From assembly GCA_002104935.1 (NCBI GenBank), contig MCGT01000002.1, forward strand, positions 186,001-250,000: a stretch of DNA of 64,000 nucleotides, in the 5' to 3' direction. The stretch is from Hesseltinella vesiculosa (lineage: Eukaryota > Mucoromycota > Mucoromycetes > Mucorales > Cunninghamellaceae). Positions 1 through 64,000 of this stretch are shown piece by piece. The position numbers were made by a program, and so were the translations under genes. The notes under the pieces were generated by a model that was not told the origin of the DNA, searched no databases, and was given only the letters and a program-made list of their open reading frames with translations. Position 1 is the first letter of the stretch, and every line of letters starts with the position of its first letter.

Positions 1-10
1 TTTCTTTCAG

Positions 11-1491
11 GGTGGTTGCCATATGCGGGTTCCTGTCAAACTTTGTCATGTTTGGATTTGCTTCTATCTGGGGTAAATTTTTAAAGATTTTGCAAGACGA
101 TGGTGGACTAAAGTTGTTCTCTTTATTAGGTGTGTTCTCGGCTGCTTTTGCTTCAAGCACCTTGGAAGGCAAGGCCACCACATTGGAGCTGATGGGCATC
201 GGCAGTGTTGCCATTGCCGGGTTGAATTTAATGACCCCGCTCAGTCCTCTCTTGGCTATGTTGGGCGCCCGTGCTGTCATGCTTATTGGCACTGTTCTTT
301 TGTCCCTCGGTATCATTTTGACCAGCTTTGGTTATGAAGTGTGGCATATTTACCTTAGCCAAGGGGTAAACGAACAGCCGGCCCATGTTTGAAAAGAAAA
401 CTGACCCTTCTTTTTTTTTTCAAGGTCCTCTTTGGCGTCGGGGCCAGTCTGGTGTACATGACAGTGGTGGCGGTGATTCCCCAATATTTTTCCACCCGGC
501 GAGGGATTGCGATGGTAAGATTTTTTTTATTTATGACTTGACTGGATGCTCATGTTTTCACATTTTCAGGGTATCAGCTCTGCAGGCACTGGCATTGGCG
601 GCCTGGCTTTGTCGCCCATGGCTAACTCGTTGATAGAAAAGTATGGAATTCCTTGGGCTTATCGCATCATTGGTCTCATGTCATTTGGTATCTTGCTGAT
701 TTCTACCTGTTTAATCCGCACTCGCCAACCTCGGCCCACTTCCTTCAAATTCCCTATTCAATTCTCGATGCTGAAGGATCTCGACTTTGTACTTTGGCTC
801 CTTGGCGCAGCCGTGGCTCTCATGGGCTATTTTACCCCTCTCTTTTATATTCCAAGTGAGTGAACAATAGGACTTCCCCGAGGAAAAATGGCCACTGACC
901 TTTTGATTTTTTTTTTTTAGAATATGGCCTTTCGATTGGGTTGACCCGCTCTCAATGCAGTAATTTGATTGCGATTTGTTGTGCTATGAACGCGGCCGGT
1001 CGTCTGATTTTGGGTTATGTTGCCGATCGAATTGGGCGCTTGAACATGTATATTGCCTCCAATTTGCTGGCTGGCTTGCTGTGCTGTTTGTTGTGGAGAT
1101 ATGCCACAACCTACGACACCATGATTGCCTTTTCAGTGACCTGGGGGTAAGCGGGAAAAGAAAAAACGACTGGGCCATCCTCGGTAAACTCACTCTTTTT
1201 TTTTTTTTTTTTTGCTTCAGTTTGGTGTGTGGGACTTACTTTGCTTTGGCTCCTCCTATTACTGCTTATATTGTTGGGATGGAAAAGCTGTCGTCGGGTC
1301 TTTCCATTTTGTTCTTGGTAAGCGCCGCGAGCTGCACGGGACCTGTGATTGGTGCCGCGATTGAACAAAGCACTCCCGGCAACGGCTACATTGGCGTGCA
1401 AATGTTCTCAGGGGTTGTCTACATCTTTGGTGGTCTGTTGTTTATCATCATCAAGATGCGAAAAACTGGAAGCATCCTTTCTATCCTTTAA
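11..1491 (+). CDS. MFS monocarboxylate transporter-like protein (5' partial)
   Basis: The gene enters the window mid-way: position 9-10 is a splice acceptor and coding starts at 11. Exons are 11-365, 425-514, 570-855, 921-1146 and 1221-1491 (TAA), giving about 408 visible residues. The protein is strongly hydrophobic with many membrane segments. The stretch around the second and third exons (VGASLVYM, then PQYFSTRRGIAM and ISSAGTGIGG) is the signature of the monocarboxylate transporter-like (MCH/MCT) branch of the major facilitator superfamily, where a QYF-x-RRG-x-A motif precedes a glycine-rich helix. Family knowledge places such proteins in the plasma or an organelle membrane as H+-coupled or facilitated carriers of monocarboxylates or related acids; the substrate cannot be read from sequence. 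All introns are 55-75 bp with a T-rich 3' end. The start and first membrane segments are missing because of the window edge, not because of damage. Confidence 0.8.
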
Positions 1492-1874
1492 AAAAGCGCA
1501 TCACCTTTCATCTTGCATCCTTCTTTTGTATCATATTCATTTAATGTCATTATCCTATAGATACTTTTGTAATTTACCCCTACTTATAAACAAGCTCTTT
1601 GCTTTTTATTTATTCTCAAACACTTGACCTTTTTTTTACGTTTGACATGCAAGGTTGTTTGAAAAAGATGCATGACCGAGGCCCAGATCCGTGGCCAAGT
1701 CAAGAAAAGAAAACGCCTCCGACGGTTGCACAAAGCAAAGCTGCATGTGTTTTTTCTGGCTGGCTGGAAAAAAAGGAAGGGGACGATTTCACCCTTATTT
1801 TCTTCTTCGTTTTCTTTCTTTCTTTCTTTTTTTTTTTGTTACTGTTTTGGTGGTGACATCTCAAACTCATTTTC

Positions 1875-4149
1875 ATGTCAGACTCAGAAAACCAACAAGT
1901 TCCTGAAGTGAATGAACGTACGCGATTGCTGGGTGCAGCCACGACAACCACTAGCGCAAGCTATAATGGTCATGTGGAAAGTCAAGTGGTGACGATTGGT
2001 GCATCGACGTCCGTCAGTGTCCACGAAAGCACGGTTCCTTTGGACCAACTCACCGACCACATTCAGCACATTCTTGTTTATGGCGAAAAAGGTACTCGTG
2101 GTAGCTCATCTTCGTCCTCCGTGTGCTCTCAGAAACAAAAGCGGTCGACCCAAATCGTTGTCGGTGACGAGCCCGTGGAAGCCGGCGTCGTCGTTGAAGA
2201 ACACAAGGCTGAAAAGCAAATGCGCAAACGCGACCTGGTGGCTACATCACTTAAGTTTGCTACCGAACGATGGATGGAAGACCAAGGCATGGATCCCGAA
2301 CAAATTATGAACCCCAACACAGCCTCCGGCTTAGGTCCGCTGCCACTGATCCAGCATGCGCCTGCACCTGTCGGCAATGGCTTCCAGACTGAGAATGTGC
2401 AACAAGTCTGGGGCGTGGCCAAGAATGCTTCAGCCTGTGCTGTCCTTGGCCTGCTCAGCGAACGTCGCCAAGGGAAACTCTCCCTCACCCAAGATGGTGA
2501 CGCCACCCTCCAGCGCCTGGCTCTGTCCACCCTCGAACATGGCATCAAGCAAACCTCCGCCAAGGACATGCTCCGACAAGAAATGCTGCTAAAGCCCATG
2601 CTCGGCAACAAGTCCGGTAACGCCACGAAAAAGAACCCCCTAGTGTCATCTCACTTTTTTGCTTATGCTAGCTTTGCAATGGGCTCTTGATAATGATTGC
2701 CATATCTTTTTGGATGATGAAAATGTGGTTGCCACCGTCAAGGTAAAAAAAAAAAAAAAAAAAAACTGCATCGTTTGTTGTCTTTCCTTTTTTGCCACAT
2801 GCAACTCATTATTATTTTTTTTTTTGTTGCAGCAATCGTGGCGCTATGGTGATATCGAATGGCGTTCCAACCCAGACCATCCATTCCAAGCATGGAACAC
2901 AACAAACGGCGGTCGTGACCACTGGCAATCAGCCTTTTCCAAACAATGGATCGCCAACTTTTTTGCTCGATGGGCTTCTCCCAGGTTAGACATCAATAGA
3001 CAAAAAAAAAAAAAAAAAAAAAACAGCGCCTTATTTTTTTTTCTCAAAAGATACCAAGGCCTCATTGGCATCTTTTCTGTGCTGGTGTACATTGGGTTCC
3101 ACTTGGCTACCTTGTTCAATGACGCTTATACCGATGACAGCCTTGCCTCGTATGAATACTTTTATTACGTCCTTGTGGTCTCAGACTTGGTGCTTGAACT
3201 TTGGAAGGCAAGCCCTTGATGAACAGTCAAATCAAACGCCATGAACACAGTTTTCCTTACAGCATTTCTCTCTTAGATTTTGCAACGTCCTAGTCATGCC
3301 CTGCAACAACCGGCTACTTATATCGGCTTAGGTTGTGCCTTGCTCTTGAGCTCCTCGTTTGCAATCCGCTGCTGGGCCATGTGTGCTCAAGATATCCAAA
3401 CCAAATACCGCCTGTTCTATGCTTCCTATATATTTCTGACAGTGGCCACGCCTGTTCTGTTTCTGCGTTTGTTTGTCTGGGTCAATGACGGTTGCTGGCC
3501 CGTGTACAAGATCAATTTCATTGTGCGCAAATGTGTTATTGGTGCTGCCTGGGTTTACCAAGTCGGGTTCCTCACCCTGCTTGGCTTCTGGGTCGGTCTG
3601 GTTGCCCTTCAGCGCGACGACATCCCCCCCTTGTTGATGTTGCAACATTTGATCCTTGGCGCATTGCAGTAAGGAAAAAAAAATTGGCCACATCATGCAG
3701 GAACAGAAAATGAAGTGGCTGCTCACCCAACTTTTTCTTTTTAATCCAGTGCCCCTGAAATCGGCGACACGCTGTACTTCCAGCCCAGGGCGGCCAGCAT
3801 TTTGCTGATTGGTTATTTGTTGGTGATGGTAGTGTTCCTGGGTTCGATGTTGACAGCCTCGTTCTTTGTGACATTGTTTACCCTGCAACAGCACACGCCT
3901 TGGGACAAGAAACAACGTCACATGGAAGCCGAGCGCTGTAGCAAGCCAGCTGTTTATGGCATGTTCATCCCCAACGTCGCCTTTGCCTTGATCTTTGGCT
4001 TCATTGCTTGGCTTATCCGCAAAATCAACCCGCGTGCCTCTCTCGTCTGGCTCAACCGTGTCTCCCAAGTCATTTGGTTCATCATCTTCCTCCCCATCAT
4101 CTTGCTCGTAGGCTTGTTTGATCTCATCTTGTACCTGATCTTCAAATAA
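1875..4149 (+). CDS. TRP/Yvc1-like vacuolar cation channel
   Basis: Six exons (1875-2616, 2672-2742, 2833-2984, 3051-3207, 3277-3668, 3750-4149) join in frame to 637 residues. The N-terminal half is soluble and carries an ERTRLLG dileucine-type motif, which suits vacuole or endosome sorting. From about residue 325 come six hydrophobic segments, with a short pore-like loop (ILGALHAPEIGD) between the fifth and the sixth, then two further hydrophobic stretches near the C-terminus. This order, and the spacing of a YQ-x-L first helix, match fungal Yvc1, the vacuolar TRP channel that releases Ca2+ to the cytosol on hyperosmotic shock. The match is by architecture and scattered residues, so the family call is moderate and ion selectivity is inferred. 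The fourth intron (3208-3276) starts with GC instead of GT. The third and earlier introns hold 20-base poly-A runs. Confidence 0.68.
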
Positions 4150-4536
4150 AAAAAAGCGCCCAACACGACCACGGCTGTTTTATCATCCACACTGACCCTC
4201 AACCCTCCGTGTTTTTTCCGACATCCGTGACCTGATCACCTTGTACCAAAAAAAAAAAAAAAAAAAAAAAACCATGACAGCCCTGGTGAGTATGGTCAGT
4301 TATTTGGAAAAGAGATATAAATCAAAAAGTGTCTAGACCAGAACGGTTCTTGATTCAGTTGTTCGGATGACTTCCTGCGCCGAACAAGTCAGGCGCATTT
4401 TTGAGCTGCTTTTGTCAAGCCATGCTGGGAAACAGGTATGTCTTCAAAAGAAGAAATTGGGGCTTTGGTTTTAATGCGTAGACGGGGTTTCTTAAAACAA
4501 ATCCAATACTAGACTTTACCATAGTAAAATGTGTAA
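4150..4536. other. Intergenic stretch with an apparent truncated gene start
   Basis: After the channel gene there is a 25-base poly-A run (4246-4270) and directly after it ATG at 4274. A four-codon exon (4274-4285, donor GTGAGT) can be joined to 4337-4438 (acceptor TCTAG, donor GTATGT) to read about 38 residues containing TSCAEQVRRIFELLL and SHAGKQ. The second donor is good, but I find no third exon; the sequence then runs into the 3' end of the minus-strand cysteine-rich gene. It is either the surviving 5' end of a gene cut by rearrangement, or chance. Confidence 0.3.
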
Positions 4537-4884
4537 TCACCCATTGTTGCATGGCTCTCCAAAGTTTTTACGGCATGAGCCATTCTTACAATAGCAAGGA
4601 TCTTGGCATCGGTTGTTACATTGGTCGAGAGCTGCTACTGATTGACAACAAACTTGCTTTGGTAATTCAAGTTTGCAATCATAATCCACATCAATCTGAT
4701 TAAATTTTGCCTGCACACAATTCATACATGATGCTAAAGACTGCATGGATGAACAGTCCTCCATAGGATACTTCTTATGGCATTGGCTAATAGGCCCTAG
4801 CAATCGAATCAACATGCATTGTAATCCTTGAGCTGCCACCAGGGTTGTCATGCACAAACTGAAGATCAAAAACACAACTTTCAT
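4537..4884 (-). CDS. Small secreted cysteine-rich protein (14 Cys)
   Basis: A single uninterrupted exon of 115 residues. The first 19-20 residues (MKVVFLIFSLCMTTLVAAQG) are a textbook signal peptide with cleavage probably after VAA or AQG. The mature part, about 95 residues, has 14 cysteines, including C-x2-C, CC, C-x3-C-x3-C-x-C-x4-C patterns near the C-terminus, so up to seven disulfides are possible. There is no transmembrane segment or obvious lipid-anchor site. Small secreted cysteine-rich proteins of fungi include surface proteins, inhibitors and effectors, but I recognise no named family here, and no function is claimed. A TATAAA-like box lies only about 36 bp upstream of the ATG, implying a very short 5' leader. 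It sits at the edge of a gene-poor, repeat-rich block, a common location for fast-evolving secreted protein genes. Confidence 0.7.
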   Translation of the reverse strand: MKVVFLIFSLCMTTLVAAQGLQCMLIRLLGPISQCHKKYPMEDCSSMQSLASCMNCVQAKFNQIDVDYDCKLELPKQVCCQSVAALDQCNNRCQDPCYCKNGSCRKNFGEPCNNG

Positions 4885-4919
4885 TTTCTTTATAGCTTAT
4901 TTTAATAATATTTCAACCT

Positions 4920-4927
4920 TTTATATA
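4920..4927 (-). promoter_or_regulatory. TATA box of the cysteine-rich gene
   Basis: On the minus strand this reads TATATAAA, ending 36 bp before the start codon at 4884. It is the best core promoter element in the area. The spacing would put transcription start almost at the ATG. Confidence 0.5.
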
Positions 4928-4994
4928 GGCTGTTGTCAGGAACCAACTGCCAGGAGCCAACCCCATAGCTCTGGCACTCTCCCTATTGCCCCTT

Positions 4995-5126
4995 TTACAC
5001 TAATAGGGGATATCGGTCACCTCCTCTGTATAACCCCGCTCCAGTACTCCCATGACCTCCTTACACAAATAGGAGATATCGGTCACCTCCAATATATAAC
5101 CCCCTTCCAGTAATTCCATGACCTCC
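4995..5126. repeat. Two-copy 66-bp tandem repeat
   Basis: Positions 4995-5060 and 5061-5126 are two directly repeated 66-bp units. They share TTACAC at the start, GATATCGGTCACCTCC in the middle and CCATGACCTCC at the end, with a handful of substitutions between copies. The pair lies 110 bp upstream of the cysteine-rich gene start, so it could affect its promoter; that is inference. Confidence 0.75.
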
Positions 5127-5204
5127 CTTGCTAAGTGCGTGCGAAATCTTTTCTAACGGATGCTGCCAGCCTTCTAGCTCTCCATTCGGCTTTCTGTGCA
5201 AAAT

Positions 5205-5370
5205 TTGGGGTGAATTTATTAGATCAATTTTTATTTTTTAGCTGACCTTCACCAATGGGCTAGATTTTCTCAGCATCATCATCATTCATGAATTTGCGCT
5301 CTCATGCAACATTTCACATCGATCCAATCACTCAAATATGCTGTACAGCGTTTATTCTTTTTTTTTTCAA
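5205..5370 (+). repeat. Dispersed repeat copy, ~170-bp family
   Basis: It shares an ordered set of words with 41770-41945: a GCTGA-x-C-x-ACCTT start, an AATGG or ATGGATC core, then CATCATCATCATTC, ATTTGC and CAATCACTCAAA, followed by CAGCGTTT and a poly-T. Divergence is about 25-30% by eye. No coding capacity. Confidence 0.55.
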
Positions 5371-5497
5371 AATGACAAAAAAATCGGATCGCACATTCAG
5401 CCTCCGCGCAGCGCCACCTTCGAATTGCCCTGCATGCACCAGCCAGGACTGCACGGTCTATTTTGTCATTTTGATAACAAAAAAAAAGTAAACCCTG

Positions 5498-5547
5498 TAC
5501 ATAGTGGGGAAGGATGACAGATGATATGATTCACACCAAACTGTACT
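5498..5547 (+). repeat. 50-bp repeat, copy 1 of 2
   Basis: Starts TACATAGTGGGG and contains GATGATATGATTCACACCAA. The second copy is at 7632-7681, 2.1 kb downstream in the same orientation, with about four differences over 50 bp. Confidence 0.7.
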
Positions 5548-5814
5548 TGGAAGACAGTGAAGAACTAGGCTCACCTAAAAAAAGATGGGCCTTCCTTGCA
5601 AAATGGCTGGGCAGCCATGATTTCTGGTTGTTCTAGCTTGGAACCACGTCCCATACAAAGCTTTTTATTGTGACTTCCATCCCACCTCATCAAGTATCAG
5701 TTACATGCAAAAGATTGGACGCTTAAATTTTTGATGAAAATGGAGGATTTTTTGACCAGGTCGCCAGAGAGACCTTTGCTTTTTACAAAAAAAGATATTA
5801 CTCTATTGCAGTTT

Positions 5815-5935
5815 TGAATGAATGAATCAAGATTAAATTTTGCATGGGTTCAGGTTTTAATGCAATATATGGATAGTGAAAAAATCAAGTCAATCTATGA
5901 AGGTTGCCCAGCCAATTTGGTATCAAGTAGTTTTT
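5815..5935 (-). repeat. Dispersed repeat copy, ~170-bp family (partial)
   Basis: The inverse-orientation core GAAGGTTGCCCAGCCAA at about 5899-5915, preceded by GAATGAATCAAG and AAATTTTGCATGG, matches the copies at 42655-42800 and 43450-43575. Only part of the family consensus is present. Confidence 0.5.
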
Positions 5936-6748
5936 GGGACCTCCTTTTCCCCAGCCTAAAAAAAAAAGGCAAAACGAAAAAAAAAAAAAAAAAAAAATAT
6001 TACAATGTCCGACACGGTTTTCTTTTTTCAGCCAAAAAAAAAGGGACCTCCACCCCAAACTGCTCGGGCTGATCGCCCTTGGTGAGAATTGACCAGTGTT
6101 AAAAATCACAACCCACCTCGATCACTTCCTCCAGAGCTAGACCAAGTTTTCTCCTGCCCAAACTTGCCTGCCGTAAGCTGCGTCCAAGCCCAACCTCTAA
6201 CAATTTCCTCTTTTTTTTTTTTTTTTTTTTTCTTTTTTTCCAGAGAGTGTCTCTTCTCTTGGCCCGGAAAAATCCCAATATCATTTTTTCCGCTCTTCCA
6301 ATGGCACCGTTAGAAAGCTAACCTTCACAGCTATCCATAGAACCAAAGCGCATGAAAAAAGGAGCAATATTGAAGGTGATATGAGGGAATCAGTATCGGG
6401 CAGGTGGGCGGGCAAGGTTGGCAAAGGCTGGCAGTAGCCCAGTGCCTACAGCGTCGGCCACGTTGAACCAGCATAGAATGATGACCTTCATTTATGATTT
6501 TTCTGCATCCGTGAAAATTTTGACATTGATCCATTCATTCTAAAGCGTTGGGTAGTTAAATGTGCTTATTTTTTCGGTCATAAAATTCAGTAAAGAACGA
6601 GATGCAAGTAAACATCTTTTATTGTGAATAAAAAAAAAAGTGTGCCAATGAAAAGGACTGGCACACCAATCAACAGACTCCAAGAGGAGAGAGGAAGGCC
6701 CACCACCACCCGCCATCCTTTAGCGATGCAGGATGACGCAAAGAGGCA

Positions 6749-7010
6749 ACCACACCAAGGCACCTTCATAGCAAGGCACCACCACACCAAGGCACCTTCA
6801 TAGCAAGGCACCACCACACCAAGGCACCTTCATAGCAAGGCACCTTCATAGCAAGGCACCTTCATAGCAAGGCACCACCACACCAAGGCACCACCACACC
6901 AAGGCACCACCACACCAAGGCACCACCACACCAAGGCACCACCACACCAAGGCACCACCACACCAAGGCACCACCACACCAAGGCACCACCACACCAAGG
7001 CACCACCACA
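6749..7010. repeat. 16-bp minisatellite, 16 units of two types
   Basis: Sixteen contiguous 16-bp units run from 6749 to 7004, followed by six bases of a seventeenth. Unit A is accacaccaaggcacc and unit B is ttcatagcaaggcacc; they share the last nine bases. The order is A B A B A B B B and then eight A. Units of one type are identical to each other as far as I can read. The length is not a multiple of three, so it is not a coding repeat. The array follows a non-coding run that begins with a poly-A tract near 6630. Confidence 0.93.
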
Positions 7011-7631
7011 TCATGAAGCAGTCAGCTAACTATCCGTAGATAATTAAATTCCTATGGCAAACACGGGCACAATCAGAGATCTATTGATCCGTCATGTACG
7101 GGCGCGCCACCAGAAGGCAAGTTCCTTGCTAGGACAGTCTGCAACATGCATGTGGACTCGAGACATCACGGTAGCCTTTTGAAAAGAAGTTGAAAAAAAA
7201 CTATGTAAGCCTTGCTTCTTTTTTCATGCGTCAAACTTACTTGATATCAGGCATCAACACATTCATAACGTAACATTGTCCATCAGGGCCCAGATGATAA
7301 CTTCTTGAAGTAAACAAACAAAAGAGATAAAAAGAGTGAGTTGCTGCTCTTTTTTTGTACTCTTTTCCGAGGATTAGCATACAACAAGTATGCCAATAAT
7401 AGATTACCTTGCACCAAGCATCCTCATTGCATTTTAGACTAGGCCATTTAGCGGTTGTCAACAGAGATTCCAAGTTTTCATTGAAAAAAACAAACAAACA
7501 AAAGAAAAAAAGTGCGCCTAGGCTTACCCACCATGGTTACTGGTTGACCTGTTTACTGCGGCTGGGATTCAATTCTGGTCAAGCGCAGCGTGTGCTGGGA
7601 GAGTGGCCAGCTCCAGCCGTTGCGTTTTTGG

Positions 7632-7681
7632 TACATAGTGGGAGAGGATGGCAGATGATATGATTCACACCAAACTTTACT
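7632..7681 (+). repeat. 50-bp repeat, copy 2 of 2
   Basis: Begins TACATAGTGGGAG and matches 5498-5547 in the same orientation with about four substitutions. Confidence 0.7.
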
Positions 7682-7783
7682 CTTCACTCAGTTGCGTACC
7701 GTAGATCTCGAGTTTTGCTGGTTTGCAAAAACAGGCATTGTAACAATTTTTTGGCTGAGCCAAAGCCCAACTGTTTTTTTTAT

Positions 7784-7915
7784 TCAATACTTGGTGACAT
7801 CACCTTTGGCATCAAGAACCGCTTGTAAACGGCGGGGATTGCTGTGAACAACCTTTCTACAATGGCCAGAAACTTCAGGGAGCTACCACACGTCTTGAAG
7901 ACAGTCCCAAAGGTC
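7784..7915 (-). pseudogene. Tc1/mariner transposase C-terminal remnant
   Basis: Reading the minus strand toward a TGA at 7784-7786 gives NPRRLQAVLDAKGDVTKY and then the stop. Tc1-type transposases characteristically end in a MPRR..AVI.AKGG.TKY motif, so this is a recognisable C-terminus. Going upstream in the same frame there is QDVW and then a TAG, and beyond about 7915 (a run of nine G/C bases) no DDE-domain residues can be followed. It is therefore a short, disabled fragment, not an active element. A nearby plus-strand frame (about 8092-8205) reads like a helix-turn-helix, but its orientation is opposite, so the two are not simply one gene. Confidence 0.6.
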
Positions 7916-9315
7916 ATGCGTACGGTACCGGGGGGGGGGCTTGTCGTAGGCAGCAAGCAGCTGGGTTGTGATCCATGTATTGGAAAAACCACGCAAGTGA
8001 GTTATTGGTATGAGTATATATTTTTGAGCTGGTCGTTGAAGTGACAAGCGAAATTTAACATAAAAGGAGCGACCTCCGACCTATTTGTTGCAGCTTATCA
8101 TTTGCCGTGCTGAGACAAGGAAGACTGCCAGTGAGTTGGGGGATACGTTGGGGAGCGTCGTTGACCGGCTGAAGGGAGGGCGTAAAAGTAGGCGCGTGAA
8201 TTGCCCTTTTTCATTTGCCATCACTAATTGCTAACGACCATTCAAAGAGAAATTTCTGATTTTGACAGAATCTATTTTCGGTTATCGATTGTGTCTTTGC
8301 GGCATGGGTGTTTTCTGCTCTTATCAGTTAGACATGAATTATGCCCTCATTCGAAAGCAAACAAAATAAGAGGTCGAAACATGAGATTTTTAACCATTCC
8401 TAAAGCCAAAGAAGAAAAAATCGAGTAAATTGGAACAAAAAATGCTCACCAGCAGGTACCGGCAGCCGGAAAGGTTACCTACAAAAACGTAAGCACACAT
8501 TGAGTGACAATCTTTCTTGCGGGATGAAGCTAATATTGCTCAGTACGTAGAGCTCAGTTCGATGGGATGCTTAATGTTGACCTTCGTTTTGGAACTGGAC
8601 TACCGGTGCATCGCACCTGCTTTCACTGATGAGAGATAAGCCTGGACTCTGATAAAAAAAATAACAATGCAGTTTTTATCAGTAGACATAGGATCCAACG
8701 GAGACAGTGCATCTGGAGCATCAGGTATATTCCCCACATTCATTCATGGCACCCAAGGAATTTCTTGAAGATCGACAGGACAAAACAGGAATTCGCCCAC
8801 GGACATTTTATTTGGCACCATTACTTGAGAATGACAATTCTTGCTTTGCCCCTAATTTTTTGTGACATGAAAATGAATCGTCACGACAGAGACTGCTTGA
8901 AAGATGAAAAGGAAGGTGTCCTTGTAAAAGCGTCAGAGAAGCATATGATGTCAAGAAAATAAGAGTGAAAACAAAATGCAGGCATGATTTCTGGCAATTT
9001 TTTTTTGACAGATGTCCAAAACGGGTTAACAGGGCCAATCCCAACTGTCCAATCAGACGTTGCCCTTGCAATCACTCTTTTTTTTTTTTGTTCCCCCTTT
9101 CCATTTTCTTTTTTTTTTTTCTCTCTCTTCTCTCATCTTTTCATTTCATTTACTTGGGCTAGAAGGTAAAAAATAAGAGGGATCTGTCCTATTTATCCAT
9201 CGGCATTCCTTCCAGTGTAAACCGTGACCACATCAATTCCTTGCTTGGCTTAACCTGCCTGATCTTTTTCCCTTTGTAGTCCAACCCTCTCTCGCCTCTC
9301 CCATCCATCAGAAAC

Positions 9316-10994
9316 ATGGCTGCCGAATATAAACAAAAGTTGTACGAAATCCAACGTCGAACCGACAATCGCATCTGCTTTGATTGTGGAGCTCCTAATC
9401 CCCAATGGGCCAGTGTCTCGTATGGCATCTTTATTTGCTTGGACTGCTCTGGCGTCCATCGAGGTTTTGGTGTCCACATCTCCTTTGTCCGATCCATTAG
9501 TATGGACAAGTGGTTTGACGATCAACTGAAGAAGATGGATGTAAGTCTCCTTCTCCTCCCTTACTTTTTTTTTTGTTTTCCTACTCTTTGCAACCCCTTT
9601 CTATCCCTCCTCCTTTTACAGCGAGGGTCTGTTGTTTAACTATTCTTTTTTTTTTCAGATTGGTGGCAATCAAAAAGCAAGGTCGTTTTTTGAATCACAA
9701 GCTGATTACTCTCCCAACTTGACCGTGCAACAAAAATACAATAGCCGATTCGCTGCTTTATACCGTGACAAGGTAAAAACGATCAACGTGCAAGCGTGGG
9801 GTTGTTCACCTCCTTTTTTCTTTGCAGCTTTCAGCCGAAGCCGAAGACCGTTCCTGGACACCCTCGCCCTCTATCCAGGCAGCCAGTGCCCAGCGACTTG
9901 CTACCTCGACTGTGGGCAGTACCCGATCCTTGAGCACCCAGCCCACCTCCAACTCGACTCGCACCTCGTCCTCCTCGTTCCGCAACGGCTCCATGTCCGG
10001 ACGTTCAGACTCTCGCTCGTCGTCTACATTTGCTTCTCCTTCTGGCTTTGGCAGTGATGACAGCCCTGGTTACCAAAGTGACAAGGCCCGTAACGAAAAC
10101 TATTTTGCCAAATTGGGCCATGAAAACGATTCCCGACCCGAGTAAGCTCCCTCTTCCCCTCTTTTAGAGTGCGCCATGCATGAGCTAACTTCCTTTCTCT
10201 TTGATAGCCATTTACCTCCCAACCAAGGCGGCAAGTATACCGGGTTCGGCAACCCTGCCTGTAAGCTTTTGTTCTTTATTTTTTTTTTTAAAAAAAAAAA
10301 ACAAGAATACTAATGTCTTTTTTTCATCGCAATAGTTGAAAGCCATGGCAACAACCGCAATCAAATGGATATGCAAGATATAATGAATGACCCGATGGAA
10401 GCGCTTTCCAAAGGGTGGTCCATGTTGTCTTTGGGTGTGGGTGAATTGAGCAAGGTGGCTGCCCAAGGTGTGCGTGTGGCTGCCGAGGGTGCCACCCAAA
10501 TTGGCCGTTACGCAAATGAAAACTATGTCAAGCCTGCCCAAGATCAGTGGAATGACCCCAACTTTAGAACCAATGTCAGCGGCTACGTCAATGCTGTTGC
10601 TGAAAAGGTAAAAATCAAAAAAAAAAAAAAGTTGGGAATCAGTGGTTGAATCAAACGTCACCAACACACCTATTTTTAATAGACCCAAACGATATATAGC
10701 AATCTAGACAAATCCATTCGCACCAATGGCCCGATACGCAGTGCTAATATGTCAACATCGTCTCATATCAGCTCCAACGGCGACGACGACTTCTTCAACA
10801 ACACCATTTCCAACCTACAGCAACAGCAACAATACCAAAGCCCCGTTGGCTCCCGCAGTGCCTCGCCCGCCCCCAGTGGTTATGGCACTAACACCACCTC
10901 TGCTACCACCCGCTCGCGTGCCCCACTACGGGAATCTATGAAAAAATCGAGTCCAAAGAAGCAGGATTCCGAAGATGAATGGGGTGGTTGGTAG
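9316..10994 (+). CDS. ArfGAP protein (Gcs1/ArfGAP1 type)
   Basis: Six exons (9316-9540, 9659-9772, 9828-10141, 10208-10260, 10336-10607, 10683-10994) give 429 residues. Near the N-terminus is the ArfGAP zinc finger, CFDC-x16-CLDC, followed by the GVHRGFGVH segment carrying the catalytic arginine finger, and SISMDKW. The middle is rich in serine and threonine. A later stretch ([27 protein letters not shown]) is amphipathic and resembles the lipid-packing-sensor helices of ArfGAP1/Gcs1, which sense curved Golgi membranes. The extreme C-terminus is acidic with tryptophans (EDEWGGW), typical of Gcs1-like proteins. The expected role is to stimulate GTP hydrolysis on Arf1 in COPI transport at the Golgi. 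Length and domain order agree with the family. The second intron is only 55 bp. Confidence 0.9.
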
Positions 10995-11755
10995 CTGCCA
11001 TCTGATCTCTCCCTCTTCCTCATCCAACCTCCCTTTCCCTTCTCGTTATCTCGCTCTCACTCTACCATATCTTTTTTTGGCGCCGTCACTCTGTACCAAT
11101 AAGCTAGATCGTGTTTTTTTTATTGCCTATCTTTTTGCCTGGAAAAAAACAAAAAGCTATGGACCCTTTGGAATAAAACATGGATTATTTTAATCAATGA
11201 GCGGCGACCATTCCTTTTTGTATCAGACAAATTGGGGAAAGCTTCATTTTATCTTTGGACACATCCTTGGTTTTATGTCCATCCAGCGAAGGACAAGAGG
11301 GAGGTTAAGTTGAGATTGCACAGCAAAAACTGGATGTCGACAAGGGGTTTTTTTTTGGCTGGGCAACCTTCATCGATAAACCTGATCCATTTCAGCATCA
11401 GCATCTCTCTTAGTTAACAGCACTCATGCACAATTCATTGGACCCAGTCGTTGAAAGTGCTGGGGAGTATCTGGTCACCATCGAATTCGGCTGGTGACGT
11501 GTTGCGAAGTATTTTTGAGCGAAAGCTGGAAAGGACGTAGTACTTGTTGTAAATCGTTCATGGTTAGCCTTGACATGACCGAATCCGCAGTCAACCCCCG
11601 GGGACTCTCCTATTAAAAAAAATCAGCCGAGAGGGCCAATCAGAGTTTATGTCACCAATGGTGAGATGCCAGGGTCATGGAGATCGAGATGCAACCGTGT
11701 TTGTGCGCGAATACTGTATAAAAAAATTCTGTATTCGGTTTATATAAAAAAACGT
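10995..11755. other. Convergent intergenic region
   Basis: It lies between two genes whose 3' ends face each other. It contains a partial copy of the ~170-bp dispersed repeat (about 11345-11412) and AT-rich stretches. No gene seen. Confidence 0.6.
11345..11412 (+). repeat. Dispersed repeat copy, ~170-bp family (partial)
   Basis: GGCTGGGCAACCTTCATCGA followed by CTGATCCATTTC and CAGCATCAGCATC matches the core of the copy at 41770-41945. Confidence 0.5.
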
Positions 11756-12781
11756 CTAAATTTTTTCACACCAGTAGAGGTCTGTGTCATGCGGATAGAT
11801 AAAGTTGCCTTGGTCGTCACAGGTGAAGCCGTAGCTGGGATTGTCTAGTACAGCGTTCACTTGGGTCGCAAGTTTGTCTTGTTCGTCCTTGGGTAGCACG
11901 GCAATGTAGCTCTTGCTGACGATGCGAGGCATGACTAGGGCTTTGTTGCAGGGCATATCGTATGCAAAGTTTTGGTGGGTCAGTGGCAGACGAAAGAGCT
12001 GGGCGGCTGTTGGCTCGCTAAACACCTGTTGCCAATAGCCTTTGCGATACTGGGGTGCAGCTTCGTCATAGCGTTCGTAAAGGCTTAACCATAAAGAGAG
12101 AGAAAGGGGGAGAAGGGAGTGTGAAGTTACAGCGATCTAATTCCGACGTCTGGCATCACTTTTTTTTTTTTTTTTACCTTCGTAGAGCCTCGACCCATTT
12201 GGCTTGTTTGGATTCCATGTTCCAGATCAGGATGAGTTTACCGCCAGGCTTGAGGATCCGATGGGCTTCTTTGAGCGTATTTAAATCATCAAACCAGTGA
12301 AACGCCTATCAAGGGGAGAGAATAAGTGGCTAGAAAGAGGAGACAAATCCAAAGTACCTGAGCCATGATCACGGCGTCTTGGGAGGCATCGGGCAAGGTG
12401 GTGTCCCAAGCGGTTGCTTTTATGGCGTGGACAGTAGGCAGCTGGTCCTGTAGTTTCATGCGCATGTTGTCGACAGGTTCTATGGCCGAAACGTCCAAGC
12501 CAGCCTCGTACAAAAACGTGGTCATGATGCCGGTTCCTGCACCCACATCGGCGATTTTGGCCCCACTATGAACCAATGCCACGATGAAATTGATCGCTTC
12601 TACTGGATATCGAGGGCGAGCCAAATCTTTTGAGAAGGTATGAGCCAGGTGATCAATAAAAAATGGGCCACGTGGAATTAAAAATAGTCAGGAAGTCAAG
12701 GTGATATTTACCATAGCTGTCAGCTTGAGCTTGGAATCCATGGGCCGCTGTTTCATGAGGGTTTCTTGGCAATTCAACCAT
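11756..12781 (-). CDS. Class I SAM-dependent methyltransferase
   Basis: Four exons (12781-12712, 12626-12358, 12305-12178, 12083-11756) give 264 residues. The N-terminus ends in a FQAQADSYDLARPRYP segment, as in many UbiE/Crg1-type methyltransferases. Motif I is VGAGTG (the SAM-binding glycine loop), followed by the acidic residue in AIEP, then AQAFHWF and the late motif ILKPGGKLILIWN. This belongs to the Methyltransf_11/25 group, which in yeast includes Crg1 and Tmt1-like small-molecule or lipid O-methyltransferases; the substrate is unknown. The first exon was chosen because it supplies the conserved YDxARPxYP region in the right phase and starts at the first in-frame ATG. No targeting signal is evident, so it is probably cytosolic. 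Confidence 0.82.
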
Positions 12782-13082
12782 GAGGAATGCAATGGCAAAG
12801 GCCAAAAAAAAAAAATAATAATAAAATTAAGGGGAAAAAGGGGAAACTCAGATTTTTTCTTGCGTCATTTTGCTCGACGAGGGGCCAGGAACGAGGGCCA
12901 TGCTTTTCAGTTTTCAAAAGCAGCAGGATGAATGTGGTATTGGATTTATTGGCGGTTTGGAATTCTACTATTGTACAAGAGGGAAGACAAGGTGAGGTAA
13001 CATTACAGAGCACGGGAGTAGCGGTTAAAAAAAATAAAAGTGAGTATACAGAGAAAGAGAGAAAGAGAGGGGGGGGGGATGC

Positions 13083-14967
13083 TTAGAGGTTGAAATTATC
13101 GATGCTGAGGCCGCAGAGATCAAAGGGCATGGTCATTTGTTTTCGGAAGAAGATGCGGATGGCGCTGGCTGGGTATCCGACAGGGCATTGGACATTGAAC
13201 ACAGCGCGGCGCTCGATGGATTGGTCGGCATCCATGGTCAGGTCGCAGTCGTTCCATTCGTCATAATGATTGGCAGTTAGTTGGAACAGATCGGCATCCA
13301 CCTCCTGTCGAGAATAAATCACCAGTCGCTGCATGTGCATGTTGCCTATCAAGTCTAGGCCAAAATAATCGCCAGGGCCAGGTTCTACAATTGGCGTAAA
13401 AGAGTAACCGTGAGCGAAGGAGACATCAAGTTTTTTTTTTTTTTTTTTTTTTACCTCGGAAGGTGTTCCAGCAAGTGCCGGTATGACTGTCAACAGCAGC
13501 ATGATAGCCTCGATAGATCCAGAATTCCGGGCTAGGTAGATGTGCTCCTTTTTCATCGCGCCAGAGTTGGACCGAGCCCAGGCTGCTATTGCTAACTTGC
13601 TGTTCCGGATCATAGGGTAAAGATGTTGGGAAAGGGTCGATGTTGGTGACAAACAAGCACTTGTCATTGCCGCATGAGGTTCTTAGCGAGAAATAAAAAA
13701 AAATATGGATGAGCGACTCTTCGTGGGATGGCTACAACTATCGAGAGGCTACCTGACATCTCTATCCTGTAGCGAATTATCCTTGTCGTGAGGGGCAAAA
13801 TAGGGAAGGTGTTGTTTGAGAGCAGTGGCGAGGAGATCAACGCCTTCTTTCTACAAGACGGAGGGAGGTGAGCAAGTGTCAGGAGATGGGAAAGAGATGG
13901 TTACCATGGTTTGTAGAGCAAGAGGGTTGGTGGCGGTCATGGGCAAGGGGTTCGAAAGAAGGACCGGGTTAGAGTTGGACCAGAGGGCGAAGAGGGCGTC
14001 GGCCTTTTGCCGTTGGTAAAAAGGCAAGACCTTTACGGAGAGTTGATTAACAAACTGTTGAGCCCGGGATCGAGGAATCATCGCACCATGGCGCACATTG
14101 GCAAAACCAGTGTGAATAGGAACCGATTCATCTTTGGCAAAGAAAGGAGGATGAGTTTTTTTTTTAAAAAAAAAAAACTCTCTCTTATACTTACCGTTGT
14201 AGTCCAGCTGCCAGCGACGATGCATCAAATACTCTTCAGTTCTGGTATTAGCATGGATCCAATCAGGGTATCTCTGAGCATGGTAGTACAAGGAGTCCAT
14301 AAATAGATTGAAGGCTCGATCATCTTGGATGTAACAAATGGTAAAGGTCGAAAGGGCGCACGATGAAAAGAGGCTGGTAAGACCATCTTGATCAGATTCG
14401 GGAGGAGCATCATAAAGGTGTAGGCTGACAGGATGTATTAGACTGGGGTTGGGGCGTTGGAAAGCCTAAAATATTAAGTTCTATCAGCCAGACCACCCAG
14501 ATTCTTTTGCTTTCCAAGATTCAACGCCGCCGTCCTACAGCTCTAACCCGGGAAATTGCAGCATCATGTTTTTTTTTTCTTTAGCTTACATTTGGATCCA
14601 GAGGAGTGGGAACGAGGTTATAAATGGTGATTTCTTTGATAAAAGGGTAACGATACAAAAAGTTGACGATATGATAGATGCCTTGGTCGTTGGTTGTACG
14701 CAAAAGGACGGCTGAAACAGAGGTGAGGTGGTTGTGAACGAGTGCTTCGGGAATAAACATACTGGGGGTGTATTGACTGGCTCGGTGGTCAAGTTGATTT
14801 AGTTGTTGATGCCAAGTCGGTGTTGCCAAAGGATCATGCCATGTAGGCTTGTCAGTAAGGGATCGATGAAAGAGGGTCAGTGACACCAACACGAAAAACA
14901 CAACGGCAGCCAAAACATAGTGGTTTCGTTGGATCCTGTATGGAATGGTATCATGAGACACAACCAT
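13083..14967 (-). CDS. Type II membrane glycosyltransferase-like protein
   Basis: Six exons (14967-14590, 14465-14195, 14131-13905, 13850-13753, 13681-13455, 13384-13083) give 500 residues. A single hydrophobic segment (residues about 18-36, HYVLAAVVFFVLVSLTLF) close to the N-terminus predicts a signal anchor, with the rest in the Golgi lumen. Next comes SAVLLRTTNDQGIYHIVNFLYRYPFIKEITIYN, which looks like the first beta-alpha-beta unit of a GT-A fold, then YIQDDRAFN (a possible DxD-like acidic motif), and later IHTGFANVRHGAMIPR and LLSNPL. I associate this pattern with exostosin-like (GT64-type) or related uncharacterised fungal transferases; the donor sugar cannot be told. An upstream in-frame ATG at 15063 would add 32 hydrophobic residues; I prefer 14967 because it gives a normal signal anchor. 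Confidence 0.6.
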
Positions 14968-15297
14968 TTGGGAAATCCAATGGATTAAAAAAAAATAAGG
15001 AAATGGGTACAAGAAATATAAAAAGAGGTGGGAAAAGCAAGGCAAATTGAAAAAAGAATCCATGGACGGTCGCTGCCAAATTGGGGATTTGATTTTATTG
15101 GCCCACGGCTTACCGACGCTGCCTGAGCAAAAAAAAAAAAAAAAAAAAAAACTGGTTGTACAAACTATTCGTCCAACCCTAATGGAAAAGGCTCCGCAAG
15201 ACTTGTTTCGGTATGGTTGGTTTAATATCTATGAAGGATGCAGGGAAGAGAAAGTATAAAGGGATGGAAAGAGATGGGAGGGTAAAAAATACATGGG
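14968..15297. other. Intergenic region
   Basis: 330 bp between two minus-strand genes, with a 22-base poly-A run (15130-15151). It holds the promoter of the glycosyltransferase-like gene and the 3' end region of the Iml2-like gene. No specific element recognised. Confidence 0.5.
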
Positions 15298-17471
15298 CTA
15301 ATCTATTTGGGATTGCTGATCTTCCTGGACAAGCTGCTGAATGCGAAGGATGCCATTATGGCATTTGAATTGAAGCGCATTGGCCAGGCTGAATTTATGT
15401 TTAGCATGGGGACCAGCACCAACACTATAAATGCCCTTTTCAGTGGCTTGCAAAACCGTCTTGAGCTCCTTTTCGGCCTCGTCGAATTTGGCATCGTGCA
15501 TCAGCAGCCGCCCATGATCGTAACGAGCGAAGTAATAAAGATAATGATCCCAGAGCACATGGTTCGCCTCGGTCAAAATACTTTCATAGCTGCCGGTATG
15601 AATCTTGTAATAATCGGCAATGTTGAGCTGTTGCTGTTGATGGAGACGGCTGGCGGTCGAGGTCGGTAGAGGTGTAGCAGGCGAAACCATTGTGGTCAGT
15701 GTGGAGGAGGAAGTAGATGGGGTGGTGGGCGTCAAGGAGGATTTGTCGTGGAGTTTCTCGATCATGCAGCGGGACGCGACCATGCGCAGATAATGCACCA
15801 AACATGCGTCATCATGTCCATTGGGCCGGGCCAGGTCCACCTGCGCTTCCAAGATTGTCAAACGGGAAAGGATCGCCGTCAGCCGATCGGCTGGGATCCA
15901 ATCAAAAGCAGTAAACGCTTGGATCACCTCCAAGTCTGGTGCAAGTAAATAGCCATCACGGAGGAAACTGTGTGCCTTGCGAGACATGAATTTCTACAAA
16001 AAAAAAAAAAAAGTTGTCAGTAACCAAGAATAAATAAAAAAAAAGTAGCATGTGACATGCCAGTTTCGGTACTTACTTCCAGAGGAATGGATTTACCCGC
16101 GACCTTTTTTTTCGAGTTGGGCACCTTGGCCATGAGGTCCTTGACTTGTTGCAGGAGCGTGGCTTTCTTTTCGTCCGAGACACATTCCTGGGCTTGCATA
16201 TAGATGCTGACGGCCATGAGGTAGGAGTAGACCGCCTTTGACCAGTTGCTCTCCTTGATGAGGAGCTGGTAGATGTCATGGGCTGTGGTCCACTGCTGCT
16301 GGATGAGGGCGATGATGCCGAGGTCCCAGTAGCACATATGATGCAGCTGGCGCCAATCCTTTTGAGTGTCTATGGCACGCTGGTAATGCTGCTTGGCAAG
16401 GTCGAGTTGGCCGTGGGTGGCGAGGTAGCGACTTTCGTAGAACAGGAAGAACACGCCATTGGGGTACTGTTGTAGGTTGTAGGTGAGGATGCGGGAGGTC
16501 AAGGGCTGGTTCACATGTGACAAGGGTACCAAATTGGCCAGGATCACATTGTACAGGATGAGCACCATGTCACACAGCTGACGTCGCAGACCATCTAGAG
16601 GTTCGCTCGTCTGCGCCATGTCGTCCCAGCCACCAGCAGCCGTCAGCGACTGCAGGCCATGGGCTCGGTCAACAGAAAAGCCAATGAATTCGACCACTTT
16701 AATAACGTTGGTTGGCAACATGGAAAGGATGATGTTGAAGCATCCTGTACCGAGGCACACGCCTGAGGTGAAATGTTCGTCCAAGCCATAGGACGAGACG
16801 TCGTCGCCGCTGGCGGCCTTTTCTTGCACATGGAGAATATATTTTTCCAGGGCAATGTAGGTGTTGTAACTGCTGCGGATGTTCAGGCCTTCACGAACAA
16901 ACGACACCACGCTTTCGTCATGAATGATAGACAACAATGCTTTGAGTAAATACGCTTCGGCATAAATCAACTCCTGTCAGTGAGAACGAAAAAAAAAAAA
17001 AAAAAGTGAGCTATGCTGGGGCAGAGGCAATGAACAAAACATGGCACTTGCTGCATGGCGTTGGATGGTGGTCATGGCTTGGATATGGGCAATGGGGTCT
17101 TTTTGCTGTAAAAAAGAAGACAGGCTGTCGACCCAACCGTCTTTCTTTCGAAGCGCATTGGCAAGCTGAATGGTTTTCTTGAGGGCGTCAAGGGTTTGCT
17201 GGACATCAGAGGCTTGAAAGGTCATCATACTCTTCAGAAACAGGATGAATGCACGGCCAAGGGTGACATAGATACCGTCACGTTGGTCCAGCAGGGCTTC
17301 GGCTTCTTGAATGCGGGAGTCGTAAAAGCAATCCAGGGCACGGTGGACTTGTTGCATGTCCTGTAAAAGTTGATCGTCATTGGTTTTTGGTGTGGCACCC
17401 AAAGGTACGGATGTGGTCAAGGATCGAAGGGAGGGTAAGAGTTTTTCCTTTTTTAATAGAGAAGGGGGCAT
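15298..17471 (-). CDS. Iml2/TTC39-family outer-membrane-type TPR protein
   Basis: Three exons (17471-17052, 16973-16077, 15993-15298) give 670 residues. The protein is almost entirely helical with TPR-like pairs: an early segment with YDSRIQEAEALL and SMMTFQASDVQQ, a conserved LIYAEAYLLKALLS, then FFLFYESRYLATHGQLDLAKQHYQRAI and HHMCYWDLGIIALIQQQW. These are hallmarks of the Iml2/TTC39 family (DUF3808). Yeast Iml2 acts with lipid droplets in clearing inclusion bodies; animal TTC39 proteins are linked to lipid metabolism. A low-complexity Thr/Ser linker sits near residue 510. The first intron (17051-16974) uses a GC donor: only GCAAGT..CAG keeps the frame into ELIYAEA. The gene is divergent from the RGS gene. 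Confidence 0.8.
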
Positions 17472-17866
17472 GGGGTATGAAATGGAAAGAAGAATGAAAA
17501 AAGAGGGAAAAAAAAAGGCACCATGAAAAAAATAATGGTTAAAAAAGGGGGCGCAATCCCCGCCTCGGACACCGGGAAAACCATGGCCACGAGCCAATCA
17601 AATACCACTCGAGTTTAAAGGCAAGGCGATCTCGATTTGCTCAATTCAAAGGCAAAAAGAGCAAAAAAAAAACAAGCTCCAGTTTTGTGCACCCATGATG
17701 TTATTCCACTTTGATGCTTGCACAAACATAAATTTCGGGTGAGGGGGAGATTGAACGGGCCCAGGGCTTGTGAAAAAAAAAGTGAAAGAAACTCTCGGCC
17801 ATTCTTTTTCTTTCTTCCATTTTTTTTCTCAGCTTTCAAGCCTTTTTTTTTTTTTTAACATCCGGC
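17472..17866. promoter_or_regulatory. Divergent promoter region, Iml2-like / RGS
   Basis: 395 bp separate the two start codons. It contains A-rich and T-rich tracts (17765-17789, 17821-17856). I see no consensus TATA box. Confidence 0.45.
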
Positions 17867-19675
17867 ATGCCCAACACCAAAGCATCTTCATTGGCGTCTA
17901 CTTATACGACAACAATGAAGGTTAATGCTGAAGGTCGACCGTACGCCAAGGTAAGAAGAATCGAATAGAGCCATTTGAAAAGAATGGCGATCAAATAAAA
18001 AAAAATAAAAAAAAAAAAGACTCAACTCTTTCACGGCTAGGATTTATTTGATTTGTTTGCAGCCTTGGCTATCCAATTAAAACTGGGAGACCATCGAGCG
18101 TTTTTCCGAACGTATCCTTCCACATTCACCACGGACGACGCTGCTGCTTGCTTGAAAAATCTGAAATTCACGCATATCATTCGCATTCCTGATCCTAGCG
18201 GTCAGGGCTACCAATCGACCCGGACCACCACCACGTTTTCCATGGAGCGCGCCATGGCCAAACACCTCCTGCAGCATTTCATCCATGCTCGCCTGATGGT
18301 CAACCCCGTCGAGCCCGACAATCCTGCTGTCAAGGATAAAAACCTGTGGGCTGTCACCAGCAAAGGCCGCTATGTCATTGAAGACTTTAGTGCGAGAGCC
18401 TACGTTGCCATCGATCACCTGAGTGTACACCTGGCTTCGATCCAAGCCTATCCTTTGGTCTTGCTTGACCGTATTGCCGGCACCGATCAATTGGCGTTTG
18501 ATCGGCGCAACATCACAAATTGTTTCATGACCATGATGTCTAAATTGCCTACCGAACGGATCTTGGCCGACGATGTGGGAGGTAGGGCAATAGATATAGA
18601 AAAAAAAAGGGGGGGCAAGACGCTCATTCTTTTTCTGATGGAACTATTAGGCTTAAAACATCATCATTCACCAGAACTGTACGAACATACATTTTATGGT
18701 AACCAATGCTTTGATTGGATTGTTCATTACACATCAGTGGTCAGCAAGGAAGAAGCCGACATGGTGGCAGGCGAGCTGGTGTTGTATGGTTGGATCGCAC
18801 ACGTGGTGGACAAATCAGATTCTTCGAATCAAGGGATCTCGGATGACTTGGTCTTGTTTCGCACCTCACGCCATGCCTTGTACAACGTCACCGAGAGAGG
18901 ACGCCAGGTCCTGGGCTGGCATGCGGATCATCATGGGGGGTCATCAGGATCCTCGGCCAAGAGCATCCAGTCCAGCTCTTCGTCCCAAAATGACCTTTTT
19001 CAAGCCAAACCCCACACCAAACCCAATGTGCTCGGCAGTGGCGCCAGCACCAATTCCTTCACCCCGATCTATTCGTCCCAGCCAGGTAGCATCGGCAGCG
19101 GTGACACCGACGTCTTGACCAACACTACCTCATCAGCTGAAGAAACCACCCAACTTCAGCGGCTCCGCCAGGTGCTTCAAGACCCCCTGCTACGAATGTA
19201 CTTTCGGCTGTACCTCAAGGACAACTTTTGTGACGAGAACATGAATTTCTGGCTGGACTATTACGCCATGCGCAAGAAACGCAAGATGGAGCACACCAAG
19301 GCTGGTATGAAGGAATTGCTCTCGGACTCGTACGCCATCTACGACAGTTACCTCAAGACTGGCGCCTCAATGGAAGTCAATATTGATCACACCATGCGAC
19401 AAAACATCGATGAGTTGATGCGTTCCGTATTCTCGGTGGTGTCGGACCGCACCACCGCTTCGGCTCCCTTCACCTCACCCGTGCCCCAGCCCATGTCCTC
19501 GACTGCCCTTGCTGTCAATTTACCCCTGGCCGACTGTCTGCACAAAATCATGCAACTCTTTGACCAAGTCAATGATCAAGTTTGTCGCATGATGGCCCAA
19601 GATTCCATACCTCGATTCCTTCGCACTGAAAAGTACAAGCATGTCTTTGCCGCCCATCTCCCTGCCGAGCGATAA
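17867..19675 (+). CDS. RGS protein with DEP domains (FlbA/Sst2-like)
   Basis: Three exons (17867-17950, 18041-18581, 18651-19675) give 549 residues. The N-terminal part (residues about 29-180) contains a first DEP-like module of the Sst2/FlbA type, ending in LWAVTSKGRYVIEDF. A second DEP domain follows from about residue 205 (FYGNQCFDWIVHY, EADMVAGELVLYGWI, NVTERGRQVLGW). A Ser/Gly/Asn-rich linker leads to a C-terminal RGS domain (LRQVLQDPLLRMYFRLYLKD, NMNFWLDYYAM, FLRTEKYKHVF) with a Thr/Pro-rich insertion inside it. Such proteins speed GTP hydrolysis on G-alpha and damp pheromone or growth signalling. The second intron (18582-18650) is 69 bp, a multiple of three without a stop, so an unspliced form would add 23 residues just before the second DEP domain. 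Confidence 0.88.
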
Positions 19676-20386
19676 TTTTTTTTACAAGCATTCCATTCTT
19701 TTTTTCTGCTCTGGTAGTTTCCTCCCTTTTTTTTTAATTTGCTTTCAACCACTCCATCAGCATTGTAATTTTACATATAGCAGGCTACATTAAAAGGAAT
19801 ACGATCGTTCCATAAAAAAAATGTGGCGTTTTGGCGATGAAAAAAAAAATTTTTTTTCTCACCACCTTTTTTTGACATTGACGATTCTTGTTCATTGCGG
19901 TATGGAGATTAGAAGAGCAGCTGTCCCTTTTTTGGATGACATCCAACAGTCGATTCAAAAAAAGAATGTTGCCGAAGCCATTGCCCTTTTCTTAATGTTA
20001 CACAGTTTCTGTTCCCTTTTCTAGATGAGCACAGAAGAGAAGCAGTTCCTCGAGGTTGGCCAGCGCGCTTTGAACCAGGCATGCCGAGGAATCAGACCCG
20101 CTACAAAAAAAAAAATTGCAGGTGCCACCAGTTCCAAAAATACATCCCTTTCACCCACTTTTTTCAAAAATTCCTTTTTCGGGCAAATGTGTTTGTATCC
20201 GTTTATACAAGGACAAACTATCAAATCCGTGCGGATTGGAGGAGAATGCAAAGGGAGGGGGAACGCTTGAGATATTTTCCTAAAAAAGAAACAATAAAAT
20301 GTAAGCAACGTACCGGGCGCCGGCCAACCTTTTACCAAACGACCGCAGGTATCAAAAAAAGTGGAGGGATGCAGAAAATTGGTTGG
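19676..20386. other. Convergent intergenic region with an unexplained short frame
   Basis: The 3' region of the RGS gene is followed by an ATG frame at 19821-20024 (IRRAAVPFLDDIQQSIQKKNVAEAIALF) and another from 20025 (MSTEEKQFLEVGQRALNQ). Both look helical and protein-like, but I cannot join them with acceptable splice sites. It may be a remnant or a small gene of unknown structure. Confidence 0.3.
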
Positions 20387-21275
20387 TTAAAATGAAGAGG
20401 AATGGAGGGCAGGTTTTTCCGATGGCAAGGGTGCTGAGGCATTGCTGAGCAGCGGGTCGGCCTTTGAATCAGGAAGACATGCGCTTTTTTCTAAATCATG
20501 CTGACCACTGAGGGAGATATTGTAGTAGCGTGTATATATCCATGTGCAGATGTAAATCAAGGCAGGTAAAATCGTCACCAACAAAAACACTGAATCCACC
20601 AAGTGCCTAAAAATAAAAGTGTTACCAAGCAGCTCTCCTGTTGTGTCACCTCATCTTGATTTTTTGAAAGTTTACCAGGGATGGCGGGTGGTTTCATCAC
20701 TGTTTAGCAGCACCAAAAGTGGTCGATGGAGATTTTGCTGAGTCGTCAGCAAAGATAACAAAACATGCTGAGGCACAAACATGCTTGGGATGTGGATGTC
20801 ACTCGTATCGTCTAAAAATTTTTTTGTTCATTTTAAAGCTCATTTTTCACCCCCTTAACTTCTTATTTTTCCCTTACAATGAGAATCCATTGATAACCAT
20901 GCATTGGCTTGCCGATCACCAACAATGACGGCAGACGCACCGGATTGTTGCATGTTGCGAATCTTGGTCAAAAACGAACACTTGCCACGGGTCACCAAAG
21001 CGATCCATTCGCCTGCAGGAGGCGACGACAGCACCTCACACCCGTATACACTTTCCATTGGATAATGAAGATAGCCCAGGAAGCCATAATCGTCTATTGT
21101 GGGGCCAAAGGACGCCAATTGTGTAGGATAAGTCACGTTGGTCACCTGTGGAAACAATAAAAAGGGTTGTCAAGGAAAATCTAGCTTTTCTTTGATTTAC
21201 CATCACACGAACGGTTGCTTGCACCGCCACCAGCCATTGGCTAACAAGAATGCCTATCGCTACGCACGTTTTCAT
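20387..21275 (-). CDS. PA-domain single-pass membrane protein
   Basis: Four exons (21275-21201, 21145-20878, 20811-20676, 20606-20387) give 232 residues. A signal peptide occupies about residues 1-20 (ending VAVQA). It is followed by a protease-associated (PA) domain, with VYGCEVLSSPPAGEWIALVTRGKCSFLTKIRNMQQSGASAVIVGD and the IPSMFV strand; the two cysteines (GCE and GKCSF) are those that form the PA disulfide. A transmembrane helix (VDSVFLLVTILPALIYICTWIYT) and a cytosolic tail of about 45 residues follow. The layout is that of RNF13/RNF167-like ubiquitin ligases or vacuolar sorting receptors, but no RING-H2 follows the membrane segment. It is therefore most likely a short PA-TM protein of the endomembrane system, of unknown role. 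Confidence 0.75.
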
Positions 21276-21855
21276 TGTTATTAGAATCAAGGTCAACAGT
21301 AAAAAAAATGAGGAGAAAAAGAAAAGAGGGAGAACAAAAAAAAAAGAGAGGTTGGGCTTTTTTTGCTCTGCCTGCGGGCATGCAATTTCCAAATTTGGGG
21401 GAGCCATTCTCAAAAAATAAAAACAGATCAAAAGCTTGTGCTCCCCCCTTCTTTCTCATTCAATCGTCCGACAGTCCTCGGTTTTCTTGAACGATAATCC
21501 CTTGGTATGTTAGTTGAAAACCGTCAAAAAAGCCTACTTTGGCCACGCCAACACGTATTCTCTTCAAACAATGAATAAAAAAAACACCCATCGGCAAGGA
21601 AAATTCTCTCCTTTTTTTTTTCTCTCGTCTTTTTTCAAAAAAGGGAAACCTTCTTTTTCCCATTCTTCCTTCTTTTTTGTTACATGCTCATCATTTCCTG
21701 TTCATAGAAGCACCATCCTCATTTGCTAGTTCATCCATTCTTTAAATCACCCTTGACCGTCTCATCATCTATTTTCCCCCCCTACCATCCCCACTCTTTA
21801 TCTTCACCCTTCCCACTTCTTTTTTTAACCCCGTTTTTTTCTCAATTTACTTTCC
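21276..21855. promoter_or_regulatory. Divergent promoter region, PA protein / kinase
   Basis: 580 bp between opposed start codons. The half next to the kinase is pyrimidine-rich (21740-21850), a common leader type in this window. No clear TATA. Confidence 0.45.
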
Positions 21856-23694
21856 ATGATGGTATTGTCAGGGCATTCCTTGGTTCCATGGAAAAGCGCT
21901 GAAAGCCTCAGTCAACACGGCTCACCTCTTACCCAGCCTCGTACCGTCTTGACCACCAACACCATCTTTAAAGATTATGACCCTGTCACTGGGAACAAAA
22001 TCATCAATCAGAAATATATGATCATCCGAGAAATAGGAAGAGGTGTCCATGGTAAAGTCAAACTGGCCCAGTGTTTGGATACCCAAGAACTCGTTGTAAG
22101 ATACCTATGAGTTTGGTCTCTGTCTTCTCACTCTTTCGCTAGGCTATCAAAATCGTCGACAAGCGGCTACGGAAACGGCAAATGAGCCATGCTTTTCTGC
22201 GCCCCAGTCAGCAACAGGTGCCGACTTCTATCGATGAAGAAAACGAACGAAAAATCCGTCGAGAAATAGCCATTCTCAAGAAATGTGCCCACCCACATGT
22301 CGTCCAACTCAAAGAAATCATGGAGGACCCGAAAGCAACAAAATCTATATGGGTAAGTCCACTTGTCTTTCGGCCTTGGCTTATCTCTCTTTTGACAGTG
22401 CTCGAGTATATGGACGGGGGTGAAATCGAATGGCGTGATGAAAATGAAGATCCCATTCTTGGGCTGGAAGATGCTCGTGGGATCTTTCGAGATGTTGTCA
22501 GTGGTCTGGATTATCGTAAGCCTTTGCTTGCCAAACGGAGGAGCCGAATTCATTTTTTCCCCCCTAGTGCATTATCAAGGCGTGATTCATCGTGACATCA
22601 AACCCGCCAATTTGTTGTATTCCAAAGATCATGTGGTGAAAATCTCTGACTTTGGCGTGTCCTACTTTAACAAGGTGCTGGCAGGTGACGAAGCCAGTGT
22701 GAATGCCAGCCAGCGATCGGACCAGGTGGATCGGGAATTGGCCGAGACCGCTGGCACCCCGGCTTTTTTTGCTCCCGAACTTTGTTGGGCTGGTGACAGC
22801 CGCCAGGACTATCGCCATCGCATCACCCGTGCCATTGATGTCTGGGCCTTGGGCGTCACCCTGTACTGCTTTGTCTTTGGCCGCTGTCCCTTTTTGGCCG
22901 CCACCGAATACGAGTTGTTCGAAGTCATACCTACCCAGCCGCTGTTGTTCCCGCACGCCATCGACTCTGACCTCAAAGACTTGCTAGAACGCTTACTCGA
23001 CAAGGATCCTCAGAAACGCATCACCTTGGAACAAGTCAAACATCACCCATGGGTCCTTCAAGACCTTGCCCGCCCCGATGCCTGGTTAGACGAGGCTGAT
23101 CCCCGACGATACCAAGCCGTCTGCGTCACGGATGAGGAAGTCTCACATGCCTATACAATGATGGTAATATATAGACATTATATATATCCCCCGCCCCGCC
23201 CCCCTTTTTTTTTCGCTCTTTGACTCTTTCTGGTTTGTTAGGATCGCCTGCGCAAATCCATTCACAAGCTGTCGAATTCGTTTTCCCACCTGACACATAA
23301 CTTGACCCGACGACGCGCCAAAAGCACCAGCCAGCCACACCACCCCAAGCGATCGTTCCATACCCAACCTCCTTTGATAGAAACGCCAATGAATGGCCCT
23401 GTCGGTGGCTCCCGTTCCATCGCCACGCTGACTTCCAGCCCCGCCTATCCTGCGCCCACCGATCCATGCCACCCATTGAACCGTTCCGAGCCTCATCTCC
23501 AAGATCATCCTCCCTACTTTGATCCCCACTCTTCCAACGATGATGACCTTGACGACACGACCAGTGACGATGCACAGGACCGCCCCGATTATCAACGCCA
23601 TAATTCCACTGCCTCAAGCATGTCTGGCCTGGTTATCAGCTCTCGCCATCGCCAGTCTCCCCCACCTCCTCTACCCATTGCCCAAGATCGATGA
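21856..23694 (+). CDS. CaMKK/LKB1-type Ser/Thr protein kinase (Sak1/Ssp1-like)
   Basis: Five exons, best fit 21856-22095, 22143-22356, 22399-22515, 22568-23163 and 23242-23694, give 539 residues. The kinase domain starts near residue 53 (EIGRGVHGKVKLA) and has VAIK (the lysine is split from the valine by intron 1), HRDIKPANLL, DFG, and an activation segment ending ETAGTPAFFAPE. The segment DVWALGVTLYCFVFGRCPF is diagnostic of CaMKK-like kinases. Yeast Sak1/Tos3/Elm1 and fission-yeast Ssp1 phosphorylate the AMPK (Snf1) activation loop; that role is inferred. Only a short insert lies between the catalytic lysine and helix C. The C-terminal 150 residues are disordered, Pro/Ser/His-rich. The strong GTAAGT donor at 22353 does not keep frame; donor 22357 does (see findings). 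Confidence 0.85.
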
Positions 23695-24402
23695 GCTCTC
23701 CCACTTTTTTTTTCTTTACCCTTATACCTTGCTCTTTTTTTTTTTTTTTTTTTTTCCTTAGACCACTCAACTTTTTACCTTTCCTCGAGCCCTCTTTTGT
23801 CTTATTAGAATGAAAGGAAACGGTGCCCCGATTTTTTTTTCTGTCAAGGCATTCCACAGAGCCTCTATTTTTTTCACCTCAAGAGGGAACAGGAAAAAAG
23901 TGAAATGAGCCGATACGGAGAAAGTCCTTGTGGGAAAGGACCTGCTTCTTTATCAGATTGTGTCTGCATGTGAATTCTTTTCGTGTGACCCTCTTGAAAA
24001 ACAAGTGCAACAAGCTGTCAAGGAAGAGTGAAAAGCGGGGAGATGAGGGCTGGCGTTGGCCGCTGTTCCCCGCCGGAAGATCCTCTTTTTTTTTCAATTT
24101 TGTCCATACTCTTGCTCTGAATGAAACAACTGTGAAGACTAGGAAAAAAAAAAAAAAGATCACCTGAAGCATCCTCGGAAGTGACGATCTCTTCTTATGT
24201 TTCTCATGGGTCGGCTTCGGATGTTCCCTGCCTTCCATCTGATAATAAAAAAAGGCACCCTTTGACACCCTCCCGTGTGTGCCCGCTGGCTATTTAGTAT
24301 TATTTTTTTGTTGATCCGATTCGTTCTTTTCTCTTTCCTTTTTATTGTTTGTTATCCAACCCATCTCTGTTATTTATCTATCTCTTTAATCTTCAAAACA
24401 AC
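23695..24402. other. Intergenic region
   Basis: About 700 bp of AT-rich sequence with poly-T (23737-23757) and poly-A (24145-24157) runs; it carries the promoter of the Apd1-like gene. No other feature seen. Confidence 0.5.
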
Positions 24403-25335
24403 ATGGCGTATTTGTTTCAAAAACTAAGCAATGCCATCACCGAGCCGCAAGTCGACATTGATCAGATCCCTCCATCGCAAACATTGGTGGACTGCAGCGG
24501 ATGCACAGCCGATTGCGACGACCATCCCAAATACCCTTCCTACCTCGAGCTCGACACAACCTCGGACCTACTCGGATCGATGAAACCCTACGGCCGCCAT
24601 GTCGTCATTGCCACGGGGCTGAGCGACTGGCCGGAAAAGATCGATCAAGACACTGGCAGCCTGGCCGCTGCTCTGTCCAAGGTGATCAACAACGACAAGG
24701 AATACACCACCAAGGAACCCAATGGCCGCATCTTCATCACCAACAGCTCACTCATCAATCAGCATTCCACCGTGGCCAACGGTCATGATGTCCTGCTGTT
24801 GCCTGACAATCTGTTGATTGCCAACGTGACGCCGGAATCTGCCGGTGCCTTTTTCAACACCTTTCTAAAAGGGCCTCTGCCTGCCCAACCCATCCATGTA
24901 CCCTACCTGCAACATGATCTCAAACACCGCTCTCCGTCGTCGCCTTGGACTGTACAGAAATTGCCCTACGGCTCATTGGTGATGATCTGCTCCCATCGAA
25001 AGCGAGACAAGCGATGTGGCATCACCGCCCCCATCCTTGCCCGCGAATTCGACCACTGCCTGCGTCAACGCGATATTGACGAAGCCGGCGACCAAGGCAC
25101 CGCTATCTTGATGTGCAGCCATGTCGGTGGTCACAAATTCGCCGGCAATATCATCTGTTATACCCATCAAGGCACCCGCGGCATCTGGTACGGCCGTGTC
25201 CAGCCCTGTCATTGTGAACAGATTGTCAATGAAACTATCATCAAAGGCAACATCATCAAGGAGCTCTATCGAGGTGCTATGATCCATAGCTATGGTCCCA
25301 CCGACGCCTGCCTTGCCAAACGAATCCGATGGTGA
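24403..25335 (+). CDS. Apd1/Aim32-like thioredoxin-fold [2Fe-2S] protein
   Basis: A single exon of 310 residues. The N-terminal half contains DCSGCTADC and RHVVIATGLSDWP. The C-terminal half has a CSHRKRDKRCG segment, that is C-x8-C, and about 45 residues later HVGGH, that is H-x3-H, inside CSHVGGHKFAGN, followed by GIWYGRV. Yeast Apd1 binds a [2Fe-2S] cluster with two cysteines (C-x8-C) and two histidines (H-x3-H) in a thioredoxin-like domain, and Aim32 is its mitochondrial relative (sucrase/ferredoxin-like family). All four ligands are present, so cluster binding is likely. No clear mitochondrial presequence is visible, which favours the cytosolic Apd1 type, linked in yeast to redox and metal or hydroxyurea tolerance. 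The start was chosen as the first ATG, ACATGGCG, after a TC-rich leader. Confidence 0.85.
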   Translation: MAYLFQKLSNAITEPQVDIDQIPPSQTLVDCSGCTADCDDHPKYPSYLELDTTSDLLGSMKPYGRHVVIATGLSDWPEKIDQDTGSLAAALSKVINNDKEYTTKEPNGRIFITNSSLINQHSTVANGHDVLLLPDNLLIANVTPESAGAFFNTFLKGPLPAQPIHVPYLQHDLKHRSPSSPWTVQKLPYGSLVMICSHRKRDKRCGITAPILAREFDHCLRQRDIDEAGDQGTAILMCSHVGGHKFAGNIICYTHQGTRGIWYGRVQPCHCEQIVNETIIKGNIIKELYRGAMIHSYGPTDACLAKRIRW

Positions 25336-26012
25336 TGCCTCTCCTTTTTTAGACATCCATTTCCGCTGCACATGTTACTCTCACATAAAAATATAATCTA
25401 CTTCTCTGTCGCTGTCCGCTTCAGTGATTCCCAAAGAACAGATATGGAAGAAACCCTGATCAAGGAATTTCAGAGAAGCACTGCACATGGGAAAAAAAAA
25501 AAAAGCGGGTGCTTTTACCAAAAAGGCATTCTCTTATTGGAGAAGGCAACTTTTTTTTTGCTGTACAACCTTCCAACACTCCCACACCCAACCGTTCTTT
25601 TTTTTTTTTTTTCCAGGTCATGCGTAGGCGGACCCATAAAATGGCACATGGTGAAAGCTTCTTTTTTCAAGGGGGTGCTCCCTATTGAAAACAAACAAAA
25701 AGCAACTGGATGGAGTCTGAAATGTACAAGGAGAACCAGGGGGGAATTCCCCTGAAAAAGTGGCAGGCTCAATGGTCTTTCTCTATCCTAAAAAAAGAGC
25801 CCATCCATTTTGATCACCCGGATTTGCCTAAATGTCAAGGATCGGGTCCCCCGGAATGGGTGAAAGTGGCCTGGGGTAGTAGACAATGCAAAAAAAAAAA
25901 ACTGCCATTTTTGGAGCTCCGTACCTTCTCACTCTTATAAAAGCAGAGCCTCTTCCCTACTTTTTTTTTATTTTTTATTCTGCTCTCTTTCGACCTTTTT
26001 TGCTATAAAAAT
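25336..26012. other. Intergenic region with a strong TATA box
   Basis: AT-rich sequence with poly-A and poly-T runs. The only element I recognise is the TATA box at 25936 upstream of the small gene at 26013. Confidence 0.5.
25936..25943 (+). promoter_or_regulatory. TATA box of the small gene at 26013
   Basis: TATAAAAG, 70 bp upstream of the ATG, followed by a pyrimidine-rich leader. This is a well-placed core promoter and supports the neighbouring short frame as a real gene. Confidence 0.55.
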
Positions 26013-26270
26013 ATGGTGATGGACACTCGACTTCAACAACGCTCCTCCCTTCCTTCTGTGGTAAAACAATGGTTACAGCTGATGGCCAATCATCCTTCCA
26101 ACAGTGAACCACGAGACCCTCGTCGGCGCCGCCACTCCTCCAGCGTGTTTGAAACCACCTATTATTCTTTCCCAGACTATGAAACTTGCTGCAATGCGTC
26201 CGAAGACCACACTTCCAATCCTTCTTCTGAGAAAGCCAACTGCAATCTCTCCTCTCCTTATCTTTATTAG
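26013..26270 (+). CDS. Small hypothetical protein, 85 aa
   Basis: An intronless 85-residue frame. It begins MVMDTRLQQRSSLPSVVKQW and has a basic, phosphorylatable-looking RRRRHSSSVFETTYYS patch at about residues 37-52. The C-terminal third is rich in Asn, Ser and Cys. No membrane segment, signal peptide or known domain. Support for reality is positional: a TATA box 70 bp upstream, a CT-rich leader, an A-rich Kozak context, and AT-rich 3' flank with no competing frame. I do not recognise a family. Confidence 0.45.
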   Translation: MVMDTRLQQRSSLPSVVKQWLQLMANHPSNSEPRDPRRRRHSSSVFETTYYSFPDYETCCNASEDHTSNPSSEKANCNLSSPYLY

Positions 26271-27004
26271 TTCTTTTTTTTTTCCATGTTTTCTGTAGAT
26301 ATCACCCATACCCTCTTATTGCATCCTCTTTGCCCCTTCCATTTTGATCTTATGGGGCTTTCCATCTTCCTGCCAACTTCATGCTTGTCTCCTGTATTTA
26401 TTTTTCTATTTTTGCATTTATGATTCGTTTTATCTATGTTTATTGTGTTCATGTATCTAGTGTTTTTTATATAAACCCTTTTTTTTTTTTTTTGTGCTCG
26501 ATGAAAGCGGAGATTCGATTGCTTTGACTCACAAGTTGACATGCGGGTGAAAGCTTTTCATTTGGATTGGGGCATACAGTAACGGCTTTTCCTTTTCGAG
26601 GTGCTTGCTTGACGAGGCATTCAAGGGCCCTCGGCCTCCTTTTTCCTTCTCCTTTTCTTTTGCTCGTGCAGCAAGTCTAAACTGTGTGCTAATTGGACGA
26701 GCCATTGGCTTGCTTTTTTTTTTTATTTTAAATGGCTGCAATTCAGCCAAAGGGTCGCATTGTGAGGTTAGTTATCTGTTTCACCTTGGCTGCTACTGCG
26801 AGCCTCCTTATTTTAATGTCAATTTCTAATTGAGGTGACGTGAAAAAAAGGAGGCTTCTTCAAGACGAGCTTCCCAAATGGATCAAAGAACAGTGGCTTC
26901 CAAATTTGGGCAAAAATTCTACCCTTTTCCAGGCAAGGCAATTCATTTTCTTCTCTTTTTCCTCTTTTCTTTTTTGTTGCCTATTCTTTAAAATCTTCTC
27001 CATC
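26271..27004. other. Intergenic region
   Basis: AT-rich 3' flank of the small gene and the promoter of the first reductase. Pyrimidine-rich just before 27005. Nothing else recognised. Confidence 0.5.
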
Positions 27005-28391
27005 ATGGGCGCTCCTGTTGTTCTTGTTACTGGCTGTACAGATGGTGGCATTGGTAGGACCACTTTTTTTTTGCTCAATCCCCGCCGGCACTCACACCCT
27101 CTCTTTATTGAATGGCAGGGCATTTTTTATGCAAAGAGTTTGTGGCTCAAGGATGCCGTGTATTTGCGACAGCTCGACGTCTTGAGGCGATGGATGCTCT
27201 GGAAGGTAAATCAAACACATGTTAGGAAATCTATCTCCTCAATCCCCCTTTTTCATAGGTTGTGAAAAGCTTATGCTGGATGTCAATGACTCTGCATCCG
27301 TGAACGCTTGTGTCAAGGCAAGGCAGAAAGACTCCTATTCCATCTCTTTCTTCTGACAACTTCCATGATTTTTCCATTTAGGAAGTGACAGCTGCAGCTG
27401 GTCAAATTGGTAAGCCAGCTAGTTCTCTGCTAGGGTCCTCATCTAACTCTCCCTTTTTCATTAGACATTCTTGTCAATAATGCTGGTGTACCGTAAGTGA
27501 AAGGGTGACGCGCTGAGGAGTTAAAAAACGCATGGGCTTAGCGGCACCCCCCTCTTCTTCTTCTGGACACCCACTTGTGCCAGGGCTGTAGGCACACTGT
27601 TGGATATTGACATGGATGTGGCAAGACGTTGTATGGAAACCAATGTGTTTGGAGTGCTCGCCATGTGTCGTGCTGTAGGCCAGCAAATGGCCAAACGAGG
27701 CTCAGGCAAGATCATCAATGTCGGAGTAAGCTTCGGTCCTCGTGCTTCACCCTCCGTCGAGAACAGCCCCCTCATTTATTTTCTTTTTCATGGAGTAGAG
27801 CGTAGTAGGTTATTGTGCTACTCCTTACACTGGCATTTATGGTATGTCCAAGGCTGCCTTGCATTCAATGACCGACGTCTTGCGTCTGGAATTGGCCCCG
27901 TTCAATGTGCAGGTGTCGGTGTTAGCTCCAGGTCAGCCTCTTTATAAAGGAGCGGCATTTGCCATCTTTTTGATCTGGCGAACTCATTCCTCCTTTTCTT
28001 TTCTTTTTTTTTTTTGACACAGGTGCTGTCACGTCCAATTTCGGAAAGGCGGCTGTCAATACTGTGACCGTGCCTGAAACTTCGCTTTATAAATCCATTG
28101 CCCAACACATCATTGATCGAGCCGAGATGTCCCAAGGTAAATTGGCCAAGGGTATATCCAAACGTTCTCACCCTTTTTTAATCTCAAGCTCCTGGAGCAT
28201 CCACACCCACGGATGAATTTGCGCAGTATGTTGTGCAAAGAGTGCTTGAGCCCTACCCACCCAGTTACATCACGGCCGGGGCCAAATCAACCATGTTCTT
28301 GGCCTTTTACTACTTGCCTACAGCTGTAAAGGACTATCTCCTATCAAAGAAGCTGGGTCTGCATGATCTGATCCCTACCTTTGGCCAATAA
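27005..28391 (+). CDS. AYR1-like short-chain dehydrogenase/reductase, copy 1
   Basis: Nine exons (27005-27053, 27119-27205, 27259-27317, 27382-27409, 27465-27492, 27584-27725, 27799-27931, 28023-28136, 28189-28391) give 280 residues. The NAD(P) loop is VTGCTDGGIG, followed by the basic ATARR that favours NADPH. Then come DILVNNAG, the catalytic serine in INVGSVVGY, and Y-x3-K in IYGMSKAALHSM. The hydrophobic C-terminus (LAFYYLPTAVKDYLLSKKLGL) matches Ayr1, the yeast NADPH-dependent 1-acyl-dihydroxyacetone-phosphate reductase of lipid droplets and ER. The substrate is inferred from the family. It is the upstream member of a head-to-tail pair with 28552-29903. Intron 3 (27318-27381) has a GC donor where the paralogue has GT, and two exons are only 28 nt. 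Confidence 0.85.
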
Positions 28392-28551
28392 CCCAATCGT
28401 CATCAATTAACCTTTGTGTGGCACAGACCCAATAAAAGAAACGCCGGGGCGTAGCAGCTGACTCACCACGAAACAAAGAGCGCTCTCTATTTCAAGGTCT
28501 TGCCTTTTCTTTTCTCCTTGTTCTTGTTCCTATATTTTATTCCATCAAAAC

Positions 28552-29903
28552 ATGGTTCAACAGGTTGTCTTGGTAACAGGCTGCACACGTGGTGGCATTG
28601 GTGAGCATTGAGCGAAATAAAAGTCATGATGGTACTTATGAGCATCTCTTGCCTCCTTTTTTTTTTTGCCAGGGTATTACATTAGCAAATCATTTGCTAA
28701 ACGTGGCTACAAGGTGTATGCTACGGCTCGACGCATCGACAGCATGGAAGGTCTTGAAGGTAAGGGGAGACTGTATCTGATCTGGGCATTAGCAATGAGC
28801 TCGAAATTAACAATGGTCGCGACTTTTTTTTTTTTTGCAGAATGTGAAAAGCTTGTGTTGGATGTTCTACAAACAGAGCAGATTAATGCTGTTGTCAAGG
28901 TAATCCCGCCTGTCAAACCGAACACAATGATTGTCCTTCTTTGAGCGAACCTTTTTTTATTATTTTTTGCTAGGAAATCATCGATAAAGAAGGCCGAATC
29001 GACGTATTGTTTAACAATGCTGGTTCGCCGTAAGATGTCCCTGTCTAACACGTGAAAAAAGTCAGCGTGCTTAGGATTTACTCATATTTTTTTTTCCTTT
29101 TTTGTTCAAAGCATGGTGGCTCCTCTTGCTGATCTGCCTAGAGAAAATGCAAGTCGTTGTTTGGATATAAATGTTCTGGGACCTTTGATGCTGGCTCGCG
29201 CCGTTGCTCCTCACATGGCCAAGCAAGGGTCTGGCAAGATCGTCAACGTTGGGTAATAGACCGGAAAAAATATCGGCTGGGCGAACGGCTTTCTCACCCC
29301 ACCTTTTTTTCTTCAACAAATCTGTAGCTCCGTGGCTGGCTACAATGGTCTACCTTTTGCAGGCATGTACGCCGCCAGCAAGGCTGCTTTGCACGCCATG
29401 TCAGACGTATTACGGATGGAGTTAGCTCCTTTTGGTATCTACGTGACCGTAGTGGCTCCAGGTAAAAAATCAAAAAGGGATCTTTCATGGGCCATAAACC
29501 CTTATTCTTTTCATGTGACGTCAACTAGGTGCTATCCGTAGCAACATTGGTGCCAATTCAGAACAATCAATGGTCCTGCCAAGCACTTCTTTGTACCAAT
29601 CCGCTGCCGAATATGTGAGGCGTCGAGCAGTGTTCTCTCAAGGTAAGACTAGACGCCCAAGTCACGCATTTTGTTTTTGTTGATGTTTGCTTTTTTTATG
29701 CAGGGTCTAGTTCCACCCCCACTGATGTCTTTGCTGAGATTGTTGTCAACAAAGTGGTGCGCCGTCGCCCTCCTCGCTATATCACGGCCGGCACGGGTGC
29801 CTGGATTGCCTTGATTTTATACTATGTACCGTGCTTTATCAAGGACTTTCTGCTCTCCAAGAAGTTTGGCCTTGATCATGTCAAAGCCATCAAATCTGAA
29901 TAA
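28552..29903 (+). CDS. AYR1-like short-chain dehydrogenase/reductase, copy 2
   Basis: Eight exons (28552-28600, 28673-28759, 28841-28899, 28974-29029, 29112-29252, 29328-29461, 29529-29642, 29704-29903) give 279 residues. It has the NADPH-binding VTGCTRGGIG and ATARR, DVLFNNAG, the SVAGY serine and Y-x3-K in MYAASKAALHAM. The C-terminus KDFLLSKKFGL is the same type as its neighbour. Exon lengths and phases match copy 1 almost exactly (49, 87 and 59 nt first; 114 nt near the end), showing a tandem duplication. The intron after GQIG|D in copy 1 is absent here, so exon 4 (56 nt) equals copy 1 exons 4 plus 5 (28 + 28 nt). The expected role is lipid-precursor reduction at ER or lipid droplets, as for Ayr1; divergence between the copies suggests separate substrates or regulation. 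Confidence 0.85.
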
Positions 29904-31766
29904 ACAAAGCTTTTAAATTTTTAGATGCGTAGAAGAAAAGAACGTGGTCCTTTGTTTACAGCGTTTTGTTTGCTGCGGGTGCTCGATCGAGATCATTTGA
30001 CCTTCACGCACACCTTTTTTTTTTTTACTTTTTCAGGTTGTTCTTTGGGTTTCCTCCTGGCTGTCCAAAGTCCAGCAGATGCAAACAAACAATTTGCCAC
30101 TTTTTGGAATACATCATCACCACTTTTTTCCCCTTCTCCTGGACGCTCCAGGTATTGGCTGTTGTTCCTATGGTCTTGGTCACGAGCTTTGGGGTGTTGA
30201 TAGGCTTGCGCCAACGTCTCTTTGGTCTTGATCTACAGGCGGGGGCAGGTAGGCATATTCCATGGCACCTTGCCATCACAAGGGGAGACTCTAGCCCCAG
30301 GACTTTGCCGCACAGTGAGAGGGAAAATCTGGCCACAGTCAACAAAAATCCGAGGCGTCTATTTGCAAAAGTAGCCAACGGGATTCTTGGGAGGGAAGCA
30401 GCCATACCCATTCCAAATTTCATAGACCAAGCTTAGGGTGGAGCGCAAAAATGATTAAAACCACAAGCCTCCTTGGCACCATATCTGTGGGCTAGGGTTC
30501 AGTCATCCCCAAGTCAAAGTATGAGCAGGCTTTCCACCTGTCACGTTTTGGAGCAATGCCCAGTCCAAAATTCAAATTCTCCCCGTAAACGCGTGGGCGG
30601 CTCCCCTCAATAAGTTACGTACATACATAATGCACATGCTTAAAGATATGTGTGTCTTGATTTCGTTTACTGTGTACATAAATGGAAACATGCCGTCTAG
30701 CAGTATCACCAACTTTACCGAAAGGTTGAAAAAAAATTAACATTAGCAGGCAGGGGTGAGCGGGAAATAAACGACGGCAGAGAAAGGTGAGAGATTACCA
30801 GGCGCGGATAATGTTCCATCACATGCTGGTGTTTTATCTATGTGGGATGAAGGCAATGGGAATGATAGAAAAAAATAAAGCAAATGCCATGGTGCATGAA
30901 ATTGGTGTCGAAGGAAAAGAAAAACGAGAAAAAGAGGTTGCTATGACGACCGAGAAATGTCCAATTTGGAAGGCAAGAGTGAAGCATGCATGGTGTTGAC
31001 CATGTGAAAATAAAACGAAACATTCCCACCCCAACAAAAGCCTACATGGTATCTGGCACTGCTCTGGTCAATTAAGTAGCAATGCGCAGCAATAAAAAAC
31101 GCTGGACGTGCGATATCTCTTTCCTGCCCACTATCGCGTCATTGACTTAGGCAAAGGGTGACAGTGCCCAAAAAAAAAAAAAAGGAATGCTTGAGCAGCA
31201 GTAAAAAAGCACTGAGGTGCCCTGTGCCAAGTCAATCGTGTGGCGGTGCGCAGCAAAAAAAAAAGCGTCAAAAAAAAGTGATGCTTGTGCAGCAAATAAA
31301 AGAAAACATAGGAGGCAACAATGCTCTCCTAGAAAAATCCTGGAAGGCGCAAATGCTGCCCCCAAAAAAAGAAAGCCTACATAAATCACTTTGATGAAGC
31401 CAAGGCATGTTGTTTTTCGAACAAAGTGCAGTCAAATGCTTCTGAGTAGCTTTTTTTTCAAAAATGATATCGCCAGGGTACGCGCAAAGTAATTCATTTT
31501 CAACCAACAGGATCCACGGGACATGCGTTAAAAAAGACAAAGTCCAAAAACAAAATACGGCGACAGACAACAGGGACAGCGAGCCCAAGGGCGAAAAAAT
31601 ATCCATATTTAGACATGGCCAAAAAAGTGGCAATTTTAAGTAAATACTTACTTTCCTTCAAAGGGAATGAAAATAATTGCCACAGAATGGTGACTGGCGA
31701 TAAAAAAAAAAGTAAACAGCTCTCAATTTTATTGCTTAAAGTGCACAAAGAAAAAGGAGATAATCA
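29904..31766. other. Long intergenic stretch, no convincing gene
   Basis: About 1.9 kb. The longest open frames (for example 29966-30436) are poly-Phe-rich at the start, lack usable splice sites and show no family motif. A-rich runs with AGCAG/GCAGC words occur near 31165-31300, low-complexity rather than a defined repeat. Possibly an undetected lineage-specific transcript; I see nothing I can support. Confidence 0.5.
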
Positions 31767-32493
31767 CTAGTCCTCTTTGAATGAGGGAAGCAACGATGGG
31801 AGGCATGATAAGGATGGGTCGTTGGGTGGCGAAGAATACCAAGTCGGTCGTTGCTTTTTGGTGAGACGGTGTGGTTTGATGGCAGCGGCAGGGCGACTGT
31901 GTTTTGAGCCGAGAGACGCGCGCTTATCCTTACACAAATCCATCTGGTTGTTGACAATAGCGCTGATTGAACAAAGCTGATCCTTCAGAGCAAGAAGGGC
32001 GTCAAGGGTATCGGAAAAGCGACGAAGAGATGCTGAAGAACGTGGGTATTGGAGGCGATAGCGCGGCAAGGCAACGTATAGGCCATATTGGTCAAGTTGG
32101 ATAGATGACATGGAGCCTTGAAAGCCGTCCAGTTGAATGATCACACCCATCATGGCATTAGCGGCTTGTTGCTCGAATGATGTGTTCAACAGGTTATCCA
32201 AAATATCCTTTCCTTCGCGCAGAAGCTTTGCATTGTCGTTGATAGTTTGTCGTCGTGGCTGTCGTCACGGGCTGCCTCTACTGCAGCAATGTCTATCATC
32301 TTGGATGTGTGGTGGCAGTCATTGACAAAACGAATGTCGATCTTGAACGCAATGGGGTGGTGATGGCCATTTAATGCTGTGTCCGTTTGTTGGCGGCCGT
32401 GGCCGCATTGCTCGTTTCCGCAATCCTTGCTGGGATGGACGTGCCACTGAATAAAAGGTCAAACAGCGGTAGCCACAACTTAAAGGCTACATC
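31767..32493 (-). pseudogene. Downstream coding-like remnant of the 33570 gene
   Basis: Past the TAG of the neighbouring 311-residue frame, the same frame stays open for about 40 residues (AFKLWLPLFDLLFSGTSIPA). Another frame then reads CGHGRQQTDTALNG and KIDIRFVNDCHHTSKMIDIAA. With a possible intron (donor GTAGAG, acceptor CAAAG) this leads into a clean final frame (about 32230-31767) reading LLREGKDILDNLL, then SSIQLDQYGLYVALPRYRLQ and a basic tail. The pieces look like protein but have no start of their own and do not join without a stop or frameshift. Either the gene is decaying, or sequence errors or an unusual intron are hiding one longer gene. No family recognised. Confidence 0.4.
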
Positions 32494-33570
32494 CTATTCT
32501 GTGGGTGGCGTTTTACGGAGGGGGTCCAGCATGGTGCGATAGATGGCCAATGAGCCGATGAACTGCGCGACAAGTCTCAGGCCCATTATCGAATCTTCGT
32601 CAGTGTCGGCTGCCTCCATTGCTTTAGTCAAATAGGCCATGGCCGCTGCGCCCTTGGATCGCTCGCACAGATGGATGAAGTGTGTCAGGGCTCCGTCAAG
32701 ATAAGGAGGTCGAGCAAATGCGAGTGCTTCCTTAAATGTGTAGTCGTATTGTGCACGCATTTTCATCCACAGCGATGTCCCAAATAATGATCGCTGGCCA
32801 TCTTCGTTCGCATCCACAAAGTCGAGGATACCCGAGAGACCGGAGGACATGATGGATCGTTCAGCAGACGAGATCAGGCTGCCTAAGTTGTAGAGGTAGC
32901 AAAAAAAAGAAAGAAAATGAGAAAATGCTGGATGGCTGTCCAATTTTTTTCTTGCCTTGGGTATATCGCTCGTGTATCTCGATGGCTGCCTTTTCAATGG
33001 TGCTTTTAGGCATCCTATCGCTTGAGCATTCATCTGCCTCTTCATTTTCATCTTCGGTTGAACGGGAAGTACTAGAGTTTAAGTCGACGTCTGAATCAAT
33101 GTCATCGCTGGGTAGGTGATTGGTGCCAACTATCATTTCGCTATTCGAGCTTGACGTGGTGCTTCCATTCATTAGCTTTTGCGCTTGCTTATCCAAAGCA
33201 TTCCCCACCAGCAGTGAGCCGGCAAGATCTGCCTTCAATTCGTTTTTTTGTATTGGTTTGATCAGCTGTTTTCTGAATAGCCGCCTGGTCCAAGACGTGT
33301 GAGAATATGCGGAGGAATCGTTCTTTCGTCCAGAAAGGTAATGAGTCGCTCGGCGTAAAGTTGCATTGGCATGCTGATTGCATTTTTGCTGATAGACCGC
33401 AGAGCTTGTTTTAATATATTCATTGCTTTTGAGGTGTTGGCATTGGGAAGATGCAAGCGTATGAGGGGGCACACAACATCGAGATCTCCCGATTTATCTA
33501 CACGGATATCTGCTAGTACAGTGTTTGTTTCCCAAGATAAAAATTGCCTTTTTTTTAAAGGCAAAGTCAT
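32494..33570 (-). CDS. Hypothetical protein with acidic linker, possibly truncated
   Basis: Three exons (33570-33297, 33228-32956, 32882-32494) join in frame to 311 residues ending KTPPTE. The N-terminal part is helical (NTSKAMNILKQALRSISK, QLYAERLITFLDE). The middle (about residues 115-160) is acidic and Ser-rich (DDIDSDVDLNSS, TEDENEEADECSS). The C-terminal part is again helical (GILDFVDANEDGQRSLFG, MGLRLVAQFIGSLAIY). No domain recognised. The second intron has a GC donor (GCAAGA); the first has a weak GTCTTG donor, so the exon 1-2 junction is less certain. Coding-like sequence continues past the stop. The start codon lies 138 bp from the outer edge of the left inverted-repeat arm, so its promoter is probably inside or next to that arm, back-to-back with the zinc-finger gene. 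Confidence 0.5.
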
Positions 33571-33707
33571 GAGACAGGCCGTGTGGTTGTGGGAACATGT
33601 CGGCAAAAAGGAAAACGTGAACAAAAAGTAAAAAAAGATGAGAAGGCGCGGGAGGCACAAAGAGGCCGTGGATATGTATTTTTTTGTTATTTTTTCATCT
33701 TATGTGC

Positions 33708-34983
33708 CTCTGGAAACGCACCTTTCCAGTATCCTTGCAAGGGCTGCTTGTCATCAACACCACATGCCTTTTCTACAGGCATGGCGAGTTATAGACCTGC
33801 AAGAGGACCGTTGGGTTGGAGGAAGTAAAAATGCTCGAATTTGCTTATTTCTCCCCAGCTCACTGAGCGTGCAGGCTGCAAAATGAGTGACTCATTGCCC
33901 TTTTTTTTATACTCACTAAAAGTGAAGTATCATATAAAAATTGTCATACACAGTCTCCATGGTAACTCCAAATTTCCGCACTCAGGTTTTGAAGTAAACA
34001 GCCATCGTTTTGGTTCAGCAGTTGCCTAAGCATGTAATAAAGCAGCTGGGGCAACTGTCATTGTTGATCAACAAAGCCAGCCATAGCTTGGGCTAGATGA
34101 GTATGATGCATGTTGTGCAGACGCGAAGCTGAAGGAATCCTGAATCAAAAAAAAAATGAAAGAGGACCAATGAAAGTGTGTTGGAAGTTTCCCAGCCAAA
34201 ATGGCTTGCGGGCGATGGAAGTGCAGTGGAAGCAGTGTGAGGCAGATGCCAGCCAATCAAAAATGAAGGAGGGCCAATGAAAGTGTGTTGGAAGTTTCCC
34301 AGCCAAAATGGCTTGCGGGCGATGGAAGTGCAGTGGAAGCAGTGTGAGGCAGATGCCAGCCAATCAAAAATGAAGGAGGGCCAATGAAAGTGTGTTGGAA
34401 GTTTCCCAGCCAAAATGGCTTGCGGGCGATGGAAGTGCAGTGGAAGCAGTGTGAGGCAGATGCCAGCCAATCAAAAATGAAGGAGGGCCAATGAAAGTGT
34501 GTTGGAAGTTTCCCAGCCAAAATGGCTTGCGGGTGATGGAAGTGCACAATTTTTTTTTCTTTTTGCTTTCCATATTTTTCTATATTCTTTTTCCATGGGT
34601 AGTTGCCTTTACAGCAAAAACGATGTCGTCCACAAAACGAACTGGATTGCCTGAGGAAGAAGTCGACTCGCTGGACTGCCGTATTTGCGACCAATTATTT
34701 GACAACAAGAACGCATTTTATCAGCACAGACGTCGAGAGCATGTGCTGCAAGCCAACGTCATCCTTGGTGACTGTAAGAAAAAATAAAACATCCAAAGAA
34801 CATGGCCATCCACTTTTATTTATTTTTTTTTGTCTGGTGATAGACACCGTATCTGTTCCGTTTGAGAGTGGCAGATTTCGTTGTCCTCTGGCATGTTGTC
34901 CTGCAGCTGTGTTTAAGAATGTCGATACTTTAAAAGCACATATGACAAAGCAGCACAACAGCATCGTGGAAGTAGCCCTGTAT
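33708..34983. repeat. Left arm of a 1,276-bp inverted repeat
   Basis: This segment is repeated in inverse orientation at 36513-37788. Both arms are exactly 1,276 bp, and mirrored coordinates always sum to 71496, so there are no net indels. I find only two mismatches, both in the last 20 bp at the inner end (about 34964 and 34976). The outer tip carries a small hairpin (CTGGAAA..TTTCCAG). The arm contains a non-coding outer half, a 107-bp tandem array with CCAAT boxes, and exon 1, intron 1 and the start of exon 2 of the zinc-finger gene. Confidence 0.95.
34158..34546 (+). repeat. 107-bp tandem array in the zinc-finger gene promoter (left)
   Basis: Three full units (34158-34264, 34265-34371, 34372-34478) and a 68-bp partial unit end about 75 bp upstream of the start codon at 34623. 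Each full unit boundary carries two CCAAT boxes in the sense orientation (for example 34253-34257 and 34274-34278), 21 bp apart. Units 2-4 are almost identical; unit 1 is slightly diverged (AGAGGACC instead of GGAGGGCC). CCAAT boxes are bound by the Hap2/3/5 (NF-Y) complex in fungi, so the array probably sets promoter strength. Confidence 0.9.
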
Positions 34984-36339
34984 GAAAATGAAACAAACAG
35001 TCCAAGAAAAAAAATCAAAACAGAAGCACCATTATTTGGATTCATCGAGGGCAGTCATGCGGCTCTATCCAGCAATTACAGCAGCAACATGGCCTTCTAC
35101 CAAACAAAGGCAACCGGATGTTCACCACTTGCCATGCATTTGAAATACCATGGCATGCCTGCACGCTACAGTTTTCATAGCCTTGTGCATGATGACCGGT
35201 TGCTAGATTTGCTCGAAAAAATCCCTTTTCAAGACAAACATTACTCGGAGCAATTAGATTGCGTGTTACAGCTGCACACTGGATCCAACACGACTTCAAT
35301 GAAAGACGCTGCAGCAATCTCATCGCCCAACCTGGCCTTTATCGAAAAATCTATTGCTTTGTCTAAAATCCCTGGCATCGGCACCACCGAATATGTCAAA
35401 CCATCCCAACAATTGGTTGACGCCTTGAAATCCGATTTTCGCTTGTGGCCAAATCTTTTGCACGCGGTTGCTATGCTACACACTGGTTGCCTGGTGACTA
35501 ATGGTCACGACATACTTATCACACTAACGGCTGAGGCTTACTCACGGTCAAAGGCATTGGATGTTCATGCGGAGACGAATCTGAAGACCATCCCTTCTCC
35601 AGGCAGTGCAATTGACGGCCTGTCTCTTGGTGTGTACGAAGAGGCAGATGGTGGGCCAGTGAAAAAAAAGTTGAAAATCGGCAGCGATCACATGAACGTT
35701 TTAATTACTATGTCAGCCATGATTAAGACGAACGAGGTGTTCATCGGTCCAGAAACGCCTCTTACCGACATTGAATCAGAAATGATCATCTTTTACGACG
35801 CGGCCAAAGAAAAAAAATTTTTAGAGATCCTTCGCGGAGAACAGGAGCTTGCTATGCCTTCGTACAAGTGTCCTAAGTCTGTGTCTGCCCTCCGTCAATT
35901 ATCTTCCAGCTTTGGAAAAGCAAGCACGTACTCGGCATGGCGAGCGACATTAAACGGCCTGGATACAGATTTGCTTCAGCCTGCAACCGTTTTCACAATT
36001 GCAGACATTCCTGGAAACCAAAAGTATGGCATTTCAGAAAATTGCACAGTCAAGGCAGCAAGTAGCGCTCTTCAGGCTGTAGCTATTGCGGTGATGACCA
36101 GTCGCTCACTTGAAAGCAAAACCATCATGACAGCTATCTTGCAGTCTGCTTCCAACTCAAGCGATGCCTCCATTGTGGCTTTAATGATTCACCTGTCAAC
36201 TCGCATCACAACCGACCCTTTTGACTTGGCAAGGTTTTTGTCCCCTTTGGCAAAGGTGACATCCAGCGCATTGTCTTCCGCAAATCAAAAGATAAAGTCC
36301 AATGTCCAGATCAAGTTACTACAAATGTTCGGCCATTGA
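34623..36339 (+). CDS. C2H2 zinc-finger protein spanning the inverted-repeat cassette
   Basis: Two exons (34623-34773, 34844-36339) give 548 residues. Residues about 17-38 form a C2H2 finger (CRIC-x12-H-x4-H), and residues about 62-86 a second finger-like unit (CPLACC..H-x4-H). A basic SPRKKIKTE patch near residue 105 may be a nuclear signal. The remaining 430 residues are mixed helical, with no transposase triad or other domain that I recognise. The first ~97 residues, including both fingers, lie in the left arm; all the rest lies in the single-copy spacer. A CCAAT-rich tandem array is directly upstream, and an AATAAA signal follows near 36411. A nucleic-acid-binding role is inferred from the fingers. 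Its closest relation in the window is the truncated inverted copy at 36471-36873. Confidence 0.8.
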
Positions 36340-36512
36340 TGATATTTTCCACGGATGAAAATTCGATTGTAATTCCTCTCCCACCACATACCTTGCACAA
36401 CCGTTTCCAAATAAACATTTTATTGTGTTTTGACCATTTTGTTATGCCATTGCATTCGCTGTGCAGAAGATCAAATCCGTATCTCTAAACCATGCATTTC
36501 AATTGCATGGCT
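34984..36512. other. 1,529-bp spacer between inverted arms
   Basis: Single-copy DNA holding the body and 3' end of the zinc-finger gene. It ends with 132 bp that complete the truncated minus-strand frame from the right arm. Inversion of exactly this segment by recombination between the arms would place the gene body behind the right-arm promoter in frame. Confidence 0.8.
36340..36470. other. 3' flank of the zinc-finger gene
   Basis: Short region with a polyadenylation-like AAATAAACA near 36411. Transcripts from both arms would converge here. Confidence 0.4.
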
Positions 36513-36873
36513 ATACAGGGTTACTTCCACGTTGCTGTTGTGCTGCTTTGTCATATGTGCTTTTAAAGTATCGACATTCTTAAACACAGCTGCAGGACAA
36601 CATGCCAGAGGACAACGAAATCTGCCACTCTCAAACGGAACAGATACGGTGTCTATCACCAGACAAAAAAAAATAAATAAAAGTGGATGGCCATGTTCTT
36701 TGGATGTTTTATTTTTTCTTACAGTCACCAAGGATGACGTTGGCTTGCAGCACATGCTCTCGACGTCTGTGCTGATAAAATGCGTTCTTGTTGTCAAATA
36801 ATTGGTCGCAAATACGGCAGTCCAGCGAGTCGACTTCTTCCTCAGGCAATCCAGTTCGTTTTGTGGACGACAT
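36471..36873 (-). pseudogene. Truncated inverted copy of the zinc-finger gene 5' end
   Basis: Mirror copy of exon 1 (36873-36723), the intron and the first part of exon 2 (36652-36471). It would encode 110 residues: the same two zinc fingers up to MTKQHNSNVEVTLY, then 14 residues specific to the spacer edge and a stop at 36471. Two substitutions change I to N and A to T relative to the full gene. It keeps the complete promoter array, so it is probably transcribed, antisense toward the 3' end of the full gene. It could make a fingers-only competitor protein or an antisense RNA. Confidence 0.75.
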
Positions 36874-37788
36874 CGTTTTTGCTGTAAAGGCAACTACCCA
36901 TGGAAAAAGAATATAGAAAAATATGGAAAGCAAAAAGAAAAAAAAATTGTGCACTTCCATCACCCGCAAGCCATTTTGGCTGGGAAACTTCCAACACACT
37001 TTCATTGGCCCTCCTTCATTTTTGATTGGCTGGCATCTGCCTCACACTGCTTCCACTGCACTTCCATCGCCCGCAAGCCATTTTGGCTGGGAAACTTCCA
37101 ACACACTTTCATTGGCCCTCCTTCATTTTTGATTGGCTGGCATCTGCCTCACACTGCTTCCACTGCACTTCCATCGCCCGCAAGCCATTTTGGCTGGGAA
37201 ACTTCCAACACACTTTCATTGGCCCTCCTTCATTTTTGATTGGCTGGCATCTGCCTCACACTGCTTCCACTGCACTTCCATCGCCCGCAAGCCATTTTGG
37301 CTGGGAAACTTCCAACACACTTTCATTGGTCCTCTTTCATTTTTTTTTTGATTCAGGATTCCTTCAGCTTCGCGTCTGCACAACATGCATCATACTCATC
37401 TAGCCCAAGCTATGGCTGGCTTTGTTGATCAACAATGACAGTTGCCCCAGCTGCTTTACTACATGCTTAGGCAACTGCTGAACCAAAACGATGGCTGTTT
37501 ACTTCAAAACCTGAGTGCGGAAATTTGGAGTTACCATGGAGACTGTGTATGACAATTTTTATATGATACTTCACTTTTAGTGAGTATAAAAAAAAGGGCA
37601 ATGAGTCACTCATTTTGCAGCCTGCACGCTCAGTGAGCTGGGGAGAAATAAGCAAATTCGAGCATTTTTACTTCCTCCAACCCAACGGTCCTCTTGCAGG
37701 TCTATAACTCGCCATGCCTGTAGAAAAGGCATGTGGTGTTGATGACAAGCAGCCCTTGCAAGGATACTGGAAAGGTGCGTTTCCAGAG
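36513..37788. repeat. Right arm of the 1,276-bp inverted repeat
   Basis: Inverse complement of 33708-34983 at matching length, with two mismatches near the inner edge. Immediately outside the arms the sequence is unrelated, apart from a weak ATGTGC (left) and ATGAGC (right) similarity at the outer edges, which is too short to call a target-site duplication. Confidence 0.95.
36950..37338 (-). repeat. 107-bp tandem array in the truncated copy's promoter (right)
   Basis: Exact mirror of the left array: three full 107-bp units and a 68-bp partial unit, again with paired CCAAT boxes facing the truncated gene start at 36873. Confidence 0.9.
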
Positions 37789-38291
37789 ATGAGCATTTTT
37801 CTAGACTAGTAATTTGTGCCTTTGGAATTGCTATATAAAGATATAAGCGCAAACTTACAGTGTACAGTAACTTATATTATTCGAAAATCCCAAATCCATT
37901 TTATAAGTTAAGAGGACATTGACTGTATAACTGTAACCTCAACCTATGATCTTGTAACTTACCAAGTTTCAGCAGTGGCGGCGAACCTCTTTTGTCCATG
38001 ATCAGACGAAAGGGTGCTAGGACAGAGTTGCTATATGACCGATGAGTAGAGCCAGGGAAAAAGCTTTATCTAGAGACATCAAAGTTTCAGTGATGGTGTC
38101 GAAAAAGTGCTTTGCCGTGACAGGTCTGGCAAAGAAATTATGTTGGTTGCAGTGATGGGTTGCACCCTTTTTTTCTTTTGCTAACGAAACCGTCCGCCAC
38201 TTGGTTGCCTTCAGGCTGGTGATTTTTTTTTTCTTCTGCCTCTTCTTCTCTTCTCTTTTTTTTTTTTTTTTTTTCTATTTTTAAATCCAAC
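37789..38291. other. Intergenic region with a MITE-like remnant
   Basis: Starts at the outer edge of the right arm. Holds the short element at 37858-37925 and ends in the pyrimidine-rich leader of MED6 (38240-38277, with an 18-base T run). Confidence 0.55.
37858..37925 (+). mobile_element. Internally deleted copy of the CAGT..ACTG MITE family
   Basis: Shares TTCGAAAATCCCAAATCCAT, then ATAAGTT and ATTGACTG followed by TA, with the full element at 62220-62406. The left end begins CAGT after TA. Most of the interior is missing. Confidence 0.6.
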
Positions 38292-39487
38292 ATGCAACGA
38301 TCAACAGCTGTAGAGGACCTGACTAGTGTCGAATGGCGTGATACCAACTGGTTGGAGGTAACATAACACTCCATAATCAGCAAACAGACATGTCGATCTT
38401 GTCTTATTTTTCTATTCTTCTTGGGATGCTTTGAAGCGTGTTGGAGGTTTCCAAAATCAGGCCATGGTCCTCGACTACTTCGCCATGTCACCGTTCTGGG
38501 ATCGCCAAAGCAACAATCAAATCTTGACCATGCAAACGCAATTCAATGACCTTCGGCAGTCTTACGAAGCCACACTAGAACAGCTACGGTATGAAAGACA
38601 GCATGCTATTTGCCACGAGCTGAAATATCATGCCTTTTTTTTTCAATCCTCTCCAGAAAGATGACTGGCATTGAATTTGCCATCATTCATGAGCAGCCTC
38701 CTGTTTGGGTGATTCAAAAACGATATCGACGTGGACCCTCAGTGGATGATGGTAATTGCTTGGACCAGGCAGCGCAGAGCACCACACTGACCTCTTGTCA
38801 CTCTTTTTGTTGTTTTTGTTGTTGTAGTGAATCCTCTGGCTACATATTATATCCTTGGTGCCAACGTATACCAGTCACCCACCATTTATTCCGTCATTGC
38901 CAATCGATTGGTATGACCAATTGCATGCGCGTATCTAAAACGACATAGCTTTGGACTCACGTTTTTTTCTGTAGCTGACAAGCTTATTCCATATTAACAG
39001 CGCTTTCAAAGAAACGCAGCAAGTCATGGATTTCAACCTGTCTAAAGGATACCACTGGCAGGTGCAAAAAGAAAAGTCTGACAAAGGTAATCCTTCCCAG
39101 GTTTGCGAAAGTGTGCTCATGCCTTCCTTCCCTCTAGGCCAAGCCAACATACTGCGAGCACAGGAAAGCAATGCTTTCCGCATGAGCCTCGACCGTGCCA
39201 TCGATACCTCGGCTGTGCGTGTGGATCAAGCCAGATATGCCATTGATTTCCCCGACGCTAACACGGCCACCAACCCAAAATCAGACGCCTTGGATGCAAC
39301 GGTAAAAAAAAAGGACACCCTCATGCAAAGAGCTGACTGAAGCTTTCTCATTTCTTGTATTTGCACAAGTTAGGCCCTGTCAGCCAATGAAGCGAACGCG
39401 AAGAGGATACGGAAGAAGCCAAGAGAAGATAGCTCCTCGGGAACGAAACGCAAAAAGAAGACAACTTCCAGCGACAAAATTCTCTAG
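38292..39487 (+). CDS. MED6: Mediator complex subunit 6
   Basis: Seven exons (38292-38357, 38437-38588, 38657-38751, 38828-38910, 38975-39086, 39138-39301, 39374-39487) give 261 residues. Nearly every conserved block of MED6 is present in order: VEWRDTNWLE, VLDYFAMSPFWDRQSNNQ, GIEFAIIHEQPPVWVI, PLATYYILGANVYQSPTIYSV and SLFHINSAF. The C-terminus is a lysine/arginine-rich tail (KRIRKKPRED, KRKKKTTS) suited to a nuclear protein. MED6 is an essential head-module subunit of Mediator, linking gene-specific activators to RNA polymerase II. Length agrees with fungal orthologues. All introns are 51-79 bp. Confidence 0.95.
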
Positions 39488-39588
39488 CAACCATGGCCAC
39501 ATTCCAGATTAAAGGCTCAAAATAACCCCGTCTACCCAGGAAAAAAAAAAGAGAGAGAGACGGTCTTTATTGATCTCCAAGTTGGGCG

Positions 39589-41490
39589 CTAGAAGAAGTT
39601 GATGTCGCCGCTGCTGAAAGATTCAATGGATCGGCACTGGTAAATGATGGCTCGACCGTCGTAAAACAACTCAAAGGCAGTGGGACCATAGTCGGGAGGG
39701 AGAGGGATGTCTTCCCCGTCGTATAACATATAGTACCGCACGATTGGGTCGTGCAGCATACGGTCCAAAAACCAATCGACATCTTCATCCGGCAGCTCCA
39801 CTGGTCGCCAGGACGGGCCTTTACTCTCTTCGTTGGTCAATTCCAAATAGAAAATGCGGATGGCCGGGCCAATGGCAAACTTCGGATCCTGCAGGAAGAT
39901 GTGGCAAAAGGCTGACTGCGCGGGCTTATCGAACGGCTCAAAACTGTTAACCAGTCTGCAATAGGAAAGGCTGGCCCCGGGAAGGGAGACCCACAGAGTG
40001 CCAATAGGCAAGCGAGAGGTCTCAATCAAGGTAGAAAATGATTCATGGTACAGGACGGTTGGATCTTCGACATAAGAGTTCAGTTCACAATCGTTGAATA
40101 CGATACCCTTCAAATTTGACCATTGGCGTGAGATATGTTCCAGGGTCGGGGTGTCGTCGAAGCAACAGGATGTGAAGGTCAGGTATTCCAGAGGATGGTT
40201 CACAAGCCGCCGTTCAGAATGCCCCACGTCCCAATACACGTAATCATCCGCCGTCATGCTAATTTCGAGGATGGTGACGTTGGCGAAGCGAGGCAGCAGG
40301 CGCGACAGGAAGAACGGCACGGCGGGTTCGATGGGGATGCCATGGAGAAGCAGAGTGTCGACATTGTCGGTAGGAGGGATGGGGTATACGCAAAGGAGAG
40401 AGTCTAGGAGGTAAGTAGGGCAGGTCATGATAAGGGTGCTCGGCAGTGTCGGCCAGATAAACACGCTGGGAGGGAAGCTAACACTGGCCAAGTTCAATGT
40501 ATCAGGACATGAAGACGTAATCTTGGTTTTGAGCTTCTTCATGAGCTGTGCTGAGGCCGAGGTTTCATCGTTGACACATTTGGTAAACTCCTCAAAAGAG
40601 GGATTGGGCCTCTGGCTGCTGAATTCAGCCGAATCTTCGATGGTGGACAGCGAGAGCATTTTCAAGCGCGGGGCCTTGAGAGCAAGATAGGGCACAGTCA
40701 ACGCTGGGAGGTGGAAGTTGCTAGAGAAAAGGATATCGACATACGTCAAGCTGTTGCAAGGCACGATTTCGTCCTCGGTGTGGCTGGAATCGACGACCTT
40801 TTGTAACCGCTGCTGCAGACGTCCGTCGGCACAAGGGTCCACCGTGACAATCGTTTCGAACTTTTGAAGGCCAGGGCTTGCCGCGCAAATGGTATCCAAC
40901 AATTCGTCCAGGTATAGGTTGCAAGAATTCAGAATCACTTCTGTGAGCGTGATGGGGTAAATCGAGCTCAGGCAGGCGAAATCCAGACTGGGGAGTGCTG
41001 GCCAGACATACATCAAGTCGTTGTTTATCCTGAGCTTCTGAGCCTTGGATAGAATGGCTTTGATCGAGGCGACAAGGGCTGCGTCCAAGGTGAACACGGA
41101 CAAATCATCTGGGAATCTCTTCTTCTTCTCGATCTCAAGTTCCATGGTCAGCAGAGCGTGGAAGCTCACCGCAAAACTGCGCACTTTTGTGAGGTAGACC
41201 GGCAGTTGCTTCAGAGTATCAAAGCTCATGTGGCTCTTTCCCAGGTAGAAATGTTGGATGGCAGAGGCAAACCCAATACGATCCGAGGCAAAAGTGTGTA
41301 GAAGCTCATTCTCATTGGTGTAGGACGCAGCAAAAGCATCTTTGGGGTAGGTGAATTCTTCAAACAAAAGGGCTGAGGCGCATCCATGACAAACAAGATT
41401 GGTCATGCGCAATTGCTTCCATTCCTTGCCGCAAAGGTGCTGAAAGATCGTTTTCAGCAGTTCAAAGGGGAGATCGTCAAACCTTGTCAT
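39589..41490 (-). CDS. F-box/LRR protein, copy 1
   Basis: A single exon of 633 residues. The N-terminus is an F-box (FDDLPFELLKTIFQHL, WKQLRMTNLVCHGCASALLF), the Skp1-binding module of SCF ubiquitin ligases. It is followed by degenerate leucine-rich repeats with regularly spaced L-x-x-L-x-L strands. The C-terminal block (FAIGPAIRIFYLEL, DVDWFLDRMLHD, IIYQCRSIESF) is shared with the protein at 44372-46183, so the two are paralogues. The predicted role is substrate recruitment for ubiquitination; the target is unknown. A TATA-like box on the minus strand near 41577-41586 lies about 90 bp before the ATG. F-box/LRR genes are commonly expanded in Mucoromycota, usually in gene-poor or repetitive regions like this one. 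Confidence 0.82.
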   Translation of the reverse strand: MTRFDDLPFELLKTIFQHLCGKEWKQLRMTNLVCHGCASALLFEEFTYPKDAFAASYTNENELLHTFASDRIGFASAIQHFYLGKSHMSFDTLKQLPVYLTKVRSFAVSFHALLTMELEIEKKKRFPDDLSVFTLDAALVASIKAILSKAQKLRINNDLMYVWPALPSLDFACLSSIYPITLTEVILNSCNLYLDELLDTICAASPGLQKFETIVTVDPCADGRLQQRLQKVVDSSHTEDEIVPCNSLTYVDILFSSNFHLPALTVPYLALKAPRLKMLSLSTIEDSAEFSSQRPNPSFEEFTKCVNDETSASAQLMKKLKTKITSSCPDTLNLASVSFPPSVFIWPTLPSTLIMTCPTYLLDSLLCVYPIPPTDNVDTLLLHGIPIEPAVPFFLSRLLPRFANVTILEISMTADDYVYWDVGHSERRLVNHPLEYLTFTSCCFDDTPTLEHISRQWSNLKGIVFNDCELNSYVEDPTVLYHESFSTLIETSRLPIGTLWVSLPGASLSYCRLVNSFEPFDKPAQSAFCHIFLQDPKFAIGPAIRIFYLELTNEESKGPSWRPVELPDEDVDWFLDRMLHDPIVRYYMLYDGEDIPLPPDYGPTAFELFYDGRAIIYQCRSIESFSSGDINFF

Positions 41491-41769
41491 TTCATAGGCT
41501 TCTTGTTGCAGTTGGCTGCAAACACCAAAAATAAGAAACGGTGAGAATCCTCTCTCTTTATAATGGAGGTCTAGATCTTATAAATAACACGTCGTTACCT
41601 TCAATTGAAAACAGAATGATGCAGGTTTGAAGAACAATGCAATGAAAGGAACAAAGTGAAAAAGAAGAAAATAATGAAAGTGCGGCTGTGCTTCAGGAAC
41701 AGCGGTCTTTTTTGCGTCTGATTACTGCATTTGGCAGTGGGGGATCCCCAAGCAGAAGCCGTTTTTTTT

Positions 41770-41945
41770 TTAGGTGGAGAATCGGAGGTGTCAAAACAAA
41801 ATGTAATCAAATGTTGGCTGAGCAACCTTTATCAATGGATCTGATTTTTTCATCATCATCATTCGCTCATTTGCACATTTGCATAAAATTTCCCGCTGAT
41901 TGAATCACTCAAACGTTCTGTGCAGCGTTTGCTTTTTTTTTCTTT
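41770..41945 (+). repeat. Dispersed repeat copy, ~170-bp family (best copy)
   Basis: Runs from GGTGGAGAATCGGAGGTGTC through GTTGGCTGAGCAACC and CATCATCATCATTCG to CAATCACTCAAACG and a poly-T. Used as the reference for the other five copies. Confidence 0.65.
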
Positions 41946-42034
41946 TGTTTGAAAAACAGCAGATGGCAAGTCCAAAATAATTCAAAGGTCCAATGTCGCA
42001 CCTTGTCTAAAACAGTCCAACCAAGAGAGAGATA

Positions 42035-42100
42035 CAGTCAATAACATTGAAACTTATAAAATGGATTTGGGATTTTCGAAAAATACAAGTTATTACAGTA
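42035..42100 (-). mobile_element. Truncated copy of the CAGT..ACTG MITE family
   Basis: TA then CAGTCAATAACATTG, AAACTTAT, ATGGATTTGGGATTTTCGAA: the inverse of the 37858 and 62384 ends. The interior is deleted, and the far end is degraded (TTATTACAGTAG). Confidence 0.6.
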
Positions 42101-42654
42101 GTTTGCGGTTATTGCTTTATTGGTATTCCCGTGTAACACAATTGACCGAAAAGAGTGGCACTGTCAAGGTACCAAAGACAAAGGCAAGAACAACCACCAT
42201 TCTTGGAGCAATCTCTCCTTTTGGTGTTGTAAACATGTCAGTCAGGAGGCCAAGATGTACAATGCCATCAAAGAAGAGAAAGATGACTAGTGGCAGCAAA
42301 ACAGTTGCAACCAACAGCAGAGGTGGCACCACTACAGGGTATAAAAAAACACATCATCCAAGTTTTTGATTGAATGGCGAGGGCGAGGAAGATGAGCCAA
42401 TCAGCGAATGGCGAAATAATGGCGTTCTCTCCTTTTTATTTTTTCCTTTTTCCTCTTTCTCACAGCTTGCTTGTCTGTGTAATTGCTTCGAACATGTTTC
42501 GTCCGTCATGTCGTGGTATGGATCCTAAGTATTTTTTCAACAATGACACCTGTATCTCCTTGAAAATTGACGAATCGTTGTCGCTTATACCTGCGGAGCA
42601 ATCCAGTTTTCTACTCGTTTTGAAAAAAAAAAGCAAGTAATGCACAGCGCTTTT

Positions 42655-42800
42655 GAGTGATTGGATCGACGTGAAATTTTGAGCGTAGATGAACATTTAC
42701 GAATGGCAGCGATGCTGAAAAATCCACGCCGATTGGTGAAGGTTGCCCAGCCAACTTTTGATCACTTTCGTTTTGTCACCTCCGACTGCTCAGCTGAAAA
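42655..42800 (-). repeat. Dispersed repeat copy, ~170-bp family
   Basis: Inverse orientation; carries GGTGAAGGTTGCCCAGCCAA, TTTTGATCACTTTCGTTTTG and CACCTCCGA, all aligned with 41770-41945. Confidence 0.6.
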
Positions 42801-43449
42801 AAATGAAAATTCGGTTATTTTCGCCAGGGGAAAACGTCGGTATCCTTGCCAAGGCGTACATTGACACACACAGCATTCACAACAGCGGCCTCAGAGAAGC
42901 CCTCAAATCTTTTTAGCGTTCGTTTTACGATATTCAACAAAAGCGACAACGGCATGTGGCATATTATCTGCATATTGTTCTGATCTTGTGAAGTACCTTA
43001 AACAGCAGCACATCAAGGATAAATTTGCTGAGGCTTTCGACAATTACATGTTAGACCTGGAGCATCGTCAGCTGCTTCAAACAACAACAAAAATCACCAA
43101 GAATAACGCTGCTCGTCTTGCTATTAAAGACGCCAAAAAGCTGGAAGACGATCTGCAAAGTGATTTGAAAGGCGACGCGTCACGGTCAACACCAATTGAA
43201 AAATTGTTCCTCTATGCTTATGATAAATGGTGACATGATATAATTCTGTGTCCATCTTCATGATGAAGGAGAGACATTTGATATTGGCGCTTTTCACGCT
43301 TTCGATGGTGTGCAAATGAAAAAAAAATTGACCAGCCAAACTTTTGCTGTTGCTGAGGGTGAAATTCCAAAGTTGGCCAAACGTTACGCATAGTTGAAAA
43401 AGTCGCCTCGAACTCTAAAAAAAATATATATTATATTTGTTGAAAAACA

Positions 43450-43575
43450 AATGCAATCGCATGAATGATGATGGTGCTGAAAAATTCAGGTCCATTGATA
43501 AAGGTTGCTCAGCCAACATTTGATCACTTTTGTTTTGACACCTCCGATTCTCCAGCTAAAAATAAAAATCGGCCA
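43450..43575 (-). repeat. Dispersed repeat copy, ~170-bp family
   Basis: Inverse orientation; GATAAAGGTTGCTCAGCCAA, TTTGATCACTTTTG and GACACCTCCGATTCTCCAGC. About 85% like 42655-42800 by eye. Confidence 0.6.
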
Positions 43576-43914
43576 GCTTCCGCAGGCGATACAGTGCAAT
43601 GTTCCTTAAAATAAATTGGCCCAAGTTTTGCATACCAGCTCAAAATCATAAGAAATGACGATGTCGAAGAATGCTACTGCATATTCAGGGATGGTTGTTT
43701 TCACAGTTTCAATCAGACTCCGGATTTCCATTCTGTGTGGGTATCGACCTTGAGTAAGCCCAAGCATGCAAAGCCGCACTTGTTCTTATTCACATGTTTT
43801 TTTTTTTTTTTTTTTTTTTTTTTTGGAATGAAAGCTGCCAACGACTTGAAATATGACAATGATGGGCAGCGCACAGACGGGTTAATACAGTGATGATCAG
43901 AGCGACCCTTGGAG

Positions 43915-44250
43915 AGGTACTGGCCGAGCCGTTATTACCGTTTCGAGGTTTGGATCTCCAGCAATGACCATGATACTCCTTGACGGTGGTCTGTGCTCGA
44001 TCTTACAGATTGCCAAGAGACGGCACTGGCCTAGCGACGTTCCTGCGGACATCATTACAAGTTGCCAAGTGGGTATGGGCCCTCTTATACCGTACAAAAA
44101 ACCGTCGAAGGTAAGCAGATGCACATTACGACTTACATGGACCAACGTCTGATGACACTTGTCTCGACTTGTAGCACTACGTCAAACACTGGCCGCCGAG
44201 TGTTTATGCTGATGCACAGAAAGTGTCAGTCAACAAAGGTAAAAAAAAAA
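43915..44250 (+). pseudogene. Probable transposase or gene remnant with stops
   Basis: One frame reads YWPSRYYRFEVWISSNDHDTP, a stop, WSVLDLTDCQETALA, a stop, then KLPSGYGPSYTVQKTVEGKQ and MHITTYMDQRLMTLVSTCST. The last part (small polar run, YMD-x-R, L-x-LVSTC) resembles the end of PiggyBac/IS4-like DDE transposases. The two stops show it is disabled. The family assignment is tentative. Confidence 0.35.
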
Positions 44251-44371
44251 TTAAACTGATTTTTGTAGGCGCCGTCGATATGCAAACAACTGCCTTGACA
44301 ACATGACCTCATTCCATGATGTTCTGGTCACTGACCGTTGGGAATTGTTAATAATTAAAGTGTATTGCTAT

Positions 44372-46183
44372 TTAAAATAGGGTGGTTGGGTAGCATTTCA
44401 AAGAAGCAATAGAGCGGCAATGCAGGACAAAAGTGTTGTCAAAACGGAACTGTTGCAGGGCTTGCTTGGCAAGGTTGGTGGAACCACGCAGATCAGCATG
44501 GAGGCGGGAATCATTGTCCAATAAACTATCCAGGAACCATTCAGTCTCGGAAGCATCCAGCTCACTGCAGCCATGATTCGGAAGGCTGGCATCGAATACA
44601 AACACGCGTACAGGAGGGCCAACAGCATAGATTTCATCTTGAATGACGACGTGGCAGGCAAAGTTACCATCGCCTCGTCGGTAGCTTCCAATGGAAACAT
44701 CGGTGAGACACGTATTGGCAAAGGAGTACACGCAGGTGTTTTCGCGAGGGAACTGTCGCATAGAGGTGAGGGCAGAAAAATAGGCATTGTGGATGAATGC
44801 CGGGGCAGCGTTCCGTCGAAAAATGGAATCAGCCAAGCAGATGCTGGTCAGGTTCGGGCACATCAGTGCGAAGCGTTCAAGGTCGAGGTTGCTCTCACAG
44901 TTGAAGATGCTCAGGGATAGGGTTTCTAGAGGGTGCTGCTGGATGAACCAATCGCTAACCCGGAACTCCAGCCTTCCAGTCCTATCAGCGAGTTTAAGGC
45001 TGAGCGAGAGCAGGTTGGGGAGGTAATCGAGGAAGCACACCAGGTCAATAGGAGGTAAATTCTTGTCGAGGTCAGCGTCCAAAATGCATAGGTCGAGATT
45101 TCTCAAATGGGAGGTGTTGAGCTTGGGTTGGGAGGTGAACAGCTGGTTGACACCTCTGAGCTGTAAACTCTGTTTCCAGCTGACAGGCAGGCAGGGCCAG
45201 ATAAAGTCGTTGGAGCTTAGTCGCTGGATAGAGAGGCAGGTAAACGCATCGAGGCAGCGTAGTGGAAGGCAGTGCCGAAGACACGAGACGAGTGCATTTG
45301 GTAGCTGGATATATTGTTGACCCACAAATTGTTCTTCTGGGCACCGGACAGAAAGACTGGATAAGCATGGCATCTTGAAACCGATGTATGCAAAGAGCGC
45401 GCCAAAGCTATCAAAGCCGATGACGGTGATGTTCAAACTGTGCATCGTGGGCCAGGGCTGGATCGGGGTCGAAGCTGTGCCGTTGGCGTTTTCGGCCAGC
45501 TGTTGAATCAGGCCGTCCGTGGTGTCGGGGTCATGGGACAGCATAACACGCAGTTCTTCCATGGCAGGGCAGGCGATCGACAGTTGATCAAACAGCGACA
45601 CGGACACGGTTGTATCCTTTTGGTTTGGACTCTTCATGTCCAGGTTGGTCAGGTTGGCGGGTAAGAGAGTGACAATTGCCGCAGAATGCACTCGGTCGAA
45701 CTTGGTCCACATTCGATCAAAACCAACGTGGAATTGTGAGGCACCAGCAAACATCTTCCTGAGCAAGACCAGGAGTTTTGGGTGGAACTGCATCAGCAGG
45801 CCAGGGGTACCTGTTGGCGTTTGTCGATGGAATAAGTCATTCAATTGGGACAACACTGAGACGGTAACCTCCCACGAATTTACATTGGGTAGAGCGGCTG
45901 CGAACCGAGCCAGGATATCGGGGTCGTTCGTGTGATTGTGAAGTACCATGCTGTGAACGTAATGGGCAAAGGAGATTCGGGACTGAGCAGTCGATTCTAG
46001 CAGTGCGGTCATGGACGGGCAAGAGGAAGGGTTTGAAGTGATAGCGAGCCGTCTGAACAAAAGACGACTGGCATATCCATGGTATTTGTAGCTGACAAGG
46101 CGTAGTTGTTTCAAGTCCTTCCTTTCCAAACGACTAACAATGGCAGCATTGATTTCTGAAGGTAAATCTTCAAAACCTGGCAT
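44372..46183 (-). CDS. F-box/LRR protein, copy 2
   Basis: A single exon of 603 residues. An F-box opens the protein (FEDLPSEINAAIVSRLERKDLKQLRLVSYKYHGYASRLLF), followed by repeated leucine-rich strands (for example LRNLDLCILDADL, LPNLLSLSLKL, CPNLTSICLADSIF). The C-terminus has YAVGPPVRVFVFDA, TEWFLDSLLDND and FVLHCRSIASL, aligning with the end of copy 1 at 39589-41490. Same strand, 2.9 kb apart, with repeats between them, suggests an old tandem duplication later separated by insertions. The expected role is SCF ubiquitin ligase substrate adaptor. The first ATG at 46183 was used; nothing in frame lies upstream. Confidence 0.82.
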   Translation of the reverse strand: MPGFEDLPSEINAAIVSRLERKDLKQLRLVSYKYHGYASRLLFRRLAITSNPSSCPSMTALLESTAQSRISFAHYVHSMVLHNHTNDPDILARFAAALPNVNSWEVTVSVLSQLNDLFHRQTPTGTPGLLMQFHPKLLVLLRKMFAGASQFHVGFDRMWTKFDRVHSAAIVTLLPANLTNLDMKSPNQKDTTVSVSLFDQLSIACPAMEELRVMLSHDPDTTDGLIQQLAENANGTASTPIQPWPTMHSLNITVIGFDSFGALFAYIGFKMPCLSSLSVRCPEEQFVGQQYIQLPNALVSCLRHCLPLRCLDAFTCLSIQRLSSNDFIWPCLPVSWKQSLQLRGVNQLFTSQPKLNTSHLRNLDLCILDADLDKNLPPIDLVCFLDYLPNLLSLSLKLADRTGRLEFRVSDWFIQQHPLETLSLSIFNCESNLDLERFALMCPNLTSICLADSIFRRNAAPAFIHNAYFSALTSMRQFPRENTCVYSFANTCLTDVSIGSYRRGDGNFACHVVIQDEIYAVGPPVRVFVFDASLPNHGCSELDASETEWFLDSLLDNDSRLHADLRGSTNLAKQALQQFRFDNTFVLHCRSIASLKCYPTTLF

Positions 46184-46476
46184 CTAGTTTTGTCTGGCAT
46201 GGGAAAAATAAAAATAACAATGAGAAATGCGAGGCTGAGATATCGTCTCTTTACTGATTATAGCATGGGATTTTGTTAACATCTACACCCCCTTTTACCA
46301 ATGTAATTATTGTATAAAAAAGAAACGTTGCAAGACGCAGGAGAAGAATGTAAAAATAAAAAAAAACAAAAGAAAAGCGACGTGCCCGTTTTAAGCTCAG
46401 AATCACCGCTGCAGCCCTGAAACAAAAATGACTGCATGCTGTGGTGTGTTCACTGTCTCTTATTACGCATGATTCT

Positions 46477-49249
46477 TTATTCGCCGAGAAAAAAGGAATC
46501 TAATGAGATGTGGTCATCATCATCATCTTCAACAATCATTGTGGCTGGAGCTTCTACCATCACTGGGGATGGTTGCTGCGGCGAAGGCGGCAATGGCTTG
46601 GACGGAGCAGTGACGAGAGGCGGCATTTCTTCGGGGTCTTCGAAGAGAGTGCGGGAGGACGGAGCAAGAACGAGGGGTAGTCGTCTAGCTGTTGGTAGAG
46701 AAACAGTATTGTTGCGTTTCGGTGGTAGAGGAGGTCGATCTTGCTCCGAGGAAGACGAGCTAGTCATTTCCGACGACGACGACCGGCGTTGGGATTGACT
46801 AAGTCGCTGGAAGAGCACTTGCTGTCGTTGCTGATGCTGTGCATGTGCGGCATCTACTTGATCTGTAAAGATGGCATCGGCATGGTTTAGCAGGTCCTTT
46901 AGGAAGCGTACTGGGTGGCGATCATGACGATGTTGATTGCTGGAGGCGTCCGATCGCGCAAACACAGGTGCAAAGCGGTGGATTAACGATTGTTGTGTCC
47001 TGGCTCGCAGCTTATCATCGTTGATGGATGCAAGGAATCTAAAAAAGAGAGAGAGATGTGTTCGTAATTTGGCACTTTGTCATGCATTATGAATTATTAC
47101 TTTTGAAAGTGGTACAGCAAAGCCTTGATCAGTTCATAATTTGCAGCAGGGAGAGTAGCCATCAAATTGCCGACAGATGAAAGGTGGGTATTCACAACGT
47201 CATGATGTGTTGCTAAAAAAAAATGAGAATAAATGGAAGGAAGATTTTTTTCAGATTAACAAGCAGCTCTGCAACACATACATCCAGCATAAAGGAGCTT
47301 CACAGTGTCGTATAGCTCTGACGTTGTCAAGGGTTCTGGCAATTCCAAAAGATAAAGCCAAAGTACCGAAGATAGAATCGACACGTCATAATTGTTGAGT
47401 GTGTGCATGGTGATTGGTATCTGAGTGAATCCGTTCAGTTCGTTTCGCACCTTGTGAATTGTCCGCAAGGGATGTGGATGGACCCAGAGCTTGCTGCGGT
47501 CTGAAAAAAATAAAACTTAGTGTCGAAGATAATGCCCTAACAAGTATAACGGTTATCCCTTTACCATGATCCTGCATCGTGTCCAAGTCTAATAAGAAGA
47601 AAGAAAATCAGTCAAGTGGATTATACGATCCGAGCGCAGCATCACTCACGAGATTCAATGGTGGCCAGCCCATTGGATATCAGGAGGGGGATGGGCATTT
47701 GCTCTTTTCTTGCCAGATCCTCCAAGGGAACACCGAAAATTTGATCTAACTAAATCGTTAGCAAACGAGTCGTGGCACCCTTTCCCATGTCCAACCCCTT
47801 CTGTGTATTCAGCCTGTGGTCGTTACCTGTTGCAGGGCCGTCAAAAAAATTAGTATACAAAATTGGTTTTGGGCAAAATCGACCGACTTTGGTATGTTCG
47901 ACAATAATTTTCAGGTCTTTTTCTGGGTGCAGGGTTTCTTGGTATAACATCAGCTGGTCATAGGTTTCTTGGTACATGGGAATAGTATTGGATAGGACCG
48001 CAGCCATGGAGATGAAAGCTAAATGAATTAAATGAATTAATTCAACCTTTTGAATTTTTTTTTTTTTTTTGGAGGGCCCCCTTGTTCAGTATTGCATACC
48101 ATGTTTCAAAGTCTGGATCCGTTCCAGTTCCAAAAGCTCCATCTCTTCAAAGTGGGCAAACTAATTCAAAAGAAAAAAAAAAGTCGGGTGTGAGTGGGCA
48201 CAAGGGGATCCGTCGAAAATGAGTACCAAGGTTTCTTCGATTCCCAAACGTAAAGATTCCAGTAGTTTGGTAGCCTGCTTATAGTCATGGTCGGCTTGGT
48301 TCATATCCTGGCAGAGGTCCTGGAGCGACGTGGGCTGCTTCGAACGACGCATCCAAAAGCCAAAGGTAGAAGGGGACGAGGCAGAGGACGATGCAGTGGA
48401 GATCATGGATGAGGATGACGAGGATACAAATTCATCCGAGGCAAGCGGGTCGGCAAGGAGAAGCAGTGGCGATTGGGAGCTTGTTAGCACGGCATAAGTG
48501 GCCTCGACAGTGAAAGAGTCGGTGAAATGGGCAGTGGTAGGAGTGATCCAGCCTTGGGCAAGCAGCTGTTGGCAAACAGCTTCTGCGTCCTGGCCAGCAG
48601 ACTGGCCAATGCCATCTAGGAGGTGCTGTCCGAGCAGAGGTTGATGTGTTTGATCCAGGCGGGTCAGTAACAGGGTCAAGTCCTGGCGCGACCAAGTGTG
48701 GCTGGCCAGGTCAACAGTTGAAGCGGATGTGGGCGGAGGGCGATAATGAGGTTGATGTGCCTGGACTTTTTTGCATTTGACATGATACTCCTGCTGCGCA
48801 GCCAAGGTGATCTTGGCTTGGGAGTCGAATTTGGCAAGAAGGACGGCGGCAGACTTCTTGGCCGCTTCAACGGTGGACTTATACTTGGAAGCCATCCGTT
48901 CCACAGGGTCAAGCACCATGGCAGTGACGTTTGTGGCCCGGGTGCGGTGGACTTGGGCGGACGAGAGACTTTCGTTGCAGACCATGTGAAAGCATTGTTT
49001 TAGGGAGACGCCAAGATCGTCATCGAACAGTGGTAGATGGACGGCATCGGTGGGCAGGTAAGAGGCATATTGTTCTTCGGCCTGAATTCGCCGTTGAATG
49101 TACTTGATGATCGTATTGTTTTCTTGTATGGATTGAGCTAGTCTGTTGTGCAACACGTGCAGACCGTCGGCGAAGTTTGGTAAGCCCTGCGGTGAAGCTG
49201 GAGTCCAAAATGCGTCCTGAAAGATATGAAGCGTATTAGGCTTGGGCAT
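46477..49249 (-). CDS. F-BAR, DEP and RhoGAP domain protein (Rgd2-like)
   Basis: Eight exons (49249-48227, 48160-48100, 48018-47827, 47745-47650, 47588-47565, 47500-47282, 47212-47101, 47038-46477) give 762 resid­ues. It starts with an FCH/F-BAR domain (GLPNFADGLHVLHNRLAQ, KYIQRRIQAEEQYA). A DEP domain (about residues 210-280) is inserted into the F-BAR, the arrangement known from yeast Rgd2. The F-BAR resumes (QADHDYKQATKLLES, ELERIQTLKHAF), then a RhoGAP domain begins at IFGVPLEDLA and runs through ILSSVLWLYLLELPEPL and NLMATLPAANYELIKALLYHF. The tail is Ser/Pro-rich with PPLPPKR. It would bend membrane and act on Cdc42/Rho at growth sites. No arginine stands at the usual arginine-finger position (KLWVHPHPLRTIH). 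Exon 5 is a 24-nt microexon. Confidence 0.85.
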
Positions 49250-49519
49250 CAAACAAAAAAAAAAAAACAAGAAAGGGGTTGGGGAAAGAAAGAACAAAAA
49301 AAAAAAAAAAAGAATAATAGGATGGAATGCCAATGTAGAAGTATGATTTAACAAAAAGAAAGGAGAAGGAAGGCGCTCCTTTTCGGTTCAAAAAGCGTGT
49401 AGAATTTCCACAAAAAGCGCCTCTTTTTTCTCTTTTTCCCCACACGCCTCTGGAACGCAAAAACAACCCTTGTCCTCGTTTTTTTTTATATTAAATCTTT
49501 GAGACTCCATGGCAAGGTG

Positions 49520-50734
49520 ATGGTTGATATTCACACGTTTGGATTCAATGCGTTCCACCAGCTTTCTGTTCAAGATTCTGCTCCCAAAGTCTACAATGAC
49601 ACTCTCCAGCAAAAAACAATCCTCTTTGCCACTTGGGAATCGACATTCTACCTTGACAGTAACCATCAGCTCCAAATCCAGGGTTTCACGACTGATCAAA
49701 TCCGTGCCATTGTGACGACCTGGAACAGGAACGGTCGCGTCGCGCAAGTCTTTGGCACTATGGATGTTGGCCTGGGTATGATCGATCATCTTGGCCAGTG
49801 CTGGTGGGTACATCTTGCGGAATCTCCATTATACGGCCTCCATCTCAAGCTAGCAGTGGATATTCGTCAAGCTGGTCTTTGTCAAGGTATGGGCTGCCTC
49901 TTTTTGCTCAGTTGTAAGCTCGAGAGATGAGTGCGATTCGTTGCTCTACAGGTCATAACTTTTTTTTTTCTGTGTTAGGCTCTGGGGATGTGTACCGATG
50001 CGACTTGGTTGACACCGATCGGCTAGTGCAACTTGATCTGCCAACTGTGTGTCACCTTGCCGTGTCATCCACACATGCATTGTTTGCAACAAAAGGGCCA
50101 AGCCCAGTGTATGCCATTGGTAGCAATCGTTTGGGTCAATTGGGTCTGCCTGTGGGTGAAGTGCAAGAGGTCAACGAGCAGCCAGCCGCTGTGGACTTTT
50201 TCGATGGTTTGCTCATGGGCGACGATCTTGACGACGACACGGTGCTTGTTGCCTGCGGACCCTTCCATTCGGCTGTTATCCTTCAGCTCGATGTCTACAC
50301 GTTTGGATGGAATGACAGAGGGCGCTTGGGATGGAGTTCACAGGAGGAGGCAGACACAGTCCAGTTGGCGACATTCGCCGACAATCAAGACGGAGATCAT
50401 CAAATTGAAGCTGTGCAAGTCCAGTGTGGATTCCATCACACCGTTGTCCTCGACAGTAAGTGTAAAAGGCGCGCCCATTCATTTCCTTGAACGCCTCTTT
50501 TTTTTTTTTTTTAGGCAAGGCCAATGTTTGGACGAGTGGGTCAAGTAAGTCGAAGAACAAAAGACGAAAGTGGCATGAATCACATTTTATATTTTTCTTC
50601 CAGATGACTATTATCAACTTGCAAGGCGCGACGTAGAGAGCCGCCTCGAGCAAGATGGCCAGCCGTTCCTGCGTTGCCCTTGGAGAGGCAAAAGGATTTT
50701 GACCGGGCCGTGGTCGACCTACATTATGGAATAA
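49520..50734 (+). CDS. RCC1-repeat protein
   Basis: Four exons (49520-49886, 49952-50455, 50515-50544, 50604-50734) give 343 residues. RCC1-type blades are seen as HTFGFNAFHQL, VYAIGSNRLGQLGL, CGPFHSAVILQLDVYTFGWNDRGRLG, CGFHHTVVLDSKANVWTSGSNDYYQL. The number of clear repeats is about four to five, fewer than the seven of a full propeller, so it resembles the short RCCD1-like group rather than the Ran exchange factor. Function is unknown. Exon 2 has two in-frame acceptors: 49951 (giving GHNFFFSVLGSG) and 49979 (giving GSG directly); the first restores a better RCC1 blade. It is convergent with the MRP51 gene. Confidence 0.75.
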
Positions 50735-50848
50735 ACGCTGCTGAATCAGTCAGCTATGCAGTCTTTTTGTGCAATTACTTTTTTTTTTTATTAATCAGCA
50801 AGTCTATTTACAATGTAACAACAAAAAAAAAACATACGACTATCTCGA

Positions 50849-52003
50849 TCAAGTTCCTTTTTTCTTGATAGAGCCGCTTTTAAGGAGGGAAATGATACGG
50901 TTCATCAGCACAGAGTGGTTCTCCATGAGTTCTTCTTGGGATTTTTTCTTGATGATGGGAGAATCCGAGGCATCGGCAGCAGTGACAGGCGTTGGGGATG
51001 TATGAGGTAGGGTGGTAGGTCGAAGGTGCTGTTTGGCATTTCGACGATGGTCTTGATCTAGTAAAAAGTGTTGCAGCTCATCCATGTCGTTGGGAAGACT
51101 GGCCTGGAAAAGGTCTTCCAGAGTCAGGTCGGTCCATCGGCTGGTGGAGGGTGAGGGAGTGGCTGGGTGGCGGTGCGTGGTCGAGGCAGGGTGTGCGTCC
51201 GTCAATTTGGGCAAGGCAGAGGTAGGTGAGGCAAGGCTGGAGGTTGTAGCGCCAGCAGCTGTGGAAGCAAAAGATCTAGGGAGCAAAGACACAATGACTT
51301 GGGGCTTGCCATCGTCATCCAGATATGCCTTGCGCACATAGAATTTGCGCACCATCATTCGGTCACCGGGTTTCTTGAGGCCTACGGCAAAGCGCCGGGG
51401 AAGAAGGGCGACCACACCACCAATGCCAACAGCATAGCCACCTTGCTGGGGGTTCAAGATGCGACCATGCACCACGACTTCTTGCTCGAGGAGTTCCTTG
51501 GAGGGCTGGCTGTAGACGGGACCAACAAGAGCGACAGGCGTCTCGGGATCAAACGTGACATTTAGATAATCGTAGACCTGTTCAGGTGTGAGGGCATCGG
51601 TATTCAAGGCTTGCTTGATGGATGCAATCGTGTCGGGAGTAATGGTATGTTTGACATAACGTCGGAATTGACGAGGGGACATGGAGGCTAGGTTGATGCG
51701 CAACGAGGCCGAAGGGATATCTTGGGGAGGCAGCGATCGAGGTAGAGCATTGGGAAAGTTGGTGGTCCAGCGCCGAACAAATGAAACTTGATGATCACCA
51801 GAAGTCCAAGGTGTTTGATGTTCAATGGTGTCCAAGTTGGCAATGGACAGGTAGGGAGTGCGGATGACGGCTGGCAGATTGCGTTTGACGCCCCAATCGC
51901 CCTGTTGCTTAAAGTGTTTCGGTGTGGTGTAAATTTGATTCAGACGACGATCATACGTTGCTAGCTTGGAATGGCGAAGCAAACTAGCGAACGACTTGTC
52001 CAT
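50849..52003 (-). CDS. MRP51: Mitochondrial small-subunit ribosomal protein MRP51
   Basis: A single exon of 384 residues, taken from the ATG at 52003 that begins MDKSFASLLRHSKLATYD. This start, and the following QIYTTPKHFKQQGDWGVKRNLP, are typical of fungal MRP51 (bS1m), a component of the mitochondrial small ribosomal subunit needed for translation of mitochondrial mRNAs. Further conserved parts are TPYLSIANLDTIEHQTPW and the PxxxGxxVHGRILN segment (VVVHGRILNPQQGGYAVGIGG) with a basic strand. The C-terminal third is low complexity. An upstream in-frame ATG exists at 52138, but the added residues are unlike the family. The gene is divergent from DBP7 with 399 bp between start codons, so both ribosome-related genes may share a promoter. 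Confidence 0.85.
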   Translation of the reverse strand: MDKSFASLLRHSKLATYDRRLNQIYTTPKHFKQQGDWGVKRNLPAVIRTPYLSIANLDTIEHQTPWTSGDHQVSFVRRWTTNFPNALPRSLPPQDIPSASLRINLASMSPRQFRRYVKHTITPDTIASIKQALNTDALTPEQVYDYLNVTFDPETPVALVGPVYSQPSKELLEQEVVVHGRILNPQQGGYAVGIGGVVALLPRRFAVGLKKPGDRMMVRKFYVRKAYLDDDGKPQVIVSLLPRSFASTAAGATTSSLASPTSALPKLTDAHPASTTHRHPATPSPSTSRWTDLTLEDLFQASLPNDMDELQHFLLDQDHRRNAKQHLRPTTLPHTSPTPVTAADASDSPIIKKKSQEELMENHSVLMNRIISLLKSGSIKKKGT

Positions 52004-52402
52004 GGTGCTGACTCGCTTAACTCTATGTTTATGATGAGGAAAAAGAGTGAAAAAGAAAAACAGGCACCCCATCAACCGAAGAAAAATCTGGTCGAGAAAA
52101 GTCCGCCGGGAAGCCACCCATCCCAAACGGCTGCCCACTTTGCTGACACAGGTCGTTCGATTGACTGGTGTGTGCTGGAAGTTGCCATAGTATCTTTATA
52201 CGTCATTGATAAATAACGCTTGCCTATTTTAATGGGGCATGGCAAAGATAACTTATAAAGGGGTCGTTTTTGGAGCCATCCATTGAAGTTTGCGGCGGAT
52301 AATGAGGCCCATTTTTTTTTTCCTCTTTTTTTTTTTTTTTCTTTTCTTTCTTTTCTTTTCTTTTTTTTTTTTTCGTTCCTTCTTTGTTACTCTAATTCGA
52401 CA
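52004..52402. promoter_or_regulatory. Shared divergent promoter, MRP51 / DBP7
   Basis: 399 bp between the two start codons. A TATA-like TATAAAGG at 52254-52261 faces DBP7, followed by a long pyrimidine tract (52310-52374). Confidence 0.5.
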
Positions 52403-54838
52403 ATGGATGACGATGGGATGATGCTTAACTTGGTGCCTGGCAAGGCCAAAGCCTCGGACAGCCAAGATCCAAAGCAATCCACCAGAAAGAAGGATGAGAA
52501 AGATCAATCCGGCGGCAAAAAGGTGATCCACGGCAAGGTGCAAGTCCAGTCGTCTTTGTTTACCGCCAATCCTGAATACGACCAAGATCAGCACAAGGAT
52601 AACACCGTGTCCAGCAAAGATCAGCAGCCAAGTAATGCTCCCACTGCGAATATGTTTGAATCGCTCGGGATCAGTAACGAATTGATCCAAGTGCTCAACA
52701 ACAAGCTCCAGGTCACTCGCCCAACACTGGTCCAGCAACGAGCTCTGCCTGTACTTCTTGGCCCAGCCCAAGGTGTCCAGGCTATCTCTGACCCTCTTCC
52801 AGACACTAAGAAAAAAGGCGACGTGGATGTGGTAGTGCAAGCTCAAACTGGCTCTGGCAAGACGCTGACGTACCTTCTGCCCATGCTTCAGCGACTGGTC
52901 GCAGCCTCGACGTTCAACAGCACGCCCTCGGGCGCCAACTTCACAGGTTTCGGTAGTCGTGCGATTGGTACCGTCGCCATCATCTTAACACCAACACGTG
53001 AACTGGCGCAGCAAGTCACCAACGTGCTCAACCAACTGCTCACTTTGCCACGACCAGCAGACGCTTACCGACGCACACACTGGATGGTTGCTGGCATGGT
53101 GATTGGTGGTGACAGCAAGGCGAAAGAAAAGGCACGTTTGCGCAAAGGTGTCACGTTTTTGGTTAGCACACCCGGTCGACTTTTAGATCACTTGCAGAAC
53201 ACCCAGAGCTTCGACATTCGCCATCTAAAATGGTTGGTGCTGGACGAAGCCGACCGACTGTTGGACCTTGGCTTTGAAGAAACGTTGAAGCAGATCATGC
53301 AGCTTATTCAAGAAAAGACCAAAGCCGAACCGTTGGCGACCTATCGACACACCCTGACGCATCCGCTCTGGCCGCGCGGCCACCAAACGATCCTCTGCTC
53401 GGCGACCCTCCGTGATGACGTGCGACAGCTGGCTGGCACTGCCTTGGTTGATCCTGTGTTTGTCAATGCCAATGGCACACCTACTCGCTTGACAGCCGCG
53501 ACCCCAGCCCTCAACGAGAGCGACAATGCCGACGATGCCCCTCATACCTTTTCGGCTCCCACCCAGCTTCAGCAAACCTATACCATTGTGCCAGCCAAAC
53601 TCCGTCTCGTCAGCTTGATCGCGTTCCTTCGCAACCGTATGAAGAAGAAGCAGGCCAAATCGGGCAAAATCATTGTCTTTTTCTCGTGCTGCGACTCGGT
53701 CGACTTCCATTATGACCTCCTGGCCCATGCTGGTAACCCTCTGACGACGGACGTGGACGAGGATCGTGAAGACATGTTGGCTGCGTTGGAAGACGACGAC
53801 GTGGGAGATTCGGAAAAGAAAACTGGCAACAAGAAACGGCCTCCTCGCAAAACCAAGAAAGTGCGTGAGCAAGAGCAGCTGGATTTCCAACGCCAGCCTT
53901 GTCAGGAAAGCAAGCTCCTCGGTGACGATGTGCGAGTGTATCGCTTACATGGAGATTTGCCTCAAGACGTGCGCTCCTCGACTTTTCAACAATTCAACGA
54001 CGCCAGCAACGGGATCCTCCTATGTACAGACGTGGCTGCACGCGGCCTGGATCTGCCCAATGTTGCCTGCATCATTCAATACGACCCTCCCACAGACATG
54101 AAGGACTATGTGCATCGTATCGGCCGCACCGCACGTCTTGGCAAGGCTGGTGAGGCTCGCCTCTTTTTGCTGCCCAGTGAAATGGATTATTTGCCGATCC
54201 TCAAAGCCCAAGGGATGGCTATTGCCCAAGTCACAGTGGAGTCCTTGCTGGCTGATACTTTTGGGAAGCTGAGGCACGTGTACGAAGCTGGTGCCCAGGA
54301 AACACAAGATCAATTGGAACGCTATGTGCTGTCTGAAGAAGAGGTAAGTGAAAAAAATGACTGGGGCCAGTCAAATGTTTTAGCAGGGATACTCATTTTT
54401 CTCTTCTTCTTCCAGAATGTGATTTTGGGAAGAAAGGCTTACTGGTCAAGTATCCGAGCCTATGCCACTCATGGAGCCGCCGAGAAACATGTGTTTCATG
54501 TCAAGAAACTTCACCTGGGCCATATTGCCAAGTCGTTTGCTCTGCGAGAAGCCCCTTCCCAACTGCAAGATCCCAACAAGACCAAGAAGAAAAAGGACGC
54601 CAAGCAAGAGCGAATGCCAGGCAAGATGAAATTCCGCGACGGCAAGCAACAGCCTGGCAAGCAACAATCTGGAAAACAAGGGAAGCAGCAACCTGGCAAG
54701 CAGCAACAAGGGAAAAAAGGACCAGGGCTTGGCAAGCGAAAGCGGATGGGAAATGCCGACGAATTTGCCATCATTTCCTCCGCGTCCACCCTGGCTGCTG
54801 GTCCCACCACCAAGAAGAAAAAACTTGTCAAAAACTAG
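52403..54838 (+). CDS. DBP7: DEAD-box RNA helicase Dbp7 (DDX31-like)
   Basis: Two exons (52403-54343, 54416-54838) give 787 residues. Helicase motifs in order: AQTGSGKT (about residue 150), PTRELAQQ, TPGRLLDHL, DEAD in VLDEADRLLDLG (about 280), SAT in CSATLRDDV (about 332), RGLDLPNVACIIQYD and HRIGRTARLG (about 570). The C-terminal block after the intron, AYWSSIRAYATHGAAEKHVFHVKKLHLGHIAKSF, is the specific Dbp7 signature. The tail is very rich in K, Q and G. Dbp7 acts in the nucleolus in early 60S ribosome assembly. The intron (54344-54415) is 72 bp, divisible by three and free of stops, so a retained form adds 24 residues before the C-terminal block. The gene is paired divergently with MRP51. 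Confidence 0.93.
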   Translation: MDDDGMMLNLVPGKAKASDSQDPKQSTRKKDEKDQSGGKKVIHGKVQVQSSLFTANPEYDQDQHKDNTVSSKDQQPSNAPTANMFESLGISNELIQVLNNKLQVTRPTLVQQRALPVLLGPAQGVQAISDPLPDTKKKGDVDVVVQAQTGSGKTLTYLLPMLQRLVAASTFNSTPSGANFTGFGSRAIGTVAIILTPTRELAQQVTNVLNQLLTLPRPADAYRRTHWMVAGMVIGGDSKAKEKARLRKGVTFLVSTPGRLLDHLQNTQSFDIRHLKWLVLDEADRLLDLGFEETLKQIMQLIQEKTKAEPLATYRHTLTHPLWPRGHQTILCSATLRDDVRQLAGTALVDPVFVNANGTPTRLTAATPALNESDNADDAPHTFSAPTQLQQTYTIVPAKLRLVSLIAFLRNRMKKKQAKSGKIIVFFSCCDSVDFHYDLLAHAGNPLTTDVDEDREDMLAALEDDDVGDSEKKTGNKKRPPRKTKKVREQEQLDFQRQPCQESKLLGDDVRVYRLHGDLPQDVRSSTFQQFNDASNGILLCTDVAARGLDLPNVACIIQYDPPTDMKDYVHRIGRTARLGKAGEARLFLLPSEMDYLPILKAQGMAIAQVTVESLLADTFGKLRHVYEAGAQETQDQLERYVLSEEEVSEKNDWGQSNVLAGILIFLFFFQNVILGRKAYWSSIRAYATHGAAEKHVFHVKKLHLGHIAKSFALREAPSQLQDPNKTKKKKDAKQERMPGKMKFRDGKQQPGKQQSGKQGKQQPGKQQQGKKGPGLGKRKRMGNADEFAIISSASTLAAGPTTKKKKLVKN

Positions 54839-55762
54839 TGTCTTTAGCATTTCTTTGTACGATTCCCTACTCTTTTATTTTTTTTATTTTAGATTCTGCA
54901 TCTCCTCATCGAATGATATTCATATATAAACCATTGCATGCCTGTAAGAAAAAAAAATCGGACGTTGTTTCCCGCTTGGATTCCGGTTCCGAAAACAAGG
55001 GTAGGAAGGTGGGAGTTGGAAAATTCCGGGCTGTTCATTCTTCCGCTGCTTCCTTTTTGTGTATGATGTATCATGTCAGGCTGAAAAATTTGCTTGGTGA
55101 TCGTCATTTTCTTTGTCATCTGTTTTGTATAACCACTGTTCACCACATTTCCCCTCCATCCAAGCAACATAAAAATAGAAAGCCGAGCCCAAAGCTCTGC
55201 TTTGCTTAACCCGGTGGAGAAAATTGTTTAGGAAATGAAAAAAAAAAATAAACGGCCCTGATTCCGTGGAAAAGGCAATGGGGCCACTCTCCAAGTATTA
55301 GCTTCATTTGGAAATACACCCGTGACAGGTGTCCAGTGAAAAAAATCAACAGAGCTGCATGTGAGGAAGGGAAGAGATGGGTCGATTTTTCCTGGGCTTG
55401 AAAAAATTTTTTCCTTACCAATGGCACCATTTTTTTCGCACATTGAAGCCAATCACATCATTTGCTGACCAGCACTCTTGCACATTTTGTGACTAAAATG
55501 ATGATAGGGATTGAATCATATCCAGCCAATAAGCATCTACCTTTGCAAGGTGAGCCCTGGGAGAAACTGAAAACATTGGCTCCCAGTTTGGTAATTTGTA
55601 TCGTCCAGCACGGAGCTAAACCCGACCAAAAATGAGTCAGAGTGTATGAATAAGGAACGTGCGCCCCTTCTCCTATAAATACCTCTCAGCTTTTTGATCC
55701 CATGTTTGACGATCTCTTTTCTTCTCCACTTTTCTCACCTTCTTTAATACATATTCAATATC
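54839..55762. other. Intergenic region with a TATA box for the Ecl1-like gene
   Basis: About 920 bp, AT-rich, no gene. The only element recognised is the TATA box at 55674-55681. Confidence 0.5.
55674..55681 (+). promoter_or_regulatory. TATA box of the Ecl1-like gene
   Basis: TATAAATA, 82 bp upstream of the ATG at 55763, followed by a CT-rich leader. A strong consensus core promoter, usual for stress-inducible fungal genes. Confidence 0.6.
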
Positions 55763-56099
55763 ATGGATCTCTCTTGGTGCATTTACTGTGACCGTCACTG
55801 CGTCGAAGAAAACGTAAGTTTCTTTTTATTTTTGTCTAGGAGCATTTCTGACTCGCCTTTCTTTCCAGTTGTATTGCTCAGACGCTTGTCGCATCAAGGA
55901 TTTTGCCAACCATCAAAAGAGCCCTGCTTCTCCTGTATTGGAAAGTTTCCCCTCGAGCCCCAACATGTCACCCCTCCTGGAACCTTTTTACAGCTCTTTC
56001 CATGAAAAACCTCGGTCACCTTCCATCATGATTGCCCGCTCGCCCGTCATGACCAACTCCTCCGGTTTTGACCTGTTCCCTCCCATCTCGGACACCTAG
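55763..56099 (+). CDS. Ecl1-like zinc-binding small protein
   Basis: Two exons (55763-55813, 55869-56099) give 93 residues. The N-terminus MDLSWCIYCDRHCVEEN joined to LYCSDACRIKDF has the cysteine pattern C-x2-C, then LYCS-x2-C, of the Ecl1/Ecl2/Ecl3 family (extenders of chronological lifespan), small zinc-binding proteins that respond to starvation and metal limitation in yeasts. The remaining 60 residues are a disordered Ser/Pro tail with repeated SP motifs (KSPASP, RSPS, RSPVM), possible kinase targets. The intron falls inside the zinc motif, and only splicing yields the motif, which supports the model. The strong TATA box upstream suggests regulated expression. Confidence 0.72.
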
Positions 56100-57011
56100 A
56101 CGCTCGACATCACCATTTTGTATATTACCAATCTTCAACTGTATTGCATTTCAATTTTTTTTTGTCATGGTTCAACACCTCCCTACTCTCGATGGATCTC
56201 GAAGAAAACCCTCAAAAAAAAAGGAAAAAAAGCTGGCGCTTTTTTCCGACCCCTCACTTTGCTTCCTACATCAAGCACCCTCACTTCCTTTTTCAATTTG
56301 CATTAAAAAGTACTTTTGCAGCTCAAGCATTCGACATTTGCTGCTTTCATCCCCACTCTTAATGGCTTCATCCTCGGTTCATTAGAAATAAAAGCTATTG
56401 CATTTTCATATTTTCCAGCCTGCCCCTGGCGGAAGAAAAAAAAAAAAAACGGCCTCTCCACATCCGACCTGCCTTTTTTGTCCTGCCGGTCATTCTGCAT
56501 CACAAGAGAAAAATAGAATCCTATTTTTTTTTCTGCACAACAACGAAAAGAAATCGAAGAAGTACTATGCAGGCCGAGACTCCGGAAACATCCAAGGCAT
56601 CTTATGCAAGTTGAACCATCAAAATAAAGTTTTGCGGCCATCCTCGGTGACGGGTTTGTCGTTGGAGGCATGGAAAAAAAAAGTGGGCTGGTTTGATGTG
56701 TCTACAGCTGGAGGTATACAGTAAATATGATTGGCCTGCCTGGGCTGAGCCAGGCTGAGCTTGCACTAACTTCTTCAGCTATGCCTCAGCGAAGACACAA
56801 AATATCGACCATGAATGACGAACTGCAATAGCTCAGAGGTCACTGGCTGCTTGTGACATAGACTGTTCATTACAAAAGGTACGGCTATTTTTTTATGAAA
56901 AGCTTTATGCTGCAACTAAAAAACAGGAGGGCACGACATAACCAACATATGAGGGGGGGGGGGGTAGTAAAAATGACTAGACAAGGGGAAATGAATCCTT
57001 GACAGCTTTAT
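56100..57011. other. Convergent intergenic region
   Basis: About 910 bp between converging genes, with poly-A tracts and a run of about 12 G at 56953-56964. No gene or repeat recognised. Confidence 0.5.
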
Positions 57012-57766
57012 TTATTCGGCCTTTTCTTCAATTTCGGCCTTGTCAAAAGATTCGACCAATTCAGGGATTTCATCATCGTCATCACCAGCAACGTCTTCGG
57101 AACCTTGGGCGGCTTGGTAAGCTTCAGCGAGCTTGCGGAGGCTGGCCAAGGAGTCAGGGCCAAGTTGGTTCAAGATGTTGGGCACTAACATTGAAAGAAG
57201 GTCAGTCACCTTGGATCAAGAAATAAAAACACGTCGACAGTTCGGTCGCAGAGGGCTTACCAAGTTCAGTCAATTCCTTTTCAGCAGAGCGGCCGTGGAT
57301 GGCAAAGGTGTTGGAGTTAACAGCAGCTTGGATACGGGGGTGAGCAAAGTGAATGACCTTGCCGTCATCCTTGAACATGTTAACTTCTTCAATACCGGGA
57401 ATAGGTTGGACGTTCAACTTTTGGAGAGAAGATTGGAGCTTGCGGTCATCACCACTGCCGGTGCGGTTGGTGGATTTCTTGACCTTACGACGGGGAGTAC
57501 CTAGATGAATGAGAAAAAGAAAGACAACAATAAGTATCTCGGTTTCTAAACTTATACACAAGTGAATGTCTTGTCCGTGATAGATGTCGTGGTTGTCGTG
57601 ATGACATGCGCCCTGTCTTTTTTTGTTGTTCACCACCAGCGCATTCGCTGTCACGGCGCCTTTTTTTTTCATAAGATCTACTTTCTTTTTTTTCTTAACA
57701 CTTTAGCTTACCCTTGCCACCAATACGGACTTGGGATTGAAGCTTGGCGAGTTTTTCAGTGTTCAT
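57012..57766 (-). CDS. EGD1: Nascent polypeptide-associated complex subunit beta
   Basis: Three exons (57766-57712, 57500-57261, 57184-57012) give 155 residues. The start [27 protein letters not shown] contains the conserved ribosome-binding basic motif (RRKVKK) of beta-NAC/BTF3. It is followed by the NAC domain ([46 protein letters not shown]) and an acidic tail. NAC beta pairs with NAC alpha on translating ribosomes, near the exit tunnel, and guards nascent chains against mistargeting. Length equals that of fungal Egd1. The first intron splits the basic motif and is long for this window (211 bp), as often in highly expressed translation genes. Confidence 0.95.
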
Positions 57767-58857
57767 GGTTTAAACGAAAATGAAGAGAGGGAAGGAAAAA
57801 AAAAAAAAAATAGAGCAAGTGGCGCCCAAGGCGAGAAATGTTTAAACAAGTTTTTTTTTTCTGGCAGTCCCCGATCAATCAAAGCCACCCGTCCGTGTAG
57901 CCAATGACGCCGCGTAATGGAACAGCTCCTGCTTTGGGAGCCATTGCTCTTTTCTTGTTGAGTGTCTCGTCTTGGCCTTTTACAATAGACTTGATGTCGT
58001 GATAAAAGTTCTTTGGCCACCTGCTTTCTTCATGAAAAATAAAAGGGTCATATCCTCCCGAGGGCAAATAAAAAATAAAAAAAAATAGCTTCCTCGTTCC
58101 CGCTCATGTCAACGCGGACGATTGTTAAAGATTTCCGAAAAATGATATTGCGAGGGCAGAAGAAGGACGCTTGGCTTGTCAGCAGTGAAAAGGGATCAAC
58201 GTGTCAAACTTGAGCCATGACCAAGGCAACAAAGGCACAAGGACGGTGCCACCCTCGGAAATTGCCTGAAACAGGCTGGGCTTAAACAACAGGCCAGTCA
58301 TAGGAGCCAGGTGCGAGAACTGCACTAAACACACGAAGCTGATCCACATGTTTCCATACACCGCGTTGAAAAGATGTGCCAAAGACGAAGAGACATACAC
58401 GCAGATGTCGGAGACGATCTTTTCTTGCGAATGGCTAACTGGAGAGCAATGGCAGCAGGGTGTTTCCATCGCAGAGTTCAAAGAGCAGCCTTTACCAAGG
58501 TGCACTACCTTTTGCAGCTCCTGACAATCATTTTGGACGTCACGTTTCCCTTTCTTTCTTTTTTACATTATCACTCTCCGTATTAGCTAGCTATTCAAGA
58601 AGACAGGATTGGCACAACAGCTTTATTCAGCAAAATCGTGCTGTTAGATAACACTTGCTACAAGTCCTGATTGGTAGCTAATGTTGGCTCTTGTCCCGCA
58701 GCGCAATCCATTTTCCAATGAAACCACGCTTTGCCTTTTTTGGCCAGCAAAAAAAAATAAAAACATGGGCCATTCCACATCTCCTTAATTGCATTTGCGC
58801 CTCTTCTCCTTAAATAAAAATGAAATCAGCCTGGAGAACAGTTCATTTTTTTTTTAT
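57767..58857. other. Intergenic region, no convincing gene
   Basis: About 1.1 kb. A minus-strand frame at 58179-58505 (108 codons) shows a few hydrophobic stretches but no motif, promoter or partner exon. Otherwise AT-rich DNA. Confidence 0.45.
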
Positions 58858-59311
58858 TCAGATCAAGCAGGAACCCCATCGATCGGTGGGTGCTCGGTAA
58901 ACAGGAGTCATCCCCGTGCAGATACTGGATGAGATGTGGTCTGAGGATTTGACTTGAGTCTGGGTATAGCCTCCGGCAGATTCGCTGTAGTGGGCAAGAG
59001 TCATGCTGAGCGGTGGCGTGGTTGGCCGATGGTAGGCTTGTGTTGTGGCATTGGATGACAGGTGAACAGAATGAGCAGGTGGCATGAAACATGGAGCAAC
59101 AAAGTCATGGATATCATCATCCAACTTCATCGATTCCGGGGTGCCATACTCAGTATGGCATCGCTTCGTTGAAGGTTCTTCTGCTGGAAGCCAAGGTTCG
59201 TCCTGCTTTCAAAAGTCAATGCTTAGGCTCGCATAATCGTTTTTTTCTATGCGTGTCACTCACCATGGTGCAGCTCTTTCGCTTCTTAAGTGACATGTGT
59301 TCAGTGTGCAT
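58858..59311 (-). CDS. Small hypothetical protein, 130 aa
   Basis: Two exons (59311-59264, 59202-58858) give 130 residues. Exon 1 is 16 codons and encodes MHTEHMSLKKRKSCTM with a short basic, nuclear-signal-like KKRK. Exon 2 begins DEPWLPAEEPSTKRCHTEY and continues with MKLDDDIHDFVAPCFM, then a Ser/Thr/Pro/His-rich tail ending TDRWGSCLI. The donor (ATG|GTGAGT) and acceptor (AAAGCAG|GAC) are strong and keep the frame. No domain recognised; the mix of an acidic patch and a disordered tail suggests a regulatory protein. It is divergent from the alpha-galactosidase gene, with 241 bp between start codons. Confidence 0.55.
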
Positions 59312-59552
59312 TATGGTTATTATCTATCGTTAGCAACGGAAAAGTTCAAGATACTAGAAAAAAGAAAAAAAAAAAAGAAAGAAAAAAAGACGAGGAGCAG
59401 GAAAAACTTCTGTTTTCAGGCTATGCCCGGCGTAGGGATTAAACCACCGCTCAAGGTTTTTCGAGCTCTTCCCCGACTTTCGATGCCTCGCTCTTTTTTT
59501 TTTTTTTTCCTTTTCCCACCTCCTTTTTTTTTACTTGCAGCGCTCTTCCATT

Positions 59553-62081
59553 ATGGTTTTCTTGGCGCCACCATCTTTCCAGAACGCCATTGGCCGTGTC
59601 CGTTTGCATTACAAGATTGTCGACACTGTCAAGAAACTGGATGATATTATCGTTTACCCTGGTGCCCCCTATGTCAATGACGAGCTCGTTCTGTCTTGCA
59701 CGTTTGCTCCTGCCCAGCCACGCGGTCACATCTTGGCGTTGCTTCTTGAACCCCAAACCGATTTACAACTTGTCCACTTTGAAGTCTCTTATACAATGGA
59801 CATCACAGACCTCAAGATGCTGGCCAACGGTTTCCAAAGCTGGTCTCAAACAGCTGAACTAGGCGCCAATGACAAACTTGCCGCCATTCCCAAAGGCGTG
59901 TCCTGGGTCACGCAACACAACCTACAAGGGTACATTCGTCTGTATTGCTGAGCCAACCTCATACTCTTCTTTTTATTTATTTCTAGTGACTACGATATCT
60001 TCCCATATAGCGGTGAACGTGGAGTCATTCACTCAAACAGCTACACCCATTTACGAGACGTGGAACACCATGTACGCTTCTTTGGGTCGCTGACAGAACA
60101 CCTCGGCTACACCTACTTCAAGGCAAACTTTAACAACAGCACCTTTGGTATCTACAAGGACGTACTTGGCATGGATCTCCTTACCAACACCCACACCAAC
60201 GTACCGCTCATCCGAGTTTGGATGCATGAAATGATCGGTGCGCGCGCCGATCAAGACCTCTGGGATGATTATACCGCTTGCTTATGGAACGAGAAACTAT
60301 ACAGCAACCCCGACGACGGCGTCGACCCACAGCCCCTTTACCCCCCTGCTGTCTTGGAAAGAGTCAAGGCAATGCGAGAACCCGCCAGCCATGTGACTGG
60401 GGTACGTCGAAGAAAAAAAAAACGTAACCAGCGCTCATCACCTCGTGTCTCTTTTTCTAGTGGACCTCTTGGTATCAATATTATGTAGGTGGAAGCTGGA
60501 AGACAAGAAAAAGAAGAAAAAGAGAGAACGTGCCATTCACGTCCGTTTTTTTTCAAGGGGGATGTCAGTGAAGCGATAGTGCTAGAGAACTTGCAAGCCT
60601 ACCAAGATCATGGGTACCCGATTGACATCTTCCAAATCGATGACGGCTTTCAGACAGCCATCGGCGATTGGCTCTCGTTGAATGACAAGTTCCCAAGTGG
60701 CATGCCGTTCCTGACGAAAAAGATCCATGATGCTGGATACAAAGCTGGCCTCTGGCTTGCTCCGTTTGCTGTCGGCACCAACAGCAAGATCGCTATCGTC
60801 ACACCTGAATGGCTAGTCAAGGATGATAAAGGCCAACCTGTGCTCGCTGGCCCCAACTGGGGCAATTTTTATGCACTGGACATCTATCAAGAACCCGTGC
60901 GACAGTACATAAAGCTTGTATTCGAAGTGGTGCTACAAGATTGGCAATTTGATATGGTCAAGCTCGATTTCTTGTTTGCAGCGGCCATGATCCCTCGCTT
61001 GGGCAAGTCTCGTGGCCAGATCATGGATGATGCTATGCGATTCCTACATGACGAATGTATGAAGAAGGACAAGCTAATGTTGGGCTGTGGCGTGCCTTTG
61101 GCTTATGCGTGGGGCCGGGCTGACTACTGCCGCATCGGCTCGGATGTGGCACCCTGGTGGGAAGACCCCAAACTGAAATATCTCAACGTGCGCGAGCGTG
61201 TGTCGACCTTTAACTCGCTGCGATCCACCCTCGGCCGCTTTGCCATGACTGGCCGGGTCTTTGGCAATGACCCCGACGTCGTCATCCTCCGCAACACTCC
61301 CGACAACAAACTGACCGAAGACGAACGCCACACGCTCTGCACCCTGAACAATCTGCTCGGCCACCTCGTCTTTTCCTCGGATAATGTGGACGTCTACGGC
61401 GAACAAGAGCATCTGATGTATGGTGCAACCTTCCCCAAGGTTGTTCTCTCCACAGACGCCATTGTTCGCTGCCTCGAGGTGCGCTCCGAAGTCTATATGC
61501 TCGAATATCAGCTTCCTGTTGCCAGCAGCCAGCACAAGCGCCGCTACGTCACCTTTACCAACTTGTCCGACTCGGATCAAACCGTTTATCTGCCCAGCAA
61601 CGACGCTTCGTGCTGTCTTTGGTTCGGCCCTAGCTTTGCCCTACATTGCCATCGTCAACCCTGGCTAGATGCTCCGGACTGGTACTTACCCTCGACCGAG
61701 CTCTTCTTGCGAGCGCATGAAACCCGCACCCTCATGGCCATCCCCCCTCCCGCTGGCAAGGACCAGCTCGTGTTTATGGGCACTACCAGCCATCTTGTTC
61801 CTGGCTCCGAGATCCAGTCCATGCAACACGTCCCCGGCAAGGGCGTTGAAGTCGAATTCAAACCTGGCCATCGCAAATGCCATCGTCTCTACTTTGGCCT
61901 CGGCCTGTCCCTCATGCCTTTCCATCCGAAAAAGAAAAAGAAAGCCCAAGAGCAAGGTGCTGAAGACGAGGCGCCCCTTAAAGAAATTATAGTCAATGGC
62001 CAGCGCCTTGAATTTAAGCAGGTGCGTGTCCAAGGCCGTTCGCCAGCATTGATTCACGTCGCCATGGTCGACAACCTTTAA
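59553..62081 (+). CDS. GH36-type alpha-galactosidase
   Basis: Four exons (59553-59929, 59987-60401, 60461-60484, 60558-62081) give 779 residues. The N-terminal beta-sandwich includes ANGFQSWSQTAEL, a GH36 hallmark. The barrel begins with GWTSWYQYYGDVSEAIVLENL. DMVKLDFLF carries the catalytic nucleophile aspartate (about residue 409), and CRIGSDVAPWW the acid/base aspartate (about 468). FQIDDGFQ and GLWLAPF are also typical. The enzyme should remove terminal alpha-1,6-galactose from melibiose, raffinose or galactomannan. There is no signal peptide from this start, so it is probably intracellular. Exon 3 is only 24 nt yet encodes the conserved WTSWYQYY. An upstream exon (from ATG 59420) could add about 16 residues in frame through the acceptor at 59540; its donor is weak. 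Confidence 0.88.
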
Positions 62082-62624
62082 CCTGTTCGCCACCAGGCTC
62101 TCCGCCCTCCTTTTTTTGCTTTCTATTTTTATTTCCCTTGCCTACGACGATATCCCCCTTGAAATTGAATAAACATCGATGTCCATTTAAAAAAAAAAAA
62201 GGAATGGCCTATTTTATTACAGTCAATATCATTTAAACTTATCGTTTTATACAGTGTGGGTAATAACTTTTTGGTTTTCTGTGACTGTATTAAATCACCG
62301 CATGCCTAATATGGAAACCGTATGCCTTTTGAGCATTTTTGTGCCATAACCAATATTTTTTCGAAAATCCCAAATCCATTTTTATAAGTTTAAATGATAT
62401 TGACTGTAAAAGGAGGCAAAAGCACCAGCCAAACAAGTACAATGCATCTGGAACCGACCAAGCGGTCGACGTATTACTCGTTTTTCGTGTCTATCATTGT
62501 CATAGGTACGTTGTACACCGGTACGTACGGTAGGTACTGTAAATTTGACAAGACTTGAACCCCGTTTTTATTGCTCTGGTTTGCTCTGAGAGCGGGTTCA
62601 CATGATGGAAAAAAAAAAAGAGCA
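62082..62624. other. Convergent intergenic region with a MITE
   Basis: Holds the 187-bp MITE at 62220-62406 and a GGTACG/GTACC-rich palindromic stretch at 62503-62540. No gene seen. Confidence 0.6.
62220..62406. mobile_element. Tc1/mariner-type MITE with intact ends
   Basis: 187 bp flanked on both sides by TA (62218-62219 and 62407-62408), the target duplication of Tc1/mariner elements. The ends are perfect inverted repeats of 23 bp or more: it starts CAGTCAATATCATTTAAACT and ends AGTTTAAATGATATTGACTG. No coding capacity. It shares its right part (TTCGAAAATCCCAAATCCAT) with shorter copies at 37858 and 42035. Confidence 0.88.
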
Positions 62625-64000
62625 CTAGCAATTGCGAAGTTCAGGCTCCAAATAATTCAGCTGAAGGATCTTAAAAGCATGTCGTTCGCTTTCCACATTT
62701 AGTTTCTTGCCGGCTCGGAATAGACCATGGGACGTCATTTTGATACCCAGCACAGTCTTGCTGTAGAGACGGATACTACGTTCAAAATACTTGGAGCCAG
62801 TCCAGCCTAGCGATTAGAAAGAAGAGAAAAGCAGGAACCTGTGAATGTCCTATCATTCATTTTTTTTTTTGTAGCTTTACCGAGGACGGCCATGGGATAA
62901 TCCATCTTCGGTGCGACGATGATATCCATGCGGCGATGGATCTTGGCAGCATCGGGGTGTTTGGACAGCCACACACAGAGTGCTTGACAATTGCGGTTTC
63001 GAAGGACGCTGTTGGCTGTGACGTGTGAGTTGTCGGGTCCGCTGCTCATGGAAAGCACGCCAACAATGTGGCCCTGGTCTTTGAAGTGATCGACGATCTT
63101 GGTCAACAATGTTTGTGTCACTTTTGCATTGTCGTGTGTCACCACAATGTCAACATCCCCGCTGTCTGGCTTGCCACGTCTAAAAATAAGAAATCATAGT
63201 GAGCGGCAGTCATGTCCATGGCTCGTTGGTCCCTGGTTACCGATAGCTGCCACATACTGTATATTCACAGTCTGGTTGGACATCCTGGAGACCAGCTCGG
63301 AATTCTTCCACCAGGAGTTCAACTTCGCTTCGAGGGATTCGTTTCAAAAAGTCGTCATAGTACTTGATGCCCAATTCCTGATCGGCAGACAGCTTTTCAT
63401 GTGCCACCACGTCCTCCAAGGTCTTGTAGTCTTTTGAAAGCCATTCTCGGGCCGTGTGATTGCCTACGCCGTGCACGCTGTAAAACCGTTCCAGAATGGT
63501 ATACGCTGGATTGGCATTCAGCATTTCTAGAGGGGAAGGAAAAAGAGCGTCAGCCTCTTTCCGGTATACTTTCATCTATTTTTTTTTCATGTTGTCCACT
63601 TGCCAATATCTTGTACTCGACCATCGCGAAGAAAGTCAGCGATCTGATGAGACACAAGCAAAAATGAGCCTCGCCATGTTTAGTCATTCGTATCCCCGCT
63701 TACAATGCGGCCGGTTTTCTTGCCAATACCCTTCAAAGCCCATGCTTGCTGTGGTTTGGATATCTTGACGGGGTAGTTCTAAAAATTGAAGCAGCGCAAA
63801 TGTCAGTGCTTGGCATGACACTGTGCAGTGGACATTACCTTGAGAGCTGCAATGCTTTTCCTGTAGGCCAAAGCATTCATGCTGTCACCTGAAAAAGGAA
63901 GTCGGTAAGATTCACGTCCACTTCATCACTTCGCTTGCTAAAGTTACCGGTCAGGTCACGCGCATGTTCAAGTTTGAGGCAAATGTCCACGAGATCTTGA
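62625..64000 (-). CDS. Family X DNA polymerase (Pol lambda/Pol4-like), 5' partial
   Basis: Visible exons are 64000-63948 (cut by the window edge), 63888-63839, 63778-63704, 63643-63604, 63526-63241, 63179-62881 and 62806-62625, about 327 residues. A helix-hairpin-helix region (ALKGIGKKTGRII) is followed by FYSVHGVGNHTAREW, then the palm motif CGSYRRGKPDSGDVDIVV with two catalytic aspartates (D-x-D), the third aspartate in RRMDIIVAP, and the family X loop GWTGSKYFERSIR. This is the polymerase core of Pol lambda, Pol mu, TdT and yeast Pol4, which fill short gaps in base-excision repair and end joining. Any N-terminal BRCT domain would lie outside the window. The intron 63603-63527 needs a GC donor (GCAAGT) to keep the frame. 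Confidence 0.92.

Follow-up and report, generated by a model that had tools for sequence, protein, structure and literature searches.

In the mucoralean fungus Hesseltinella vesiculosa, a gene encoding a C2H2 zinc-finger protein is enclosed by a long and nearly perfect inverted repeat, each arm of which carries its promoter region and the 5' part of its coding sequence. The window, that is, the whole stretch of 64,000 nucleotides that was analysed (contig MCGT01000002.1, positions 186,001 to 250,000), was studied with regard to how this arrangement arose and what an inversion between the arms would do. With a probability of about two in three, we consider that the promoter and the 5' half of the gene underwent an inverted duplication, that the left arm is the original, and that the arms are probably homogenised by gene conversion, some crossovers flipping the spacer silently. 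The origin of the locus would be mostly ordinary, namely an inverted partial gene duplication.

Self-comparison of the window gave two arms of 1,276 nt each, in opposite orientation and aligned without gaps, with 1,529 nt between them. The left arm (33708-34983, plus strand) contains the promoter region, a 107-bp array, exon 1, the intron and the start of exon 2, and the right arm (36513-37788, minus strand) is its inverted copy, with a derived base at 37459. The spacer (34984-36512, plus strand) holds the remaining gene body and 173 bp of 3' region. A previous sequence-only reading had described two near-identical opposite arms of equal length with exactly these ends, and the arm content (a CCAAT array promoter, exon 1, intron and exon 2 start) and spacer length that it gave also agreed with the coordinates. 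The arms differ at three positions (34037/37459, 34964/36532 and 34975/36521). The last two, which correspond to I/N and A/T in the protein, lie at the inner edge of the arm (34964-34983, plus strand) and had been noted in that reading, while the mismatch at 34037/37459 had escaped it. The array (34152-34546, plus strand), located upstream of the gene, consists of 3.7 units of 107 bp with seven CCAAT boxes, and its inverted copy is found in the right arm at 36950-37344 on the minus strand. A genome search with the array gave one match outside both arms, of 39 bp, on contig C37. Sub-pairs of the arms aside, the other inverted pairs listed for the window reached at most 181 nt (73% identity), and the best of them of comparable size was 101 nt at 92%. 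In addition, the window contains no N, and no Rfam match at gathering thresholds was obtained in it or in locus L040. The inverted repeat is confirmed as real, and it agrees with the flip/flop region type in that long near-identical inverted repeats flank a unique spacer.

The zinc-finger gene (plus strand, exons 34623-34773 and 34844-36339) starts with an ATG at 34623, is interrupted by a 70-nt intron (34774-34843) and ends with a stop codon finishing at 36339, giving a product of 548 aa. Two C2H2 fingers were identified with the pattern C-X2-5-C-X11-13-H-X3-5-H at residues 19-40 and 64-88, both of them entirely inside the arm. The Pfam match with zf-C2H2_4 (E 3.3e-4) fell under the curated cut-off (21.6 vs 27 bits); both fingers were also recognised by eye in a 566-aa homologue from Syncephalastrum (P0004). 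The protein database search scored 7,995 candidates, and among the scored hits the full gene was found only as P0001, a 465-aa model starting at an internal Met in exon 2. Ten protein relatives were found besides, their named sources including Apophysomyces, Syncephalastrum, Mucor, Rhizopus, Fennellomyces and Circinella. The genome itself gave matches at another 21 sites with E values of 3.0e-4 or lower, of which some are pieces of one gene and some contain stop codons; the gene belongs to a dispersed family. For the C-terminal part neither a Pfam family above cut-off nor a relative of solved structure was found, Pfam analysis of nine family members gave weak matches only, each confined to one member, and an AlphaFold2 prediction made with nine sequences (the 11 hits minus P0006 and P0011) had a mean pLDDT of 42 and was too poor for use. 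Additionally, no similar arms longer than 150 bp were detected among 26 matched paralogue loci, a set which includes weak matches (E up to 0.035) and was covered with about 1.5 kb of flank each; the longest inverted pair there was of 138 nt at 72% identity, in locus L010.

The right arm carries a truncated, fingers-only copy of the gene on the minus strand (36471-36873), with its ATG at 36873, an intron from 36722 to 36653 and a stop codon ending at 36471. Of its 110 aa, 97 correspond to the first codons of the gene and include two substitutions, and the last 13 are read out of the spacer at its far end. This product is identical to the annotated H. vesiculosa protein DM01DRAFT_1369845 (P0012), and therefore another annotator reached the same splicing. 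In the protein database P0001 and P0012 are each assigned to one contig. The full gene and the fragment are convergent, their stops being about 130 bp apart, and AATAAA signals for both strands are located between the two stop codons (36410-36424).

The distribution of the mismatches between the arms was examined. Two of the three are confined to the terminal 20 nt on the inner side, a concentration with p ~7e-4 if this edge alone is considered and 3e-3 if either edge is allowed. Furthermore, the segment 36490-36511 resembles, on the minus strand, gene positions 35131-35153, with 20 of 23 columns alike, two substitutions and one gap, and its counterpart in the gene begins 147 nt beyond the end of the arm. 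The score of this match was reached by one of 4,000 random 30-mers of the window against the gene body and, when the 300 nt that follow served as target, by none of 4,000, as well as by one of 2,000 shuffles in each comparison; it has to be read with the small palindrome that the segment contains, with an antisense control that scored 28 vs 32, and with an E value of only 0.08 when the whole spacer was compared with itself by BLAST. The segment is probably what a deletion left of a once longer inverted copy. When it is included, substitutions at the edge amount to 4 in 42 positions (about 10%) vs 1 in 1,256 in the interior (Fisher p 4.6e-6), and without it to 2 in 20 vs the same 1 in 1,256 (p 7e-4), this clustering having been tested post hoc, once the pattern had been seen, and depending on four substitutions. 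Since the edge has diverged by about 10% and the interior by one position in 1,256, gene conversion is proposed: the pattern is most simply read as an older duplication whose interior has been homogenised from arm to arm.

It was also considered that homology between the arms might extend hundreds of bases inward. A gapped local alignment over 400 nt inward gave a score reached by none of 500 shuffles, but 6 of 300 places of the window with the same geometry reached it too and the idea was dropped, the 23-nt segment alone being retained. No significance was obtained when extension was tested over 60 and 150 nt inward or over 60, 150 and 400 nt outward, nor with a further probe of the outer edge, whose score was attained by 1,798 of 3,000 random probes.

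The same edge could have been produced by a young inverted duplication, born in a single replication template-switching event which skipped 147 nt and introduced errors at the inner junction, the arms being alike through youth and without recombination since. The single difference in the 1,256 positions away from the inner edge is what such an event would leave, and the complexity of the inner junction, where a hairpin with a 7-bp stem (36490-36510) lies inside the probable remnant and ends 2 nt from the breakpoint, is also in its favour, as error-prone template switching at birth would likewise place the mismatches at the edge. However, a divergence of about 10% at the edge is more than birth errors would readily explain, and other inverted repeats of this genome point to homogenisation within the same locus. 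We consider this explanation doubtful, although it is by far the strongest of those competing with conversion.

The evidence from other inverted repeats comes from a dispersed repeat of the genome that is matched by the segment 30435-31680, to the left of the cassette (40 of 114 candidates scored). Thirty loci were taken, nearly all of them picked for paired opposite hits in this search, so that the share of palindromes among them is a biased estimate; 29 of the 30 contained a palindrome at least about 0.3 kb long, reaching 2.4 kb in locus L041, and for the 25 loci taken as stretches shorter than 0.8 kb the lengths are lower bounds. In the 21 loci with both arms longer than 100 nt (the other nine were dropped), the core arms had a mean identity of 95% within a locus (lowest 82%) whereas identity between loci averaged 81% and was 99% at most. 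In only 14 of these 21 loci was the nearest neighbour of an arm its own partner, and arms were sisters in the tree also in 14 of 21. The mismatches of L041 fell in clusters that leave stretches of 261 and 258 nt in perfect agreement, and 8 of 5,000 shuffles attained the longest stretch. Inverted-repeat arms thus seem to be homogenised within loci in the H. vesiculosa genome, and this makes conversion plausible for the cassette. A broader proposal, which we put forward tentatively, is that an old inverted copy is kept near-identical by recurrent conversion and flips silently, as one case of a genome-wide tendency comprising some thirty or more palindromes with concerted arms. The adjoining family of dispersed palindromes may be the larger story.

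The convergent layout of the gene and the fragment, with stops about 130 bp apart, would also suit a self-silencing hairpin locus, where transcription running past the stops would yield RNA that pairs along the arms and supplies RNAi, a pathway active in Mucor (on RNAi in Mucor: PMC5384783, PMC3720535). However, poly(A) signals are present on both strands between the stops and, absent read-through, the arm is represented in the sense direction in both transcripts, so that this explanation is very unlikely.

An assembly artefact, or a short-read collapse of arms that truly differ, is even less probable. In its favour, unique sequence is 9 to 330 nt away from the mismatches, close enough for short reads or read pairs to tell the arms apart there. 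Nevertheless, the spacer is unique, the flanks differ on each side and the window is free of undetermined bases. Moreover, the 6mA data set of H. vesiculosa was reportedly made with PacBio reads, which would span the 4 kb of the locus. A 6mA density for this species has been published (PMC6215013).

The consequences of a recombination between the arms were modelled in silico by building the inverted order for each of the 1,275 crossover points. All 1,275 gave a 548-aa protein on the minus strand and a 110-aa fragment on the plus strand, in agreement with the sequence-only reading, which had predicted that a complete gene and a copy limited to the fingers would be present whichever way the spacer lies. 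On the contrary, the I/N and A/T changes that it expected upon inversion arise, at one or both inner sites, for just 19 crossover points; with the other 1,256 the inner-edge variants move together with the spacer, which leaves the protein unchanged. In silico, the flip is silent for the gene: the strands are swapped, the protein is the same and the fingers-only fragment appears on the opposite side. Retention of the gene in both orientations is a feature of some flip/flop regions, though not of Sclerotinia MAT. Whenever a gene extends from one arm into the spacer and the other arm duplicates its 5' part, inversion only mirrors the locus, and the notion of a cassette built to survive inversion was unneeded, as the geometry of an inverted 5' copy suffices. 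Surviving inversion is a product of this geometry and does not point to selection for invertibility.

A selected and regulated flip-flop switch, in which orientation alters the expression of the gene or its neighbours, is permitted by the geometry and has parallels in the inversion of yeast mating-type loci (PMC6692504) and in Sclerotinia MAT, which is reported to invert in half of the progeny (PMC3574095). It is nevertheless very improbable here, the promoter region and its array being inside both arms, so that the upstream region and the protein are the same after a flip.

The origin of the arms was addressed by comparing the flanks. The outer 483 bp of the arm (33708-34190) have homologues at two loci of contig C37 (L007 and L008), in the same order and beside the same flank. 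Window positions 32708-33826, which span the outer end of the left arm, align in one piece with L008 4003-5112 (89%), and positions 33829-34190 align with L008 5479-5869 (81%); the alignments with L007 are similar (82% and 81%), but there is a tandem duplication within this locus. In separate searches, the match of the flank (window 31702-33697, 90%) ended at C37:196992 and that of the arm began at C37:196993. As the homology with C37 is continuous across it, the outer end of the left arm is not the end of an element. Past the shared part, L007 contains an inositol polyphosphate kinase gene (PF03770) in place of the zinc-finger gene, and L008 holds a 98%-alike counterpart of that kinase gene. 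At the outer mismatch, the left arm (34037) and both C37 loci have A and the right arm has G, whereas the two inner mismatches are settled in neither case by the paralogues, the stretch being poorly conserved. The right flank runs into MED6 (PF04934). From the C37 context and the base at 34037 shared with both C37 loci, it follows that the left arm lies in its old place and is the original, and that the right arm is its inverted copy. Separately, identity to L008 rises from 90% in the flank to 98% in the first 119 bp of the arm, which at 10% divergence would happen by chance with a probability of about 4e-4; either constraint or conversion involving C12 (the contig of the window) and C37 may be responsible.

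A mobile element with long terminal inverted repeats, suggested by the inverted ends with a gene between them, was discarded and deserves scarcely any credit, since the C37 loci run on across the left outer end, no second whole copy was found among the matches in the 27-Mb assembly, no target-site duplication was seen by eye in the breakpoint sequences and the protein of the gene has no Pfam transposase domain.

According to the favoured reading, an inverted partial duplication followed by conversion, the promoter and 5' half of the zinc-finger gene would have been duplicated in inverted orientation, landing between the gene and its downstream neighbour MED6. Gene conversion between the arms would since keep them alike, and part of the conversion events may be resolved as crossovers that flip the spacer, so that the same protein would be encoded from the other strand, with the fingers-only fragment on the opposite side. 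As a compact natural system of 4 kb, the locus lends itself to testing conversion and crossover between arms in a fungus of an early-diverging lineage. The edge markers would fall outside most conversion tracts, and the locus should be readable with reads that probably exist. It also illustrates that no special design is required for a gene to withstand inversion.

Literature on inverted-repeat inversion in Mucoromycota, on palindromic repeats in Mucorales and on fungal palindromes and gene conversion was searched by titles and abstract openings, and this locus was not found there. The arrangement had been presented as unusual for fungal nuclear genes, but precedents are described for Saccharomyces (PMC9731477), Sclerotinia MAT (PMC3574095) and the yeast FF1 mating-type loci (PMC6692504). 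On Saccharomyces chromosome XIV, a 24-kb flip/flop region is flanked by 4.2-kb repeats that hold whole genes, and it flips because gene conversion homogenises these repeats, an effect noted both within strains and within species; both orientations occur in nature, the orientation is stable on laboratory timescales and the inversion is regarded as a by-product of conversion (PMC9731477). The Hesseltinella locus shares with it a fungal nuclear setting and inverted repeats that consist of gene sequence and are almost identical, but its repeat is half a gene around 1.5 kb, and one assembly was compared. In Sclerotinia sclerotiorum the repeat measures 250 bp and belongs to MAT1-1-1, which is truncated when the 3.6-kb segment inverts (PMC3574095). 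There too, in a filamentous fungus, the repeat is part of a gene reaching into the invertible segment; however, the Sclerotinia repeat is gene-internal, whereas that of Hesseltinella comprises the promoter region and the 5' end and the gene survives. The repeats of the FF1 loci also hold gene parts, such as the 5' end of MATa1 in the 2-kb repeats of Ascoidea and part of SLA2 in Ogataea. Unlike the Hesseltinella cassette, in Ascoidea rubescens the repeats enclose MAT genes separated by 44 kb and a telomere adjoins one of these repeats, and FF1 yeast strains differ in orientation (PMC6692504), while for Hesseltinella a single assembly was available to the comparison. The type of arrangement is therefore one already known from a few fungi, no feature examined for it told against this type, and the cassette, if it flips at all, would work like the Saccharomyces, Sclerotinia and FF1 systems.

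The region to the left of the cassette matches a dispersed palindrome family, which is represented in the window at 30435-31680 and in 30 fetched genomic loci (L040, L041 and L043-L070), and looks noncoding. Among these loci, which had been picked for paired hits, 29 of 30 contained a palindrome of 0.3 to 2.4 kb; the window copy consists of one arm only. When the arms of the palindrome core were compared at 21 loci, they were 95% identical within a locus vs. 81% between loci. In the palindrome of L041 the mismatches between the arms were clustered. An Rfam search of L040 and the window gave no match.

The left-flank gene of the cassette, of unknown family, lies at 31702-33598 on the minus strand. 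Its relatives on C37, another contig of the same genome, keep long open frames, whereas in the window the frames are overlapping and shifted, as judged from a comparison by eye. For this reason, the sequence of the window copy looks like that of a pseudogene. On C37 the relative belongs to a segment that also includes an inositol polyphosphate kinase gene, and this segment is present in two mutually inverted copies (L007 and L008), which are about 95-98% alike.

Other repeats were also identified in the window. The sequence at 41764-41956, some 190 bp long, is a dispersed repeat present in high copy number. Scoring 40 of 560 candidates gave at least 38 other matches beyond the window, with identities of 76-81%, and inverted relatives of the repeat lie close by at 42624-42803 and 43468-43567. 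In addition, a minisatellite with 16.4 copies of a 16-bp unit occupies 6749-7010.

Finally, a metagenome protein of 345 aa (P0011) matched the zinc-finger family of the cassette gene. Over its C-terminal part it shares 61% identity with the C-terminal region of the family, and this part is preceded by an unrelated N-terminal one. P0011 is either a fused protein or the product of a gene model joined in error.
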